64,000 nucleotides of DNA from Halobacteroides halobius DSM 5150 (GTDB lineage: Bacteria; Bacillota; Halanaerobiia; Halobacteroidales; Halobacteroidaceae). The translations under genes and the position numbers were made by a program. Below, piece after piece: positions 1 through 64,000 of this stretch (within the stretch, counting starts at the first letter, position 1; each line of letters begins with the position of its first letter). The notes beneath the pieces are model-generated. The model saw only the letters and a program-made list of their open reading frames with translations, was not told the DNA's origin and made no database searches. The DNA lies in contig NC_019978.1 of NCBI RefSeq assembly GCF_000328625.1, forward strand, positions 2,294,001 through 2,358,000, read 5' to 3'.

Positions 1-688
1 GGGCGATTTCTTGGCCCTTAACAAATTTCTCATCTTTAGTAACTAAGACTAACATTGCTTGATTAGTACACACTCCCACCCTGACTACTAAATGGCGCAA
101 TAGCCCTTGATGAATTTCTTCATTGTAAATAGATAAATTATAATCCTCTATTAATTTTACTGCTCTATCAACAATTCGATTAATAACTGGATGTTGGATT
201 TGACAATCCTTAACTTTAATTAACTTATGACTTCCAGCTGCATAAAAACCCGTAATTACTTCTTCATCTTCAACCCCTAAAGGAAACTGAGCTTTATTAC
301 GATATAGATAAGGATTTTCCATACCCTTAACTTGATTAATCTTAATATCATCTAGCTTGGCAATCCGCTCTATAGCATCTTCAACCATCTGTTGTTTATA
401 ATTAAGTTGCGCCGTATAATCAATATGTTGCATCTGACATCCACCACATAAATCATACTTGGGACACTCCGAATCAATTCTTTCCTCTACTGGTGCAACT
501 ACATCTACTACCTTCCCCCGACCATAATTTCTTTTTACTTCTGTAACCTTTATCTTTACTACTTCTCCTGGCACTCCACCAGTAACAAAAATAGCGAAAT
601 CATCTTTTCTACCTACTACATCTCCACCATAAGCTATATTCTCTAATTTAATAGTTGTCATATCTCCTACTTTAACTGGTTTGACCAT
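1..688 (-). CDS. rlmD: 23S rRNA (uracil-5-)-methyltransferase, RlmD/RumA type, C-terminus cut by the window edge
   Basis: SAM-dependent methyltransferase expected to make 5-methyluridine in 23S rRNA. Only the first 229 residues are in the window. The ATG at 688 is preceded by GGGAGGAG. An N-terminal TRAM-like beta domain (about residues 1-60) is followed by the family's iron-sulfur cysteine motif, seen as CPKYDLCGGCQMQH. The methyltransferase domain with its catalytic Cys lies beyond position 1. The gene starts 31 bases after the flippase-like gene on the same strand, so the two are probably co-transcribed. RlmD, RlmCD and TrmA-like paralogues cannot be separated from this half; the cysteine motif excludes only members without the cluster. 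Confidence 0.85.
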   Translation of the reverse strand, partial: MVKPVKVGDMTTIKLENIAYGGDVVGRKDDFAIFVTGGVPGEVVKIKVTEVKRNYGRGKVVDVVAPVEERIDSECPKYDLCGGCQMQHIDYTAQLNYKQQMVEDAIERIAKLDDIKINQVKGMENPYLYRNKAQFPLGVEDEEVITGFYAAGSHKLIKVKDCQIQHPVINRIVDRAVKLIEDYNLSIYNEEIHQGLLRHLVVRVGVCTNQAMLVLVTKDEKFVKGQEIA

Positions 689-719
689 TCTACTCCTCCC
701 TTATATCTAATTTAAGCCT

Positions 720-1736
720 TTATTGGCTTACTTCCTTATCTAAATTAAAAACTTTAAAGGAGATTATTCCTCCTACTATCAAGTAGCTATAATAAGTAAA
801 AAAACGCCAACCCCCTACTACTATTCCTAGCACTGAGACTGGTAAACTCTGTTGTAACAAACTAGCTAAAATAACCTCCACTCCACTACCTCCAGGGATT
901 GGAATAAAGATAGCAGCTGTATAAATCAATAACTGGATTAAGATAAGAGATCCTAAGTTCATTTGTAAATTAAGACTTCTGATTATAAAGTAAATAACTA
1001 TAAATTGAGCACTCCAGGATAACACTGTTAGAATAAAACTAAAGACTAGCTCCCACTTACTAACCTTTAAGTATCTCCAAAGAGCTTGATAAAAAATACG
1101 TATCTCCCTAGCTAATTCCCTTTTCCAAGCATATATCTTTTGCTCATCAACAATTTTTTTAATTAAGCTTCTATTTAATAACCAAAAGCAGATTAAAACT
1201 AAATTACGAGGGTGATACAATAATAAATAAATCACTACTAATAAACCTAGAATAAAAATCGTGACCCCCAAAATTAATAGTTTGCCATTAATATAAGAAA
1301 CAAATAAACTACGTAACTTAAAAAATACTAATGGTAAACTAAAGATAAAAAAGACTAATCTAAGAATTAACTCTACGATTACAATAGCACTAGCTCTACC
1401 CGAAGAAACATTTGATTTAGCTAATGCAACCACTTTAAAAGGTTGGCCCCCAACCCCTGAGGGAGTAATATTAGCAAAAAAGCTACCTACTAAACCTATC
1501 TCAATAGCAGCTAACAAAGGTAATTTAACATCTACCCCTTTAGCTAAAACCTTTAGTTTAAACCCATTAGCAAACCAAACAAACCCCATAATACCTGAAC
1601 TAATTACTATATATATCCAGTTTAAATTTTTTAACACCTGCCAAGTTTGTTGATTAACTGTAAACAAAATGAGTATTACAAGTATTATTAAACTGAAGCT
1701 TAATGTGAATAAAATTTTATTTTTTAACTTATTCAT
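720..1736 (-). CDS. Lysylphosphatidylglycerol synthase TM-region / UPF0104 flippase-like membrane protein
   Basis: A 338-residue integral membrane protein of the YbhN/UPF0104 family, the domain that forms the flippase half of MprF. It has no C-terminal aminoacyl-transferase domain, so it is not a complete MprF. About eight hydrophobic segments are visible. Both family signature loops are present: FANITPSGVGGQPFK near residue 90 and IPIPGGSGVEV near residue 280. It starts at an ATG behind GGGGGATTAA and runs into rlmD 31 bases downstream. The substrate is unknown; a lipid-linked molecule is a family-based guess. Confidence 0.8.
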   Translation of the reverse strand: MNKLKNKILFTLSFSLIILVILILFTVNQQTWQVLKNLNWIYIVISSGIMGFVWFANGFKLKVLAKGVDVKLPLLAAIEIGLVGSFFANITPSGVGGQPFKVVALAKSNVSSGRASAIVIVELILRLVFFIFSLPLVFFKLRSLFVSYINGKLLILGVTIFILGLLVVIYLLLYHPRNLVLICFWLLNRSLIKKIVDEQKIYAWKRELAREIRIFYQALWRYLKVSKWELVFSFILTVLSWSAQFIVIYFIIRSLNLQMNLGSLILIQLLIYTAAIFIPIPGGSGVEVILASLLQQSLPVSVLGIVVGGWRFFTYYSYLIVGGIISFKVFNLDKEVSQ

Positions 1737-1866
1737 TTAATCCCCCACTAAATTACTAGTTCAATATTAGTTTATTTCATTATCAAATATCAATTCATTC
1801 AACAAGTAATTATATCAAAAAATAACTTCTAAAAAAACCTTTTAGCAAAATTGATTAAAAATAGAA

Positions 1867-1886
1867 GACGACCCACTAGGGTCGCC
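1867..1886 (-). terminator. Hairpin, likely minus-strand terminator
   Basis: GACGACCC and GGGTCGCC form an 8-bp stem with one wobble and a 4-base loop. On the minus strand a T-rich stretch follows. It could end minus-strand transcription coming from icd, which otherwise runs antisense through the small gene at 1948. Confidence 0.5.
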
Positions 1887-1947
1887 AAAATTTAGAAAAG
1901 GATTTTATCATAAAATAACTAATCATATTATACAAGGAGGTATTAAT

Positions 1948-2238
1948 ATGAAAAAAGCTTTTATTCCAACTTTAAATTGGTTAATATTTAATACATTAGC
2001 CTATATTATCTACTTTTTTATGGGTTGGAACAAAAAAATTGAACTATTCTTCAGGGCTAGTAAATTAATTAAAATCCCTTTGCTAGAAAATAATCCTTTA
2101 CCTTTGTTTTATCTAATTAGCATGGGAATTATTATAGTTATTGGTCTTTTTGATACTTATATTAGAGCTCACCAGCAAGAAACACAAGAAAAAGAAGATG
2201 AGATCAAACACAGAAGATACTACTCTACCCCTAGTTGA
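1948..2238 (+). CDS. Small two-helix membrane protein of unknown function
   Basis: A 96-residue protein with a good ribosome-binding site (ACAAGGAGG, 9 bases before the ATG). I do not recognise a family. It has two hydrophobic segments (about residues 8-26 and 50-70), a basic loop between them, and a charged Glu/Lys/Arg/His-rich tail. The last 19 bases overlap the 3' end of icd on the other strand, so the two are convergent. The ribosome-binding site and membrane-protein composition argue that it is real, but only homologues would confirm it. Confidence 0.6.
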
Positions 2239-3224
2239 TTAATTATTTCTTCAGTTAATTCAGTCGTAGTAGCAGTACCACCTAAATCAGCCGTTAGTAC
2301 TTCTCCTCTAGTCAATACCTCTTCAATAGCAGTTTCAATTTGAGAAGCTGCTTTTTCTTCTCCTAAATGCTCTAACATTAGGCAAGCTGATAATAATAAA
2401 GCAATTGGATTAGCTTTATCCTCTCCTGCAATATCAGGAGCAGAACCATGAACTGCTTCAAATACTGCTAATTGATCATTTAAATTAGCTCCAGGTGTTA
2501 CACCTAATCCCCCGATCAAACCAGCACATAGATCAGATACAATATCACCATATAAATTAGGTAAGACTAATACATCATAGTCCTCGGGGTATTGGACTAA
2601 CTGCATACACATATTATCAACAATTTTATTATTAAACTTAATATCTGGATAATCTTGGGCTACTTCTTCTGCTACTGACTTAAATAAACCATCACTTAAC
2701 TTTAAGATATTAGCTTTATGTACTGCTGTAACCTGCTCTCTATCATTTTCTAGAGCATATTCAAAAGCTGCTCTAACAATTCTCTCTGAAGCTTCTCTAG
2801 TAGTAATCTTAATACTCTCTGCAGCGTTATCTCCTACATTATGTTCAATCCCAGCGTATAAACCTTCTGTATTCTCTCTAAAAATTACTACATCTAAGTC
2901 AGAAAACTGAGTTGGTGCTCCCTTTAAAATCTTAGCTGGTCTTAAATTAACATATAAATCTAACTTTTGTCTAATAGCTACATTAACACTTCTAAATCCA
3001 CTTCCTACTGGGGTGGTAATTGGCCCTTTTAAAGCCACTTTATTCTTCTTAATTGACTGTAAAACTTCTTCAGGTAACGGTGTTCCATACTCTTCCATTA
3101 CATTGGCCCCTGCATTTACAGTCTGCCACTTGATATCTACTCCTGCTGCGGAAATTATCTGCTGTACCGCCTCAGTAATTTCTGGTCCAATTCCATCTCC
3201 TGGTATTAAAGTTACATTATACAT
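2220..3224 (-). CDS. icd: NAD-type isocitrate dehydrogenase (isocitrate/isopropylmalate dehydrogenase family)
   Basis: Oxidative decarboxylation of isocitrate to 2-oxoglutarate. The 334-residue protein is short, like NAD-linked IDH and isopropylmalate dehydrogenase. Substrate-loop signatures favour isocitrate: [21 protein letters not shown] and [14 protein letters not shown]. The metal-binding [10 protein letters not shown] and the cofactor loop [14 protein letters not shown] are present. I start it at the second ATG (3224), because GAGGAGTGA, the ribosome-binding site, lies between it and the ATG at 3239. The divergent neighbour is citrate synthase, which supports isocitrate over isopropylmalate. 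Together they give the glutamate-forming arm of the TCA cycle; aconitase is not in the window. Confidence 0.85.
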
Positions 3225-3269
3225 CTTCTCACTCCTCATCTAATTTTAGATAATATTAATATTATGTAC

Positions 3270-3298
3270 ATAATACAGTCTCTTAACCAAGATGTCAA
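3270..3298 (-). promoter_or_regulatory. Sigma-A promoter of icd
   Basis: TTGACA (3298-3293) and TATTAT (3275-3270) are separated by exactly 17 bases. They lie 46 bases upstream of the icd start codon. Confidence 0.75.
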
Positions 3299-3396
3299 TT
3301 TTAACTTTAATCTTAATCTAATCAGATTGTAATTTCAAAGGATATATGATAGTATAATTATACCTATATTTGAATAGATATAAAAGGAGGTAAACT

Positions 3397-4638
3397 ATGC
3401 TGTCCCAAATCAAAGAAGCTCTATCAAATCTTGAGAATAAGAAACTGAAAGAAAAGTATATGCAAATAATAATAACTATGTTTGAAAAAGGATATTTTCC
3501 TGGACTTGAAAATATTCCTGTAGCTAAATCAAGTGTCAGTAATATCGATGGGGAAAATGGTCTTCTTACCTTTAGAGGCTATCCAATTCAAGAATTAGCT
3601 AATAATTGTTCTTATGAAGATGTCTGCTTTTTATTACTTAAAGGTGATCTGCCAATACCTCAAGAAAAAAAGGAACTAAAAAAGCAACTCCTAGCTAGTA
3701 AAGGAATTGACTCTAAAATCAAAGAAACGATAATTTCTATGAATGATAACTTACACCCTATGTATATGTTAAGTTCAAGTGTGTTACAGTTACAAAGTAA
3801 TGACCCAAAGTGTTTTGATCTAGATCAATATACTGTAAATTTAAATCGTGCTATTCAATTGATTGCAAAGTTACCTACTATAATGGGGGTCTATCAAACT
3901 CAGAACCCTGAATTTGCTCAAGGTAAAACTTTTGATTCTTTTGCGCAGTATATTTTATACTGTTTTAATCAAGAATTAGCTGCTAAACCAAAGTGGGTTA
4001 ATATTCTTGATAAACTTTTAATATTACATGGCGATCATACAATGAATAATAGCACATTTTCAGTTCGAGCAGTAGGGTCTTCTAAAGCAAGTATTTATGC
4101 ATCAATCTCTTCTGCTATTAATTCTTTATCTGGACCACTTCATGGCGGGGCTAATGAAAAAGTAATTAAAATGTTAACTGAGATTGGTGCTCCAGAAAAT
4201 GTTGAAAGTTACATCCAAGAGCAATTAAAAGCAGGAGAAAAAATAATGGGACTAGGCCATAGAGTCTATAGAACATATGACCCTAGAGCTCTTTATCTAA
4301 AAGAAGAAATACTACCTCAAATCTTTGCTGAAGATTCACCAGAAGTTAATTCTAAGCTTGAAAATTTATATAATACAGCTCAGAAAATGGAAGAAATAGC
4401 TTTAAATAAATTTGCAGATAAGAAAATTTTCCCTAATATTGACTTTTGGTCAGGTCTAGTACTTAGAGCAATGAAGATTGAACCAAAGTACTTTACTACA
4501 ATCTTTGCTCTAGGTCGAATTATGGGCTGGTGTGCTCATTGGGTTGAAAATTTAGAAGTAAAAAATAAAATCTTCAGACCAAACCAATTATATGATGGCT
4601 TTAACACCAGACATGTTTTACGAGATCAATTAAAATAA
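3397..4638 (+). CDS. gltA: Citrate synthase
   Basis: Condenses acetyl-CoA and oxaloacetate to citrate. It has 413 residues, in the usual range. The catalytic triad regions are recognisable: the first His in ILHGDHTMNNSTF, the second in GPLHGGANE, and the Asp in NIDFWSG; the CoA/citrate loop GLGHRVYRTYDPRA is also intact. The start follows AAGGAGG by 7 bases. A TATAAT at 3353-3358 is the likely -10 box, without a good -35 partner. The gene is divergent from icd and ends at a hairpin shared with gatB. In an anaerobe this pair most likely feeds glutamate synthesis rather than a full cycle. Confidence 0.93.
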   Translation: MLSQIKEALSNLENKKLKEKYMQIIITMFEKGYFPGLENIPVAKSSVSNIDGENGLLTFRGYPIQELANNCSYEDVCFLLLKGDLPIPQEKKELKKQLLASKGIDSKIKETIISMNDNLHPMYMLSSSVLQLQSNDPKCFDLDQYTVNLNRAIQLIAKLPTIMGVYQTQNPEFAQGKTFDSFAQYILYCFNQELAAKPKWVNILDKLLILHGDHTMNNSTFSVRAVGSSKASIYASISSAINSLSGPLHGGANEKVIKMLTEIGAPENVESYIQEQLKAGEKIMGLGHRVYRTYDPRALYLKEEILPQIFAEDSPEVNSKLENLYNTAQKMEEIALNKFADKKIFPNIDFWSGLVLRAMKIEPKYFTTIFALGRIMGWCAHWVENLEVKNKIFRPNQLYDGFNTRHVLRDQLK

Positions 4639-4641
4639 ATA

Positions 4642-4667
4642 ATTCCCCCTATTTAACCAGGGGGAAT
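4642..4667. terminator. Bidirectional terminator between gltA and gatB
   Basis: ATTCCCCCT (4642-4650) and AGGGGGAAT (4659-4667) form a perfect 9-bp stem with an 8-base loop. AT-rich sequence lies on both sides, and the hairpin sits between two convergent genes. Confidence 0.8.
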
Positions 4668-4672
4668 ATTTA

Positions 4673-6118
4673 TTACTCTTCTAGTTTTTCCTGTAATAAC
4701 TCTCTAACCTTTTGTGGATTAGCTTTTCCACCACTAGCTTGCATTGTTTGTCCAATTAAGAATCCAATTACATTCTTATTTCCACCATGATAATCATCTA
4801 CTGCTGATTGGTTATCAGCTAACACATCAGCAACAATATTATCTAATTCATCTTCATCACTAATCTGCTTTAAACCTTTTTCTTCTACAATAGCTTCTGG
4901 CTTTTTACCCGTAGTGAACATATCTTCAAAAACTTCTCTAGCAATATCTCGAGAAATAGTACCCTCTTCCATCATAGTTAATAAATCAGCTAAGTCTTGA
5001 GGCGCAAATTTAATCTTACTTATTTCTATATCCTCTTCATTTAATAAACGAGAGAATTGGCCCATCATCCAATTACTAACTTCTTTAGCATCCTCATAAT
5101 TTTTTACTACTGCTTCAAAGAAGTCAGCCATCTCTCTATCAGCAGTAATTACTCCAGCATCATACTCCGGAATACCTAACTCATTAACATAGCGAGATTG
5201 TCTAGCATCTGGTAACTCCGGAATACTAGTTTCTATTTCATTAACCCACTCTTCTTTTACAATTACTGGAACTAAATCTGGTTCTGGGAAATAACGATAA
5301 TCATGTGCTTCTTCTTTTTCTCTTAGTGGCAAGGTCTTTCCTGCGTCTCCATCCCAAGTTCTTGTACCTTGAATTATTGTGCCACCTTCAGCTAAAACTT
5401 TAGCTTGACGCTTAGCTTCATATGTTAAAGCTTTTTCAATTGCTTTAAAAGAATTCATATTCTTTAGCTCAGTTTTAGTTCCTAATTCATCTGCACCCTT
5501 AGGAGCTATAGAAAGGTTGGCATCTGCTCTTAAAGAACCCTCTGCCATTTCACAGTCAGAAACTGCTATGTACTCTAAGATACTCTTTAATTTCTTTAAA
5601 TAAGCAACTGCTTGTTTAGGAGAATGTAAATCAGGTTCACTAACAATCTCAATTAGGGGCGTTCCTACCCGATTATAATCAACCAAACTAGAATCTGCAC
5701 TAGAAATATCACCGGCATGGGTTAACTTTCCTGCATCTTCTTCTAGATGAATCCTAGTAATTCCTATCTGATAATTATTCTCTTCAACTTCAATAGTTAT
5801 TGCACCATCCTCACAAAATGGTAAATCAAATTGAGATATTTGATAAGCCTTAGGCAAATCAGCATAGAAATAATTTTTTCGGTCAAACTTACTAAATGTA
5901 GCTATTTCACAATCTAAAGCTAAACCAGCTTTAATAATATAATCAACTGCTTTTTTATTTAAAACAGGTAATGTCCCAGGTAAACCTAAACATATAGGAC
6001 AGGTATGATCATTAGGCTCAGCACCAAACTCATTTTTACATCCACAAAATATTTTAGTATCTGTATCTAATTGAGCATGAACTTCTAACCCAATTGTAAT
6101 CTCATAGTTTTCTAACAT
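4673..6118 (-). CDS. gatB: Aspartyl/glutamyl-tRNA(Asn/Gln) amidotransferase subunit B
   Basis: The kinase/tRNA-binding subunit of GatCAB. It activates misacylated Glu-tRNAGln or Asp-tRNAAsn, which is then amidated with ammonia from GatA. It has 481 residues from the ATG at 6118, which follows CAGGAGGTGG. An upstream in-frame extension is rejected because it lies inside gatA. The family start motif GLEVHAQL is present, then the zinc-site cysteines (FCGCKNEF and HTCPICLGLPG). The C-terminal YqeY-like tail ends with GGKANPQKV. It is the last gene of gatC-gatA-gatB. Its presence implies that Gln- and/or Asn-tRNA is made by transamidation, as usual in Firmicutes. Confidence 0.96.
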   Translation of the reverse strand: MLENYEITIGLEVHAQLDTDTKIFCGCKNEFGAEPNDHTCPICLGLPGTLPVLNKKAVDYIIKAGLALDCEIATFSKFDRKNYFYADLPKAYQISQFDLPFCEDGAITIEVEENNYQIGITRIHLEEDAGKLTHAGDISSADSSLVDYNRVGTPLIEIVSEPDLHSPKQAVAYLKKLKSILEYIAVSDCEMAEGSLRADANLSIAPKGADELGTKTELKNMNSFKAIEKALTYEAKRQAKVLAEGGTIIQGTRTWDGDAGKTLPLREKEEAHDYRYFPEPDLVPVIVKEEWVNEIETSIPELPDARQSRYVNELGIPEYDAGVITADREMADFFEAVVKNYEDAKEVSNWMMGQFSRLLNEEDIEISKIKFAPQDLADLLTMMEEGTISRDIAREVFEDMFTTGKKPEAIVEEKGLKQISDEDELDNIVADVLADNQSAVDDYHGGNKNVIGFLIGQTMQASGGKANPQKVRELLQEKLEE

Positions 6119-6134
6119 AACTTCCACCTCCTGA

Positions 6135-7574
6135 TTACTCAGTATCTGTTGCTTGTTCAAAAGCATAAGCAACTTGTAAAATAGTTTCCTCATCAAAAGC
6201 TTGACCAATAATATGTAATCCTATTGGTAACCCCTGTTCATCAGTTCCACATGGCATAGATAAAGCAGGTAGACCAGCTAAATTAACTGGAATAGTACAT
6301 ATATCTGATAAATACATTTCTAATGGATCATCCGACTTATCTCCAACTTCAAAAGCAGTTGTAGGAGACGTAGGAGAGATTAATACATCATACTCTTTAA
6401 AAGCTTGGTCAAAGTCCTCTCTCACTAGAGTTCTAACCTTTTGTGCTTTTTTGTAGTAAGCATCATAATAACCTGAACTTAAAGCATAAGTACCTAACAT
6501 AATTCTACGTTTAACTTCATCTCCAAATCCTTCTTCTCGAGTTTCTTTAAACATATCAATTAAACCATTAGATTCACTTCGTAAACCATACCTTACTCCA
6601 TCATACCGGGCCAAGTTCGAACTAGCCTCAGCAGGTGCAATTAAATAATAGGCTGATAAAGCATATTCAGTATGTGGTAGAGAAACTTCTTCATACTCTG
6701 CTCCTAACTCCTCTAATTGTTCAATTGCTTCCCAAACTGATTTCTTAACCTCTTCATCAATTCCTTCACCAAAGTACTCTTTAGGAACCCCTATCTTTAG
6801 CCCTGCTATATCTTCTGTTAAGCTTTTAGTATAATCTGGAATCTCCCGTTCTACAGATGTAGAATCATACTGGTCATGTCCAGCAATATAATTTAAAGTT
6901 AGAGCACAATCAGTTACATCCTTAGTAATCGGGCCAATCTGATCTAATGAAGAAGCAAAAGCAACTAACCCATAGCGAGATACTAAACCATAAGTTGGCT
7001 TTAGACCTACTACCCCACAAAAAGATGCTGGTTGCCTAATTGAACCACCAGTATCAGAACCTAAAGCAATTGTTGCTTCTCCAGCAGCAACAGCAGCAGC
7101 AGATCCCCCACTAGAACCACCTGGTACTCGTTCTAAATCGCAAGGATTTTTAGTAACTTGAATTCCCGAGTTCTCAGTTGAAGACCCCATAGCAAATTCA
7201 TCCATATTAGCTTTTCCAACCATAACCGCATCTTCAGCAAATAATTTTTCTACTACAGTAGCATCAAATGGTGGTTTGTAATTATGTAAAATCTCAGAAG
7301 AACATGTTGTCTTAACCCCTGCAGTAGACATATTATCCTTAATAGCAATGGGAATTCCTGCTAAAGGACTAACTTCTTCACCATTAGCTAGTTTTTGATC
7401 TACTTCTTTAGCTCGTTGTAAAGCATCCTCTTTAGTTAAAGTTACATAGGCTTGTACATCCGACTCCACTTCTTCTATTTGATTATAAACTGATTTAACA
7501 ATTTCTTGGGCTTTAACTTCCCCAGCCGTTAATTTCTCATGCAATTCATGAGCAGTTAACTGATAAAGTTCCAT
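6135..7574 (-). CDS. gatA: Aspartyl/glutamyl-tRNA amidotransferase subunit A
   Basis: Amidase-signature glutaminase that supplies ammonia to GatB. It has 479 residues, the normal length. The Ser-cisSer-Lys triad can be placed: Lys79 in IPIAIKDN, Ser154 in [10 protein letters not shown] and Ser178 in [13 protein letters not shown]. The start is an ATG behind AAGGAGGGAAAAGTT. It lies 24 bases downstream of gatC and 16 bases upstream of gatB. Other amidase-signature hydrolases are excluded by the context. Confidence 0.97.
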
Positions 7575-7598
7575 AACTTTTCCCTCCTTGTTTAAATA

Positions 7599-7892
7599 TT
7601 ACTCATCACTTACAATCTGTGGTACTTTAAACATCCCCCGTTCTTTTTCTGGAGCATTTGCTAAGGCCTCTTCCCGATCAAGAGACTCTCTTACTTCATC
7701 ATCTCGGAAAACATTATTAACTGGTAGCACATGTGCCATTGGGTCTACATCTTCAGTATCAAGTTGATTTAACTTCTCAGCATGACCTAAAATATCACTT
7801 AATTGTTCAGTAAACTTATCCTTTTCTGCTTCAGTCAATTCTAATCTAGCTAAATGAGCCACCCGCTCTACTGTTTCCTTATCTAATTTCAT
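7599..7892 (-). CDS. gatC: Aspartyl/glutamyl-tRNA amidotransferase subunit C
   Basis: Small subunit that wraps around GatA and stabilises the GatCAB complex. The 97-residue protein has the family features: VERVAHLARLELTE near the N-terminus, the conserved central LDTEDVDPMAHV, and the C-terminal FKVPQIV. It is the first gene of the gatCAB operon, with AGGTGG 9 bases before the ATG and a likely promoter at 7950-7978. Confidence 0.95.
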   Translation of the reverse strand: MKLDKETVERVAHLARLELTEAEKDKFTEQLSDILGHAEKLNQLDTEDVDPMAHVLPVNNVFRDDEVRESLDREEALANAPEKERGMFKVPQIVSDE

Positions 7893-7949
7893 AATTTCAC
7901 CACCTCTTGATTAATAATAAATTTAATCCACGTTTTGAACTAGTTAGTT

Positions 7950-7978
7950 ATTATATCATAAGAGGAACCTTCCCGCAA
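7950..7978 (-). promoter_or_regulatory. Probable promoter of gatCAB
   Basis: TATAAT (7955-7950) with TTGCGG (7978-7973) 17 bases upstream. The -10 box is perfect and the -35 box is weak. Confidence 0.5.
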
Positions 7979-7981
7979 TAT

Positions 7982-8419
7982 CTACTCTTCCTTGATAATT
8001 ACTTCTTCAATCACATCTCCAGCTCTAATATCATCAATTACTTCTAACCCTTCTACAACCTTTCCAAAACAGGTATGTTTTCTATCTAAATGAGAAGTTC
8101 TCTTTCGATTATGACAGATAAAAAACTGCGATCCTCCTGTATCTTTTCCACTATGAGCCATAGATAATACTCCTCGCTCGTGATACTGTTTATCACCATC
8201 TACTTCACAATCAATAGTATAGCCTGGCCCTCCTGTTCCGTCTCCTTTAGGACATCCACCTTGAATTACAAAATCAGGAATTACCCGATGAAAAGTTAAA
8301 CCATCATAAAAGCCATCCTCAGCTAAACTACAAAAGTTATCTACTGTATTGGGGGCATCTTCTTCATAAAATTCAATCTTCATTACCCCTTTTTCTGTCT
8401 TCATCTCTGCTATTTTCAT
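7982..8419 (-). CDS. Peptidyl-prolyl cis-trans isomerase, cyclophilin type
   Basis: Cytoplasmic proline isomerase; there is no signal peptide. It has 145 residues, a minimal bacterial cyclophilin. The active-site strand [13 protein letters not shown] and the pocket GGSQFFI are intact, as is the later [11 protein letters not shown], where many cyclophilins have LDGKHTVFG. A TTG at 8422 directly precedes the ATG at 8419; I use the ATG because AGGAGG lies 7 bases before it. The gene is on its own between ligA and gatC. Confidence 0.93.
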
Positions 8420-8465
8420 CAAATCTCCTCCTTTAATTATCTTTTTAATTGTAAATTGCTAACTC

Positions 8466-10475
<2,010 letters not shown>

Positions 10476-10564
10476 TTAGTATACCTCAATTAATAATAAT
10501 CATGTAACTCCATCTATATTACTTTTCGTGCTGTAGCTCTAAACTCCTTTTTTAACTATAACAT

Positions 10565-10593
10565 TTGCGATTGTCTTTTTAGTTTAGTATAAT
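10565..10593 (+). promoter_or_regulatory. Promoter of the TrkA-type gene
   Basis: TTGCGA (10565-10570) and TATAAT (10588-10593) with a 17-base spacer, 72 bases before the start codon. Confidence 0.6.
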
Positions 10594-10665
10594 GGATAAA
10601 TGTGAGTTTAAGCTCATTATAATCCCTAAATAATTACAGTTAATTCTTTAAGGGAGGATGAATAA

Positions 10666-11331
10666 ATGAATATTATTATTGTTGGTGGAGGAAAAAAAGG
10701 ATTTCAATTGGCTAAATACTGTCATAAGTTTGGCCATCAAGTAACAGTTATCGAATCTAATAAAGAGAAAATAAATAAGCTAAAAGATAAGTTAGAAGTT
10801 AATGTTTTATTAGGAGATGGAACCAAACGTGATTATCTGGAAAAAGCAGGAGCCGAAGAAGGAGATATTGTTGTAGCTGCAACTAGCAATGACCAGGATA
10901 ATTTAGTAATCTGTCAACTAGCAGAACGGCAATTCGATATTGGAAGAACCCTAGCTTTAGTTAATAATCCAGGTAACGAAAAACTATTTGAGTGGTTAGG
11001 AGTTAATCAAGTGGTGAGTTCTACTTCATTAATGCTAGGATTAATTGAAGAAGAAATTGAGTGGAAAGAAAAATCAAACCTATGGGCTGATAGTATTAAT
11101 CAGTTAAAAATGCATTATATTCAAGTTGAAGAAGAGGCTATAGCTTGTAATCAAAAGATTAAAGATATTACTATTCCAGATGAGGCTATTCTAATTACAA
11201 TCTTAAGAGGGGATCAGGCTATTGTCCCTCGAGGTAATACTACCATTAAAGCTAAAGATACAGTTATTGCTCTAGCAGACCCAGAAGTTAAAGATAAACT
11301 ACTTTCACTAATGAAAAACAATACAGACTAA
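10666..11331 (+). CDS. TrkA/KtrA-family potassium channel regulatory subunit
   Basis: Cytosolic nucleotide-binding regulator of a Trk/Ktr potassium transporter. It has 221 residues. The RCK-N Rossmann domain begins with IIIVGGGKKG and has the acidic end of strand 2 (VIES) and GDGTKRDYLEKAG. The RCK-C domain (about residues 135-221) includes DITIPDEAILITILRGDQAIVPRG. It is half the length of proteobacterial TrkA (two RCK units) and so resembles Firmicutes KtrA/KtrC. No membrane subunit is adjacent. GGGAGGATG lies just before the ATG, and a strong terminator follows immediately. Confidence 0.85.
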   Translation: MNIIIVGGGKKGFQLAKYCHKFGHQVTVIESNKEKINKLKDKLEVNVLLGDGTKRDYLEKAGAEEGDIVVAATSNDQDNLVICQLAERQFDIGRTLALVNNPGNEKLFEWLGVNQVVSSTSLMLGLIEEEIEWKEKSNLWADSINQLKMHYIQVEEEAIACNQKIKDITIPDEAILITILRGDQAIVPRGNTTIKAKDTVIALADPEVKDKLLSLMKNNTD

Positions 11332-11363
11332 AAAAAGGCGTTGGGATTACCCAACGCCTTTTT
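11332..11363. terminator. Strong bidirectional terminator
   Basis: A 14-bp stem (AAAAAGGCGTTGGG with CCCAACGCCTTTTT) and an ATTA loop. It has A/T tracts on both sides, so it serves both the TrkA-type gene and the rubrerythrin-type gene. Confidence 0.92.
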
Positions 11364-11366
11364 ATT

Positions 11367-11786
11367 TTATCCAAAGTATCTATCTAACAGACCTTTTAAC
11401 ATACTAGCATGTCTAGCTTCATCTTTAGCAGACTCATCAAAGAAGTCATGTGCTGGATCAATTCCTGCTTCTTTAGCATCTACTGCTGCTTTACGCTTAG
11501 TCTTATTGGCTCCTTGTTCTCCTTGTAACATCTTCTCAATGTCTTCTTTAACTGAACCACTAATCTTACCATTTAACTCTGCAAATCTTGCTGCATGTTC
11601 AGCTTCTTCTTTAGCAATTCTCTTTAGTACCTCTGCTACTTCTGGATAACCTTCTCTCTGAGCTTGACGAGCCATTGCTAAATACTGCCCTACCTCATTA
11701 GTTTCTCCTTGAAATTGGCCCTTTACTATCTTTTCTAAATCTGTTCCTTTAGTTACACCTAACTTATTCTCTACTGCAAAATCCAT
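11367..11786 (-). CDS. Rubrerythrin-type ferritin-like diiron protein without rubredoxin domain
   Basis: A four-helix diiron protein of 139 residues, probably for peroxide or oxygen defence in an anaerobe. Ligand motifs of both helix pairs can be seen: a Glu in [24 protein letters not shown], and the late [11 protein letters not shown]. The rubredoxin FeS4 domain of classical rubrerythrin is absent, so electrons must come from a separate carrier. It has a perfect-spacing promoter (11896-11924) followed by a PerR/Fur-like 7-1-7 inverted repeat. The 5' leader is about 100 bases. Confidence 0.85.
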
Positions 11787-11875
11787 TTTAATTCCCCCTT
11801 ATTAATTAAATAATAATCCTAATAATTAAATTACCACAATTAATTAAAACTATGTATTAAATCTTTACCCCTTAT

Positions 11876-11890
11876 CAGTAATTATTACTA
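11876..11890 (-). promoter_or_regulatory. Candidate PerR/Fur-type operator
   Basis: TAGTAATAATTACTG is a near-perfect 7-1-7 inverted repeat, the architecture of Fur-family boxes. It lies 5 bases downstream of the -10 box of the rubrerythrin-type gene. The peroxide-response assignment is inference from the downstream gene. Confidence 0.4.
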
Positions 11891-11895
11891 TTAAT

Positions 11896-11924
11896 AGTAT
11901 AACCCTTATAAACTAATTTGTCAA
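11896..11924 (-). promoter_or_regulatory. Sigma-A promoter of the rubrerythrin-type gene
   Basis: TTGACA (11924-11919), a 17-base spacer, then TATACT (11901-11896). Confidence 0.8.
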
Positions 11925-11976
11925 GGGCAATACTCAATTTATTAGGATTTATTACTATTAACCAAAAAATAAAAAA

Positions 11977-12001
11977 GAGCCTAGCAAAATAAGCTAGACC
12001 C
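11977..12001 (-). terminator. Terminator of ppaC
   Basis: GGGTCTAGC pairs with GCTAGGCTC (two G-U pairs, 7-base loop), followed on the minus strand by a run of six T and further T-rich sequence. It lies directly after the ppaC stop. Confidence 0.8.
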
Positions 12002-12011
12002 TTATCGGTAA

Positions 12012-12935
12012 CTATGTGGTTAAGTAGTCAGACAAGACAGGTATAACCTGCTTTTTACGTGATAAAACTCCATCTAAATAAACTTCAGTTCCTTTTGTGT
12101 CTACATCAAAAGCATCAGCAATAATTTCTTTTGCATCTGCTGGGAAAAGTAATAAGCTACCTTCAGCTAAAATATCGGTAACTATTAATACTAAAAACTT
12201 ATATCCTCTTTCTGCAACTAACTCTTCAATCCCTACTAATAGATCTTCTTTAATATCATTAACTTCATTTACATCCATAATTTCAATCTGACCTACTCCA
12301 ATTGTTTCACCAGCCAATTCATACTCTTTATAATCATTAGTAATCAATTCTTTAGGCTCTAGTTGGTTAACTACTGAACCTGCCTTAAACATATTCTTCC
12401 CATACTTTTGAATATCCACTCCTAACTGCTTAGCTAATCTATTAGCTATTTCCTTATCTGCTTTAGTACAGGTTGGAGAACGGAAAATGACTGTATCAGA
12501 TAAAATAGCTGATAATAATAAACCAGCCATTTGTTCATTAATCTCTACTCCATTTTCCTGGTATAACTTAGTTACGACTGTAGCAGTAGAACCTACTGGC
12601 TCATTTCTAAAGTAGATTGGATTACCAGTTTCAATATCACCTATTCTGTGATGGTCTATAATTTCTTTAACCTCGGCTTCTTTTATTCCAGCAATTGCTT
12701 GACTCTTTTCATTATGGTCAACTAAAATTACTTCATCTCCTTTAGCAAGCTCAGTAACTAACTTAGGAGCTTGCACCTCAAACTTATCCAAAATAAATTC
12801 TGTTTCTGCATTAATCTTTCCTGCTCTAATAGCTTCTGCCTTGGCCCCTAATTGTTGTTTTAAATTAGCATACGCAATAGCAGCACAAATAGAATCTGTA
12901 TCTGGGTTCTGATGGCCTACAACATAAGTAGTCAT
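12012..12935 (-). CDS. ppaC: Manganese-dependent inorganic pyrophosphatase (family II, DHH)
   Basis: Hydrolyses pyrophosphate to phosphate in the cytoplasm. It has 307 residues from the ATG at 12935, which follows AAGGAGGAG; the longer reading frame upstream has no such signal. DHH-phosphoesterase metal motifs are present: VGHQNPDTDS (His8, Asp12, Asp14), an Asp in LVDHNE and IDHHRIGD. The C-terminal DHHA2 domain carries the substrate-binding SRKKQVIP. There are no CBS domains between the halves, so this is the non-regulated form. Confidence 0.95.
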   Translation of the reverse strand: MTTYVVGHQNPDTDSICAAIAYANLKQQLGAKAEAIRAGKINAETEFILDKFEVQAPKLVTELAKGDEVILVDHNEKSQAIAGIKEAEVKEIIDHHRIGDIETGNPIYFRNEPVGSTATVVTKLYQENGVEINEQMAGLLLSAILSDTVIFRSPTCTKADKEIANRLAKQLGVDIQKYGKNMFKAGSVVNQLEPKELITNDYKEYELAGETIGVGQIEIMDVNEVNDIKEDLLVGIEELVAERGYKFLVLIVTDILAEGSLLLFPADAKEIIADAFDVDTKGTEVYLDGVLSRKKQVIPVLSDYLTT

Positions 12936-13010
12936 TTTTTCTCCTCCTTGTTTATAATACATCACACTAAAATAAAGTGATTTTAATTGTACATTGTCAA
13001 TTCTCAATTG

Positions 13011-15122
13011 TCAATTAATTTTGGTAAGCTGTGCATATTCAGTTGCTAACGCTTTAACTCCTTGTTGGGGGAAAGAAACTTTTATTTGTTCCATTCCACT
13101 ACTATCATCTACATTAATTACTGTACCTTGGCCCCAACGCTGGTGCTTTACTTTATCTCCTGGAGAAAATCTAGCTTCTCTTCTATTATTTTTAACTGCA
13201 GTTTCATTATTATCCTCACTAAATAAATGGTCTGGAATATGCCCAATAAAACGAGATGGCCTCTTAAATTGAGTTCGACCATAAATCTTACGTTTACGAG
13301 CATAGGTTAAATATAATTTTTCTTCTGCTCTAGTAATTCCTACATAACATAACCTGCGTTCTTCTGCTAAATCTTGTTCTGTATCTGTTGATCTAGCATG
13401 TGGTAATAAATTCTCTTCCATACCAGCTAAAAAGACAACAGGAAATTCCAAACCTTTAGCACTATGTAAGGTCATTAATACTATAGCATCCTCTTCTTGA
13501 TCTAAATTATCAATATCTGATAATAAAGCTACTTCTTCTAAGAACTCACTTAAACCTCCAGTTTGATTTTCTTCTTCAAACTGTTCCATACTAGCTAGTA
13601 ATTCCTTAATATTATTAACTCTATCTTGAGCTTTATCTGTATTTTTACTCTTTAAGTTAGCTAAATAACCAGTCTCAGTTAATAACTCTTCTGTTAAAAC
13701 TGCAACAGATACTTCACTCTTCCTTTTTCTAAAATGCTCAATTAAACCTCCAAATTCCTGTATATTATTTCTAAATCGAGTACTAATACTATCTATATTC
13801 TCAACATTATTAACTGCTTTTAATAAACTAATCTGGTGTTGTTGGGCATAATCTTGAAGCCGCTTAAAGTTAGTTGCTCCAATCCCGCGGCGAGGTACAT
13901 TAATGATTCTTTCTAAACTAAGATCATCATTTGGATTATAAAGCAGGCGCAAATAAGCTAATATATCCTTTATCTCTTTTCTCTCATAGAACTTAACCCC
14001 CCCGACTATCCGATAGGGAATATCTTGCTGTAGTAAAACTCTTTCCAAAACACGAGATTGAGCATTAGTTCGATATAAAATAGAAAAGTCACTATAATTT
14101 TTATCTTCACCTTCTACTAAAGACTTAATTTGATTAGTTATGTAGCGGGCTTCATCTCGCCCATCTTGGGCTTTATATAATGATAATGGTTTGCCTGCTT
14201 TTTTCTCAGTCCATAATTTCTTTTCTTTACGATTTATATTATTAGCTACTATATGATAGGCTGCATCTAAAATTTTCTTGGTAGAACGATAATTTTGTTC
14301 TAATCTAACTACTTTAGTATCTGTATAATCCTCTTCAAAGTTCAAAATATTGCTAACATCTGCTCCTCTAAAACCATAGATCCCTTGATCATCATCCCCC
14401 ACCACACAAATGTTATTGTACTTAGCAGATAATAAATAAAGTAATTTATACTGAGCATGATTAACATCTTGGTACTCATCAACTAATATATATTTAAATA
14501 GTTCTTGGTAATAATCTAATACCTTAGGTTCTTTTTGCAGCAATTCCACCGTCTTCATAATTAAGTCACCAAAGTCTAAGGCATTATTCTCTAATAATCG
14601 CTCCTGGTAAACTGGATAAACTCTAGCTACTACTCGCTCTAAATAACCACCTTGTTCATAATTTTCTGGAGAAATCAATTCATTTTTAGCGCTACTAATT
14701 GCCCTTAAGACAGAAGTGGTATATTTCTTAGTATCAAAATTTAAGTCCTTTAAGATATTCTTAATCAAACTTCGTTGATCTGTAGTATCGAAAATAACAA
14801 AATTAGAGCTATAACCTAAATTACTAATCTCTCTTCTTAAAATTCTAACACATATTGAATGGAATGTTCCCATCCAGGGTAAATTTCTATCTAAATTTAA
14901 TAAGTTCTTAGCTCTATCCTTCATTTCTTCAGCTGCCTTATTCGTAAATGTAACTGTAAGAATATTATCAGGATCAACTTCATAATGATGAATTAGATAG
15001 GCAATTCTATGAGTCAAAACCCTTGTCTTACCACTACCAGCACCTGCTAGAATTAATAATGGACCATAATTATGCTCTACTGCTTCCTGTTGTTCAGGAT
15101 TTAGTCCTCCTAAAATATCCAT
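13011..15122 (-). CDS. pcrA: ATP-dependent DNA helicase PcrA/UvrD
   Basis: Superfamily 1A 3'-5' helicase for excision repair, rolling-circle replication and removal of roadblocks. It has 703 residues from the ATG at 15122 behind AGGAGG; an upstream in-frame extension lacks a ribosome-binding site. Motifs in order: Q-motif LNPEQQEAV, Walker A GAGSGKT (about residues 27-33), TFTNKAAEEM, VDEYQDVN, GDDDQGIYGFRGA, QNYRS, LMTLHSAKGLEF and VGITRAEEKLY. The C-terminal 50 residues form the PcrA-type small domain (GDKVKHQRWGQGTVINV). Confidence 0.96.
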   Translation of the reverse strand: MDILGGLNPEQQEAVEHNYGPLLILAGAGSGKTRVLTHRIAYLIHHYEVDPDNILTVTFTNKAAEEMKDRAKNLLNLDRNLPWMGTFHSICVRILRREISNLGYSSNFVIFDTTDQRSLIKNILKDLNFDTKKYTTSVLRAISSAKNELISPENYEQGGYLERVVARVYPVYQERLLENNALDFGDLIMKTVELLQKEPKVLDYYQELFKYILVDEYQDVNHAQYKLLYLLSAKYNNICVVGDDDQGIYGFRGADVSNILNFEEDYTDTKVVRLEQNYRSTKKILDAAYHIVANNINRKEKKLWTEKKAGKPLSLYKAQDGRDEARYITNQIKSLVEGEDKNYSDFSILYRTNAQSRVLERVLLQQDIPYRIVGGVKFYERKEIKDILAYLRLLYNPNDDLSLERIINVPRRGIGATNFKRLQDYAQQHQISLLKAVNNVENIDSISTRFRNNIQEFGGLIEHFRKRKSEVSVAVLTEELLTETGYLANLKSKNTDKAQDRVNNIKELLASMEQFEEENQTGGLSEFLEEVALLSDIDNLDQEEDAIVLMTLHSAKGLEFPVVFLAGMEENLLPHARSTDTEQDLAEERRLCYVGITRAEEKLYLTYARKRKIYGRTQFKRPSRFIGHIPDHLFSEDNNETAVKNNRREARFSPGDKVKHQRWGQGTVINVDDSSGMEQIKVSFPQQGVKALATEYAQLTKIN

Positions 15123-15152
15123 CCTATTCCTCCTAGTCTCAGTTTCTTCAAT

Positions 15153-15181
15153 ATTATATATTAAAATGGCTTCTTTGTCTA
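15153..15181 (-). promoter_or_regulatory. Promoter of pcrA
   Basis: TAGACA (15181-15176) and TATAAT (15158-15153), 17-base spacer. The -35 box lies inside the palindrome CTTTGTC-TAAT-GACAAAG (15173-15190), between the divergent genes pcrA and the thioredoxin-fold gene. Confidence 0.65.
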
Positions 15182-15211
15182 ATGACAAAGGAAACTTAAG
15201 GAGAGATAATA

Positions 15212-15739
15212 ATGAAAAAATTAATTATCTTTTTTATTATTTTTTTATTAATCTGTGGTTTTTTAATTGGGGGAGCAATTAAATTAATTCTTAGTTTTAA
15301 AAATGATAATGTAGCTGAATCTGAGGAAAGATACTATTTACCAAAGGTTACTTTAAATGATTTACGAGGCAATGAAGTTCAATTCCACAAGATAAAAGAA
15401 CCAACTTTATTATTATTCTGGCTTCCTGATTCATCAACTTGTATCAAACAATTAGAAATCTTATCTGAATTTAAACGAACTTCTAACTATAATTTTGATA
15501 TCATATCAATTGGTATTGGAAATTTATCGAAAGAGAAAATCAAAAGACTGCTTAATACTAAAAATATTCAATTTCGAACTATAATAGATAGTAAGACTAC
15601 ACTAACCAAAAAATTAAATGTAACTGCAATTCCTACAGTTATCTTTTACAAACCATATGACAAGCCAATTACTAAAGTAGGGCTTAAGAAAAAAAGAAAA
15701 TTGCAAAAGATAATAAACAAATATCTTTTATCTAATTAA
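15212..15739 (+). CDS. Membrane-anchored thioredoxin-fold protein lacking the CxxC motif
   Basis: A 175-residue protein with an N-terminal signal anchor (about residues 5-25) and an extracytoplasmic TlpA/ResA/AhpC-like domain. The strand and cis-proline region (VTAIPTVIFYKP) fit the fold, and residues 66-77 (LLFWLPDSSTCI) align with the WxxxCxxC active site. Only the second cysteine is kept: the CxxC is SSTC. A normal disulfide reductase role is therefore unlikely; a one-cysteine or binding role is possible. AAGGAGAG precedes the ATG. It is divergent from pcrA, whose function gives no clue. Confidence 0.7.
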   Translation: MKKLIIFFIIFLLICGFLIGGAIKLILSFKNDNVAESEERYYLPKVTLNDLRGNEVQFHKIKEPTLLLFWLPDSSTCIKQLEILSEFKRTSNYNFDIISIGIGNLSKEKIKRLLNTKNIQFRTIIDSKTTLTKKLNVTAIPTVIFYKPYDKPITKVGLKKKRKLQKIINKYLLSN

Positions 15740-15756
15740 TATCAATTTAAATTAAA

Positions 15757-15790
15757 AAGGTAGTAAATCGGACTTCCAATTTACTACCTT
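15757..15790. terminator. Terminator between the thioredoxin-fold gene and abrB
   Basis: A 12-bp perfect stem (AAGGTAGTAAAT with ATTTACTACCTT) and a 10-base loop. The T-rich side is on the minus strand, so it mainly serves abrB. Confidence 0.8.
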
Positions 15791-15801
15791 CACTCAAATA
15801 T

Positions 15802-16059
15802 TTAAGCAGATTTTTCTTCTGTTCCTACCATTTCATCTAAACATTCAGAACAAATGATTTTTCCTTTGAATTCGATTGTATCTCCAGCATTACCACAGAA
15901 AACGCAAGCTGGTTCATACTTCTTTAAAATAACTTTATTGCCATCTACATAAATCTCTAATGGATCTTTAGTATCTATCCCTAATGTCCTTCTTAATTCA
16001 ATAGGGATTACCATTCTCCCTAACCCATCTACTTTTCTAACAATTCCAGTTGATTTCAT
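15802..16059 (-). CDS. abrB: AbrB/SpoVT-family transition-state regulator with C-terminal zinc motif
   Basis: Swapped-hairpin DNA-binding protein of 85 residues, probably a global transition-state regulator. The N-terminus MKSTGIVRKVDGLGRMVIP is the typical AbrB DNA-binding sequence, followed by LRRTLGI. Two CxxC pairs in the C-terminus (CVFC ... CSEC) could bind zinc; Bacillus subtilis AbrB lacks such a pair set. I use the ATG at 16059, with AAGGGGTG upstream, rather than the GTG at 16068. Its promoter is a perfect sigma-A consensus, and ATGTCG occurs twice in the leader (16064-16091). Autoregulation is common in the family but not shown here. Confidence 0.88.
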   Translation of the reverse strand: MKSTGIVRKVDGLGRMVIPIELRRTLGIDTKDPLEIYVDGNKVILKKYEPACVFCGNAGDTIEFKGKIICSECLDEMVGTEEKSA

Positions 16060-16102
16060 TACTGTCACCCCTTACGACATTTTTCGACATATTATATTAA
16101 GA

Positions 16103-16131
16103 ATTATATCAGTTATACCAACTTATGTCAA
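16103..16131 (-). promoter_or_regulatory. Perfect-consensus sigma-A promoter of abrB
   Basis: TTGACA (16131-16126), 17 bases, TATAAT (16108-16103): six of six in both boxes with the optimal spacer. Confidence 0.9.
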
Positions 16132-16166
16132 TGGGTTAGTTAGTAATTAAACAAATATTAACTTCA

Positions 16167-17543
16167 CTAATATTTATTTAAAATATTTCTTGCTATCACA
16201 ACCCCAGAAGAAGAAGCCTGAATCAATCCTCTAGTAACTCCTGCTCCATCACCACCAGCGTATAAATTAGATACCTTAGTCTCTAAATTATCTTTAAGGT
16301 TTAATCTAGAAGAATAAAACTTGACCTCTACTCCATACAATAAAGTATGTCTAGAATAAACTCCAGGACAAACTTCATCTAAAGCCTGTAACATTTCATC
16401 TATAGCAGTCAAATGGCGATAAGGTAATACTAAACTTAAATCACCAGGTGTAGCGTCCTTTAGCGTGGGCTCTACTATACCTCGTTTAATCCTCTTGGAT
16501 GTAGAACGTCGGCCATCTAAAAAATCACCTAATCTTTGTACTAAAACTCTACCACCTAATAAGTTAGCTAATTTTGCTATATCTTGACCATAAGTAATCG
16601 GTTCTTTAAATGGTTCAGTAAAAGTCTTACTTACTAATAGAGCAAAATTAGTATTTTCAGTCTTCTCTGTAGCATGACTATGGCCATTAACTGTAATTAA
16701 ACCGTCATTATTTTCATTAACTACTTCTCCATTAGGACACATACAGAAAGTTCTTACTTTATCATCAAAAGTAGGGGAATGATAAATAAATTTTGATTCA
16801 TAAACGACATCAGTTAAATCTTTCATTACTGCTGCTGGCAATTCTACTCTAACCCCAATATCAACTGGGTTAATGGCCGTTTTAATTCCTAGTCTTTCTG
16901 CTTCTGAAGTTAGCCATTCAGCATTCTCTCGCCCTGGTGCTACTACTACATTATCACTCTTTATTTCTGTACCGTATTCAGTCTTAACCCCAATTACTCT
17001 TTCATCTTCGGTTAAAATCTCAGTAACTTTAGTTCCAGTTTTAATCTCTACTCCTTCTTCTAATAAATATTCTTTCATATTACTTAAAACAGTTTTACTA
17101 TACCCCGTTCCTAAGTGTCTGATCTTTGCAGGAATGAAATTTAATTCTGCTAAAGTAGCTTGATGATTAATTCGCTCTTCTTCTGCTTTTTTTGGCCCGT
17201 AAACTTTATCAGGAGCTCCAAAATCACAATATATATTATCAGTATAATTAACCAATTCTTTTAGATTTTCTTCACCTATATATTTATCTAAGTTACCACC
17301 AATATCACTAGATAAAGTTAATTTACCATCACTATAGGCACCTGCTCCGCCCCAACCGCAAACAATAGAACAATTACTACATTCAACACAATCAGTATTC
17401 CTGGTCTTCATAGGACAATCTCGTTTTATAATATCTCTACCTTTTTCTATAATTAAAATATCAAGATTACTTTCTTTAACTAATTCTAAAGCCGTAAATA
17501 TTCCTGCCGGTCCAGCACCTACAATTACTACATTATAATTCAT
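16167..17543 (-). CDS. FAD-dependent dehydrogenase of the COG2509 family
   Basis: A 458-residue flavoprotein with an N-terminal FAD-binding Rossmann motif (VVIVGAGPAGIF) and the Glu of strand 2 (IIEKGRDI). It has a cysteine-rich segment near residues 45-65 (RDCPMK, CVECSNCSIVCGWGG) and a C-terminal second FAD motif (LYAGGDGAGVTRG). The cysteine cluster could hold an iron-sulfur centre or disulfides. The family is widespread in anaerobes but its reaction is not established. The start at 17543 follows AAAGGGATGG. It has its own promoter and no clear operon partner. Confidence 0.8.
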   Translation of the reverse strand: MNYNVVIVGAGPAGIFTALELVKESNLDILIIEKGRDIIKRDCPMKTRNTDCVECSNCSIVCGWGGAGAYSDGKLTLSSDIGGNLDKYIGEENLKELVNYTDNIYCDFGAPDKVYGPKKAEEERINHQATLAELNFIPAKIRHLGTGYSKTVLSNMKEYLLEEGVEIKTGTKVTEILTEDERVIGVKTEYGTEIKSDNVVVAPGRENAEWLTSEAERLGIKTAINPVDIGVRVELPAAVMKDLTDVVYESKFIYHSPTFDDKVRTFCMCPNGEVVNENNDGLITVNGHSHATEKTENTNFALLVSKTFTEPFKEPITYGQDIAKLANLLGGRVLVQRLGDFLDGRRSTSKRIKRGIVEPTLKDATPGDLSLVLPYRHLTAIDEMLQALDEVCPGVYSRHTLLYGVEVKFYSSRLNLKDNLETKVSNLYAGGDGAGVTRGLIQASSSGVVIARNILNKY

Positions 17544-17599
17544 CGAACCATCCCTTTCAATTTTAATGAAATGTTCGTCTTTTATCCAAACCACTAATA

Positions 17600-17628
17600 A
17601 TATTACCAGATTAATAACTTATAGTCAA
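17600..17628 (-). promoter_or_regulatory. Promoter of the COG2509 gene
   Basis: TTGACT (17628-17623), 17 bases, TAATAT (17605-17600). The nine-base sequence AATGTTCGT occurs on both sides of it, near 17569 and 17662. Confidence 0.55.
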
Positions 17629-17672
17629 CATTAAACTAAATGTTTTTTTATTTTATCATAATAATGTTCGTT

Positions 17673-18335
17673 TTATTTGAAAGGTGATGTCTCAACAGCA
17701 GAGTTAATTAATCTCACAAGATATATATATAAAATTGCTACTATTCCATAAACAATATAATCAGATATAAACCCACCTAACACTAAAAAGTCATATAACC
17801 CATGTAATAAAATAACTTGAACTAAACCTACTAAAATTAAAGTAGAATTATCTTCGAGCTTGGCCCGACCTAGATAATACCCCATAATTCCAGAAAACGA
17901 AGCATGAATCAAACTAGTAACAATGGCTCTAATCATTCCTACTTGGTATCCAAAAACTAATGTATATAAAAAGTTCTCTAGAACAGCAAAACCTAAACCA
18001 GCTGAAACAGAATAAATTATACCATCTACCACTTCATCAAACTCATCAGAAGAATAAATAGTATATCTAACAACAGCAAACTTAGCTACTTCTTCTGTAA
18101 CACCAACAATCCCTACTGATAATAATAACAACATTAACATACTAGGTGGATTAGCAAGTAGATTAGAAAATGGAAATTCAATTAATCCTACTGGTATAAC
18201 TGCTAGTGCTCCATAAAAGAAAGTTACTAAAATCAAACGAACTGGTTCAGGCTCATATTTATCTTTACTATAAAAGAAGTAGACCCACAATAAACCTGGT
18301 AGTACAGAAACTATTAATAACCAAAATAGATTCAT
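17673..18335 (-). CDS. prsW: PrsW-family intramembrane metalloprotease
   Basis: A polytopic membrane protease related to PrsW, which cleaves the anti-sigma factor RsiW in Bacillus. It has 220 residues with about seven membrane segments. Active-site motifs are present: GVTEEVAKF (EExxK type), a second acidic segment DEVVDGIIYSVSAGLGFA with ENFLYT, the first His in SLIHASFS and the last in LLHGLYDF. The ATG at 18335 follows AGGAGG. No RsiW-like anti-sigma gene is adjacent, so the substrate is unknown. Confidence 0.85.
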   Translation of the reverse strand: MNLFWLLIVSVLPGLLWVYFFYSKDKYEPEPVRLILVTFFYGALAVIPVGLIEFPFSNLLANPPSMLMLLLLSVGIVGVTEEVAKFAVVRYTIYSSDEFDEVVDGIIYSVSAGLGFAVLENFLYTLVFGYQVGMIRAIVTSLIHASFSGIMGYYLGRAKLEDNSTLILVGLVQVILLHGLYDFLVLGGFISDYIVYGIVAILYIYLVRLINSAVETSPFK

Positions 18336-18420
18336 ACTTAACCTCCTAGAAATCTTATTATTAATTATTATATCGTTGAAAATAAGCAATTATTCTTAAA
18401 AGCTAAATTATAAAAATAAA

Positions 18421-18442
18421 AAGTGTACCCTAGGGTACACTT
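18421..18442 (-). terminator. Terminator of the tail-anchored protein gene
   Basis: AAGTGTACCC and GGGTACACTT form a perfect 10-bp palindromic stem, followed on the minus strand by TTTTTATTTTT. Confidence 0.85.
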
Positions 18443-18454
18443 AAATCTTAATCT

Positions 18455-19390
18455 TTAAATTACTAAAAATAAAATAATTATTACTATAACAATTAATCCT
18501 AAAATCGCAAATAAAACTAATTCCTCTTGGTCTAAATTGAAAGTTGAATCAGACTTTTCTCTACTTTCAACATTAGCCCGAGACTCTTCTGTAATAGTTA
18601 ATTTTACTTCAGGATCTACAACTAATTTTCCATAAATATTACGTTTAAATTTAACCACTATATGATAGCGATCTAACTCCTGATCATGTTTGATTTCTTC
18701 AATTGTGCCCACTACTTTATCTTGCCCTTGTTTTTGCAACAATTCGGCTATATCTTGCCCAATATCTCTATCATCTTTGACCTGGACTACTAGTTCATCT
18801 TGTAATTGTAAATCAGTAATTCGTTTACCGGCTACAGCAGAAATCACTGGTGAACACTTTAATTCAATCCTAGCATCTAATTTAGTTTCTTGATCATTTT
18901 CTATTGTTTCATCTTCGGTTTGACTTTCTACCTCTTTCTTATCCTCATCAAATAATTTAGGATAAGATTCTTCTAGTTCATCTCTAGAAAACAACTTTGT
19001 TTTCACTTTAAAATTAATTGCTTCTTGAGTTATATCTTCTAACTTTTCCTTAAAAATTTCTTTAGCCACTTCACTACTATTATCATCTACTGCCCCTAAC
19101 AACCTTACTATCTCTGATGCCTTAAAGTTAGAAACCAATTGTTCTTGAGCTTTTTGACTTCTGTAATCAGTCTTAATCTTATCTAAAGTCTCTAAGAAAA
19201 AATTCAAATTAGAACCTAAGCCTAATTCTATTACTTTATCAACCATGGCTATTTTTAAATCCATTAACTTTTCTTTTTCTAAATCAATAAAAAGGTTAAC
19301 TAAACCATAAGTTTTATTTCGGCCGCCATAATTAAACTTTCCTTTAATCCATAAATACCCATTAAGTTCTTCAGTTATCTCCTTTTCCAT
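18455..19390 (-). CDS. Uncharacterised acidic protein with a C-terminal membrane anchor
   Basis: A 311-residue protein I do not recognise. Residues 1-150 look like a mixed fold with a helical stretch. Residues 150-175 are a low-complexity Glu/Asp/Thr linker, and residues 175-280 look beta-rich. The last about 20 residues are purely hydrophobic (LVLFAILGLIVIVIIILF) and reach the stop codon, so it is tail-anchored with the bulk in the cytoplasm. I start at the ATG at 19390, since AAGGTG lies 6 bases upstream. It is a single gene with its own terminator, between PrsW and metNIQ. Confidence 0.7.
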   Translation of the reverse strand: MEKEITEELNGYLWIKGKFNYGGRNKTYGLVNLFIDLEKEKLMDLKIAMVDKVIELGLGSNLNFFLETLDKIKTDYRSQKAQEQLVSNFKASEIVRLLGAVDDNSSEVAKEIFKEKLEDITQEAINFKVKTKLFSRDELEESYPKLFDEDKKEVESQTEDETIENDQETKLDARIELKCSPVISAVAGKRITDLQLQDELVVQVKDDRDIGQDIAELLQKQGQDKVVGTIEEIKHDQELDRYHIVVKFKRNIYGKLVVDPEVKLTITEESRANVESREKSDSTFNLDQEELVLFAILGLIVIVIIILFLVI

Positions 19391-19514
19391 AAGCATCACC
19401 TTATCCTAAATATTTTACCTTTACTAATATATATTTATATAAAACAACTTTATTTTCCTTTATAATCAAAAAAATAAGAGAGTATACCTTGCGGCATACT
19501 CTAATCTATAATTA

Positions 19515-20324
19515 TTAAAAGACTGAAACAATAGCTCCTTCATATTTATTCTTAATATACTCTCTTACTTGTTGGGTAGTAAGTGTATCAGCTAACTTCT
19601 TTAATAATGGATTATCTTTATCTTCACTTTTAACTGCTAAAACATTAGCATATGGTGAATCATTGCCCTCAATAATAATAGCATCTTTAGTTGGGATCAA
19701 ATCAGCTTCTAAAGCATAATTAGTATTGATTATTGCAGCAGATACATCTTTTAATGCTCTAGGTAATTGCGGTGCAGCCAATTCTTTAAACTTTAGATTT
19801 TTAGGATTTTTCTTAATATCTTGTGGTGTAGCCTCTAATCCAGCTTCTTGACTTAATTTAATTAAACCTGCTGATTCCAACAATAACAAAGCCCTTCCTT
19901 CATTAGTAGCATCATTAGGAATCGCAATTGCTGCTCCTTTTTCTAATTGATTTAATTTAGATATTTTCTTAGAATAAAGTCCCATTGGCTCTAAATGAAC
20001 TTTTGTAATATATGTTAAATCTAATCCACGATTTTTCTTAAAATTCTTTAAGTAAGGAATATGCTGAAAATAATTTGCATCAATACTCCCATCAGCTAAA
20101 GCTAAATTAGGAGTTACATAATCAGTAAATTCCTTAACTTTTAAAGTAATTCCTTCTTTAGCTAATATAGGCTTTACTACATTTTTTAAAATTTCAGCGT
20201 GAGGGACTGGTGTAGCTCCTACTACTAATGTTTTATCCTTTTTAGCTGTTTCTTTACCTCCTGTACAACCTACTGCTAATGCTCCTACTAACAATACAAT
20301 TAATATTAAACTTATTTTTTTCAT
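19515..20324 (-). CDS. metQ: Methionine ABC transporter substrate-binding lipoprotein
   Basis: NlpA/MetQ-family lipoprotein that delivers methionine to MetNI. It has 269 residues with a signal peptide ending in the lipobox ALAVGC (Cys20). The mature part starts as the family does (LVVGATPVPHAEIL), with the ligand-pocket segments DANYFQHIPYL and IPNDATNEGRALLLL. It is the last gene of metN-metI-metQ under the S-box riboswitch, which supports methionine over other NlpA ligands. Confidence 0.94.
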   Translation of the reverse strand: MKKISLILIVLLVGALAVGCTGGKETAKKDKTLVVGATPVPHAEILKNVVKPILAKEGITLKVKEFTDYVTPNLALADGSIDANYFQHIPYLKNFKKNRGLDLTYITKVHLEPMGLYSKKISKLNQLEKGAAIAIPNDATNEGRALLLLESAGLIKLSQEAGLEATPQDIKKNPKNLKFKELAAPQLPRALKDVSAAIINTNYALEADLIPTKDAIIIEGNDSPYANVLAVKSEDKDNPLLKKLADTLTTQQVREYIKNKYEGAIVSVF

Positions 20325-20365
20325 CTTCTCTCCTCCTTATTTATTGTAGACTTATATTTGCTAAA

Positions 20366-21037
20366 TTAACTATGATCTAATCTTTTTGCCAACCAATTAC
20401 CAAAACTTTGCACCAATTGAACAATAATTACCAATAAGATCACTGTTTTAATCATTATGTCTGTCTGGAAACGATGATACCCATAACGAATTGCAATATC
20501 ACCTAAGCCTCCAGCACCAATTGCTCCTGCAATAGCTGAAAAACCAATTAAAGTAATAGCAGTAATCGTCATTCCTAATACTAAAGATGGTAAAGCTTCA
20601 GCTAATAATACCTTACTGATAATCTGCCATGGAGTAGCTCCCATAGACTGAGCTGCTTCTATTACCCCATTATCTACTTCTTTTAAAGAATTCTCTACAA
20701 TCCTTCCTATAAAAGGAATAGCGGCTATACTTAATGGTACAACAGCAGCAGTAGTCCCAATTGAAGTCCCTACAATTACTCTAGTAAAAGGAATTAATGC
20801 TACCATTAGGACAATAAAAGGAACTGATCTTGTAACATTGATAATAATACTTAATATTAAATTTAAATATTTGTTTTCTAAAATATCTCCTTCTTCTGTA
20901 ACTACTACACCTATCCCTAACGGAATACCAAATAACATAGCTACTATCATTGATATTCCAACCATATAAATAGTCTCTTGAATTCCTACTACTAAAAGAT
21001 CCATATTCTTAGTTAGATAGGTTAATAGATTCTGCAC
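20366..21037 (-). CDS. metI: Methionine ABC transporter permease
   Basis: Five-helix permease of 223 residues. The EAA loop that contacts MetN is clear (AAQSMGATPWQIISKVLL). The start is not obvious: the GTG at 21037 has GAGGTG 7 bases upstream and gives an N-terminus of normal MetI length before QETIYMVG, while the ATG near 21003 lacks a ribosome-binding site. With the GTG start the gene overlaps metN by 29 bases, which suggests translational coupling. Confidence 0.93.
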   Translation of the reverse strand: MQNLLTYLTKNMDLLVVGIQETIYMVGISMIVAMLFGIPLGIGVVVTEEGDILENKYLNLILSIIINVTRSVPFIVLMVALIPFTRVIVGTSIGTTAAVVPLSIAAIPFIGRIVENSLKEVDNGVIEAAQSMGATPWQIISKVLLAEALPSLVLGMTITAITLIGFSAIAGAIGAGGLGDIAIRYGYHRFQTDIMIKTVILLVIIVQLVQSFGNWLAKRLDHS

Positions 21038-22061
21038 CTTCAATCACCTCAATTCTAATCCCTGATTGCTCATTAAGATCTTTAATTCCTGTTTTAACCT
21101 GTTCCCTCTCTCCTGTTAACTCAATAATCAAAGTTCCAAATGGGGTTCCCTGAATCTTATCAATATTACCATATAAAATATTAGCCTCAACCTGATGAGT
21201 GTGCACAAACTTGGAAACTATCGGTTGACCAGCCGATCTTCCAGTAAAACTTAGTTTAATTAACCTACCTTGTCCAGGGTTATTAACTGTAACTCTTGAT
21301 AATAATTCCTCTGGTACATTAGCATTAATTACTCGTTGTAAGAATTTCTTTGTTACTGGTTCTTGAGGAGTAGTGAAAATATCAAGTACATGACCTTGCT
21401 CTACAATCTCTCCCCCTTCTATAACAGCTACTTGAGTACATATTTCTTTAATCACTTCCATCTCATGAGTAATTAATACAATAGTAATTCCTAATTCCTG
21501 ATTAATATCCTGTAGTAACTCTAAAATAGAATGGGTTGTTTCAGGATCTAAAGAAGATGTAGCTTCATCACACAATAATACTTTAGGATCATTAGCCAAA
21601 GCTCGAGCAATACCAACTCGCTGTTGCTGGCCACCACTTAGTTGACTAGGGTAATTGTCAGCTTTATCTGCTAAACCTACTAACTTCAGTAATCTTTTTA
21701 CCTTAGGATTGATATCCTCTTTTTTCTCCCCTGCGATCTCTAAGCAAAATGCTACATTTTCTGCTACTGTACGGGAATTTAATAAATTAAAATTTTGAAA
21801 AATCATCCCAATTTCTTTTCTAGCTTCTCTTAATTGAGAAATAGTTAAATCAGTTAAATCCTTATCATCTATAATCACTTGCCCTCGAGTTGGTCTCTCT
21901 AATAAATTTAAACAACGAATCAGAGTACTTTTTCCTGCTCCACTCGGGCCAATAATCCCAAAAATCTCTCCTTCATCAATTTCTAGATCAATTCCTTCTA
22001 GAGCATTCACTGGTCCTTCCTCACTTTGGTATACCTTATCTAAGTTATGAACCTCAATCAT
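21009..22061 (-). CDS. metN: Methionine ABC transporter ATP-binding protein with NIL domain
   Basis: ATPase of the methionine importer, 350 residues. Walker A GPSGAGKST (about residues 38-46), Q-loop FQNFNLL, signature LSGGQQQRVGIARAL, Walker B VLLCDEATSSLD and the switch His in LITHEM are all present. Residues about 265-340 form the NIL domain, which binds methionine and inhibits transport when internal methionine is high. First gene of the operon, about 50 bases after the riboswitch terminator. Confidence 0.96.
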   Translation of the reverse strand: MIEVHNLDKVYQSEEGPVNALEGIDLEIDEGEIFGIIGPSGAGKSTLIRCLNLLERPTRGQVIIDDKDLTDLTISQLREARKEIGMIFQNFNLLNSRTVAENVAFCLEIAGEKKEDINPKVKRLLKLVGLADKADNYPSQLSGGQQQRVGIARALANDPKVLLCDEATSSLDPETTHSILELLQDINQELGITIVLITHEMEVIKEICTQVAVIEGGEIVEQGHVLDIFTTPQEPVTKKFLQRVINANVPEELLSRVTVNNPGQGRLIKLSFTGRSAGQPIVSKFVHTHQVEANILYGNIDKIQGTPFGTLIIELTGEREQVKTGIKDLNEQSGIRIEVIEGAESINLSN

Positions 22062-22111
22062 AAATATATCTACTCCTTACTTTTATTTAAACCTTTAATA
22101 TTCTTATTAAT

Positions 22112-22264
22112 AAAAAATCCCCTTCCCATAAGAGAAGAGGTTTATATAAACTCTCCTCTTATCTCTCAGTTACTAATAACTGCAGGAGTTAGCACCGGGT
22201 ACTTATTAAGTACTGGTTGCTGGGCATCATTGGGCCAGTCCCTCCGCCACTCTTGATAAGAGAT
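22112..22264 (-). promoter_or_regulatory. SAM-I (S-box) riboswitch with attenuator controlling metNIQ
   Basis: The minus-strand sequence has the S-box core: CTCTTATC (P1), then GAGTGGCGGAGGGACTGGCC, GATGCCCAGCAACC, GGTGCTAACTCCTGC and GATAAGAG (P1'). The switch can be read. The P1' strand GATAAGAGGAGAG (22163-22151) can pair with CTCTTCTCTTATG (22139-22127), an antiterminator. The latter overlaps CCTCTTC (22140-22134), which pairs with GAAGGGG (22125-22119) and is followed by a T tract, the terminator. With SAM bound, P1 holds GATAAGAG and the terminator forms, so methionine uptake is switched off. Confidence 0.97.
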
Positions 22265-22295
22265 TCTGCTATTAAATTTCAGTTAAGTTGCCAAT

Positions 22296-22324
22296 ATAAT
22301 AACAAGTTAAATTAAAATTGTCAA
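22296..22324 (-). promoter_or_regulatory. Sigma-A promoter of the S-box/metNIQ transcript
   Basis: TTGACA (22324-22319), 17 bases, TATTAT (22301-22296), about 30 bases upstream of the riboswitch P1 helix. Confidence 0.8.
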
Positions 22325-22334
22325 GGGCTTTTTA

Positions 22335-22574
22335 TCAAACCATCTCCTTTAAAGCTTTACTTAGCTGGTCAGGACAAGAAGTCTCATTTCTACAAGTAAT
22401 TCCTTCCAATCTTTCTGCTACTTCTTCTACCTGAGAACCTTTTATTAAAGCTGCTATACCAGATAAGTTACCATTACATCCTCCTATAAATTCTATTTCT
22501 TCAATAACTCCATCATCAGTTACATTAAATTTAATCTCTCTAGCACAAACACCTGTTGGTTTAAATGTTTTCAT
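22335..22574 (-). CDS. TSCPD domain protein (TIGR03905 type)
   Basis: A 79-residue stand-alone TSCPD domain. The domain is otherwise known as the C-terminal part of some vitamin-B12-dependent ribonucleotide reductases. It contains GVCAREIKF, the GGCNGNLSGI turn, and the naming motif TSCPDQL near the end. The four cysteines suggest metal or redox chemistry. Good ribosome-binding site (AGGAGG). Its stop codon lies just upstream of the metNIQ promoter; no functional link is evident. The role of stand-alone TSCPD proteins is unknown. Confidence 0.8.
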   Translation of the reverse strand: MKTFKPTGVCAREIKFNVTDDGVIEEIEFIGGCNGNLSGIAALIKGSQVEEVAERLEGITCRNETSCPDQLSKALKEMV

Positions 22575-22682
22575 TATTACTGCCTCCTATAAATCTTCTT
22601 TATCTAGTATATTAAATTTAGTAACAATAATCAAACTTATCAGCTATATTAAATTGCTTTATATAATATTTATATCGAAAAC

Positions 22683-22844
22683 TAAAGCATAAACAATTGT
22701 CTTTTTGCTTGTTTATTCGTTTTTGTTCTTTCTTTTTTTTATTTTTATGATATAATGAATTAATGTATTGGATTAATGATGAAAGAATTAGTTTTTATTT
22801 GTAAATTCAACTAACACAATGCGTTATATTAAATATATTTAATA
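22683..22844 (+). promoter_or_regulatory. deoR upstream region: shared motif, -10 box and palindrome
   Basis: TAAAGCATAAACA (22683-22695) closely matches sequences upstream of both epimerase operons (27941-27953, 32176-32188). A TATAAT is at 22751-22756. AATGCGTTATA (22818-22828) also occurs at the -10 region of epimerase copy A. An 18-bp perfect palindrome, TATTAAATATATTTAATA (22827-22844), lies just before the ribosome-binding site. Together they look like DeoR operators, including for autoregulation. Confidence 0.5.
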
Positions 22845-22862
22845 CAGAAAGAAGTGGTGATT

Positions 22863-23609
22863 ATGTTAAAAGAAGAGCGCCAACAAGAAATCTTAAAAAT
22901 TTTAAATTCTGAGGAAAAAGTAATTACAAGTGATTTAAGTGAGCGTCTATCTGTTTCTAAAGATACTATTCGTAGAGATTTAAAAGAACTTGATAACAAA
23001 GGTTTAATTAAAAGAGTACATAGTGGAGCTCTTAAAAAGGGGCCTCCAGTTACTGATTTCTTTGCTAGACAAAATATTTCCAATGATGAAAAAAAGAAAT
23101 TAGCTCAAAAAGCACTCCGTTTTATAGAAAACGGTCAAGTTTTACTGATTGATGGAGGTACTACAAATTTGCATCTTGTAAATCAATTTCCTCTTACATT
23201 AAATACAACTGTAATAACTAACAGCCCTCCCATCAGTATGGCATTGTCTAACTATAAGCAAGTTGAGGTTATTATGTTAGGAGGAAATTTATATAAACAA
23301 TCTATGGTAAACCTTGGAATAAACACCGTAGATAGTTTAAAAACAATGAGAGCTGATTTATATATTATGGGCATTTATAATATTAATGCCCAAGGAATAA
23401 GTGTACCAACTTTATCAGAATGCTTAATAAAAAGAAAAATGGCCGATGTTTCAACTGAAATACTTGGATTAGTTACTTCAGATAAATTAGGAACAGTTTC
23501 TAGTCAAATTGTTTGTCCCACTGAAAATCTAACCTATATGGTGACAGAAGATATTAATCCTGATATTAAAAACATATATCAGGATCAGGATATTATTGTT
23601 GTTGATTGA
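22863..23609 (+). CDS. DeoR-family sugar-operon regulator
   Basis: A 248-residue transcription factor. The N-terminal DeoR helix-turn-helix is typical (ERQQEILKILN, then VSKDTIRRDLKELDNKGLIKR). The C-terminal sugar-phosphate sensor domain has the LIDGGTTNLHLV and MLGGNLY segments; many DeoR proteins read DxGTT at the first. I start at the ATG at 22863. It is convergent with the mannitol-type PTS operon and shares upstream motifs with that operon and the pentose operon, so it likely controls both. The effector is probably a sugar phosphate. Confidence 0.88.
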   Translation: MLKEERQQEILKILNSEEKVITSDLSERLSVSKDTIRRDLKELDNKGLIKRVHSGALKKGPPVTDFFARQNISNDEKKKLAQKALRFIENGQVLLIDGGTTNLHLVNQFPLTLNTTVITNSPPISMALSNYKQVEVIMLGGNLYKQSMVNLGINTVDSLKTMRADLYIMGIYNINAQGISVPTLSECLIKRKMADVSTEILGLVTSDKLGTVSSQIVCPTENLTYMVTEDINPDIKNIYQDQDIIVVD

Positions 23610-23658
23610 TAAATTATGTAGCTTGGACAGACAAGTTTAATATAAATTTACTAAAAGC

Positions 23659-23696
23659 AAAAGCCGTAACTCTTTCTCCAAAGAGCTACGGCTTTT
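23659..23696. terminator. Bidirectional terminator between deoR and the PTS operon
   Basis: A 17-bp stem, AAAAGCCGTAACTCTTT with AAAGAGCTACGGCTTTT, with one mismatch and a CTCC loop. T/A tracts on both sides. Confidence 0.9.
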
Positions 23697-23713
23697 TTAT
23701 GCTTTCTTACTTT

Positions 23714-25165
23714 TTATTTATTTTCTTTTAGTTCATTAAGCAGCTTTTCAAGATTCGGATCACCTATATAAGTTTCTATTGGAATAATCCTCTTATCTCC
23801 ATGGCTCATTTTAGCTCTTTCTTGCAGGTTTTTATGGACTACAATGATATCTGCATCTTCAGGAACATCTTCTATACGATAGTGTTTTACTTCAATATCA
23901 CTCATGTTTTGTTTTTTTAACTTTTTCCTAAAAGTCGTTGCTCCCATAGCACTACTACCTGCCCCTGCATCACAAGCAAATGCTATTTTGCTAATATTTT
24001 CAACAGAATCAGCAGTAGTATTGCTTTCTGAATCTAAAACCTGCTTACCTTCAGATTTCATAGACTTTGACTGTTCTACAGATTCTTCAAAATTATCTTC
24101 TTCATCTGCTCCTTGTTGAAATTTTAATATAGCAGATGTGACCACAAAGGAAGCTGCAGCACCTACAAGTACTCCAGAAATAATTCCTAAAAAGTTACCT
24201 GGAGGTGTTAAAGCAAGATATGCAAATATTGAACCTGGACTAGGACCTGCTACAAGTCCAGCATTGAAAAATTGAAAAGTTGCAATTCCTGACATTCCTC
24301 CAGCAATCATCCCTAAAATTGTAAGGGGATTCATTAAAACATATGGGAAATACAGTTCATGAATACCACCGAAAAAGTGAATGATTATAGCACCTGGAGC
24401 ACTACGCTTAGCATTTCCTTTTCCAAATACAGTGTAAGCCAGCAATAGTCCAAGACCAGGACCAGGGCTAGAAGCTACTGTAAAGTAAATAGATTTACCT
24501 AGTTTTGCAGCTTGCTGCATACCTAACGGATAATAAATCCCCTGATCAATTACATTATTTAAGAATAATACTTTAGCTGGTTCATTGATAAGAGATAATA
24601 AAGGTAGCATCCCCGTATCTACCAATACTTGAATAGCAGCTTTTAACATATTATTTGCAGCTGAAATAACCGGGCCAATTATAAGGTAGGACAGAATCAT
24701 TAGTCCAAATCCTAAAATACCAATAGAAAAGTTATTAACTAACATTTCAAATCCTGCAGGAATGTGACCTTCTATAAAGTCATCAAACTTTTTAATGATC
24801 AAACCACCTAAAGGACCAACAATCATTGCACCTAAAAACATTGGGATATCTGCACCAACAATTAATCCTATAGCCCCGGCAGCTCCCATTACTCCTCCTC
24901 TTTTACCTCCTACCATTTTACCTCCGGTATGAGCTAAAAGCAAAGGTAGTAAATACTTTATTGCTGGGCCAACCAATTTGGCTAGATGCTCATTAGGAAG
25001 CCATCCTGTTTTAATAAATAACGCTGTTACAATCCCCCAGGCAATAAAGGCACCTATATTTGGTAACACCATATTAGTTAAAAAACCACCAAAAGCCTGA
25101 AGTTTAGCACGAAATGAATTAGTTCCAGATGACGGAGTTTGCATTCCAGTTGGCATATTTGACAT
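23714..25165 (-). CDS. mtlA: PTS mannitol-type transporter, EIICB components
   Basis: Imports and phosphorylates a hexitol. It has 483 residues: EIIC membrane domain (about 20-345) with the mannitol-family motif GGIHELYFPYVLM, a hydrophilic linker, and EIIB (about 390-480) with the phosphorylation cysteine in AFACDAGAGSSAMG. EIIA is a separate gene upstream, as in Gram-positives. Good ribosome-binding site. It is last in the operon epimerase-mtlD-EIIA-EIICB. Mannitol is the closest family assignment, but the operon's epimerase leaves room for a related hexitol. Confidence 0.9.
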   Translation of the reverse strand: MSNMPTGMQTPSSGTNSFRAKLQAFGGFLTNMVLPNIGAFIAWGIVTALFIKTGWLPNEHLAKLVGPAIKYLLPLLLAHTGGKMVGGKRGGVMGAAGAIGLIVGADIPMFLGAMIVGPLGGLIIKKFDDFIEGHIPAGFEMLVNNFSIGILGFGLMILSYLIIGPVISAANNMLKAAIQVLVDTGMLPLLSLINEPAKVLFLNNVIDQGIYYPLGMQQAAKLGKSIYFTVASSPGPGLGLLLAYTVFGKGNAKRSAPGAIIIHFFGGIHELYFPYVLMNPLTILGMIAGGMSGIATFQFFNAGLVAGPSPGSIFAYLALTPPGNFLGIISGVLVGAAASFVVTSAILKFQQGADEEDNFEESVEQSKSMKSEGKQVLDSESNTTADSVENISKIAFACDAGAGSSAMGATTFRKKLKKQNMSDIEVKHYRIEDVPEDADIIVVHKNLQERAKMSHGDKRIIPIETYIGDPNLEKLLNELKENK

Positions 25166-25329
25166 AATATTACCTCCTTGTTAAAATACACTATTGTTTG
25201 GTATTTTTGATCAAGAACATAATATAATTATAGCCTTATAATATCTTATACTAAAATGTTACTTTACCTTTTAACTTATTATAAACTGAAGTTTGATAAA
25301 GCATCTTTATCAATTTTATACAGACAATA

Positions 25330-25767
25330 TTACTCCACTGTCTTGATAAGTTTAATTAATTCTTCTTCGCTTGCTACATTTTCAAATTTGTTCCTAACTT
25401 CCTCGTCACCTAATACAGAAGATAAGTCTGCCATTAGTTCTAAATGTTCTGAATTATCTTTCGCAGCCAAAACAATAGAAATATTTACCTCCTTTCCTTC
25501 AGGATAAAGTACAGGCTCTTTCAACTTTAAAAAAGACATACCTGTTTTTTTTACACCTTCATTATCTTTAGAATGAGGCATAGCAACTCTAGGAACTATC
25601 ACCATATAGGACCCATTCTCGTGAACATTATCAATCATAGCCTGAACATATTCTTCAGTAATAAAATCTTTTTTTAATAATGGCTCTGCAGCTACCTTAA
25701 TAGATTCTTCCCAAGAAGAAACTTCATCTAGGAAACTTATATTCCCTTTTAAATATTGGCTTAGCAT
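25330..25767 (-). CDS. PTS EIIA component (fructose/mannitol superfamily)
   Basis: A 145-residue phosphocarrier that passes phosphate from HPr to the EIIB domain. The active His is in PRVAMPHSKDNEGVKKTG. That sequence is closer to ascorbate/galactitol-type EIIA sites (PHARPEDGV) than to classical mannitol EIIA (AIPHGT). Context still makes it the partner of the downstream EIICB. GGAGGGATAAA precedes the ATG. The unusual site fits the idea that the sugar is not plain mannitol, but this is weak evidence. Confidence 0.82.
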   Translation of the reverse strand: MLSQYLKGNISFLDEVSSWEESIKVAAEPLLKKDFITEEYVQAMIDNVHENGSYMVIVPRVAMPHSKDNEGVKKTGMSFLKLKEPVLYPEGKEVNISIVLAAKDNSEHLELMADLSSVLGDEEVRNKFENVASEEELIKLIKTVE

Positions 25768-25940
25768 TTTATCCCTCCTCTCCCCCCCTATGACCTATTT
25801 GATTTCAAGTTTTGATTACTTATTAAGCTAAGTTACTGTTTTAAATAGAATCAACTATAGTCAGTATATTTTATTTTTATAAAAAAGTAAATCTTTTTTA
25901 CTTAATAATAAATTTATTATTAAATATTTACCAAAATACT

Positions 25941-27128
25941 TTAACCAGCATTAATTTGTTTTATTAGTTCTTTGCATCCTTTATCTTTTAATTCATAATA
26001 ACCTTCTACAATTTTATCCTTAAGTTTTGGATCTTCAATTTCAGTAAACTGATAAATAGCTTCGTTTATACCTTGTTCTTGAATATATTTCTCTAGACGA
26101 ACAGCTTCTTCATCGTCAGAATTGCTAAATAAAAATGCAGCAGAAACTGCAGTACTTAAGTATTCCACTGAAACTCCTAAATCAAAAAGTTCTCTCAGCG
26201 GTTTAATTAACCGTTCATCATAGCCTAGTTTCCGCATAGGATCTTTACCTACTCGTAAAACATTATCACTAATATTTTCATTTTTAAAACGTTTTAGGGT
26301 TTTTTCAATAAAAGAGTCTATTTCTTTAGATTCAAAACCTAATTTTTTAACAACATAATGTTTAACTTCATCTAGTACTCCTCTTATAAAATCTTCCATT
26401 TCCGGTTTTGCTAATGTACTTTGAATGGTATCTTCTCCTGCTGCAAATCCAATATAAGCTGTTGCTGCATGCCCCATATTTACCATATATATCTTTCTTT
26501 TAATATAGGGATCCAAATTTTCAACATAAATAACATCTTCTATTAAGGGCAAATCTAAGTTCATCATTTCAGATTTATTAATGACCCACTCATATACAGG
26601 TTCAACTAAAGCAATCTCTCCTTGGTCAGTTTCTTTTGATAAAGCAAGACGGTCAATAGCGGAATTTGGAAATCCAACAAATTCACATATTTCTGACATT
26701 TTTTCAGAAGGCACATGCTTTTCAATCTCCTTTTTCAAAGTTGAAGAGGCATTAATGGCATTTTCATTAGCAATAACATCTATCTTGGTTTTATTTTCCT
26801 TTAATCTCTTTGAAAGCCCTTTAGAAAGTATTTCTGCAATTTTAGATAAATTACCGACCCCTACTGAAGTTGTAATTATATCAACTTCTATAATACCCTG
26901 AATAACTTTTTCTTCTTCTTTAATACTATTTAATGCAGTAACAGGAAATATAGTTTCTCTAGTCTGATCATCATCTAGTAATTCAATTGTATAACTATTA
27001 GTTTTATTAATAGATTCAATTATTTTTTCATTAACATCTACAAAACAAACGTTATAGCCTGTTTTATTTAGTAAATATCCAATAAATCCTCTTCCAATAT
27101 TCCCTGCACCAAAATGAAGTGCTTGCAT
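25941..27128 (-). CDS. mtlD: Mannitol-1-phosphate 5-dehydrogenase (hexitol-phosphate dehydrogenase)
   Basis: Oxidises hexitol phosphate to ketose-6-phosphate with NAD. It has 395 residues from the ATG at 27128, which follows AAGGAGGCAGCAGA; the longer frame upstream is unsupported. The N-terminal motif ALHFGAGNIGRGFIG is the MtlD NAD-binding signature. The catalytic-lysine region of polyol-specific long-chain dehydrogenases is visible as KRKIYMVNMGHAATAYIG. It lies between epimerase copy A and the PTS genes. Confidence 0.92.
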   Translation of the reverse strand: MQALHFGAGNIGRGFIGYLLNKTGYNVCFVDVNEKIIESINKTNSYTIELLDDDQTRETIFPVTALNSIKEEEKVIQGIIEVDIITTSVGVGNLSKIAEILSKGLSKRLKENKTKIDVIANENAINASSTLKKEIEKHVPSEKMSEICEFVGFPNSAIDRLALSKETDQGEIALVEPVYEWVINKSEMMNLDLPLIEDVIYVENLDPYIKRKIYMVNMGHAATAYIGFAAGEDTIQSTLAKPEMEDFIRGVLDEVKHYVVKKLGFESKEIDSFIEKTLKRFKNENISDNVLRVGKDPMRKLGYDERLIKPLRELFDLGVSVEYLSTAVSAAFLFSNSDDEEAVRLEKYIQEQGINEAIYQFTEIEDPKLKDKIVEGYYELKDKGCKELIKQINAG

Positions 27129-27180
27129 TCTGCTGCCTCCTTTTTTGACCCTCATAATATTCTGAATACTATAAGGTAAG

Positions 27181-27885
27181 CTATTCCTTCCTTAATTTTA
27201 ATCCTTGTTCTATACTTTCTTCCATAATCACTTTATTCTCTGACATACTTCTTTCAGGTCTAAACAAACTAGTACTTCCTGCAACTAACTGGTCTGCTCC
27301 AGACTTCACTAACTTTGGAATAGCCTCTAGCGAAACACGTCCGTCTACCTCAATACTTGTATCCAATCCTCTATCTTTAATTAATTTATATAAATCTGTC
27401 ACCTTTTTTTCAGCATAATCTACTTGCGTCTCACTTTTATCTGCTGCAAAACCAGGATTCATTAACATTAGCATCACTGTATCACATAACGGTAGTACAT
27501 AGTCTAAATCATTTAATGAAGTGGCTGGGTTTAAAGCTAATCCTGCTTCAACTCCATTCTTTTTTATTAAATTTAAAAGCCGATCAATATGAGTTGTACT
27601 TTCATAATGAAAAGTTATCTGTTGTACCCCAATGTCTAACATTTCTTTGATGAAAAATTCATTATTATTAGACATAATATGAACATCAAAATCCATATCT
27701 GTGATTTCTCTTAATTGCTTAATTGTACCTATACCTAGTGGCATACTTGGACTAAAAGATCCATCGATTACATCAATATGCAGTGTACTGATGCCTTCTT
27801 TTTCAATCTGTCTTATGCTTTTTTCTAAGTTACATAGATCTGCACACATAATTGATGGATTGATTGAAATTTCTTGTTTGTTCAT
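27181..27885 (-). CDS. Ribulose-phosphate/allulose-6-phosphate 3-epimerase family, copy A
   Basis: A 234-residue TIM-barrel epimerase. Family motifs: INPSIMCADLCNLEK, LHIDVIDGSFSPSMPLG, DVHIMSNN, MLMLMNPGFAADK, the catalytic Asp in SIEVDGRVS, and the phosphate loop VAGSTSLF. The insertion pattern resembles AlsE (allulose-6-P 3-epimerase) as much as Rpe. It is first in the hexitol PTS operon. It is almost identical to copy B at 31416: one substitution, Lys for Glu at residue 233. An epimerase here makes sense if the imported hexitol gives allulose-6-phosphate, which this enzyme would convert to fructose-6-phosphate (inference). Confidence 0.88.
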   Translation of the reverse strand: MNKQEISINPSIMCADLCNLEKSIRQIEKEGISTLHIDVIDGSFSPSMPLGIGTIKQLREITDMDFDVHIMSNNNEFFIKEMLDIGVQQITFHYESTTHIDRLLNLIKKNGVEAGLALNPATSLNDLDYVLPLCDTVMLMLMNPGFAADKSETQVDYAEKKVTDLYKLIKDRGLDTSIEVDGRVSLEAIPKLVKSGADQLVAGSTSLFRPERSMSENKVIMEESIEQGLKLRKE

Positions 27886-27915
27886 TTATTTGCCTCCTTT
27901 TGTTTTTATATGCAT

Positions 27916-27953
27916 ATTATAACGCATTTATGGAGGAAAGTAAAGCACAAACA
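27916..27953 (-). promoter_or_regulatory. Promoter and candidate DeoR operator of the hexitol operon
   Basis: TTTACT (27944-27939), 17 bases, TATAAT (27921-27916). TAAAGCACAAACA (27941-27953, plus-strand reading) overlaps the -35 box. AATGCGTTATA (27928-27918) reaches into the -10 box. Confidence 0.65.
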
Positions 27954-28030
27954 CTCATAATATTTAGTTTTTTTGCATTTTTATTCTTTTTAACCTGATC
28001 TTTACAAGTTCAATATTTTTTTATTTTATA

Positions 28031-28067
28031 GGGGTTAGATTAATTTTATAAACGAAAATCTAACCCC
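28031..28067. terminator. Hairpin after transketolase
   Basis: GGGGTTAGATT and AATCTAACCCC form an 11-bp perfect stem with a 15-base loop. There is no T tract after it on the minus strand, so it may be a weak terminator or an mRNA 3' end stabiliser. Confidence 0.5.
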
Positions 28068-28080
28068 TAATTCATAATCA

Positions 28081-30039
28081 TTATAATCTATTAATTATTT
28101 GTTCAGTAATTTCTTCAGCAACAAAACCAAAATACTTGCCTACTTTTTCTCCTGATCCACTTGCTCCAAAGTCCTCAACACTAACTAAATGATGTTTATC
28201 CCCTAGAAGCTGATACCATCCTTGTCCTACCCCTGCTTCTAAAGCTACTCGGAAAGTATCTTCTCCTAAAACTTCTTTAATATAATCTTGACCTTGAGCT
28301 ATAAACTTATTCCTATCTGGAATAGAAACTACCCTAGTTTCTACATCTAATTTTTCTGCTACTTCCACTGCTAATGAAACTTCACTTCCGCTAGCCATTA
28401 GCACAACTTGTGGGTCATTTCCTTCTTGAACTACATATCCACCCTTATCCATATTTATCTTTTTATCTTTTTTAAGATGAGGTAGATTCTGACGAGTTAA
28501 TATTAAAGCTGTTGGCCCATCTTGACGCTTCATAGCCTCAAGCCAAGCTGCTTTAGTTTCCTCTTCGTCAGCTGGTCTAATAACTTCTAAGTTAGGAATT
28601 AATCTTAATGATTCCACATGCTCTACTGGCTGGTGTGTTGGCCCATCTTCTCCAATATAAATTGAATCATGGGTAAAGACATATATACTTGGTTGTTTCA
28701 TTAGGGCGGCCATTCTAATTGCTGGTCTCATATAATCAGAAAAGACAAGGAAAGTGGCTGTAAATGGTCTTACTCCTCCGTGTAAAGAAATCCCATTAGC
28801 AATTGCTCCCATAGCATGTTCTCTAACACCAAATCGGAAATTACGCCCTGAAAAACTTTCTTTTTGGATTTCTTCATACTTATCAAGATAGGTCTTATTT
28901 GATGGAGCTAAGTCTGCTGATCCTCCTACTAAATATGGTACTTGATCAGCAATTTTTCTTAATATTGACCCAGAAGCTTTTCTAGTAGCTAGTGGTGTAT
29001 CTAACTCTATATCTGCTACTACTCTTTCTAAGTCGTTAGGAAGCTCTAAGTTATGAGCCTGATCCCACTGAGTTTTTAATTCTGGATTAGCTTTGGCCCA
29101 TTTAGTAAATCTATCTTCCCAGTCTTGTCTTATCTTTTGTAATTTTTCTTGTCTAGTTGCAAAGAATTCCCTTACCTCGTTAGAAACATAAAATTCTTTA
29201 TCAGTTGGTAAACCAAAATTTTCTTTTAATCCTGTTAACTCTTCTTTTCCTAATGGAGCACCATGAGCTGAATTACTATCCTGCTTAGTAGGAGCCCCAT
29301 ACGCAATATGGGTATTAGCTATAATTAATGTCGGTTTATCAGTAACTTCTTTAGCTTCTGCAATTGCTTCTTTTATACTTGCAATATCATGCCCATCAAC
29401 CTCATCAATTACATGCCAATCATAAGCTTTAAATCTATCTGGTACTGATTCAGTAAATGTAATATCTACATTCCCACCAATTGAAATATCATTGCTATCA
29501 TAAATTGCTATTAATTTATCTAATCCTAGATGACCTGCTAGGGAAGCTGCTTCAGATGTTACTCCCTCCATCATGCAACCATCACCTAGTAATGTATAAG
29601 TATAATGATCTATAATTTCATATTCTTTTGTATTATATCTTTCTGCTAACATCTTTTCACTAATGGCCATTCCTACTGCATTAGCAAATCCTTGACCTAA
29701 TGGACCAGTAGTAGTTTCTACTCCAGAAGTATGTCCATACTCTGGATGTCCTGGTGTCTTAGAATGTAATTGTCTGAATCTTTTTAAATCTTCTAATGAC
29801 ACATCATAACCAGAAAGATGTAAAAATGAATATAACCACACTGATCCATGACCTGCTGATAAAATAAATCTATCTCGGTTAGGCCAATTAGGCTGAGTAG
29901 GATCATAATTCATAATTTCTCCATATAATGCTGCTCCTATATCTGCACAACCAATTGCCATCCCTGGGTGCCCTGAACCAGCCTGTTCTACTGTATCAGC
30001 TGATAATCCTCTAACTATGTCAGCTACCTTATTTAACAA
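28081..30039 (-). CDS. tkt: Transketolase
   Basis: Thiamine-diphosphate enzyme that moves two-carbon units between sugar phosphates. The 652-residue, full-length protein is not split. It has SGHPGMAIGCAD, the GHTSGVETTTGPLGQG cofactor motif, the TPP-binding LGDGCMMEGVTSEAA, FRFGVREHAMGAIANG and THDSIYIGEDGPTHQPVEH. It starts at a TTG (30039) with AAGGGGGGAG just upstream; no in-frame ATG has a comparable signal. It is last in the pentose operon and 17 bases after transaldolase. Confidence 0.95.
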   Translation of the reverse strand: MLNKVADIVRGLSADTVEQAGSGHPGMAIGCADIGAALYGEIMNYDPTQPNWPNRDRFILSAGHGSVWLYSFLHLSGYDVSLEDLKRFRQLHSKTPGHPEYGHTSGVETTTGPLGQGFANAVGMAISEKMLAERYNTKEYEIIDHYTYTLLGDGCMMEGVTSEAASLAGHLGLDKLIAIYDSNDISIGGNVDITFTESVPDRFKAYDWHVIDEVDGHDIASIKEAIAEAKEVTDKPTLIIANTHIAYGAPTKQDSNSAHGAPLGKEELTGLKENFGLPTDKEFYVSNEVREFFATRQEKLQKIRQDWEDRFTKWAKANPELKTQWDQAHNLELPNDLERVVADIELDTPLATRKASGSILRKIADQVPYLVGGSADLAPSNKTYLDKYEEIQKESFSGRNFRFGVREHAMGAIANGISLHGGVRPFTATFLVFSDYMRPAIRMAALMKQPSIYVFTHDSIYIGEDGPTHQPVEHVESLRLIPNLEVIRPADEEETKAAWLEAMKRQDGPTALILTRQNLPHLKKDKKINMDKGGYVVQEGNDPQVVLMASGSEVSLAVEVAEKLDVETRVVSIPDRNKFIAQGQDYIKEVLGEDTFRVALEAGVGQGWYQLLGDKHHLVSVEDFGASGSGEKVGKYFGFVAEEITEQIINRL

Positions 30040-30055
30040 ATTGCTCCCCCCTTAC

Positions 30056-30703
30056 TTATCCTTGAGTCTTCTTCCAATCTTCTAAGAATCTTTCAATTCC
30101 AATATCAGTTAATGGATGTTTAGACATCTTATTAATAACTCCAAATGGAATTGTTGCAATATCTGCCCCAACTAAAGCTGCCTCTTTTACATGACGTGGA
30201 CTTCTGATACTAGCTGTAATAATTTCTGTTTCCATTTCATAGTTAGCAAAAATTTCATTGATATCTTTTACTAATTTCATTCCATCATGAGCTCGGTCAT
30301 CTAAACGACCTACAAATGGACTTACAAAAGTTGCTCCAGCTTTAGCTGCTAATAATGCTTGATTAGCTGAGAATACTAAAGTTACATTAGTTTTAATCCC
30401 TTCGTCACTTAAAGTCTTGACTGCCTTTAATCCTGCAACTGTCATAGGAATCTTAACTGCTATATTAGGAGCTAATTCTGCTAATTCTCTAGCTTCTTCT
30501 AACATTCCTTCTGTCTCAAGACTAATTACCTCAGCACTTACTGGACCATCAACTATTTTACAAATCTCTTTGATTCGAGTATGAAAGTCAACATCTCCCT
30601 CTTTAGCTACTAAGCTGGGGTTAGTTGTTACTCCATCAATTACACCTAACTTACTTGCTTCTTTAATCTTTTCTAAATTTGCAGTATCAATAAAAAACTT
30701 CAT
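30056..30703 (-). CDS. Transaldolase (short TalC/MipB type)
   Basis: A 215-residue class I aldolase of the short transaldolase/fructose-6-phosphate aldolase group. It begins [16 protein letters not shown], has the [13 protein letters not shown] turn, the Schiff-base lysine in IAVKIPMT, and the [16 protein letters not shown] motif. In the neighbourhood of transketolase and the epimerase, transaldolase activity is more likely than fructose-6-phosphate aldolase. GGGAGGAATTTCA precedes the ATG. Confidence 0.93.
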
Positions 30704-30743
30704 TGAAATTCCTCCCTATAATTTATTAAGTTATATGAAACTT

Positions 30744-30780
30744 GAGACCCTCTTCAAAATCTTCAGAAAGAAGAGGGCTC
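30744..30780. other. Intercistronic hairpin between the SIS gene and transaldolase
   Basis: GAGACCCTCTTC pairs with GAAGAGGGCTC (one bulged base, loop of about 14). No T tract follows on the minus strand. It could adjust expression within the operon or mark an mRNA processing site. Confidence 0.4.
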
Positions 30781-30848
30781 AAAACTACAATAAAACACAA
30801 TGTTCAAGATGTTGCTTAACAGATATTTACAAATCAACTCTTATATCT

Positions 30849-31412
30849 TTATTCTAAATTCGCATGATATTCCCAAAGGTCTTCCATTTCAATATCCATT
30901 TCTCTAGCCATCATTAATGCTATTGTATCACCTAATAATAGTAATGCCTGTTCAAATAAACTTGTCATTGGTTGTACTGATTCTACCCCTTTAACCGGTA
31001 ATTCTGGAATATCACTAGCAGGAATTCTGACAAAGAAATCAGAAAATTCATCCATGGAGCAATCTGGATTTCTTCCAATATGAAAAACTGTTGCATTATA
31101 TTTTTTTGCCTTTTCTGCAATAGCTACCGGAAACGTGGTTTCACCACTTCCCGAGCCAACAATCAATAAATCATCTTCTGTAATAGCTGGTTCTGTAATC
31201 TCCCCAACTATATGACAATCAACACCTAAGTGGGCTAAACGCTTTGCAACTGATTGTAGTGATAGTAGTACTCTTCCCACTGCTACAAAGAAAACTTTAT
31301 CTGCTTTTTCGATTTCTTCTATTAGTTTATTTACCTCTTCAGCATCAACTTTGCCTAAAGTTTCTTCCAATTCACTAATAACATCTTTTTGAGCCACATT
31401 ATAGTCTGACAT
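30849..31412 (-). CDS. SIS-domain sugar-phosphate isomerase, 6-phospho-3-hexuloisomerase (HxlB)-like
   Basis: A 187-residue single SIS domain. HxlB-like features: VGRVLLSLQSVAKRLAHLG, VGEITEPAI, and the phosphate-binding loop GSGSGETTFP. Hexuloisomerase converts hexulose-6-phosphate to fructose-6-phosphate in the RuMP pathway, but the partner hexulose-phosphate synthase is not in this operon. It may isomerise another sugar phosphate, for example a pentose phosphate. Its ribosome-binding site (AGGGAGGAA) is formed by the last codons of epimerase copy B. Confidence 0.8.
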   Translation of the reverse strand: MSDYNVAQKDVISELEETLGKVDAEEVNKLIEEIEKADKVFFVAVGRVLLSLQSVAKRLAHLGVDCHIVGEITEPAITEDDLLIVGSGSGETTFPVAIAEKAKKYNATVFHIGRNPDCSMDEFSDFFVRIPASDIPELPVKGVESVQPMTSLFEQALLLLGDTIALMMAREMDIEMEDLWEYHANLE

Positions 31413-31415
31413 ATG

Positions 31416-32120
31416 TTATTCCTCCCTTAATTTTAATCCTTGTTCTATACTTTCTTCCATAATCACTTTATTCTCTGACATACTTCTTTCAGGTCTAAAC
31501 AAACTAGTACTTCCTGCAACTAACTGGTCTGCTCCAGACTTCACTAACTTTGGAATAGCCTCTAGCGAAACACGTCCGTCTACCTCAATACTTGTATCCA
31601 ATCCTCTATCTTTAATTAATTTATATAAATCTGTCACCTTTTTTTCAGCATAATCTACTTGCGTCTCACTTTTATCTGCTGCAAAGCCAGGATTCATTAA
31701 CATTAGCATCACTGTATCACATAACGGTAGTACATAGTCTAAATCATTTAATGAAGTGGCTGGGTTTAAAGCTAATCCTGCTTCAACTCCATTCTTTTTT
31801 ATTAAATTTAAAAGTCGGTCAATATGAGTTGTACTTTCATAATGAAAAGTTATCTGTTGTACCCCAATGTCTAACATTTCTTTGATGAAAAATTCATTAT
31901 TATTAGACATAATATGAACATCAAAATCCATATCTGTGATTTCTCTTAATTGCTTAATTGTACCTATACCTAGTGGCATACTTGGACTAAAAGATCCATC
32001 GATTACGTCAATATGCAATGTACTGATTCCTTCTTTTTCAATCTGTCTTATGCTTTTTTCTAAGTTACATAGATCTGCACACATAATTGATGGGTTAATT
32101 GAAATTTCTTGTTTATTCAT
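31416..32120 (-). CDS. Ribulose-phosphate/allulose-6-phosphate 3-epimerase family, copy B
   Basis: Same 234-residue epimerase as copy A, with only residue 233 different (Glu here, Lys in A). It leads the operon epimerase - SIS isomerase - transaldolase - transketolase, a set that interconverts pentose and hexose phosphates, so ribulose-5-phosphate 3-epimerase is the natural activity here. In copy B the 3' end reads AGGGAGGAATAA and doubles as the ribosome-binding site of the next gene; copy A reads AAGGAAGGAATAG. That explains the single amino-acid change. Confidence 0.88.
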   Translation of the reverse strand: MNKQEISINPSIMCADLCNLEKSIRQIEKEGISTLHIDVIDGSFSPSMPLGIGTIKQLREITDMDFDVHIMSNNNEFFIKEMLDIGVQQITFHYESTTHIDRLLNLIKKNGVEAGLALNPATSLNDLDYVLPLCDTVMLMLMNPGFAADKSETQVDYAEKKVTDLYKLIKDRGLDTSIEVDGRVSLEAIPKLVKSGADQLVAGSTSLFRPERSMSENKVIMEESIEQGLKLREE

Positions 32121-32150
32121 TTATTTGCCTCCTTTTTCGCTTTCAAGTAT

Positions 32151-32188
32151 ATTATAAGCCATTTAAGAAGAAAAGTAAAGTATAAACA
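32151..32188 (-). promoter_or_regulatory. Promoter and candidate DeoR operator of the pentose operon
   Basis: TTTACT (32179-32174), 17 bases, TATAAT (32156-32151). TAAAGTATAAACA (32176-32188, plus-strand reading) overlaps the -35 box, exactly as at copy A. Confidence 0.65.
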
Positions 32189-32312
32189 CGCATAATTTTT
32201 AGTTATCTTTGCGTTTTTATACTTATTTATATTGATTCGCTCTTCTTTAAAATAAGTGTACTCTTCTATTTGAAAATTTTAGTTATTTAACAATCTATAA
32301 TTAATAATCAAA

Positions 32313-32338
32313 AATGATATTGAGAATTAATATTGACA
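32313..32338 (+). promoter_or_regulatory. Possible Fur-like box and -35 element of the siderophore importer
   Basis: The sequence around TGATATTGAGAATTAATATT resembles an imperfect Fur-type repeat (half site TGAGAAT). It overlaps a perfect -35 box, TTGACA (32333-32338). The best -10 at 17 bases is poor (TAATCT). Iron regulation is suggested mainly by the genes downstream. Confidence 0.3.
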
Positions 32339-32414
32339 TGATAAAGATACTATGTTAATCTTATAAATGTAAATGAAATTCGTTATCAACATTGACTTTA
32401 AGGGGGAAACGATA

Positions 32415-33410
32415 ATGTTTAATAGTACATTGAAAAGAAAAAATTGGATTTTTGTTCTTACATTAAGCTTAGTACTATCTATTTCTGTAACTGCAGGAGC
32501 TTGGTGGATCTTCGGTAATGATGAAGAAGAGAATAAACAAGAGAATGCACAAGCTCAAAAAGAAGTACGAGTTATTGAGCATGCTATAGGGAAGACTAAA
32601 ATCACAGGTACACCTAAAAGGATTGTTACTTTATACCAAGGTGCTAATGATGCCGCAGTAGCTTTAGGAGTAACACCAGTAGGAGTTGTTGACTCTTGGG
32701 TTCAAAAACCGATGTATAAGTATCTAAGAGATGAATTAAAAGGTGTACAGCATGTTGGTTTAGAAACACAACCAAACTTAGAGGAGATTGCAAAGCTTAA
32801 TCCAGATTTAATTATTGCTTCAAAAGTGCGCCATGAAAAGATCTATTCTAAATTGTCCCAAATTGCTCCCACAGTAGCACATGAAACAGTATTTAAGTTT
32901 AAAGAGACAGTTAAGTTAGTGGGCCAAGCAATGAATAAAGAAGAAAAAGCTAATAAAATTATTTCTAATTGGGAACAACGAGTAACTGATTTTAAAGAAA
33001 AAGTTAAAAATAAATTAGGTGACAAATGGCCATTAGAGGTATCTGTACTTAATTTTAGAGCAGACCATGCTCGAATTTATTTCAGTGGTTATGCAGGACG
33101 GATTTTAGATGAACTAGGATTTAAACGTCCTAAATCTCATCAACAAGATAAATGGGGAATTAAACTTACAAGTAAAGAAAGTATCCCTGCAATGAATGCT
33201 GATGTTTTCTTTGTCTTTATGTCAGATAATGAAGCAGTTCAGAATACTTATCAAGAATGGACTAATCATCCATTATGGAAGAATCTTGATGCTGTAAAGA
33301 AGGATCAAGTATATCGAGTAGATCAGGTTGCTTGGAATATGGCTGGTGGTATAATCTCTGCTCATAACATGCTTGATCAAATTTATAATCACTTTAACTT
33401 AAAAAAATAA
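32415..33410 (+). CDS. Iron-siderophore/Fe3+ ABC transporter substrate-binding protein
   Basis: A 331-residue periplasmic-binding-type protein of the FecB/FepB (class III) group, with two lobes and a long central helix. Recognisable segments: GTPKRIVTLYQGANDAAVALG, NLEEIAKLNPDLIIAS, and the C-terminal HPLWKNLDAVKKDQVYRVD. The ATG at 32415 follows AAGGGGGAAA; the upstream in-frame ATG at 32373 has no such signal. The N-terminus is hydrophobic, but no lipobox cysteine follows, so it is probably held by an uncleaved anchor or secreted, which is unusual for a Gram-positive binding protein. Exact siderophore unknown. Confidence 0.87.
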   Translation: MFNSTLKRKNWIFVLTLSLVLSISVTAGAWWIFGNDEEENKQENAQAQKEVRVIEHAIGKTKITGTPKRIVTLYQGANDAAVALGVTPVGVVDSWVQKPMYKYLRDELKGVQHVGLETQPNLEEIAKLNPDLIIASKVRHEKIYSKLSQIAPTVAHETVFKFKETVKLVGQAMNKEEKANKIISNWEQRVTDFKEKVKNKLGDKWPLEVSVLNFRADHARIYFSGYAGRILDELGFKRPKSHQQDKWGIKLTSKESIPAMNADVFFVFMSDNEAVQNTYQEWTNHPLWKNLDAVKKDQVYRVDQVAWNMAGGIISAHNMLDQIYNHFNLKK

Positions 33411-33424
33411 TTAATATTAACATA

Positions 33425-33456
33425 AGGATGGGGGATAAATAATCTCCTATCCTTTT
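33425..33456 (+). terminator. Intercistronic terminator-like hairpin after the binding-protein gene
   Basis: AGGATGGGGGAT pairs with ATCTCCTATCCT (two wobbles), followed by TTTTATAATTTT. It probably lowers permease expression relative to the binding protein. Confidence 0.7.
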
Positions 33457-33490
33457 ATAATTTTAGAAATAAAGAAGGAAGAGGGGAAAA

Positions 33491-34507
33491 ATGACATATT
33501 TGTTTTCAAATAAATCATTAAAAATTTCAGGGTTAGTTATCAGTCTGTGCATCTTTGCAATCTCCTTTGTATCAAGTATCTCTTTCGGTCAGACACCGAT
33601 TACATTTGAGACTGTGGCAGATGCTTTTTTAAATTATAATCAAGCTTCAACAGAACATATTATTATCAGAACTACACGAGTTTCACGGGCAGTAATTGCT
33701 ACAGTTATTGGGGCCAGTCTTGCGCTATCAGGAGCATTGATGCAAGCCTTAACAAGAAATCCTTTAGCCTCACCAAGTATTTTTGGAATTAATGCTGGAG
33801 CACTCTTTTTTATTGTATTCTCAGCAACTTATTTTTCAGTATCTTCACTAGTACACTATATGTGGATTGCCTTCTTAGGAGCTGCAGTCGCGGGAATTTT
33901 AGTCTATTTTCTTGGTTCTCTAGGACGAGATGGATTATCTCCGGTTAGAATTGTATTAGCAGGAGCGGCGATAACAGCCTTGTTTGTTTCCTTTACTCAA
34001 GGATTGTTAGTAATTAATCGACAAGCCTTATCAAGTATTTTATTTTGGCTATCTGGTTCTGTAGCAGGAAGAACAATGGATATGTTAAAACCACTTTTAC
34101 CTTTTATGGTCGGAGCTAGCATTTTAGCATTATTTTTAGGAAATCATGTTAATATTCTAATGTCAGGTGATGATATTGCCAAAGGACTAGGACAACGAAC
34201 GATTCTAATCAAGATTTTAATTGGCATTGTAGTCATTTTTTTAGCAGGAGGATCTGTTGCAGTAGCTGGATCCATTGGTTTTATAGGTTTGATTGTTCCT
34301 CATATTGCTCGTACCCTTGTTGGGAATGATTACCGCTGGGTATTACCCTATAGTATGTCTCTTGGAGCTAGCCTATTATTGGTAGCTGATGTAGCAGCAA
34401 GATTTATTATCATGCCTCAAGAAGTTCCAATTGGGGTTATGACTGCCTTTATCGGTACTCCATTTTTTATTTATGTAGCACGTAGGGGGTTTAATAATCA
34501 TGGATAA
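33491..34507 (+). CDS. FecCD-family iron-siderophore permease, first subunit
   Basis: A 338-residue BtuC/FecCD-type permease with about ten membrane helices. Family motifs: TTRVSRAVIATVIGASLALSG, MQALTRNPLASPSIFG, and the ATPase-contact region SIGFIGLIVPHIARTLVG. The ribosome-binding site is GAAGGAAGAGGGG. Its last 8 bases overlap the second permease gene, so the two subunits are translationally coupled and probably form a heterodimer. Confidence 0.93.
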   Translation: MTYLFSNKSLKISGLVISLCIFAISFVSSISFGQTPITFETVADAFLNYNQASTEHIIIRTTRVSRAVIATVIGASLALSGALMQALTRNPLASPSIFGINAGALFFIVFSATYFSVSSLVHYMWIAFLGAAVAGILVYFLGSLGRDGLSPVRIVLAGAAITALFVSFTQGLLVINRQALSSILFWLSGSVAGRTMDMLKPLLPFMVGASILALFLGNHVNILMSGDDIAKGLGQRTILIKILIGIVVIFLAGGSVAVAGSIGFIGLIVPHIARTLVGNDYRWVLPYSMSLGASLLLVADVAARFIIMPQEVPIGVMTAFIGTPFFIYVARRGFNNHG

Positions 34508-35543
34508 ATATACTACTTTTCGTAATAAATCAGGTTCTATATCCTTTCAGATAAATAAAAAGACTATAACAGTATTATCCTTACTTAGTTGTCTTATGTT
34601 AGTAATGCTTATTATAGGGTTGTCTATAGGAAGTACTATGATTAATCCTCTAGTTGTGCTTAAGCATTTATTAGGGGCCAAGATAGATAAATATGCCTTT
34701 ATTATCAATATTCTTAGACTGCCAAGAATCCTTCTTGCTTTACTTGTAGGTGCTGCACTTGGAGTATCAGGACTAATTCTGCAAGGTACAATTAGAAATC
34801 CACTGGCTTCTCCAAATATAATTGGTATCACAGGTGGTGCTTCGGCAGCAGCAGTTTTATTTATTTCATATTTTTCGAAAACTTTAAGCATTAAATGGCT
34901 TCCTCTAGCAGCTATCATAGGGGCTGGAATTGTTTCGTTTATCATATATACTTTAGCTTGGAAAGAAGGCGTTACTCCCATTAGACTTGTTCTAATTGGC
35001 ATCGGAATGGCAGCAGCAATGAATGCTTTAACAACATTAATGATTGTTCTTAGTCCTATTGCTACTACCATAAAATCCTATACTTGGTTAACTGGAAGTG
35101 TCTATGGAGCTAATTGGACAGATGTTTATGCCATGTTACCTTGGGTTATAGTTTTTATTCCTCTTGCTCTGCTTTTTTCTAGAATTCTTAATGTCCAAGA
35201 ACTAGGGGATCAAGTAGCCTACAGTTTAGGAGTTAGGGTTCAATTTTATCGTTTTAGTCTGCTGTTTATTAGTGTAGCTTTAGCAGGTTCTGCTGTCGCT
35301 TTTGCAGGAGGAATTGGCTTTGTAGGCTTAATTGCACCTCATATTGCCAGAAAGCTTGTTGGTCGCTCCTTTGCTGCTTTAGTACCTACCTCAGCAATGA
35401 TAGGTGGCTTAACTGTGTTTTTAGCAGACCTTATAGCTAGAACACTCTTTTTACCACTTGATCTTCCAGCAGGAGTATTTGTCTCTGGGATTGGAGCTCC
35501 ATTTTTTATTTATTTACTTTATATAAACCGAAATAGAGTATAG
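34500..35543 (+). CDS. FecCD-family iron-siderophore permease, second subunit
   Basis: A 347-residue paralogue of the preceding permease. It has [35 protein letters not shown] and [18 protein letters not shown]. The start codon lies within the end of the first permease gene, with no separate ribosome-binding site, typical of coupled FecC-FecD pairs. Ends 11 bases before the ATPase gene. Confidence 0.93.
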
Positions 35544-35554
35544 GAGGGAAAACT

Positions 35555-36349
35555 ATGGATAATTTAGAAACAAAATCATTGGTATTATCATATGGCGAGG
35601 AGCCTATTATTGATGATTTAAATATTAAGATTCCCAAAGGGAAAATTACTGTTTTTATAGGAAGTAATGGGTGTGGAAAATCCACATTACTACGCTCTTT
35701 AGCTAGACTGTTAAAGCCTAAGAAAGGAGCTGTTTTACTAGATGGCGAAAAGATAAATAATCTATCTACAAAAGAAGTTGCAAAACGTCTAGCCATTCTT
35801 CCTCAAAGTCCTTTGACCCCAGAAGGTTTAACAGTCTTCGAACTGGTTAAGCAAGGGCGCTATCCTTACCAAAATTGGTTACAACAGTGGTCTCAAGAAG
35901 ATGAAAAGATGGTTAATAAAGCACTTGAAGCTACAAAGATGACTTCTCTTGCTGATAGATCTGTAGATTCGCTCTCAGGGGGACAAAGGCAAAGAGGTTG
36001 GATAGCAATGACCCTTGCCCAAGCAACTGATACCATTTTGTTAGATGAACCAACTACTTATTTAGATTTGGCCCACCAAGTAGAGATTCTAGATTTATTG
36101 CATGATTTAAATAAAGAGGAAGATCGTACTATTATTATGGTACTACATGATCTAAATCTAGCTTGTCGTTATGCAGATCATATTATTGCAATCAAAGATA
36201 AAAATGTTTATACACAAGGTAAACCAAAAGAAGTTGTAAATGCACAGATGGTGCGTGAAGTATTTGGCATGGAATCTGAAATTGTCTCCGATCCCATATT
36301 TAAAACCCCACTTTGCATCCCCATTGGTAAAGGAAAAAAAGTTCTGTAA
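35555..36349 (+). CDS. Iron-siderophore ABC transporter ATP-binding protein (FecE-like)
   Basis: A 264-residue ATPase. Walker [13 protein letters not shown] (about residue 37), Q-loop [13 protein letters not shown], signature [13 protein letters not shown], Walker [13 protein letters not shown] and switch VLHDLN are intact. The order binding protein - permease - permease - ATPase is that of complete siderophore importers. The ribosome-binding site is AGGAGGG. Confidence 0.95.
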
Positions 36350-36394
36350 GAATAAATTTATTTTTGATAAGCTATTGTAAAGGAGGCCGTACAT

Positions 36395-37075
36395 ATGGAA
36401 AATAAAAAAGTAGTAATTACTGGAGCAGGTAGTGGTTTAGGTCGGTCCTTGGCCCAACAAATCTCAAGTCACGGGGCCAAGGTCTATCTATTAGGTAGAA
36501 CTAAAGCCAAATTAGATAAAGTTTCCAAAAATCTAACTAATCCTAGTGAAGTTCATACCTTAGATGTTAGAAACTCAAAACAAGTAAATCAGGTATTCTC
36601 TGACATTGGCCCGGTTGATATCTTAATTAATAATGCTGGAGTAGGTATTTTTGGCCCGGCTGAAGAGTTATCTGCACCAGAAGTAGAGAAAATGATAGAT
36701 ACTAATCTAAAAGGAACTATCTTCTGTAGTCAAGCAGTCCTACCTAAAATGAAAGAAGAAAACAAAGGATTAATTATTAATATTATTTCAACCGCCGGTA
36801 AAACTGGCAAGACTACTGAGTCTGTCTATTGTGCTAGTAAGTTTGGAGTCCGTGGTTTTACTGAAAGTCTAGCTTTAGAATTAAAGGGCACTCCTTTACG
36901 TGCTGTAGGAGTATATATGGGAGGTATGAGCACTAGCTTTTGGGAAGGTATTTTTGGTGAGGAAAAAATGAAAAAATTAATGGATCCTGATGATATTGCT
37001 GAAATAATCTTAACTAATATTAAGGAACGCCCAAATATTAATGTTGAAGAAATAGTAATTCAAAATAAAAAATAA
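36395..37075 (+). CDS. Short-chain dehydrogenase/reductase (SDR)
   Basis: A 226-residue classical SDR. The cofactor motif is TGAGSGLG, the structural motif NNAG, and the catalytic residues are Ser in IISTAGK plus YCASK (YxxxK). The Arg of LLGRTK after strand 2 favours NADP. It starts 45 bases after the ATPase gene with its own AAGGAGG and could be co-transcribed with the importer. A role in siderophore reduction is possible but not shown; the substrate is unknown. Confidence 0.85.
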   Translation: MENKKVVITGAGSGLGRSLAQQISSHGAKVYLLGRTKAKLDKVSKNLTNPSEVHTLDVRNSKQVNQVFSDIGPVDILINNAGVGIFGPAEELSAPEVEKMIDTNLKGTIFCSQAVLPKMKEENKGLIINIISTAGKTGKTTESVYCASKFGVRGFTESLALELKGTPLRAVGVYMGGMSTSFWEGIFGEEKMKKLMDPDDIAEIILTNIKERPNINVEEIVIQNKK

Positions 37076-37170
37076 TTTTACTTTCGTCATAGTTTCGTAA
37101 AGAATATACATTATAATAGTAGTATAAACAAGGATTTTCTGCCGTGATCCACATATAAGTTTATAAGTAT

Positions 37171-37192
37171 AGGAAGAATTTAAATTCTTCCT
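37171..37192 (+). terminator. Palindromic hairpin, first of two
   Basis: AGGAAGAATT and AATTCTTCCT flank a TA centre, a perfect 22-base palindrome. Lies 96 bases after the SDR stop. Confidence 0.5.
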
Positions 37193-37198
37193 ATTAAT

Positions 37199-37226
37199 AA
37201 AGTCCGCTGGTATACCAGCGGACTTT
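37199..37226. terminator. Bidirectional terminator between the SDR gene and cadA
   Basis: AAAGTCCGCTGGTA and TACCAGCGGACTTT make a perfect 28-base palindrome between convergent genes. AT-rich sequence lies on both sides. Confidence 0.85.
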
Positions 37227-37235
37227 ATTTCTTGA

Positions 37236-39374
37236 TTAAAATTTGGCTCTAGTAATTCTCATTGCATTTAAGACAGCAATTAATGCTACACCTACATCTG
37301 CAAAGACTGCCTCCCACATAGTTGCCATTCCAAAGGCACCCATTGCCAATACAACTCCTTTAACAATAAAGGCCAAAGCAATATTCTGCCATACTATATT
37401 CCGAGTAAACTTAGCCACATTAATTGCATCAACTAAGTTAGATGGTTTATCTTTCATTAAGACAACATCTGCTGCTTCAATTGCTGCATCTGAACCTAAA
37501 CCACCCATTGCAACACCAATATCAGATCTAGCCAATACTGGAGCATCATTAATTCCATCTCCCACAAAGACTAACTTATCATTCTCATCCCGATCTCTAA
37601 TCAACTCTTCTACTTGTGTTACCTTATCATCTGGTAATAACTCAGCATAATACTTATCTAAATCTAACTCACTAGCTACACTCTTAGCTACTCGCTCATT
37701 ATCACCTGTTAACATTACTAATTGCTCGACCCCAAGTTCCCTTAAACCTGAGATTGCTGCGGCTGCATCATCTTTAATTTTATCTGAAATAAGGATATAA
37801 CCTACATATTCTCCATCATAAGCTACATGAATAACTGTTCCAGATTCTTTTGTCGTAGGATACTTAATTTCTTCTTTTTCCATTAACTTATGGTTACCAG
37901 CTAAAATTTCTTTGCTATCGACAACTACCTGCAAACCATGACCAGCAATTTCTTGATAACTATCTATTTCTTCTGTATTAATTTTTTCTCCATCGTAAGC
38001 CCTTAGGATAGATTCGGCAATAGGATGATTGGAATTAGTTTCTGCCTGTGCAGCTAACTTTAATAACTCATCTTTAGACCATTTATCTTCTGGTACTAAC
38101 TTAGCTACTTCAAAAGTCCCTTCTGTTAAAGTACCTGTCTTATCCATCACAACTGTCTTGACACTATTTAAAGCTTCTAGATAATTACCACCTTTAACTA
38201 AGACCCCTTGTTTTGAGGCAGAACCAATCCCACCAAAGAAACCTAAAGGAATAGAAACTACCAAAGCACAAGGACAAGAAACAACTAAAAAGATCAAAGC
38301 TCGATAAATCCAATCACTAAAAGTAGCTCCTGAAATAACTAAAGGTGGAATTGTAGCTAAAGCCAATGCTCCAAAAACTACAACTGGAGTATAATAACGA
38401 GCAAACTTAGTGATAAAATTCTCTGTTGGTGCTTTTTCACTAGCTGCATTCTCTACTAAATCTAAAATTTTATTTACAGTTGATTCAGCAAAATCCGAGG
38501 TAACCTTAATAGTTAATAAGCCATCTTGATTAATAGAACCACTTAATACTTCTTCTCCTGGTTCAACCTTGCGCGGAACTGACTCTCCTGTTAAAGCAGA
38601 TGTATCAAGCATTGATTCTCCTTCAATAACCTCACCATCTAAAGGAACTTTTTCCCCAGGTTTAACTACAATTATATCCCCAATTTCAACTTGCTCAGGG
38701 CCAACTTCTTCAACTTGACCATCCCTCTTTAAATTAGCATAATCTGGTCTAATATCCATTAAAGATTTAATAGAACGTCGGGAACGGTTAACAGCAATAT
38801 CTTGGAATAACTCCCCAATCTCATAAAATAACATTACTGCTACACCCTCAGGAAATTCTTGAATTGCAAAAGCACCAATAGTAGCAATAGTCATTAAAAA
38901 GTTTTCATCAAAGATTTGTCCTCGAGATATATTCTTAGCTGATTTACTCAATACTTTACCACCAATTGTTAGATAGGCAATCCCATATAGAGCCCACTCT
39001 CCCCAAAGATTGAGATCTAAAAATAAAGCCGCTATAAAAAAAATAGAACCTGCTCCCAATCTCATAAATTCAGACTTTAAATTATCATTATCACTGTGAC
39101 TATGACTATGACCTTCATGAGACTGATCATTGACTTCTTCTCTTATCTCTACACCAGGTTCAATATCCTTAACTAACTTTTTAGCTTCTTCTACCACAGA
39201 AGCTAACTTATTAGAATTATCTACTTTAATCTTTAACTTCTGTGAAGCAAAATTTAAATTAGCCTCACTAACTTCAGGTAGTTGATTAACCTGTCGTTCA
39301 ATCTTACCTGCACAATCTGCACAACTTAACCCCTCTAAAATAAATTCTTCTTTAATTATTTTTTTACCATTCAT
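37236..39374 (-). CDS. cadA: Zn/Cd/Pb-exporting P1B-type ATPase
   Basis: Membrane metal-efflux pump, 712 residues. N-terminal heavy-metal domain with CADC (GLSCADCAGK, about residues 14-23), then a His-rich linker (HEGHSHSHSD). The membrane metal site CPC lies in VVSCPCALVVSIP, the phosphorylated Asp in DKTGTLTEG, then TGDNERVA and GDGINDAPVL. The CPCALVVSIPLGFFGGIG sequence is characteristic of the Zn/Cd group rather than copper pumps. It lies downstream of cadC and has its own promoter and two CadC-type operators in between. Confidence 0.93.
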   Translation of the reverse strand: MNGKKIIKEEFILEGLSCADCAGKIERQVNQLPEVSEANLNFASQKLKIKVDNSNKLASVVEEAKKLVKDIEPGVEIREEVNDQSHEGHSHSHSDNDNLKSEFMRLGAGSIFFIAALFLDLNLWGEWALYGIAYLTIGGKVLSKSAKNISRGQIFDENFLMTIATIGAFAIQEFPEGVAVMLFYEIGELFQDIAVNRSRRSIKSLMDIRPDYANLKRDGQVEEVGPEQVEIGDIIVVKPGEKVPLDGEVIEGESMLDTSALTGESVPRKVEPGEEVLSGSINQDGLLTIKVTSDFAESTVNKILDLVENAASEKAPTENFITKFARYYTPVVVFGALALATIPPLVISGATFSDWIYRALIFLVVSCPCALVVSIPLGFFGGIGSASKQGVLVKGGNYLEALNSVKTVVMDKTGTLTEGTFEVAKLVPEDKWSKDELLKLAAQAETNSNHPIAESILRAYDGEKINTEEIDSYQEIAGHGLQVVVDSKEILAGNHKLMEKEEIKYPTTKESGTVIHVAYDGEYVGYILISDKIKDDAAAAISGLRELGVEQLVMLTGDNERVAKSVASELDLDKYYAELLPDDKVTQVEELIRDRDENDKLVFVGDGINDAPVLARSDIGVAMGGLGSDAAIEAADVVLMKDKPSNLVDAINVAKFTRNIVWQNIALAFIVKGVVLAMGAFGMATMWEAVFADVGVALIAVLNAMRITRAKF

Positions 39375-39422
39375 TATACTACCTCCTGTTAAAGTATAAA
39401 ATTAAGTTTTATTCATGTTAAT

Positions 39423-39471
39423 ATGAACAAGTAATCATGTATTTAGTAAAAAAATATGATTGTTCACTCAT
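39423..39471 (-). promoter_or_regulatory. Two ArsR/CadC-type operators before cadA
   Basis: ATGAACAAGTAATCAT (39423-39438) and ATGATTGTTCACTCAT (39456-39471) are both ATGA-N8-TCAT inverted repeats with a TGTTCA/TGAACA core. Their centres are 33 bases apart, about three helical turns. They lie directly downstream of the cadA -10 box. This is the arrangement expected for SmtB/CadC repression. Confidence 0.6.
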
Positions 39472-39480
39472 GTTATTAGT

Positions 39481-39509
39481 ATTATATGTCTAACTAACTT
39501 TAATGTCAA
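39481..39509 (-). promoter_or_regulatory. Perfect-consensus sigma-A promoter of cadA
   Basis: TTGACA (39509-39504), 17 bases, TATAAT (39486-39481). It lies between cadC and cadA, so cadA can be expressed separately. Confidence 0.85.
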
Positions 39510-39533
39510 TAATAATTAAAAATCAATAGTAAG

Positions 39534-39896
39534 TTATCTATCTTCTCTGACATGTTCTAATCCTTGGCAAAATAATTGTAAAATATGCTCATCATCTAGA
39601 GAATAATGAACAACTCGTCCTTCTTTACGATATTTAACTAAATTCATATCTCTTAATTTTCTTAATTGATGTGAAATAGCAGATTGGCTCATGTCCAATA
39701 ATTCACAAATATCACAAACACATAATTCTTTATTAGCCAATACATTAATAATTCTAATTCTAGTTGGATCACTTAACACTTTAAAAGTGGCAGCTAAATT
39801 TTTAACTACATTTTTTGATAATTCTTCGCTCTCTACTTCCTCAATATTTTTTAAATTAGGACAATAATCTTGACAAATCAATTTATCATCAGTCAC
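39534..39896 (-). CDS. cadC: ArsR/SmtB-family metal-sensing repressor (CadC-like)
   Basis: A 120-residue winged-helix repressor. The alpha3 metal motif ELCVCDIC and the N-terminal cysteines (CQDYC) match the CadC alpha3N site for Cd/Pb. The C-terminal helix DDEHILQLFCQGLEHVRE carries the Asp/His...His/Glu ligands of the alpha5 zinc site. Recognition helix: MSQSAISHQLRKLRD. It starts at a GTG (39896) with AAGGAGTG upstream. The ATGA-N8-TCAT repeats before cadA are its likely targets. It follows the M23 peptidase gene by 24 bases and probably shares its promoter. Confidence 0.92.
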   Translation of the reverse strand: MTDDKLICQDYCPNLKNIEEVESEELSKNVVKNLAATFKVLSDPTRIRIINVLANKELCVCDICELLDMSQSAISHQLRKLRDMNLVKYRKEGRVVHYSLDDEHILQLFCQGLEHVREDR

Positions 39897-39920
39897 TTTA
39901 TCACTCCTTAAACTACAAGC

Positions 39921-40868
39921 TTATCTACGTTGCATATAATCCGGCATATAATCAAATGGATCAACAGATTTTCCATTATATATGATTTCATAGTGGGTAT
40001 GAGGTCCCGTACTACGTCCAGTACTACCAGATAAAGCAACTGCTTCCCCACGCTCTACTCTTTCTCCTTCACTCACTAACAAGCGCTTAGCATGAGTATA
40101 TAATGTCTTATATCCATAACCATGGTCAATAATAACAGCATTACCATACCCACCATACCATCCTGCGTGTTCAACTACACCTTCACCAGTAGCTATTAAT
40201 CTAGTACCATACCAAATAGCAATATCTATTCCCTCATGCATTGCTCTTCTTTCAAGTATTGGATGATAGCGTATTCCAAATTCAGAAGTAATCCTACCCC
40301 TGCCACCTTGAATTGGCCAACCTTGTGGCTTAGATTCTAAATAATCTAAATAGGTTAAAGTATCTTCCTTTAATTCAGATAAATTCTCTTTCCTTTGAGA
40401 GAGTGATTTATCTAACCGTTGCAATTTTGTAGTTAATTCTTCGGCCAAACCTTTATCAACTAGTTTTTGATTAGAGGTATATGCTGCTACTACGCTTTTA
40501 TTATCTATTGTATCATCTAGACTAACTCCTACCATGCTTCCTACATCTTGATTCAATTCCTTAACCTGTTTAAACTCTCGCTTAATACTTTTTTGCTTTG
40601 TTTTTAACTTAGCTAACTTCTGTTTTAAATATTTATTGCGTTCCTTTAATTTAGGTACCTTCTGTTTAATTGCAACTAACTTTTTTACTTTATTTAAAGA
40701 AGCATCATACTTATATTTATAATAGAGGGCTCCATTTGCTACAGTTAATAGTACAATCAATGTAAATATTAGGATATACTCTAGTATATCTTTAGAAATT
40801 TGATAACGTAAAGTCCTCTCTTCCGAATGAGGTATCATCTTAAAGGTGATTTTTTCTTTAGTTGACAT
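39921..40868 (-). CDS. M23-family peptidoglycan metallopeptidase, membrane-anchored, with coiled coil
   Basis: Zinc endopeptidase for cell-wall cross-links, 315 residues. One N-terminal membrane anchor (about residues 30-50) is followed by a long Lys/Glu-rich coiled coil (about 60-175) and the LytM domain. The metal ligands are visible: HEGIDIA (HxxxD), and HTHYEI (HxH), with THAKRLLVSEGERVERG between. I start at the ATG at 40868, with GGAGGG upstream, not the ATG at 40883 that lies within that signal. It resembles the MepM/NlpD-like elongation and sporulation group. Confidence 0.9.
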   Translation of the reverse strand: MSTKEKITFKMIPHSEERTLRYQISKDILEYILIFTLIVLLTVANGALYYKYKYDASLNKVKKLVAIKQKVPKLKERNKYLKQKLAKLKTKQKSIKREFKQVKELNQDVGSMVGVSLDDTIDNKSVVAAYTSNQKLVDKGLAEELTTKLQRLDKSLSQRKENLSELKEDTLTYLDYLESKPQGWPIQGGRGRITSEFGIRYHPILERRAMHEGIDIAIWYGTRLIATGEGVVEHAGWYGGYGNAVIIDHGYGYKTLYTHAKRLLVSEGERVERGEAVALSGSTGRSTGPHTHYEIIYNGKSVDPFDYMPDYMQRR

Positions 40869-40900
40869 TCTATCGCCCTCCATTCTCTTATTCTAATTAC

Positions 40901-40929
40901 ATTTTATGATTAGTATAGTAATCTGTCAA
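40901..40929 (-). promoter_or_regulatory. Sigma-A promoter of the M23 peptidase gene
   Basis: TTGACA (40929-40924), 17 bases, TAAAAT (40906-40901). It probably also drives cadC. Confidence 0.75.
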
Positions 40930-41004
40930 GAATAATTTGGTTTGTTGAATATTTATTACAAACTGAGTTAAAATATAATTAGATAATAATAAAGGGGTGA
41001 CATC

Positions 41005-42405
41005 ATGGAAGGAATAGTTTCTTTAGTACCATCATTAACAGCTATTATAATAGCAATCATTACAAAACAAGTCTTACCTGCTTTAATCATTGGCTTAATA
41101 GCTGGTTCCTATTTAGTCAAACCAACTATTTTAGGGGGCATTTTACAAACTACAGATTATTTAATCAAATCTGCAACTGTTGAAGAAAATATTGAAATAG
41201 TTTTCTTCTTATACATATTTAGTGGATTAATTGGGATGATTAAGGTAACTGGTGGGGTTAAGGGAGTAGAAAATTTAATTTCTAAGCGAATAAAGAGTAA
41301 AAAAGGAGTCTTATTGACTACTTGGGGCTTATCACTATTTACCTTTATTGATTGTGGTTTTCATATTATGGCTTTAGGAGCGATTATGAAACCAATTGCT
41401 AAAAAAATTAACTTGGCTAAAGAAAGATTAGCCTATGTTATTGATACTGCTACCGTACCATTAATTGTGCTTGCTCCATTAGGAACTACCTATGTAGGAT
41501 ATATGGTTACTCTAGTTAGAACTAGTTTAGCAGAAAATAATATAAATCAAGATCCTTACTCGCTTTTTATTAAGAGTATACCCTATAATTTCTATGCTAT
41601 TGTAGCAATTCTAATTAGTCTGGGGGTAGTTATAACTGGTAAATATTTTAGTATAAAAAAAGATACTACAAAAGTTAAGGATAAAGAGACTAAACAACAT
41701 CACCATAGTAAATTTAAAGAAGATGTAGAACCGAAAATTTGGAATATAGTCTTTCCTATCCTTACTTTATTTATCTTAACCCTTTACTTTTTGTGGTGGT
41801 CAGGAAGTCAAGAGACTAATTCATTCCTCACTGCTTTATTAAAAGCCAAAACAGCTCGAATGATGCTTGTTGCTTTATTAGCAACCTTAGTTATCACAGC
41901 ATTATTTTATATTTTCCAAAAATTTAAAATTGGAGAGTTAATCAATGGTTTTCTTGAAGGTGGTAACGAGATTATAGTGGCTATGGTGCTACTTTTTCTT
42001 GTCTGGGGATTAGCTGAAGTATCTAATGATCTGGGCTTTAGCCAATTTATTACTAATACTTTAGGTACATTTCTCCCCGGTTACTTAGTTCCTAGCATAT
42101 TATTTTTACTAGGATCTATAGTCTCCTACTTTATTGGTACATCTTGGGGGGCCTGGGGGCTTTTAATGCCTATGGGCATCTCACTTGCTATTGCAACTAA
42201 TAGTAACTTAGCGCTAAGTGTTGGAGCTGTTTTTGCTGGGGGAACCTTTGGTGATCATATTTCACCATTATCTGAAACGACAGTAATTACAGCTACAATT
42301 ATGAAGATGCCAGTTGTTAAGCATGCTAATAACCAATTGCTTTATGGTATTACTGGAGTAGTTATCTCCAGTATTCTCTATCTCATAGCTGGTATTTTAC
42401 TATAA
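41005..42405 (+). CDS. NhaC-family Na+/H+ antiporter-like membrane protein
   Basis: A 466-residue transporter with about eleven hydrophobic segments. It has the ion-transporter-superfamily motifs: TFIDCGFHIMALG, an SWGAWGLLMPMG re-entrant segment, and the family's GGTFGDHISPLSETT. Na+/H+ exchange is the usual activity and would suit a salt-loving anaerobe. Other NhaC-like carriers exchange organic ions, so the substrate is not certain. A His/Lys-rich loop lies near residue 230. AAAGGGGTGA precedes the ATG. The 3' end overlaps aprB by 6 bases in convergent orientation. Confidence 0.85.
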   Translation: MEGIVSLVPSLTAIIIAIITKQVLPALIIGLIAGSYLVKPTILGGILQTTDYLIKSATVEENIEIVFFLYIFSGLIGMIKVTGGVKGVENLISKRIKSKKGVLLTTWGLSLFTFIDCGFHIMALGAIMKPIAKKINLAKERLAYVIDTATVPLIVLAPLGTTYVGYMVTLVRTSLAENNINQDPYSLFIKSIPYNFYAIVAILISLGVVITGKYFSIKKDTTKVKDKETKQHHHSKFKEDVEPKIWNIVFPILTLFILTLYFLWWSGSQETNSFLTALLKAKTARMMLVALLATLVITALFYIFQKFKIGELINGFLEGGNEIIVAMVLLFLVWGLAEVSNDLGFSQFITNTLGTFLPGYLVPSILFLLGSIVSYFIGTSWGAWGLLMPMGISLAIATNSNLALSVGAVFAGGTFGDHISPLSETTVITATIMKMPVVKHANNQLLYGITGVVISSILYLIAGILL

Positions 42406-42735
42406 GTTTTTATTTAATAATAACTTATTCTTAACTTTAAACTTCTTGGTAGAACCATCTATCTTTTTTAAAGTCCAGATTATTTCATCTCTCTTAGTTT
42501 TAGCCTTTAAGGTAGAGCCCCTGCCCCCAATCTCTGCTGGTAAATACATTTCAATAGCTTGGTTAGGACACTCTTTAACACAAGCAGCACAATCCCAACA
42601 TTCTCGTTTATCCCTTATCGTAGCTTTATTATCCTCAGTTTTATATAATAAGTTCCCGGGACAAATTCTCATACAACGTGATTCTTTACAACTTCCACAG
42701 CCATTGCATAATTTTTTATTAACTTTAACTGCCAT
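42400..42735 (-). CDS. aprB: Adenylylsulfate reductase beta subunit-like ferredoxin
   Basis: A 111-residue protein with two [4Fe-4S] motifs: CNGCGSC ... CMRICP and CWDCAACVKECP. The insertion between the third and fourth cysteine of the first cluster (CKESRCMRICP) is as in AprB. It passes electrons to AprA for reducing APS to sulfite and AMP. Its start codon overlaps the end of aprA by 11 bases, with AGGTGAATTAG as ribosome-binding site. It is shorter than AprB of dissimilatory sulfate reducers (about 150 residues), which have an extra C-terminal tail. Confidence 0.88.
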   Translation of the reverse strand: MAVKVNKKLCNGCGSCKESRCMRICPGNLLYKTEDNKATIRDKRECWDCAACVKECPNQAIEMYLPAEIGGRGSTLKAKTKRDEIIWTLKKIDGSTKKFKVKNKLLLNKNL

Positions 42736-44413
42736 CTAATTCACCTACCTCTACATGTTCTCGCTCAATAATCTGGATTTGATCAGCACTTTGGTCATAA
42801 ACAGAATTAACAAACTTAAACCAGTTATCATCATCCCGCTGTGGATAATCAATTCGTTGTTGATAAGCTTTCCACCTAGTTTCTTTTCGATATAATAGAT
42901 GCTCTACAAGAACACGAGCTACATCTACTCGATCAATTACTTCATGTAACTTCATTAATTGATGCATGCTTGTAGCATAACCTTTAGTTAAATCATCCTT
43001 TAATTGCTTTAATAAATCTCTAGCCTGTAATAACTTTTTCTCGTGAAGTTGATAATCAACACTTAATCCTCCAGCATATTCATCCATTATTTTTTGTAAT
43101 CTTTCCTCAAGTTCTGCTGGAGTAAAACCTGTTTCTCTATTTAAAGGAGCAAATGTTCTGTTAAACTCTTGGTCTATCATCTGTTGAGGTACTTCTTTAG
43201 TCTCTAGACTTTTAATGTAATCTAATGCATGAGAAGCCGCTATTTCTCCTTCTACCATACAACCAGTAGCATATTTTTTGGGGGCTCCTCCGACAACATC
43301 TCCAGCAGCATAAAGACCTTCAATAGTAGTTTTTCGGTTAACATCTACCCAATAGCCTGATTGAGAATGGCCACCTACAACATAAGGTTCAGTACCATTA
43401 ATCTCTATTGGTTCTTGATTTGGCTCTACTTCATTATCAGCCCACTGCAATACAATCCCTGGAGACATATTTAAATAAGTCCTTTTTAATCTTGTAGCGC
43501 CCTTTTTATCAAGATGATTCACATTTAAATAACAAGGCCCTCGACCCGCTTGATTTTCTTTGATAGTAGCATGTAATCTAAGTGGCGTAGAATTCTTCTC
43601 ATAATTTTTTTGGTATTCCTCGCCCTGGACATTAATCTGATTAGCATTAAATCCTTGGGCCAATGTTCCCGTAGGAGAAATAACATCCTTAACCCGTAAG
43701 GCTATAAATCTCATCTCAAAAGTTGTCATCTCAGCTCCTGCTCTAATCCCCATAGCATAACCTGCTCCTGTATTAAAAGGAGAATACCACATTTTATGAC
43801 GAGCTTGACCTGGATTATTAGGCTTATAAATACCAGCTGCACCACCAGTAGCACAAATAACAGCTTTAGCCTTAATTATATAAAATTTATTCTCTCGCAC
43901 AGAAAAACCAACAGCTCCTCTAACCCTATTATTTACTACTAAATAATTAGTAATATTAACTCTATTTAAAATATCAACTCCACTATCTAGAGTAGCCTGA
44001 GCTAAAATCGGCTTAATCTGCTCACCTTTGATTTTAACACTTCTAGTACCTTTAGCTACATAATTGCCTTGTTCGTCCTTTAGAAAAGGTAACCCCCACT
44101 CTTCTAAGTTATAAGCTACTTCATTAACCCCTTTAGCTATAGAATAAACTAAATCATCTCTTACTAAATCCTCTGAATCTTGCTTAACATATTCTAAAAA
44201 ATCTTTAGCTGTAACCCCCGGATTTAAATAAGCATTTAAAGCATTAATCCCAGCTGCTAAACAGCCACTTCTTTCTATCTGTGCCTTTTCAGCAATCAAA
44301 ACATCAACATCTTCATTCTCTTCTTTGAGCTTAATTCCAGCATAACATCCCGCTGCCCCTCCACCAATCACCAATACATCAGTTTCTAATTGGACAGTTT
44401 CTATCTGTTTCAT
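42725..44413 (-). CDS. aprA: Adenylylsulfate reductase alpha subunit-like flavoprotein
   Basis: FAD enzyme of the succinate dehydrogenase/fumarate reductase/APS reductase superfamily, 562 residues. FAD motif VLVIGGGAAGCYAGI at the N-terminus and the C-terminal LYAAGDVVGGAPKKYATG. The segment WYSPFNTGAGYAMGIRAGAEMTTFEMRF is shared with AprA. Location between sat and aprB fixes the assignment: ATP sulfurylase makes APS and AprAB reduces it. I start at the ATG at 44413, behind AAGGTGATAATT. No dsrAB is seen and an assimilatory Sir is linked, so the role is probably assimilation. Confidence 0.9.
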   Translation of the reverse strand: MKQIETVQLETDVLVIGGGAAGCYAGIKLKEENEDVDVLIAEKAQIERSGCLAAGINALNAYLNPGVTAKDFLEYVKQDSEDLVRDDLVYSIAKGVNEVAYNLEEWGLPFLKDEQGNYVAKGTRSVKIKGEQIKPILAQATLDSGVDILNRVNITNYLVVNNRVRGAVGFSVRENKFYIIKAKAVICATGGAAGIYKPNNPGQARHKMWYSPFNTGAGYAMGIRAGAEMTTFEMRFIALRVKDVISPTGTLAQGFNANQINVQGEEYQKNYEKNSTPLRLHATIKENQAGRGPCYLNVNHLDKKGATRLKRTYLNMSPGIVLQWADNEVEPNQEPIEINGTEPYVVGGHSQSGYWVDVNRKTTIEGLYAAGDVVGGAPKKYATGCMVEGEIAASHALDYIKSLETKEVPQQMIDQEFNRTFAPLNRETGFTPAELEERLQKIMDEYAGGLSVDYQLHEKKLLQARDLLKQLKDDLTKGYATSMHQLMKLHEVIDRVDVARVLVEHLLYRKETRWKAYQQRIDYPQRDDDNWFKFVNSVYDQSADQIQIIEREHVEVGELDGS

Positions 44414-44440
44414 AATTATCACCTTATATTCTTTATTATA

Positions 44441-45589
44441 TTACTGGGCCATACCCTTAACTAAAACTTCAGCTACTTCAGGTCTAGTTAACTCTTTAGG
44501 AGGCTTTTTACCAGCTCGTAACATACCTCTTACTTTGGTTCCACTTAGGGAAATATGAAAGTCACTATCATGAGGACAAGTCTTTTTAGTAGCCATTGAA
44601 TTACACTCTTTACAATAAAATGAATAGTCAAAACATAAAGGAGCAATTCCTAATTTATCAGAATCAAATTGGTCAAATAATTCCTGAGCTTCATAAGTAC
44701 CATAATAATCTCCTACTCCAGCATGATCCCGGCCTACTATAAAGTGAGTACAACCAAGATTCTTACGACATAAAGCATGAAAGATTGCTTCCCTTGGCCC
44801 GGCATATCTCATTGGGGCTGGAAAAACTGTCAAAGCCATCCTATCCTGAGGATAGATCTTATCCATTACTACTTCGTAACTTTCAATTCTATACTCTACA
44901 GGAACATCACTACTTTTAGTCTCTCCTACTAAAGGAGTTAATAATAAACCATCACATATTTCTAAAGCACACTTTTGAATATACTCATGTGCTCTATGAA
45001 TTGGATTTCGTGTCTGAAAACCTACCACTCTCTCCCAACCTTTTTCTTTAATCATCTCTCTTACACCACTAGGCTCTAACCTATAATGTCTAAACCGGTG
45101 GTGATCAATTTTTTTAAGTAATGAAATCTTCCCACCTAGTAATATATTATCACGTTGATAAAGCTTTTTTACTCCAGGATGTTCCTTTTCTGTAGTCTGA
45201 TAGACTAATTTAGCTTCTTGCTTCTTATCATACTTATACTTATCTTCTAAATGCAAGATAGCATATACTTCTTGACCTGCAGTCAAGGCTATATCTTGAC
45301 CAATGGTTAAACTTTTCGCTTGTGCCTCACTAACACCTAATACGACTGGAATAGTCCATGGTAACCCATTAGCTAGTTGCATATCTTCTATAACATGTTG
45401 ATAGTCTTTCTGGTTCATAAATCCTGTTAAAGGACTATATAACCCAGTGGCTATATTCTCTACTTCAGTTAATTCTCGATTACTTAAGTTAATTTGGGGC
45501 ATATTCTCTGCTGCAGCTAACAGTTGAGCTTGCTTATCTTCTGGTACAATTCTATTAACCAACTGACCACCATGTGGCTCAATCAACAT
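44441..45589 (-). CDS. sat: Sulfate adenylyltransferase (ATP sulfurylase)
   Basis: Makes adenylylsulfate (APS) from sulfate and ATP. The 382-residue, single-domain type has no APS-kinase fusion. ATP-binding motif QTRNPIHRAHEY (QxRN...HxxH) and GRDHAGVGDYYG are intact. The C-terminal zinc knuckle is CKECNSMATKKTCPH. The ribosome-binding site is GGAGGGATTGAG. First gene of sat-aprA-aprB, 87 bases after metY. Confidence 0.96.
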   Translation of the reverse strand: MLIEPHGGQLVNRIVPEDKQAQLLAAAENMPQINLSNRELTEVENIATGLYSPLTGFMNQKDYQHVIEDMQLANGLPWTIPVVLGVSEAQAKSLTIGQDIALTAGQEVYAILHLEDKYKYDKKQEAKLVYQTTEKEHPGVKKLYQRDNILLGGKISLLKKIDHHRFRHYRLEPSGVREMIKEKGWERVVGFQTRNPIHRAHEYIQKCALEICDGLLLTPLVGETKSSDVPVEYRIESYEVVMDKIYPQDRMALTVFPAPMRYAGPREAIFHALCRKNLGCTHFIVGRDHAGVGDYYGTYEAQELFDQFDSDKLGIAPLCFDYSFYCKECNSMATKKTCPHDSDFHISLSGTKVRGMLRAGKKPPKELTRPEVAEVLVKGMAQ

Positions 45590-45676
45590 CTCAATCCCTC
45601 CTAATTCAATTGAACTTTTTACCCACTCTCTTTATACTATTAATCACTAACTTAATGCGTTACCACCTTTTTAACT

Positions 45677-46891
45677 TTAATCCTGTAAAGCTTGAGAGAA
45701 ATCCTTCTTTAAATCTGCAATATCTTCTAGCCCCACACTAATTCTAATCAAATCATCATAAACCCCCAGCTTTTCTTGCTCTTCTTTAGTATTGTTAGTA
45801 TAAATTGTAGAAGCTGGATGAATCACAAGTGATTTAACATCACCTATATTAGCTAGATTATAAAAGTATTCCAATTTATTAATTATTTTAAACGCCTCTT
45901 CTTGACTACCTACTCTTATTGTTAACATTCCACCATAGCCACCATTAAATAGATCTTGAGCTCTAGAATAATAACTATTATCCTCTAATCCAGGGTAATT
46001 AACTTCTTTTACTTGCGGATGATCATCTAAAAACTTAGCTAGCTTATAAGCATTATCACAGTGTTGTTCCATTCTTAAAGCTAAAGTAGGTAATCCTAAT
46101 TCATTCAAGAAAGAATTAACTGGTGATGCACACGGGCCAAGGTTTCTAAATGTCTCTCCTCTGGCCTTAGCACTAAAAGCTAACTTACCATACCTTTTAT
46201 AATTTGAGAAGTTATCAAATCTAGTCCAAGCAAAATTTCCACCATCAATAATTATCCCACCAATAGAATTAGCAGTACCATTAATATATTTAGATGTAGA
46301 ATGAATTACAAGGTTGGCCCCTAATTCAAAAGGTTTAATTAAAGCTGGGGTAGTCATTGTACTATCAACTATTAGAGCTACCTCTTGTTTCTTACAAAGC
46401 TCTGCAATCCCTCGAATATCTGGGATATCCAATTTCGGATTCCCCAAGGTCTCTAAAAAAACAAATTTAGTCTTAGCAGTAATTAGCTCCTCTATATCTT
46501 CTTTCTCTACTCCCTTAGCAAAACGAGGAGTTATCCCATAATCTTGATAACTTTTAAAAAGATTATAAGTCCCTCCAAATAATGAACTAGTAGCAATAAA
46601 TTCATCACCAGCTTCTAAAATAGCTAAAGTAGCAGTTGAAATAGCTGCCATCCCAGAAGAAGATAAAATAGCAGCCTTTCCACCTTCTAAATCAGCTAAT
46701 TTTTGCTCTACATTATTAATCGAAGGGTTATTAATCCGACTATAAACATACCCAGGAGCTTGGTTATTAAATACCTTCTTTAAATCTTCAGCCGTCTGAT
46801 GCTCAAAAGCATTAGTTAAATAAACTGGAGTATTAGTTGCCCCGTAATCATCTTTAATTTTATTATTAACTAACTTGGTATTAAATCTCAT
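45677..46891 (-). CDS. metY: O-acetylhomoserine sulfhydrylase (MetY), probable thiocarboxylate-using type
   Basis: PLP enzyme of the Cys/Met-metabolism family, 404 residues. PLP-phosphate residues YVYSRINNP and the Schiff-base Lys in IHSTSKYINGTANSIGG are clear. It forms homocysteine from O-acetylhomoserine. In the Wolinella HcyS pathway the sulfur donor is a carrier-protein thiocarboxylate rather than free sulfide; linkage to hcySFD and sir suggests the same here. The ATG follows GAGAGGAG. Its upstream region contains two large foldback elements. Confidence 0.92.
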   Translation of the reverse strand: MRFNTKLVNNKIKDDYGATNTPVYLTNAFEHQTAEDLKKVFNNQAPGYVYSRINNPSINNVEQKLADLEGGKAAILSSSGMAAISTATLAILEAGDEFIATSSLFGGTYNLFKSYQDYGITPRFAKGVEKEDIEELITAKTKFVFLETLGNPKLDIPDIRGIAELCKKQEVALIVDSTMTTPALIKPFELGANLVIHSTSKYINGTANSIGGIIIDGGNFAWTRFDNFSNYKRYGKLAFSAKARGETFRNLGPCASPVNSFLNELGLPTLALRMEQHCDNAYKLAKFLDDHPQVKEVNYPGLEDNSYYSRAQDLFNGGYGGMLTIRVGSQEEAFKIINKLEYFYNLANIGDVKSLVIHPASTIYTNNTKEEQEKLGVYDDLIRISVGLEDIADLKKDFSQALQD

Positions 46892-46943
46892 ACTCTACTC
46901 CTCTCTTTTTAGCTTTATTGATATATAGTGGCACTTCTCAATT

Positions 46944-47103
46944 AGGCATTGTGTGGCTTTTTCCTTAAATAGTTTTTGTTCATTTCATTCCAGGTAAAAT
47001 GAGATAAACCAAATCATAGATTTGCTTATTCATATCTATTTTACCTTTCATTCAAAGCATATGAACAAAAACTATAAGACAGTCCAAAAGCCCCACAATA
47101 CCT
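46944..47103. repeat. Foldback element 1 (imperfect inverted repeat, about 160 bp)
   Basis: The left arm (46944-47014) reads AGGCATTGTGTGGCTTTTT at its outer end. The inverse of the right arm (47103-47017) reads AGGTATTGTGGGGCTTTTG. The arms also share AGTTTTTGTTCAT and AGGTAAAAT. The arms are unequal (about 71 and 87 bases), with gaps. No open reading frame is inside. It looks like a MITE-like or decayed transposon remnant, or a long structured leader upstream of metY. Confidence 0.65.
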
Positions 47104-47116
47104 TTAATAATTGCTG

Positions 47117-47284
47117 GAGAGGGTTCGCAACGACTCATAAATTTTTCATTAATGAGTCTTAGTGAACTGGAATAAAAATAAGGTTTGGGTTAGCTAATCA
47201 CCTGTTTTTGATTAGCTTAACCTTATTTTTATGGAAGTAAGCTTAGACGAATTTTGAGAAATTTATTTAGTGAGAAATCCTCTC
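47117..47284. repeat. Foldback element 2 (imperfect inverted repeat, 168 bp)
   Basis: The arms 47117-47200 and 47209-47284 match in inverse: GAGAGGGTTCGC versus GAGAGGATTTCTC at the outer ends, then AATTT-TCA, GTCT-AG-ACT, ATAAAAATAAGGTT and AGCTAATCA at the centre, with an 8-base loop. The central part with its T-rich flanks could also terminate sir transcription. No open reading frame is inside. Confidence 0.7.
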
Positions 47285-47319
47285 TAAGCAATCTAAAAGT
47301 TAAACTATATATATCATAT

Positions 47320-49650
47320 TTATTGCTTCTTTACCAATAAGATATAATGACCTTCCTTAGTTTGTTCTTTAGATAAAATTTCATGGCCTTCTTTAGCTAA
47401 ACTCTGAGGTACATTAGCTATTGGCTCTCCTTCATCTAAATAAATCTCTAGTATATCACCTTCATCTAAAGGACTAATTGCTACTTTGGCTTTCACAAAA
47501 TTCATCGGACATTCAACGCCTCTTAAGTCCGCTAATTTTTCTTCCCTATCCTCTGTAGTCTCCTTATTCTCCTCAACTTCTTCCTCTAAATCAAACTCTA
47601 ATTTAGCATTTAAAGAATTATATAACTTCTCAACTCGATTAACTAATGCTGCTACCTGCTCTTGATACTGTAATAGATCATCAATATCACCTAGTTTATA
47701 ATCTATAGCAGCATCTAATAATTTTACATAACTATTATCTACTAAATCACTATCGATAAACTCAGTTTCAAATTCTTTTAAAATAACCCGATCTTTATCT
47801 GTATCCACACCTCTTACAATTAATAAAGCTCGAGCAACATTAACTATTGCCTGATAAAGTTGCTCATTATCATTATCTTTAGTAGCTGCTTGATAGTGAG
47901 ATTTAGCTGTATCTATATCTAACTGAATAATATCCATTACTCCAGCTCCACATTCTCCAGGCCCTCTACCTGCTAAAGAGAAGTCTTGCTCTTGGCCCCA
48001 ATCTTTATAGATAGCAGGGTCTTCTTCATAGTTAGGAACACTAGTATACCTAGCAGCTAGATTAATTATTTTTTCTGCTCCACCAGCCTCTAAATACTGA
48101 TTAAACTGCTCTTTATTATAATCTAAATCTTCTACCAACATTCTCGCTAAATCCTCTAAAAAGTCAGGGATCCTTTTAGCTGGAATATCAATCGTCTTAT
48201 CACCATAACAGCTATTATCCTGTTCTATATTACCACCTAAGAATAATGAATAATGAGGTACTAATTTATCATTAAATCTCTTTGCTTTCCCTTCAAAACC
48301 TAACTTACCAATTAAATGTTGACCACAGACATTAGGACAACCACTGATATAAACTTGAGGTAAAACACTTTGTAATTTGTCTGGTAAAGAACTTAATTCA
48401 GCTTTAATCTGTTGGGCCAAATTAGGTGAAATACATAAACCTAATTTACAAGTAGAAGCTCCTTTACATGAAACTGGTACCGTACCCCTATTAGCGATTA
48501 ATAATTCATCGTTAATATTATTAATTTGCTTGCTTAAACTTGCTACTTGATTACTTTTTACTCCTCTAATTAGTAAACCTTGTTTTAAAGTAGTTCTAAG
48601 AGTTATCTCCTCTGTAGTCAATAGATCTAATAACTCTTCTACATCTTTATAATTAAGATCACCATTAGTAGGTCTTAATTCTAAAGAATAATACCCATCT
48701 TCCGCTTCAGGATAAATATAATCAGCCTCTAGTTCTAAATCTAAGTCTTCTCCTTTAGTCCTTACTTCCTCGTAATAATTTATTTCTTCACCAGCTAAAT
48801 CTTCCTCTAGTACTTCTGCTAGATATTCTTGATATTTCTTAACAAACTCTTGATCTCCTAATCTCTTTCTAACAAAACGTAATCTAGCCTGGTGCTTATT
48901 ACTTCGGTCACCATAATCATCAAAGAATCGTTTAATTGCTTCTGCTACATGAAAGATTTTACCCTCAGTCACAAATTCCTCTAAAAGCAATCCAACTTCT
49001 GGTTCATTACCCATTCCACCAGCAGCATAAACTCTAAAACCTCTTGTACCATCAACCTCTTGAGCAATAAAGCCTAAGTCATTAATCGTCGCCAAAGCAT
49101 TATCCTCCTGAGTAGGAGAAAAAGCAATCTTATACTTACGTGGTAAATTAAATGATGAACGAGTCTTAATCAAATATTCAGTTAAAGCTAACGCATGTGG
49201 AGTAGTATCAAATGCCTGCTGAGGATTAACACCTGCTCGAGGAGCATTTAAAATATTTCTAACAGTATTTCCACCTCCACCGCGTGGACTTAAACCAACC
49301 TCTAATAATTCAAATAAAACTTGTGGCGTATCTTCTATCTTAACTTGATGGATTTGAATATCCTGTCTAGTAGTAACATGTAGATATCCACTCCCATAAT
49401 CTTTACTTAATTGATTTAAGCGCTTTAATTGCTCTTTAGTTAAGACTCCTCCCGGGATTCTAACCCGTACCATATATCTCTCTTGACCAGGCTGATAACC
49501 TCGTTGACTATAAACCCCTTTTGGTACTCTACGACTCTTAAATCTAACAGCATCAAGCTCCCCAGCCAAAAATCGTTCCACTTCTGTTTCATATTCTTTA
49601 GTATCTTCTTTAACTGTCTGAGGAATATTAAATACAGGCTGCTTGTTCAT
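47320..49650 (-). CDS. sir: Sulfite reductase (siroheme/[4Fe-4S]) fused to a C-terminal TusA domain
   Basis: Six-electron reduction of sulfite to sulfide. The 776-residue protein is longer than usual. It has two ferredoxin-like/siroheme repeats: RGYQPGQERYMVRVRIPGG and YLHVTTRQDIQIHQV, then PRGGGGNTVRN. The cluster cysteines are CKGASTC (C-x5-C) and CPNVC (C-x3-C). After about residue 570 comes a helical region, then an acidic linker and a TusA domain (about 700-776) with the sulfur-carrier Cys in VECPMNFVKAK. The fusion suggests sulfur is handed on protein-bound. It is 18 bases after hcyD with an AAGGTG ribosome-binding site. Confidence 0.92.
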   Translation of the reverse strand: MNKQPVFNIPQTVKEDTKEYETEVERFLAGELDAVRFKSRRVPKGVYSQRGYQPGQERYMVRVRIPGGVLTKEQLKRLNQLSKDYGSGYLHVTTRQDIQIHQVKIEDTPQVLFELLEVGLSPRGGGGNTVRNILNAPRAGVNPQQAFDTTPHALALTEYLIKTRSSFNLPRKYKIAFSPTQEDNALATINDLGFIAQEVDGTRGFRVYAAGGMGNEPEVGLLLEEFVTEGKIFHVAEAIKRFFDDYGDRSNKHQARLRFVRKRLGDQEFVKKYQEYLAEVLEEDLAGEEINYYEEVRTKGEDLDLELEADYIYPEAEDGYYSLELRPTNGDLNYKDVEELLDLLTTEEITLRTTLKQGLLIRGVKSNQVASLSKQINNINDELLIANRGTVPVSCKGASTCKLGLCISPNLAQQIKAELSSLPDKLQSVLPQVYISGCPNVCGQHLIGKLGFEGKAKRFNDKLVPHYSLFLGGNIEQDNSCYGDKTIDIPAKRIPDFLEDLARMLVEDLDYNKEQFNQYLEAGGAEKIINLAARYTSVPNYEEDPAIYKDWGQEQDFSLAGRGPGECGAGVMDIIQLDIDTAKSHYQAATKDNDNEQLYQAIVNVARALLIVRGVDTDKDRVILKEFETEFIDSDLVDNSYVKLLDAAIDYKLGDIDDLLQYQEQVAALVNRVEKLYNSLNAKLEFDLEEEVEENKETTEDREEKLADLRGVECPMNFVKAKVAISPLDEGDILEIYLDEGEPIANVPQSLAKEGHEILSKEQTKEGHYILLVKKQ

Positions 49651-49668
49651 TAACTTTCACCTTCCTTT

Positions 49669-50076
49669 CTAAATTAATTCAATCTCTACTTCAATTACAT
49701 CTTGTTGTTCTTTAATTCTAAAGGCCTTTAAAACCGGCTCTTCTCCTGCTAGTGATAAAATAAAATAAATGGCCTCTTGGTCATAAGCTAATCTCTTATC
49801 TTCCTCAGAAGGTCGCGAAGGAGTAAAGGGATGGGAATGATAATTACCAATCATTTCATAATCCTCACTCCTAATTTCTTTAACTACTTTAAATTGCTCT
49901 TTAGGATCCATAGAAAAATGCTCTGCTGAAGCATCAGTATTAGTCATCGGATATACTTCTTTAACCTCTATCTCTTCTTGACTGACACCGGCTACTAATC
50001 CACAACATTCCTGAGGAAATTCATCTTGAGCATGACCGACTAATTTTTTATATAAGCTAGTTGGTAACTTAATCAT
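49669..50076 (-). CDS. hcyD: JAMM/MPN metallopeptidase, probable HcyD (carrier-protein processing)
   Basis: A 135-residue minimal JAMM zinc peptidase. The catalytic Glu is in QECCGLVAG, and the metal ligands in HSHP-x6-SEED (GNYHSHPFTPSRPSEED). Relatives: Mec+ (releases cysteine from CysO) and HcyD of Wolinella, which first trims the carrier tail and later frees homocysteine. The downstream position in hcyS-hcyF-hcyD fits HcyD. Its ATG shares one base with the hcyF stop (TAATG), so it is translationally coupled. Confidence 0.88.
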   Translation of the reverse strand: MIKLPTSLYKKLVGHAQDEFPQECCGLVAGVSQEEIEVKEVYPMTNTDASAEHFSMDPKEQFKVVKEIRSEDYEMIGNYHSHPFTPSRPSEEDKRLAYDQEAIYFILSLAGEEPVLKAFRIKEQQDVIEVEIELI

Positions 50077-50885
50077 TATAAATCACAAGCTCCTTGTTCG
50101 TAGTCTATTAGTTCTGTAATCTCTGGTTCACTACTACAAATAGCACAATTATCTCTCTTCTTAAGTTGATGCTTATTAAATTCCATCTTTAAAGCATCAT
50201 AGGTTAATAAGGTGTTAGTTAATAATTCACCTTTATCAAGCAAATACTTAATAGCTTCTGTAGCTTGAATAGTACCAATCACGCCCCCCATTACTCCCAA
50301 TACTCCTGCTTCCTTACAAGAAGGAACAGCACCTGGCTTAGGAGGTTTAGGAAATGCACATCTATAACAAGAAGATTCACCAGGAACAATAGTCATTGTC
50401 TGGCCTGAGAATCTAATTATCCCTGCGTGAGAAAGAGGTTTGTTCTCCATTACACACGCATCATTAATTAAAAACTTAGCCGGAAAGTTATCCGTTCCAT
50501 CAATTACAAAATCATAACTTCTAATTACTTCCTTAATATTTCCTGAATGTAAATAATAATCGTAAGTTTCGACATCTACATCAGGATTCATATCATTGAT
50601 AGTCTCTTTAGCTGACTTAACCTTTAATTTACCTACATCTGGAGTATGATGTAAAACCTGTCGTTGTAAATTAGATAACTCTACTTGATCTGCATCTACT
50701 AAACCAATTTTGCCTATCCCAGCAGCAGCTAAAAACTGAGCAGCTGGGGTCCCTAAACCACCAGTCCCAATAATAAGAACTGAGGAGTTAAGTAACTTTT
50801 GTTGTCCTTCAACACCTACATCGCCTAAGATAATATGACGTGAGTATCTTTCTAACTGCTCTTCACTAAACAAGAGCTCCACCAC
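50076..50885 (-). CDS. hcyF: ThiF/MoeB-family adenylyltransferase, probable HcyF
   Basis: E1-like enzyme of 269 residues. It adenylates the C-terminal glycine of the ThiS-like carrier so that it can take up sulfide. ATP motif IIGTGGLGTPAAQFLAAAG, Mg/Asp segment LVDADQVELSNLQRQ, IDGTDNFPAKFLIND, and zinc cysteines (CYRCAFP ... CAICSS). There is no rhodanese domain, so sulfur comes from elsewhere, here probably Sir. The start is uncertain: GTG at 50885 or TTG at 50873 behind GGTGGAG. Either overlaps hcyS. Linkage to hcyS/hcyD/sir, not thiamine or Moco genes, gives the name. Confidence 0.88.
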   Translation of the reverse strand: MVELLFSEEQLERYSRHIILGDVGVEGQQKLLNSSVLIIGTGGLGTPAAQFLAAAGIGKIGLVDADQVELSNLQRQVLHHTPDVGKLKVKSAKETINDMNPDVDVETYDYYLHSGNIKEVIRSYDFVIDGTDNFPAKFLINDACVMENKPLSHAGIIRFSGQTMTIVPGESSCYRCAFPKPPKPGAVPSCKEAGVLGVMGGVIGTIQATEAIKYLLDKGELLTNTLLTYDALKMEFNKHQLKKRDNCAICSSEPEITELIDYEQGACDL

Positions 50886-51078
50886 CCATAAAGTATAAGA
50901 ATTCTACTTCATCACCATTTGTAACTACTGTATCTTCAAAACTATCTCTAGCCAAAATTTCACCATTTAACTGAACTGAAACCATATCTGGCATATCAAC
51001 ATCCTGGTCTTCTAATAATTCCGTCACTGTTAATTCCTTGTTAAATTCTACCTGATTACCATTAATTTCAATCTTCAT
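50866..51078 (-). CDS. hcyS: ThiS/MoaD-like sulfur-carrier protein with C-terminal GGGALV, probable HcyS
   Basis: A 70-residue ubiquitin-like carrier. N-terminal MKIEINGNQVEF, the mid-segment VSVQLNGEILAR, and the C-terminus FMGGGALV. ThiS and MoaD end in free GG; here three residues (ALV) follow, so the protein needs trimming before adenylation. A JAMM peptidase two genes downstream could do this, as HcyD does for HcyS-Ala in Wolinella. AGGAGGAGAAAG lies before the ATG. It is first gene of hcyS-hcyF-hcyD-sir. Confidence 0.88.
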   Translation of the reverse strand: MKIEINGNQVEFNKELTVTELLEDQDVDMPDMVSVQLNGEILARDSFEDTVVTNGDEVEFLYFMGGGALV

Positions 51079-51093
51079 CTTTCTCCTCCTCTT

Positions 51094-51187
51094 AATACCT
51101 AGTATTCTTATATGTTTTATATATATTAGTTGTTACTATAAAAACTATCATATTATTTTTAGTATGTCAATAAATTTACTAGGTATT
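51094..51187 (-). promoter_or_regulatory. hcyS upstream region: -35 box and an 11-bp inverted repeat
   Basis: TTGACA (51170-51165) has only a weak -10 partner at 17 bases (TAGTTT). AATACCTAGTA (51094-51104) and its exact inverse TACTAGGTATT (51177-51187) flank the promoter. The weak -10 suggests activator dependence; the repeats could be sites for a sulfur regulator or DNA-looping protein. Confidence 0.4.
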
Positions 51188-51191
51188 TAAA

Positions 51192-51223
51192 TAAAAAAAA
51201 GAACAACCTCTTTAGGTTGCTCT
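51192..51223 (-). terminator. Terminator of cysK
   Basis: AGAGCAACCT pairs with AGGTTGTTCT (one G-U, 4-base loop), followed by a run of eight T on the minus strand. It separates cysK from the hcyS operon. Confidence 0.9.
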
Positions 51224-51237
51224 AGGAAAATAATAGT

Positions 51238-52161
51238 TTATTCTTCTTTAAATAATGGTGTGCTTAAATATCTCTCTCCAGTATCAGGGGCTATTGTTAC
51301 TACCCGTTTATCTGGCCCTAACTCCTTAGCTACTTTAATAGCTGCTGCTACTGCTGCTCCAGAAGAAATACCAACTAGAATGCCTTCTTCTTGGGCCAAC
51401 CTCTGCGCTATCTTCATAGCTTCTTCATTCTCTATCTTAACAACCTCATCTAATAATTCAACCTCTAAAACTTCAGGAATAAATCCAGCACCAATTCCTT
51501 GGATCATATGTGGTCCTGGCTCTTCACCACTAATTACTGCTGAATCTGTTGGTTCAATTGCTATTACTTCTACCTGGTCTAACTCTTGCTTTAAAACTTC
51601 CCCAGTTCCAGTAATAGTTCCTCCAGTTCCTACTCCAGCTACGAAAGCATCTAATTGACCATCAGTAGCTTCTATAATTTCTTGGGCTGTTGTTTCTCTG
51701 TGCACCTGTGGATTTGCTTTATTATTAAATTGCTGGGGCATAAAATAATCTTCATTATTCTCTACCATTTCTTTAGCTTTATCAATTGCTCCTGGCATAC
51801 CATCTTCACCCGGTGTCAATACCAATTCAGCACCATAGGCTTTTAATAATTTTCTTCTTTCAATGCTCATTGTATCGGGCATTGTCAAAATTACATTATA
51901 TCCTTTAGCTATACCAACAAAAGATAATCCAATTCCTGTATTACCACTCGTAGGCTCTACAATAGTTCCACCAGGCTTTAAAACGCCTTCTTTTTCAGCT
52001 TCTTCAATCATATTTAGTGCGATTCGATCCTTAACACTCTTTCCGGGATTGAAAGATTCTAACTTGACTAATACTTCTGCTGCATCTTCTGGTACGAGTC
52101 TATTTAACTTAACCAGTGGAGTAGCACCAATTAATTCAGTAATATTATTTGCTATTTTCAT
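51238..52161 (-). CDS. cysK: Cysteine synthase A (O-acetylserine sulfhydrylase)
   Basis: PLP enzyme making cysteine from O-acetylserine and sulfide, 307 residues. It begins [16 protein letters not shown]; the Schiff-base Lys is in [15 protein letters not shown]; the substrate loop is [14 protein letters not shown] and the PLP-phosphate loop [10 protein letters not shown]. The C-terminal half has [11 protein letters not shown] as in CysK. Start at ATG 52161 with GAGGAGG upstream. Transcribed separately from the hcy operon. Confidence 0.95.
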
Positions 52162-52217
52162 CTGTATCCTCCTCACGATTAAAACATAGTAAATTGATAA
52201 GTTTTAATGACATTATT

Positions 52218-52246
52218 AGTGTACCAAAATATACCCTACTTGTCAA
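52218..52246 (-). promoter_or_regulatory. Promoter of cysK
   Basis: TTGACA (52246-52241), 17 bases, TACACT (52223-52218). It overlaps the 3' end of the DUF389 gene. Confidence 0.65.
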
Positions 52247-53483
52247 GATTACTTAAAGAAGGCTGGATAATATTGGTAGGAATTACTTCAAATATAACTC
52301 GATAATCTGCTCCTAGCCTCTCTTTAATTCTATTAGCTAACTGATCAAATAAAAATTTTCTTGTCTTAGCTGGTACATACAAAACTAAAACAGTTTTTTT
52401 AAGGTTAGGATTAGTATTAATTGAAACTAGTCTAGCCTCTAACTGATCTTTAAACTGCTCTTTATAAAGTTCCCTTATAATTTCAGTTGGTTTTTCTTTA
52501 ATCATCTGTCGATAAGTAATCACTGATAAAGGAATAGTTAATATAATCACTGCTATAATCAGAAACACTAAGCTTTTCTTTATCATTTCTTGAGCTGTAG
52601 ATTCATACCACCACTGTGGCTTTAAGCCCTTACTATAAAAAATAACTATAATTGCTAACAATAAACTAAACAAATTACCAAATAAGAGTAAACTTGTCCC
52701 ATAAACCATTGATAAATTCCACATAGATATTCCAATTCCTAAAGCAGCCATTACTGGGATTAAAGCAGCAGCAATTACAACCCCTACTAATGGTTGGGAC
52801 TTAACATCCGCAATTAAAGAGTAAGCCCCAGCTCCTCCAGCAGCAAAAGCAATTAATAAATCAGCTATAGTAGGAAACATCCTAACACGTAAAGCAGGAT
52901 TAATTGATACATCAGGAATTACTGCTCCAAAAATATAGCCAATTATAATTCCAATCGCAACTACTACTATTTCAGCTCCTAATCCCTTTCTAAATAACTT
53001 CCAATTTCCTAATACAATCCCCACTGCCATAGCAGCAATCGGGCCAAAGACAGGCGCAATAATCATTGAGCCTACTATTACAGGAATATTATTAACAATT
53101 AGACCTAAGGCGGCTGCAATAGAAGCAGCAATAGCTAAAACTATAAAATTAGAATCAAGCTGAGCACTTTCCTTAGCGTAAGTAACTATTGTTTCTTTGC
53201 TAGCTCTAGATTTAGATTTCTCAACTTTCTCCTTATTACGTGGGATTACAGTATCAGGAGTAAAAATAATCAAACTCCTATCTTCATTTGTACTAAAATC
53301 AAATTGGCCCTTTAATTTATCTATTATTTTATCAGCATGTCCATATAATAAATTTATAATTAATAAGTCCCCTGTTTGTGATTGAATCAACTTATAATCT
53401 TCTATATCAACTCCTAACTCTAATAAAATCTCTACTGCCGTTCCTCCTTCTCCTGATTCAAAAGTGGCATGCACAATCTGCAT
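52236..53483 (-). CDS. DUF389 / TIGR00341-type membrane protein
   Basis: A 415-residue protein: soluble N-terminal alpha/beta domain (about 1-80), six or more membrane helices (about 115-335), and a soluble C-terminal domain. The DUF389 core is clear: NIPVIVGSMIIAPVFGPIAA and AFAAGGAGAYS, then IAAALIPVMAALGIG. Function unknown; transport has been suggested for the family. The ribosome-binding site is AAGGAG. Downstream of yerC by 68 bases on the same strand, upstream of cysK, without evident link to sulfur. Confidence 0.8.
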   Translation of the reverse strand: MQIVHATFESGEGGTAVEILLELGVDIEDYKLIQSQTGDLLIINLLYGHADKIIDKLKGQFDFSTNEDRSLIIFTPDTVIPRNKEKVEKSKSRASKETIVTYAKESAQLDSNFIVLAIAASIAAALGLIVNNIPVIVGSMIIAPVFGPIAAMAVGIVLGNWKLFRKGLGAEIVVVAIGIIIGYIFGAVIPDVSINPALRVRMFPTIADLLIAFAAGGAGAYSLIADVKSQPLVGVVIAAALIPVMAALGIGISMWNLSMVYGTSLLLFGNLFSLLLAIIVIFYSKGLKPQWWYESTAQEMIKKSLVFLIIAVIILTIPLSVITYRQMIKEKPTEIIRELYKEQFKDQLEARLVSINTNPNLKKTVLVLYVPAKTRKFLFDQLANRIKERLGADYRVIFEVIPTNIIQPSLSNLDK

Positions 53484-53551
53484 AATTAACTCCTTTCTTA
53501 AGTTAATTAATCATTAGTCTACCACTTTCATCTTCAAAATATGAGAATTTT

Positions 53552-53848
53552 CTATTCATCTTTCTCTGCCATTCGTTCTAATATTAATTGGTAACCATCA
53601 GCTCCATAATTTAAATAACGTTTAACTCGACTAATAGTAGCAGTACTTGCCCCAGTCTTTTCAGCAATTTGATCATAAGTAGCTCCTTGCTTTAACATTC
53701 TAGCTACCTCTAATCGCTGCGCCATAGATTTAATCTCCTTGATCGTACATATATCTTCAAAGAAATCATAACACTCTTCTTTATCCTCTAGTAATAAAAT
53801 AGCTTCAACTAATCGCTCAGTAACTTCATCTTTTAATCTATTATCCAT
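53552..53848 (-). CDS. YerC/YecD-family TrpR-like DNA-binding protein
   Basis: A 98-residue helical protein of the TrpR superfamily YerC/YecD group. Motifs: EECYDFFEDICTIKEIKSMAQ and the helix-turn-helix LKQGATYDQIAEKTGASTATISRVKR. It is probably a small transcription regulator whose target is unknown; in Bacillus the gene usually lies near pcrB/pcrA, which is not the case here. Good ribosome-binding site (AGGAGTG). Confidence 0.88.
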   Translation of the reverse strand: MDNRLKDEVTERLVEAILLLEDKEECYDFFEDICTIKEIKSMAQRLEVARMLKQGATYDQIAEKTGASTATISRVKRYLNYGADGYQLILERMAEKDE

Positions 53849-53891
53849 ACTTTCACTCCTTTTGCTTTAATACTTCTATTATAATAAAAAA

Positions 53892-53915
53892 AAGACCAAC
53901 TTAAAAGTTGGCCTT
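53892..53915 (-). terminator. Terminator of the glucan phosphorylase gene
   Basis: AAGGCCAACTT and AAGTTGGTCTT form an 11-bp stem (one wobble, tight loop), with a T-rich run on the minus strand. Confidence 0.88.
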
Positions 53916-53925
53916 TAACTATTGG

Positions 53926-55587
53926 TTATTCAGCTGGAGCATACATTAATTCATAATAATGTTCTAACATTCTCTTAGCAGAGAATTTTTCATAAGTATC
54001 ATCATGACTTTCTGTCATCATCTTAACCCACTTATCCTGTTGTTCATAATAAGTCGGAAGCACTTCATCTAATAATACATCGTATAGATTCTTAAGGTCA
54101 TACTCATCTAACTTCTCAACTCTTTCGTCATAAGTACCTGTAAAATCTTGAGCAGTTTTAGGCTCAGTACCAATTGCCCAACCGTTTTCACCATGACGAC
54201 ATGCCTCAGGCCACCAACCATCAAGAATACTTACATTTAGTACCCCATTCATAGCTGCCTTCATACCTGAAGTTCCACTTGCTTCTTTAGGTCGACGTGG
54301 GTTATTTAGCCATACATCGCAACCTCTCGTTAACATTTTACCTGTTGTCATATCATAATCTTCAATAAATACCACACTTTCTGGGTATTCTTCTGTCATT
54401 TCTACTAAACGCTCTACTATTTCTTTTCCTGTATCATCTAAAGGATGTGCCTTTCCAGAGAAGATAATTTGAATCTTACCATCTTCTAAATACTTATCAA
54501 TTACTTCTGGTTTAGTAAAGATTAAATTACTTCTCTTATAAGGTGCAGCACGACGAGCAAATCCAATTAATAATTTATCTTCATCTAGTGTAACTCCATT
54601 CTGTTCCTCGACATAATCGATTAAATCCCTTTTAACATCTTGGTGACTATTCCACACTTTCTCAGTTGAACCATCTTTAAAGGCATTAACCATTCTTTCA
54701 TCTACCCAAGTAGGTCGGTGAACACCATTGGTAATACCTTCAATTTGAGGGGCAGCTTTATCTACATGCTTCCACATTTCACGAGCTGTTTCTTTATGTA
54801 GCTGAGCTACACCATTGGCATTACGGGCCAACTTTAAAGCAGCTACAGTCATGTTAAATGGAGCTCCACCTAAAGCAACCATTTGTTCAGTTGTCAAATT
54901 CTGATTAGCACCCATGTATCTTAATCTATGATGGGGATGTTCTTCATTTCCTTGCTTAATTGGAGTATGAGTAGTAAAGACAATCTCTTCTTGAGTAGCT
55001 TCTACAGCTTCCTCATAACTCATACCTTCCTCTTCCATTTTCTCTCTAATCAATTCAATTCCAGCAAACACAGCATGACCTTCATTAAAGTGATAGACAT
55101 CTGTTTCAATATCTAACTTCCTTAATGCCTTTACTCCACCAATACCTAAGACCATCTCTTGAGCAATTCTCTCTTCTCCAAACCAACCATATAACTGACC
55201 TGTAATCCAGCTATCTCCTCCACCATTCTCCGGAAGGTCAGTATCTAATAAATATAAATCAACATTATTAAAGCAGTCTACTTTCCAAACCTTACAGTAA
55301 ACATCTCGTTGTCTAATCTTAACTTTAACCTTAATTCCAGTCTCCTTTAAGAAATCATACTCATAAATTGGATATGCATTACGTGGTCTACCATCTTTAC
55401 CAATCTCTTGTTTGTGATAGCCTTGCTTCCATAAAATACCCAATCCAATAATTGATTCACCTTGATCCTTAGCTGTCTTTAAATGATCACCAGCTAAAAT
55501 ACCTAAACCACCAGAATAAATATTAAAATCACTCTCTAGACCATACTCCATACAGAAATAACTTACTTTTGGTTTTTTAGTAGCCAT
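53926..55587 (-). CDS. Alpha-glucan (glycogen/maltodextrin) phosphorylase, short form
   Basis: Releases glucose-1-phosphate from alpha-glucans. The 553-residue protein belongs to the compact bacterial/archaeal group, much shorter than the 800-residue GlgP/MalP. It starts VSYFCMEYGLESDFNIYSGGLG. The PLP Lys is in GTSGMKAAMNG, and the glucose/phosphate region is RRPKEASG. The N-terminal regulatory extension of classical phosphorylases is absent. Good ribosome-binding site (AAGGAGG). A LacI-type operator lies in its leader. Confidence 0.92.
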   Translation of the reverse strand: MATKKPKVSYFCMEYGLESDFNIYSGGLGILAGDHLKTAKDQGESIIGLGILWKQGYHKQEIGKDGRPRNAYPIYEYDFLKETGIKVKVKIRQRDVYCKVWKVDCFNNVDLYLLDTDLPENGGGDSWITGQLYGWFGEERIAQEMVLGIGGVKALRKLDIETDVYHFNEGHAVFAGIELIREKMEEEGMSYEEAVEATQEEIVFTTHTPIKQGNEEHPHHRLRYMGANQNLTTEQMVALGGAPFNMTVAALKLARNANGVAQLHKETAREMWKHVDKAAPQIEGITNGVHRPTWVDERMVNAFKDGSTEKVWNSHQDVKRDLIDYVEEQNGVTLDEDKLLIGFARRAAPYKRSNLIFTKPEVIDKYLEDGKIQIIFSGKAHPLDDTGKEIVERLVEMTEEYPESVVFIEDYDMTTGKMLTRGCDVWLNNPRRPKEASGTSGMKAAMNGVLNVSILDGWWPEACRHGENGWAIGTEPKTAQDFTGTYDERVEKLDEYDLKNLYDVLLDEVLPTYYEQQDKWVKMMTESHDDTYEKFSAKRMLEHYYELMYAPAE

Positions 55588-55605
55588 TATAAGCCTCCTT
55601 AAATT

Positions 55606-55623
55606 TGTTCAAACGATTGCACA
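55606..55623 (-). promoter_or_regulatory. LacI-family-type operator before the glucan phosphorylase gene
   Basis: TGTTCAAACGATTGCACA has 14 of 18 bases in symmetric register (TGTnCAAnCGnTTGnACA) with a central CG, the form of LacI/MalR/CcpA sites. It lies about 20 bases before the start codon, after a TATAAT-like region, so it would act as a roadblock repressor site. Confidence 0.5.
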
Positions 55624-55699
55624 GTATCAAATATACCATAGTAACTATTCATTATATATATTAGCATATTTTTCATATAATTTAAAGTCTAAATTTAAA

Positions 55700-55933
55700 C
55701 TATCCGTAGTGTTTTTCTAAATAAGTAATAATTTCACTTGAATCATTAACTACTGTCCCATCACTATCTTGAATAACTGGCACTTTAATCTGTCCTGATA
55801 ACTCTTTAATAGTTGTTCGTTTAGATTTATCTTTAGAGACTTCTATCTTTTCATACTCTAATCCTAACTGGTCTAACTTTCTTCTTACCTTAGCACAGTA
55901 GGGACATGCTTGAAATTGATATAATTTAATCAT
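55700..55933 (-). CDS. Glutaredoxin-like protein
   Basis: A 77-residue thioredoxin-fold domain with the dithiol site ACPYCAKVR, cis-Pro in KVPVIQD and the GSH-type loop NDSSEIITYL. It is similar to glutaredoxin and to N-terminal GST domains. Starts at the ATG at 55933 behind GGAGGGG; the upstream ATG at 55948 lies within the ribosome-binding site. In an anaerobe lacking glutathione its reductant may be another thiol. Confidence 0.88.
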   Translation of the reverse strand: MIKLYQFQACPYCAKVRRKLDQLGLEYEKIEVSKDKSKRTTIKELSGQIKVPVIQDSDGTVVNDSSEIITYLEKHYG

Positions 55934-56065
55934 AATATACCCCTCCATTCATAACTATCTATTTCTTACTTACTTCTATTATTCCTGGTTTTTATTTATA
56001 ATATTAATTTTTTTAGTGATAAAGATTAACTAGCACGGTTTGATATGATAAAGAAAAATTTATCT

Positions 56066-58012
56066 TTATACTTCGAATTCATCAAGCAGAGATTGTAATT
56101 CTTGTGCCATATTAGCTAATTCTTGTGAAGAATTAGTGATTTCATTAGACATATTTTCTATATTATTTGAACTTGATCTTACCTGTTCACTTTTTTCTGC
56201 TACATCTTGAGTAGCATTAGCAGTTTGTTCAATTTGAGTTGCTGTTTCATTACTCGCTTCTTTAATTCCTATAAGTACTTTTTTAGTTTCTTTTGCTACC
56301 TTCTCTCCTTTTAATGCTTTATCTTTTACTTCTTTAACAGCTTCAAGGCCATTATTAGCTTTATCTTGAGTTTCAGTAATCAAATTTGCAATTTCTTGAG
56401 TAGCTTTATTAGTTTCTTCAGCTAATTCTCTTATTTCTTCAGCAACTACTGCAAAACCTGCTCCCGCTTCATTTTTATGATCTCTATTAAAATTCTCTAT
56501 AGAACTTGCTCTAGCCGCCTCAATCGATGCATTTAAAGCTAGCAAATTAGTTTGTTCAGCTATATTATTAATCATTTCGACTATTTTTCCAATTTCATTA
56601 GAGGTATTATCTAGTTCATTAATAATATTCACTGCCTGATTAGTTGATTGTTTAATTTCTCTTATACTAGTTAAAGTTTCATCTATATTTTCACTACCTA
56701 TTTTAGTTTTTGAACTGGATTGTTGAGCAAAACTAGTTACTTCTTGAGTACTAGCTGATATTTCTTCTATATTAGCAGATATATCCTCTACTAATTCATT
56801 AGAGGTTTCAATTGTAGCATTTCCTTCTTCAGCAGAAGCTGATAATTCCTCACTATAAGCTGATAAATCTTCTGTTTTGTCAAAAATATCTTCAATTATC
56901 TCTTTCAATGTGCCCCTCATTTCTTCTAATTTAATTCCTAATATTCCAATTTCATCTTTTCGCTCAATATTAATTTTTTCTTTTAAATTACCATCAGTAA
57001 ATTCATTAATATTATCAATCAAATTATCCAAAGGTTGATTTATATTCTTACTTATAAATAAAAATATAGCGCCTAATTGTAAAATAAAAATAATTAAGAA
57101 GAAAAAATAAGTCCAATAGACAACCCCTTTACTCTTATTTACAGTTTTCATAACCACTTCTTTCGGTTGTCCTAAAAGATAAATACCAACCTCTTCTCCA
57201 TTCACACTTTTAATTTTTTGAGCAGTTATTAAATAGTCATCAGTAAGATGATAACTTTGTATTGCTTTTCTCAAATCTAGATTACTAGTTACTGCAGATA
57301 AAAATTCTTGATTGACATCTTTTTGACTCAGTGTATATCCTTTAATTTTAGCTTTATCACTTATACCCTTAGCCATATTCAAATAATCATTTTTTAAAAA
57401 ATACAAGAAATCAATTTTATTAGATTTTAAAGTTCTCTTTATTGAATTAAGCCCACCTTCAAAATTAACCATTCCTACAAATTTTTCCTGATAATGTACA
57501 GGATATAATGCTTTTAACCTTAATCCCTTAGGTGATTCTTCCTTTGTAACTAGAGGCTCTTTAGAATCTTTTACCTTTTGATAAGCATCAGAATACTTTA
57601 GACTTTCACCAAAACTTTCGCTATTCCATGATTTAACAAAAGAGTTCAATTGCTTATCAATTAAATGTACTTTGATATTATTAAAACCAGTATTCTTTTT
57701 AAAAATTTGGCTATATTTCTCTAATATCTTTAGAGAATTTTTCCTATCTTTTTTAGCCATTGCTTCTTCAATAATTGGATTATTTGCTATTTGTAAAGAA
57801 TTTGTCAACCACACTTTTTTCTTAGCATTAATAGAATCCTTTAATTCAGTCTTTAATTTTTTACTAGTTGTTTTTAAATTTTCTTCTTCTAAATTATTAA
57901 GTTGAAATCTTCCTACCAAGCTAGATAAACCAATGAGTATCCCACCAATTATTAATAATAACAAAAGTATTTTCTTCTTAATATTCATATCTCTAAGTTT
58001 ACTTAAATTCAT
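56066..58012 (-). CDS. Methyl-accepting chemotaxis protein with an insertion at the signalling tip
   Basis: Transmembrane chemoreceptor, 648 residues from the ATG at 58012 (AGGAGGAG upstream). First membrane helix about 16-36, an extracellular ligand domain of about 250 residues (Cache-like), second helix about 310-330, HAMP (NQPLDNLIDNINEFTDG), and the methyl-accepting coiled coil. The highly conserved tip NLLALNASIEAARA ... GFAVVAEEIRELAEET is interrupted: SSIENFNRDHKNEAGA replaces the usual short GExGR, about 11 residues longer. The ligand is unknown. It is not near other che genes. Confidence 0.92.
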   Translation of the reverse strand: MNLSKLRDMNIKKKILLLLLIIGGILIGLSSLVGRFQLNNLEEENLKTTSKKLKTELKDSINAKKKVWLTNSLQIANNPIIEEAMAKKDRKNSLKILEKYSQIFKKNTGFNNIKVHLIDKQLNSFVKSWNSESFGESLKYSDAYQKVKDSKEPLVTKEESPKGLRLKALYPVHYQEKFVGMVNFEGGLNSIKRTLKSNKIDFLYFLKNDYLNMAKGISDKAKIKGYTLSQKDVNQEFLSAVTSNLDLRKAIQSYHLTDDYLITAQKIKSVNGEEVGIYLLGQPKEVVMKTVNKSKGVVYWTYFFFLIIFILQLGAIFLFISKNINQPLDNLIDNINEFTDGNLKEKINIERKDEIGILGIKLEEMRGTLKEIIEDIFDKTEDLSAYSEELSASAEEGNATIETSNELVEDISANIEEISASTQEVTSFAQQSSSKTKIGSENIDETLTSIREIKQSTNQAVNIINELDNTSNEIGKIVEMINNIAEQTNLLALNASIEAARASSIENFNRDHKNEAGAGFAVVAEEIRELAEETNKATQEIANLITETQDKANNGLEAVKEVKDKALKGEKVAKETKKVLIGIKEASNETATQIEQTANATQDVAEKSEQVRSSSNNIENMSNEITNSSQELANMAQELQSLLDEFEV

Positions 58013-58340
58013 TAGTTCTCCTCCTAATATATTAAAATTTATTATCATTACTAATAACTACTATTTTAATGCAAACATAATAGTTTATTACTACCTTTCC
58101 AATTTAAAAATTATATTTCATCATTTTTAAATAAAATAATATAATACCATTTTATGATATTGTATGTTATTTTTCAAACTTATTAAATATATATATAGGA
58201 GAATAGTAAATTTTACAAAGTAATAATTTTATTTTAATCATTAACACAACATAACTTTTTCGGGTAAAAGAGTTAGAGTTAAATCATTATAGGCAGAGGA
58301 GACAATATTGCCTCCTCTTTTAAAAATTACCAATTAGTCT
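58013..58340. other. AT-rich intergenic region with one hairpin
   Basis: Non-coding in all frames as far as I can see. It contains the leader of the chemoreceptor gene and, at 58295-58318, the hairpin AGAGGAG-ACAATATTGC-CTCCTCT. That hairpin ends in TTTT on the plus strand, but lies after the hemerythrin stop on the minus strand, so it may terminate hemerythrin transcription weakly. Confidence 0.5.
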
Positions 58341-58760
58341 CTATAAATGATTTGCAATTTTTTTATCTTCTTTAGCTATGTGATTAACAAACCAGTTCGT
58401 GATTTTATCTTTTAACTGATGCACTAATTCGATATTAATTTCATCAGTTTGCAAAAACTCATATTTAATCTGCTGCACTTCCTTAATAAACTTTTGATGT
58501 CTCTGTTTATGCTCTTCATAATAAGAATATTCCTTCTCCTGCAGCAATTGCTCTTCATCACTAAAATGAGTTTTAAAATAATCGGTTAAAAAATAAAATA
58601 CTTCAGCAATCTTCTCTCTATTAATTTCAGAATCTCTCTCTTTTTTTAATAATTGAGTACAAGCTGTAACAAACTTATCTCTTTCTTCAAAAAAAGCTCG
58701 ATGCTGTTGGTCAATTTTTTTAATTCCTAGTTCTAAACCTTGATTCCAATTTACTGTCAT
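58341..58760 (-). CDS. Bacteriohemerythrin
   Basis: A 139-residue single-domain hemerythrin that binds oxygen at a diiron site. Ligands in order: His in KKIDQQHRAFF, His and Glu in THFSDEEQLL, the HKQRHQKF pair, and HIAKED near the C-terminus. Starts at ATG 58760 with GAGAGGTGA upstream. In anaerobes such proteins serve oxygen sensing, delivery or scavenging. It lies next to a chemoreceptor gene, possibly an aerotaxis link. Confidence 0.93.
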   Translation of the reverse strand: MTVNWNQGLELGIKKIDQQHRAFFEERDKFVTACTQLLKKERDSEINREKIAEVFYFLTDYFKTHFSDEEQLLQEKEYSYYEEHKQRHQKFIKEVQQIKYEFLQTDEINIELVHQLKDKITNWFVNHIAKEDKKIANHL

Positions 58761-58774
58761 TATGATCACCTCTC

Positions 58775-58918
58775 TTATTTATTCATGATAGTTAAGTGAT
58801 TATAAGGAATCCCCATATTTTCTTGGTCAAATTCTTCTAAGTCATTAAAATCAGACTGCTGAGTACCTGGTTTTAGATTATCTAACTTTTGTTCTAAATT
58901 TTCCTTAAAACCCCGATG
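58775..58918 (-). pseudogene. Possible 3' remnant of a lost coding sequence
   Basis: A 47-codon open stretch with no usable start codon. It reads like protein (KENLEQKLDNLKPG, then DLEEFDQENMGIPYNH) with a stop at 58775, 14 bases before the hemerythrin gene. It is bounded on the other side by a terminator hairpin. I do not recognise the family. It may be the tail of a deleted gene, or chance. Confidence 0.3.
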
Positions 58919-58939
58919 CTAATATTAGCATCGGGGTTT
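58908..58939. terminator. Perfect palindromic terminator after the DICT gene
   Basis: AAACCCCGATGCTAAT and ATTAGCATCGGGGTTT form a perfect 32-base palindrome followed by TT on the minus strand. Confidence 0.8.
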
Positions 58940-59013
58940 CTATAAATTCTTTCCTAAAAAAGATCTAACTTCTGGATAGATTATATTCTATCTACCATAC
59001 TCCTTATATTTTT

Positions 59014-59559
59014 TTAATAAGAATCAATCACATCTTCTAATAAATCAATAGCCTTTTTAATTACACGCGGATTATTACTCTTAGCACCCTTAAAGTTCCT
59101 CAATTTTTCATCTTCATAAACCCCAAAACCATCTAAATCATAAGCTACCATCATTGACTTAGCTAAGGGCTGGTCAATAACTAAAAACCATTCTCTTGTC
59201 AACTCATGTCCTTCTGGCAAGTAGATAAAATCAATATTTGGATGCGCCTTCAAAGTAGCATCATCTTCACCAAATAAATAAATTTGATCTACTGTATCAG
59301 CTAAATCAAAATAACGATCCCAGATATCTTCTGCTCGAGAAACCTTTTGAAAACCAGCATAAACAGTCGTGCCTTCAGCTTCATCCTTTGTCAATAACAC
59401 ACTCTCCATAATATAGCACATCTGCTCTAGTTTGGGAATTTCAGTCTCATACTTTAAAGAACGGGATTTTAATTTGCTATTACTAACCTCACCAGTTAAA
59501 TCTTCTACTGGACCTTCCAACTCATCAAAAATTTCTTGATACAGAGAAACTTCCTTCAT
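59014..59559 (-). CDS. Stand-alone DICT sensory-domain protein
   Basis: A 181-residue protein made of a single DICT domain, a sensor module usually attached to diguanylate cyclases or histidine kinases. Conserved features: the early Ser/Arg-rich strand, CYIMESVLL, VYAGFQKVSRAEDIW, the Asp-rich YLFGEDD, and EWFLVIDQPLAKSMMVAYD. There is no output domain, membrane segment or DNA-binding motif. It starts at ATG 59559 (GGAGGTG 7 bases upstream), 53 bases after cofH on the same strand, so it is probably in the cofG-cofH operon. Confidence 0.75.
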   Translation of the reverse strand: MKEVSLYQEIFDELEGPVEDLTGEVSNSKLKSRSLKYETEIPKLEQMCYIMESVLLTKDEAEGTTVYAGFQKVSRAEDIWDRYFDLADTVDQIYLFGEDDATLKAHPNIDFIYLPEGHELTREWFLVIDQPLAKSMMVAYDLDGFGVYEDEKLRNFKGAKSNNPRVIKKAIDLLEDVIDSY

Positions 59560-59611
59560 TAACAAGCACCTCCATTTAAAATATTAATCTATTTTAATTG
59601 TAATAATTAAC

Positions 59612-60700
59612 TTATACTAACTCATACAACGTTGTTCGCTGTTGAGGAATATAGCCCATGTCAGAAATCAAATTAACTATTCTCTTGGGAGGTAAATAGC
59701 CTCTAGTTTCTTTTCCAGCTGCCTTAGAAATATTTTCATTAAATAGAGTACCTCCTAAATCATTAGCTCCAGCAGTCAGCATAAGTTGGGCCAACTTTGT
59801 TCCATACTTAACCCAAGAAGCCTGCAAGTTAGGAATATTATCTAAAAATAACCGAGAGACAGCTATCATTAACAGATCTTCTCGACCAGTAGCAGCTTGG
59901 GTAACTTTTTCTGTTTGCCCTAAGGGAGTCTTTTGATAAACAAAAGATAGAGGTATAAACTCAGTAAAACCACCAGTTTGATCTTGAATATCTCGAATAA
60001 TTTTTAAATGTTTAACTCGTTGTTCCATTGTTTCTAGGTGACCGTATAAAATAGTGGCGGTTGATTTCAACCCTACTTTATGAGCTGCTTTAATAGCTTC
60101 AGTCCACTTAGAAGCAGAAATTTTATCTGGACAAATTTTATTTCTTACCTCAGGAACTAAAATTTCAGCTGCTGTTCCAGGAATAGAATCAAGCCCTGCT
60201 TCCTTTAAACACTGATACCCTTCCTTAAAATTCAATTCACTATTTCGCAACCCATGATTTAATTCAGCTGGAGTAATACCATGCAGATGAATTTCTGGTA
60301 ATCGCCTTTTAATTTTTTCTATAATTTCTAAATAAGTAGTTATGTTAAAATCAGGATGTAAACCACTAACTAAACAGATTTCAGTAATATCATGTTCTGC
60401 TACTTTGGCTAAGTGCTGGTCTAATTCTTGCTCACTAAGCTGATAACTAGATTGATGATCAATCTTTCGACTAAAACCACAAAATTTACAATCATTAACA
60501 CATACATTGGTCAAATTCAAATTATAATTAATTACATAAGTTATTTTATCATTAACTACTTGTTGCTTATGTTTCTCAGCTGCTTTGAGTACTGGATAAA
60601 TATCAACACCTTGGACAGTTAATAACTCTGTTGCTTCCTTAACTGTCAGTCTTGAACCTTCCCTAGCTTTAGTTAAAATTCTTTTCTGTTCTGTATTCAT
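59612..60700 (-). CDS. cofH: FO synthase subunit 2 (5-amino-6-(D-ribitylamino)uracil-tyrosine 4-hydroxyphenyl transferase)
   Basis: Radical-SAM enzyme of 362 residues that couples the flavin precursor with tyrosine-derived 4-hydroxybenzyl. [4Fe-4S] motif CVNDCKFC in NLTNVCVNDCKFCGFSRK, C-terminal NLQASWVKYG and the end PQQRTTLYE as in CofH. The menaquinone enzymes MqnC and MqnE are related, but the adjacent cofG and this C-terminus argue for CofH. Starts at ATG 60700, overlapping cofG by 32 bases. Product with CofG is FO, the chromophore of coenzyme F420. Confidence 0.9.
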   Translation of the reverse strand: MNTEQKRILTKAREGSRLTVKEATELLTVQGVDIYPVLKAAEKHKQQVVNDKITYVINYNLNLTNVCVNDCKFCGFSRKIDHQSSYQLSEQELDQHLAKVAEHDITEICLVSGLHPDFNITTYLEIIEKIKRRLPEIHLHGITPAELNHGLRNSELNFKEGYQCLKEAGLDSIPGTAAEILVPEVRNKICPDKISASKWTEAIKAAHKVGLKSTATILYGHLETMEQRVKHLKIIRDIQDQTGGFTEFIPLSFVYQKTPLGQTEKVTQAATGREDLLMIAVSRLFLDNIPNLQASWVKYGTKLAQLMLTAGANDLGGTLFNENISKAAGKETRGYLPPKRIVNLISDMGYIPQQRTTLYELV

Positions 60701-61652
60701 CTAGCCATCCCTCACTTTGTAAACAATTCCAAACTGGTTCTTTTAGCCATTCAGTAGTTAAATACTGTGAATAAACTGGCAATCGCTCTTGAAATTTAAT
60801 TTCTGGAAATCTGGTTTGTAATCTTTCAATAGCTGGCCATTTATGTTCTGGATTAATATAATCAATAGTTAAAGGAGAAATCCCTCCAATATCATCTATA
60901 AAATAAGATATAACTTGATTTAGATCCACTAAATTAGGTGGTACTTGTAGAGCAACTTCTTCTGGCAAAATCTTTCGAGCCAACTCTAAAGTATCAATCA
61001 AAACTCTTATTGATGGAGTAGTAATTTCAGTATCTATTGGTGGGTCAACTGGCTGAAGAATTATTTCCTGTAGGTGGCCATAAGTTGTCTGTAACTTTTT
61101 TAACTCAATTAAACTATCAATTCTATCCTGCCTACTTTCACCAATACCCAATAATAATCCAGAAGTAAATGGAATTTTAAGTTGACCAGCTGTAGATATT
61201 AATTTCTTCCTAAATACTGGTTTCTTAGTAGGAGATTGAGTATGGGCATTAACATCAGCAGTTGTTTCTAACATTAATCCCAAACTGGCATTATAGCGAG
61301 CTAACTTCTGCAATTTTTCTTTAGAGATTACTCCCAAATTAGAATGAGGTAATAAACCTATCTCTAAAGCTTGCTGACAAGCAGCCACTAACAAATCAAA
61401 TAAAGATTTAAATCCTGTTTCTAACTTTAATTTTTCCTTAAATCCAGCTACTTTTCTTGGTTTGCTTCCGCAAGTAAATAATACTTCTTTGCAACCAGCC
61501 TGTTTAGCTTGCTTTAAAGTAGCTTTTATCTGGGCCAAGGAAGTGATATTAGCTTTAGACAGAGGTTTCTTGAACTGACAGTAATTACAATTATTATAAC
61601 AAGCATTGGTTAGTGGAATAAATATATTTTTAGAATAAGTTACAGTTTTCAT
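60669..61652 (-). CDS. cofG: FO synthase subunit 1 (7,8-didemethyl-8-hydroxy-5-deazariboflavin synthase)
   Basis: Radical-SAM enzyme of 327 residues that closes the deazaflavin ring. FIPLTNACYNNCNYCQFKK carries the CxxxCxxC cluster motif. VLFTCGSKPRKV stands where most CofG have a GE(K/R)P sequence. LPHSNLGVIS, GLMLETTA and FTSGLLLGIGE are typical. GGGAGGCC precedes the ATG. First gene of cofG-cofH-DICT. No cofC, cofD or cofE is in the window, so F420 itself is unproven; FO alone can serve as a photolyase antenna. Confidence 0.9.
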   Translation of the reverse strand: MKTVTYSKNIFIPLTNACYNNCNYCQFKKPLSKANITSLAQIKATLKQAKQAGCKEVLFTCGSKPRKVAGFKEKLKLETGFKSLFDLLVAACQQALEIGLLPHSNLGVISKEKLQKLARYNASLGLMLETTADVNAHTQSPTKKPVFRKKLISTAGQLKIPFTSGLLLGIGESRQDRIDSLIELKKLQTTYGHLQEIILQPVDPPIDTEITTPSIRVLIDTLELARKILPEEVALQVPPNLVDLNQVISYFIDDIGGISPLTIDYINPEHKWPAIERLQTRFPEIKFQERLPVYSQYLTTEWLKEPVWNCLQSEGWLDEYRTEKNFN

Positions 61653-62021
61653 TTGGCCTCCCTAATCATTAATGATTACTAATATTATCAGATTTCTGTA
61701 CTATTTATTTTCTTAATTCTTTCATCCTACTAATCATATTATTAAAATCAATAACTATTATTAGTAATAATTATATCATGCAATTATTGCTAAGTAAACA
61801 CTTCTCTATACTTTGATAACGTCAATTTTTTATAGATTAATACTTAAAATTATTTTATCAATAATAATAACTACAATAATAACTACGATTAATAATCTTT
61901 TGACATAAACTATTTTTCTTTTTATATGTAACATAAGGACCAATAATTACCTCAAAAATTGATTGTAGCAAATTTTAATTATTAATTCAATAATTAACTT
62001 TATTTGCTATTTAGACAAAAT
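61653..62021. other. AT-rich intergenic region upstream of cofG
   Basis: About 370 bases without coding potential. It contains the cofG promoter (61770-61798). On the plus strand, TTGACA near 61900 with TATATG 17 bases on looks like a promoter but leads to no plus-strand gene. No riboswitch was recognised. Confidence 0.6.
61770..61798 (-). promoter_or_regulatory. Promoter of cofG-cofH-DICT
   Basis: TTTACT (61798-61793), 17 bases, TATAAT (61775-61770). The leader is about 110 bases long. Confidence 0.65.
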
Positions 62022-62056
62022 AATAAGCCCCTCAGCAAAATGCTAAGGGGCTTATT
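62022..62056 (-). terminator. Terminator of the CoA-disulfide-reductase-like gene
   Basis: AATAAGCCCCTTAGC pairs with GCTGAGGGGCTTATT (one wobble, loop of 5), followed by ATTTTGTC on the minus strand. Confidence 0.88.
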
Positions 62057-62059
62057 ATA

Positions 62060-64000
62060 CTAAATAAATAAGCTCATATTTGATTGGTCAGCAGAGTTTA
62101 AGAAAGTAGCTACTCCACCAACTTCAACTCCATCAATTAATTCTTCTTTTTGAATACCTAGCATATCCATCGTCATCTGGCAAGCAACTAATCTAACTCC
62201 ATTCTCTTGAGCTTGCTTCATTAATGATTCTAAAGAATCCACTCCTTTATTCTCCATTACATTTCTAATCATCTTAGGGCCCATGCCAAACATATTCATA
62301 TTTGATAGTGGTAACTCTTTACTACCTTGGGGCATCATCTTGCCAAACATCTGATCCATAAGTCCCTTATCTACATCTATATCTTGATTCTTCCGTAAGA
62401 CATTAAGCCCCCAGAAAGTAAAGAATAAGGTAACATCTTTACCCATTGAAGCTGCACCATTAGCTATGATAAAGGAAGCTATTGCTTTATCTAAACTACC
62501 TTCAAAGACAACCATTGTAGCACCATTTTTAGCTGGAGCACTTTGATTATTTCCTAAAGGTTGATCAGATTGACCTTTTTTAATCTCAGCTGTGAATTCA
62601 CTCCCTTGATTACCCGTAGTTAATAAAGTATTACCTGTGCTTTGACACCAGGCCTTAATATCAGCTGTAAACCCTGGATCAGTAGCTACAACTTCTAAAA
62701 TATCTCCATCATTAAGCTCTTGTAGCTTTTTAGAGACCTGCATGATTGGCCCTGGACACTGTAATCCACAGGCATCAAGCTTAACTCTTTCTCCTTCACT
62801 AGTAGCCATTTCTATTTCCTCCTCTGCTTGTTGTCCTTCTTCGGGGTTAGAAATACTAGCTAATTTATCCTGATTTGGTGTTGTAGAATCATCAACTACC
62901 TCATTTTGGTCCTTTTGAACTGCACTATATAGCTTATATCCACCAGCTAAGTTTTTAACATTATTAAATCCATTTTGTAACAAGATTCTAGTTGCAATAT
63001 AACCTCTTAATCCAACAGCACAATAAACTACTATTTCTTTATCTGAATCCAATTCATCTAATCTATCTCGCAACTGATTTAACGGAATATTTACTGAATT
63101 ATCTATCTTACCTAACTGTACTTCTATTTCTTCTCTAACATCTAAAATAATCGTCTCAGAATCTAAATCGGCAATTTCATGCCATTGAATAACATCCATC
63201 TTACCAGTTAAAATATTACCTGCTGTAAATCCAGCCATATTAACAGGATCTTTAGCTGAACCAAATGGTGGTGCATAAGCTAAATCTATATCTTGTAGAT
63301 CAAAAACTGTCTTTTCAAATCTAATTGCTGTAGCTAAAACATCAATTCGTTTATCTACTCCATCATATCCTATAGCCTGAGCTCCTAATAGCTTCCCGTC
63401 TTTAGGAGTGAAAAGAATCTTAAGCATTAATGGTACTGCACCAGGATAATAACCAGCGTGATTTTTCTTATTAATATAAGAAACCTGATAATCAATACCT
63501 GCTGCTTGAAGTTGCTTTTCATTATTTCCAGTAGCTCCTACTTCTAAATCGAAGACTTTGGCTATAGCAGTTCCTTGACTACCTTTAAATTTCTCCTTGT
63601 CTCCCACTAAATTATTAGCTACAATCCGACCTTGTTTATTAGCAGGTCCTGCTAGTGGAATATGGGCTGGTTGCCCAGTGATTACATCAGTTACTTCAAT
63701 AGCATCACCAATTGCATAGATCTTCTCATCAGAAGTTTGTAAATAATCATTAACCTTAATTGCTCTTGTTTGGCCAATCTCTAACCCTGCTTCTTCAGCC
63801 AATTTAGTATTAGGGCTAACTCCTGCTGACATAATAACTAAATCAGTTGTTAATTCAGTTCCATCCTGTAACTCAACTTTCTTTCTTTTATCTTGGTCTG
63901 CAAAGCCAGCTACTCCATTATCTAAATATAACTCAATCCCTTTCATCCGGAGATGATTATGAACTTGAGCTGCCATTTCTCTATCAATTGGCCCTAGAAC
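62060..64000 (-). CDS. CoA-disulfide reductase-type flavoprotein with rhodanese, TusA and DsrE domains, N-terminus cut by the window edge
   Basis: At least 646 residues are present and the frame is open to position 64000 (VLGPIDREMAAQ precedes the first in-window ATG), so the FAD-binding N-terminus is missing. Order: pyridine-nucleotide-disulfide oxidoreductase with the second FAD motif IYAIGDAIEV and dimerisation domain; rhodanese (about 270-360) with active Cys in VVYCAVGLRGY; an acidic linker; TusA with CGLQCPGPIMQV; and a C-terminal DsrE-like domain (MVVFEGSLDKAIASFIIANG). It is likely a reductase/relay for persulfide or polysulfide sulfur. Such architectures are known from anaerobes, with varied substrates. 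Confidence 0.9.
   Translation of the reverse strand, partial: VLGPIDREMAAQVHNHLRMKGIELYLDNGVAGFADQDKRKKVELQDGTELTTDLVIMSAGVSPNTKLAEEAGLEIGQTRAIKVNDYLQTSDEKIYAIGDAIEVTDVITGQPAHIPLAGPANKQGRIVANNLVGDKEKFKGSQGTAIAKVFDLEVGATGNNEKQLQAAGIDYQVSYINKKNHAGYYPGAVPLMLKILFTPKDGKLLGAQAIGYDGVDKRIDVLATAIRFEKTVFDLQDIDLAYAPPFGSAKDPVNMAGFTAGNILTGKMDVIQWHEIADLDSETIILDVREEIEVQLGKIDNSVNIPLNQLRDRLDELDSDKEIVVYCAVGLRGYIATRILLQNGFNNVKNLAGGYKLYSAVQKDQNEVVDDSTTPNQDKLASISNPEEGQQAEEEIEMATSEGERVKLDACGLQCPGPIMQVSKKLQELNDGDILEVVATDPGFTADIKAWCQSTGNTLLTTGNQGSEFTAEIKKGQSDQPLGNNQSAPAKNGATMVVFEGSLDKAIASFIIANGAASMGKDVTLFFTFWGLNVLRKNQDIDVDKGLMDQMFGKMMPQGSKELPLSNMNMFGMGPKMIRNVMENKGVDSLESLMKQAQENGVRLVACQMTMDMLGIQKEELIDGVEVGGVATFLNSADQSNMSLFI

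Follow-up and report, generated by a model that had tools for sequence, protein, structure and literature searches.

Why would a bacterium with apparently no known use for the deazaflavin FO (8-hydroxy-5-deazariboflavin) carry the genes to make it, and why should these genes lead into one for a DICT domain, which a 2022 review lists among domains without discernible purpose (PMC8846402)? The locus that raises this question lies in a stretch of 64,000 nucleotides from the salt-loving anaerobe Halobacteroides halobius DSM 5150 (NC_019978.1, positions 2,294,001 to 2,358,000; hereafter the window), part of a genome of 2,649,255 bp on a single contig. Judged by a gene of the locus, its closest named relatives are Halanaerobacter, Natroniella and Fuchsiella, which places it in the Halanaerobiales.

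The cofG-cofH-DICT locus

The features of the locus are, in order of transcription and in window coordinates:

62020..62058, minus strand: intrinsic terminator of the preceding operon, which parts that operon from cofG (18-pair stem, 7 GC pairs, T tail)
61653..62019, minus strand: intergenic region upstream of cofG, with a promoter-like TTTACT-17-TATAAT with TG at 61798-61770 (a consensus match only, one of 30 such sites found against 23 expected by chance)
60669..61652, minus strand: cofG, FO synthase subunit, 327 aa (NF004884, TIGR03550; CX3CX2C)
59612..60700, minus strand: cofH, 5-amino-6-(D-ribitylamino)uracil--tyrosine 4-hydroxyphenyl transferase, 362 aa (NF005609, TIGR03551; CX3CX2C)
59014..59559, minus strand: stand-alone DICT protein, 181 aa (PF10069; alignment of relatives; predicted model, pLDDT 92.9)
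58908..58939, no strand assigned: 32-bp perfect inverted repeat AAACCCCGATGC...GCATCGGGGTTT just 3' of DICT, read from the sequence, a candidate operon end

The cofG start codon (ATG) is preceded by a ribosome-binding-like AGGGAGG, cofG and cofH overlap by 32 bp, and 52 bp separate cofH from DICT. With a terminator ahead of cofG (62058-62020) and the inverted repeat behind DICT (58939-58908), the three genes likely form one operon; the repeat falls outside the list from our terminator scan, which demands a loop of 3-8 bases. No output gene was found within this operon. Directly downstream of it lies a bacteriohemerythrin gene (58341-58769, minus strand), followed by a gene for a methyl-accepting chemotaxis protein (MCP) of 660 aa with two membrane helices (56066-58048, minus strand). 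A hemerythrin gene also adjoins DICT in Fuchsiella (L038:5023-5451), and these neighbours possibly link the DICT locus to oxygen. On the other side, the ORF at 62060-63976 (minus strand) encodes a multi-domain sulfur carrier protein, in which a part resembling the C-terminus of CoA-disulfide reductase is fused to rhodanese, TusA and DsrE2.

Identity of CofG and CofH and the fate of FO

The original prediction had named the first two genes as overlapping cofG and cofH, and both proteins pass the cut-offs of the corresponding NCBIfam equivalogs: CofG scores 372 bits with NF004884 (cut-off 209) and 356 with TIGR03550 (cut-off 213), CofH 456 bits with NF005609 (cut-off 426) and 431 with TIGR03551 (cut-off 374). 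The radical-SAM motif CX3CX2C is at residue 18 of CofG and residue 67 of CofH. We rejected an identity as MqnC or MqnE of menaquinone synthesis, as scores stayed under the cut-offs of those families; CofH reaches 357 with MqnC, against that model's own 428, and its CofH scores far exceed those with both Mqn models.

That prediction had also suggested a search of the genome for photolyase and cofD, which turned up neither. The DNA photolyase/cryptochrome domain PF00875 has no match genome-wide (E <= 0.001), and the same search does find it in 8 of the 14 controls; production of FO for a photolyase was rejected for want of this domain. Likewise, no protein in the genome matches CofD over the cut-off; the sole weak CofD-like match is YvcK (TIGR01826, 408 bits against a cut-off of 196). 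The established F420 pathway needs CofD beyond FO (PMC8498797). With CofG and CofH present and CofD absent, FO can be made in this genome but F420 cannot be completed by the known route, and FO should therefore be an end product with no known user in the genome. A tie between DICT and FO, if true, would explain FO synthesis in some photolyase-free, F420-free Bacillota.

Co-occurrence of cofGH and DICT

Conservation of cofGH-DICT in relatives had been set in advance as the test on which the idea of a functional link could fail, and the linkage holds. In an order-level sample of 13 genomes, CofG exceeds the cut-off in four, and in all four DICT directly follows cofH; a fifth genome has DICT but no CofG. 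Across 398 genomes of the phylum, CofG is present in three and DICT over the cut-off in seven, with DICT in the operon in 3/3 CofG genomes (Fisher p = 3e-6). Among 299 genomes of the Bacillales (the order of Alkalicoccus), CofG occurs in four, DICT in 13 and both in three (Fisher p = 2.5e-4), and in each of these three the genes lie about 1.6 kb and never more than about 2 kb apart, with a chemotaxis transducer in between. These p values ignore kinship, and trees were built for that reason. One Bacillales-order genome, G585 (L087, L090), has two cofG genes and no DICT; one of its CofG copies is sister to the DICT-linked CofG of Bacillales, and the other groups with CofG of the F420 type.

Two kinds of supply gene beside DICT

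The linkage widens beyond cofGH. By a tblastn map and reading of ORFs, we assembled the loci of 29 Bacillota-type genomes with a stand-alone DICT (a remote DICT from Acidobacteriota, L072, was left out of the 29). Each genome falls into one of the following groups:

cofGH adjoins DICT, 8 of 29: G000 (the window), G004, G006, G009, G102, G409, G521, G690
A RibU-like ECF S component adjoins DICT, 17 of 29: G011, G063, G212, G407, G408, G410, G411, G413, G450, G522, G556, G561, G586, G601, G612, G650, G699
DICT-type RibU on another contig, without FMN riboswitch: G405, a metagenome assembly
Neither cofG nor a DICT-type RibU found, 3 of 29: G389, G406, G412

One or the other supply gene thus stands beside DICT in 25 of the 29 loci and both together in none; CofG was not found in the RibU-DICT genomes, nor RibU in any of the eight cofGH-DICT genomes. 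All 17 RibU-DICT genomes encode a pair of RibU-like proteins and no more, one copy beside DICT and the other at a separate site, whereas 41 genomes without DICT have one or none and never two (Fisher p = 7e-15 for RibU duplication versus DICT, with 40 of the 41 controls used). The two copies also differ in their control, in that an FMN riboswitch lies upstream of 13 of the 15 scanned copies away from DICT but of none of the 17 linked to it. In the DICT-RibU region of G601 (L118:1195-1388) there are two Bacillaceae-1 RNA matches. PF12822 was found in several DICT-linked importer copies, and the best solved-structure match, for the one copy searched, is RibU 3p5n (E 7.8e-24).

The DICT-linked RibU would thus match the picture of an importer that was duplicated and then took on a new task, and we infer FO as its cargo since cofGH replaces RibU beside DICT. 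Whatever the exact ligand, the genomic link between DICT and genes of deazaflavin or flavin supply is well supported. For stand-alone DICT such a tie appears to be new as far as the literature was found: our full-text search returned no paper tying DICT to deazaflavins or flavin import, though most subscription papers lie outside such a search and priority is uncertain.

Independent recruitment

In a CofG tree that includes archaeal, proteobacterial and actinobacterial sequences, the DICT-linked CofG sequences fall into two separate lineages, one from the window's kin and one from Bacillales, and the starred branches force at least two changes. The RibU tree likewise has two DICT-linked groups, both on long branches, which never form one group in bootstraps. 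In the tree of DICT itself the supply label switches repeatedly, with at least three changes forced for cofGH and at least three for RibU, as seen in the close relatives G009 (cofGH) and G011 (RibU). These topologies speak for two or more separate occasions on which cofGH was joined to DICT, and for two or more in the case of RibU.

They bear on a further explanation of the linkage, that cofGH-DICT is one horizontally spread gene island without any functional tie. Few genomes carry it and its distribution is patchy, as such an island would predict, but the DICT link occurs in two CofG lineages unrelated to each other and in two groups of RibU, with differing gene orders. Hitch-hiking is already disfavoured by the trees, and we think it highly improbable.

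No core column of the DICT alignment splits cofGH-linked from RibU-linked sequences in both lineages; only a site in the variable C-terminal tail does so. Because no core column separates the supply types and the supply has switched repeatedly, a single ligand is suggested, and one ligand with two ways to get it would be the simplest reading.

The DICT protein

The third gene had been described as encoding a DICT domain and nothing else, which agrees with what we find: PF10069 matches at 47.7 bits (cut-off 23.8) and is the only domain detected, with no Pfam domain of the LOV/PAS, BLUF or cryptochrome type in the protein. It is also the only DICT gene of its genome. The start codon needs revision from TTG 59565 to ATG 59559, which is most likely the true start since relatives begin MKE(V/I)SLY.

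A sequence search returned no significant solved relative of DICT, and its fold was approached through a confident predicted model (pLDDT 92.9 as above, pTM 0.90). Foldseek with this model found the phospholipase-D-fold proteins polyphosphate kinase (PPK) and NucT. A second comparison placed the sugar-binding domain of TrmB at the top (Z 12.6, rmsd 2.5 over 126 residues), with NucT at Z 11.5 (rmsd 2.7, 129 residues) and PPK at Z 11.2 (rmsd 3.1, 144 residues). The model thus points to a phospholipase-D-like fold, and none of the 33 DICT sequences in the alignment has the HKD catalytic motif (HxKx4D), so that DICT is predicted to be a catalytically dead domain of this kind. TrmB, an archaeal regulator, offers a precedent for a dead phospholipase-D-like domain that serves in ligand binding. 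That flavoproteins are missing from the list of fold matches is no evidence against flavin binding. The invariant residues Glu52, Phe70, Gln71, Glu123, Trp124, Arg154 and Phe156 are candidates for a pocket.

Outputs and neighbouring regulators

At 16 Bacillales-type loci the gene beside DICT encodes a transducer that has an MCP signalling domain but lacks a sensor domain; the transducers checked have short N-terminal membrane helices at most, and one has none. Operons of DICT, RibU and MCP occur in 11 Bacillales-type genomes. In three genomes (G004, G063, G212) a DICT-HD-GYP protein follows instead.

A regulator of the XRE type with B12-binding domains adjoins the DICT operon in six genomes, though none was found at the window's own locus. 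The motifs GxxW, EH, GxxH and GxxxP, a published signature of light-responsive cobalamin-binding domains (PMC11796333), are all present in three of these regulators (G009, G102, G011) and incomplete in the other three (G389, G407, G410). The solved structures closest to them include those of CtMerR (8jbs), which is light-responsive, and CarH, and they score below the NCBIfam cut-off for CarH. A role of DICT in light response had been predicted earlier (PMC8612252); together with these cobalamin-photoreceptor-like neighbours, it suggests that light may be the stimulus.

A putative sensor cassette and its alternatives

We propose that cofG-cofH-DICT is a sensor cassette, in which CofG and CofH would make FO, and DICT, as a dead phospholipase-D-like domain, would bind FO or a close flavin relative as a sensing cofactor. 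In relatives, a dedicated, duplicated ECF subunit of the RibU type would import the ligand, probably FO, in place of synthesis by cofGH. Bound DICT would then hand its state to an output that differs among genomes, be it a sensor-less chemotaxis transducer or a DICT-HD-GYP protein acting through c-di-GMP; in the window genome the output would be a partner in trans. That DICT binds locally made or imported FO and uses it as a cofactor to sense a stimulus, probably blue light, seems to us rather probable. Within this proposal we infer both the choice of FO over other flavins, with its binding to DICT, and that of blue light over redox as the stimulus. For the genomes with cofGH, binding of FO itself is likely because the window genome yielded no other known user of FO; for those with RibU, riboflavin is a possible ligand. 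The original prediction of a link between DICT and a deazaflavin stands as a conserved linkage, and is broadened by the 17 genomes in which RibU replaces cofGH. As to its further suggestion of a ligand or photoreceptor chromophore, binding of FO would be a prediction, and light is only suggested by the cobalamin-photoreceptor-like neighbours.

Some observations weigh against this proposal. G585 has cofG without DICT, the DICT genes examined on haloarchaeal plasmids lack a nearby supply gene, and the window operon is without an output gene. The known relatives of RibU handle riboflavin, which means that riboflavin itself, FMN or some further flavin may be the shared ligand. The three genomes with neither cofG nor a DICT-type RibU imply that FO is not obligatory everywhere, or that it has another route of entry. 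It is conceivable that the ligand of DICT is in every genome an ordinary flavin, either riboflavin or FMN, and that cofGH serves some other FO-dependent protein co-regulated with it, for which the same three genomes and the riboflavin carried by RibU importers of characterised species would both speak. We consider this unlikely, given that cofGH and RibU swap at the same position beside DICT and that every DICT-RibU genome already owns another, usually FMN-controlled, RibU. Nor does it seem probable that free flavin or deazaflavin is itself the stimulus, an environmental or quorum-type signal that RibU imports and DICT detects, with the MCP giving chemotaxis in its direction. The DICT-RibU-MCP operons are arranged as such a chemosensor would need, and the relatives of RibU are vitamin importers, but eight genomes would make the ligand by neighbouring genes, which is more in keeping with a cofactor than with a signal from outside; we give this alternative a slim chance.

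More serious, if still on the unlikely side, is a redox or energy sensor in which DICT binds FO or a flavin and reports the redox state rather than light, much as FAD reports redox in the aerotaxis transducer Aer. For anaerobes such as Halanaerobiales, the low potential of a deazaflavin would be apt. The MCP outputs agree with redox sensing, and so do the hemerythrin genes close to DICT in both the window and Fuchsiella and a globin-coupled sensor beside a haloarchaeal DICT. It is the XRE-B12 regulators at six DICT loci, with cobalamin-photoreceptor motifs that are complete at three and incomplete at three, that point to light instead.

Relation to known systems

FO from FO synthase is used without conversion to F420 as the antenna of cyanobacterial and other DNA photolyases, for example in Synechococcus elongatus (PMC9178010), where it harvests light; the genome studied here shares the use of unconverted FO that we propose, but it has no photolyase or cryptochrome gene, and its FO genes are linked to DICT instead. 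The F420 loci of Leisingera and Paracoccus have homologous cofG and cofH, accompanied there by cofC, cofD, cofE and an F420-dependent oxidoreductase, none of which lies near cofGH in the window. RibU, the ECF S component for riboflavin (3p5n, 5kbw), is the best solved match of the DICT-linked importer, which differs in being a second, divergent copy on long branches and without an FMN riboswitch. On the output side, the DICT-HD-GYP proteins of relatives resemble fusions in Microcystis (PMC7063779), while DICT of the window stands alone. CarH and other cobalamin photoreceptors (PMC11796333) carry the same four motifs as some of the XRE-B12 neighbours, but they have a DNA-binding domain of the MerR rather than the XRE type, and the motifs are incomplete in 3/6 of the neighbours. 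As for the division of labour, an archaeal sensory rhodopsin also pairs a separate sensor protein with a transducer, Htr, that has no sensor domain of its own. The working plan of DICT and its MCP would be similar, although the proteins are unrelated and the DICT-MCP interaction is suggested by adjacency only.

The consistent association of DICT with genes of deazaflavin or flavin supply offers a concrete candidate for its ligand and, if the proposal is true, predicts an FO importer and possibly a family of blue-light receptors for optogenetics in anaerobes. A bolder version, which we offer tentatively and would not bet on, would make DICT a new class of photoreceptor: FO would be its blue-light chromophore, made locally or brought in by the first known FO importer (the RibU paralogue), and DICT would drive phototaxis, c-di-GMP signalling or transcription. 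The class would then take in cyanobacterial and haloarchaeal DICT proteins as well.

DICT beyond the Bacillota

Among control genomes outside the Bacillota, DICT occurs in 2/14, namely Synechococcus elongatus and Haloferax volcanii, both from groups known to make deazaflavins. DICT in members of such groups fits the proposed link, with two genomes being too few for a test. On plasmids, relatives of DICT are haloarchaeal only and of weak similarity, and no supply gene lies beside DICT at the three loci viewed; since haloarchaea make deazaflavins from chromosomal genes, the missing plasmid genes say little. On a Haloterrigena plasmid (L165:5881-7026), a single cofG has rdfA and an SMC-like gene as neighbours, with no annotated cofH adjoining. 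Two haloarchaeal plasmid DICT proteins (L162:4617-5345 and L164:4662-5387) stand alone; one of their genes lies between heme biosynthesis and other genes, and one beside a globin-coupled sensor chemotaxis gene.
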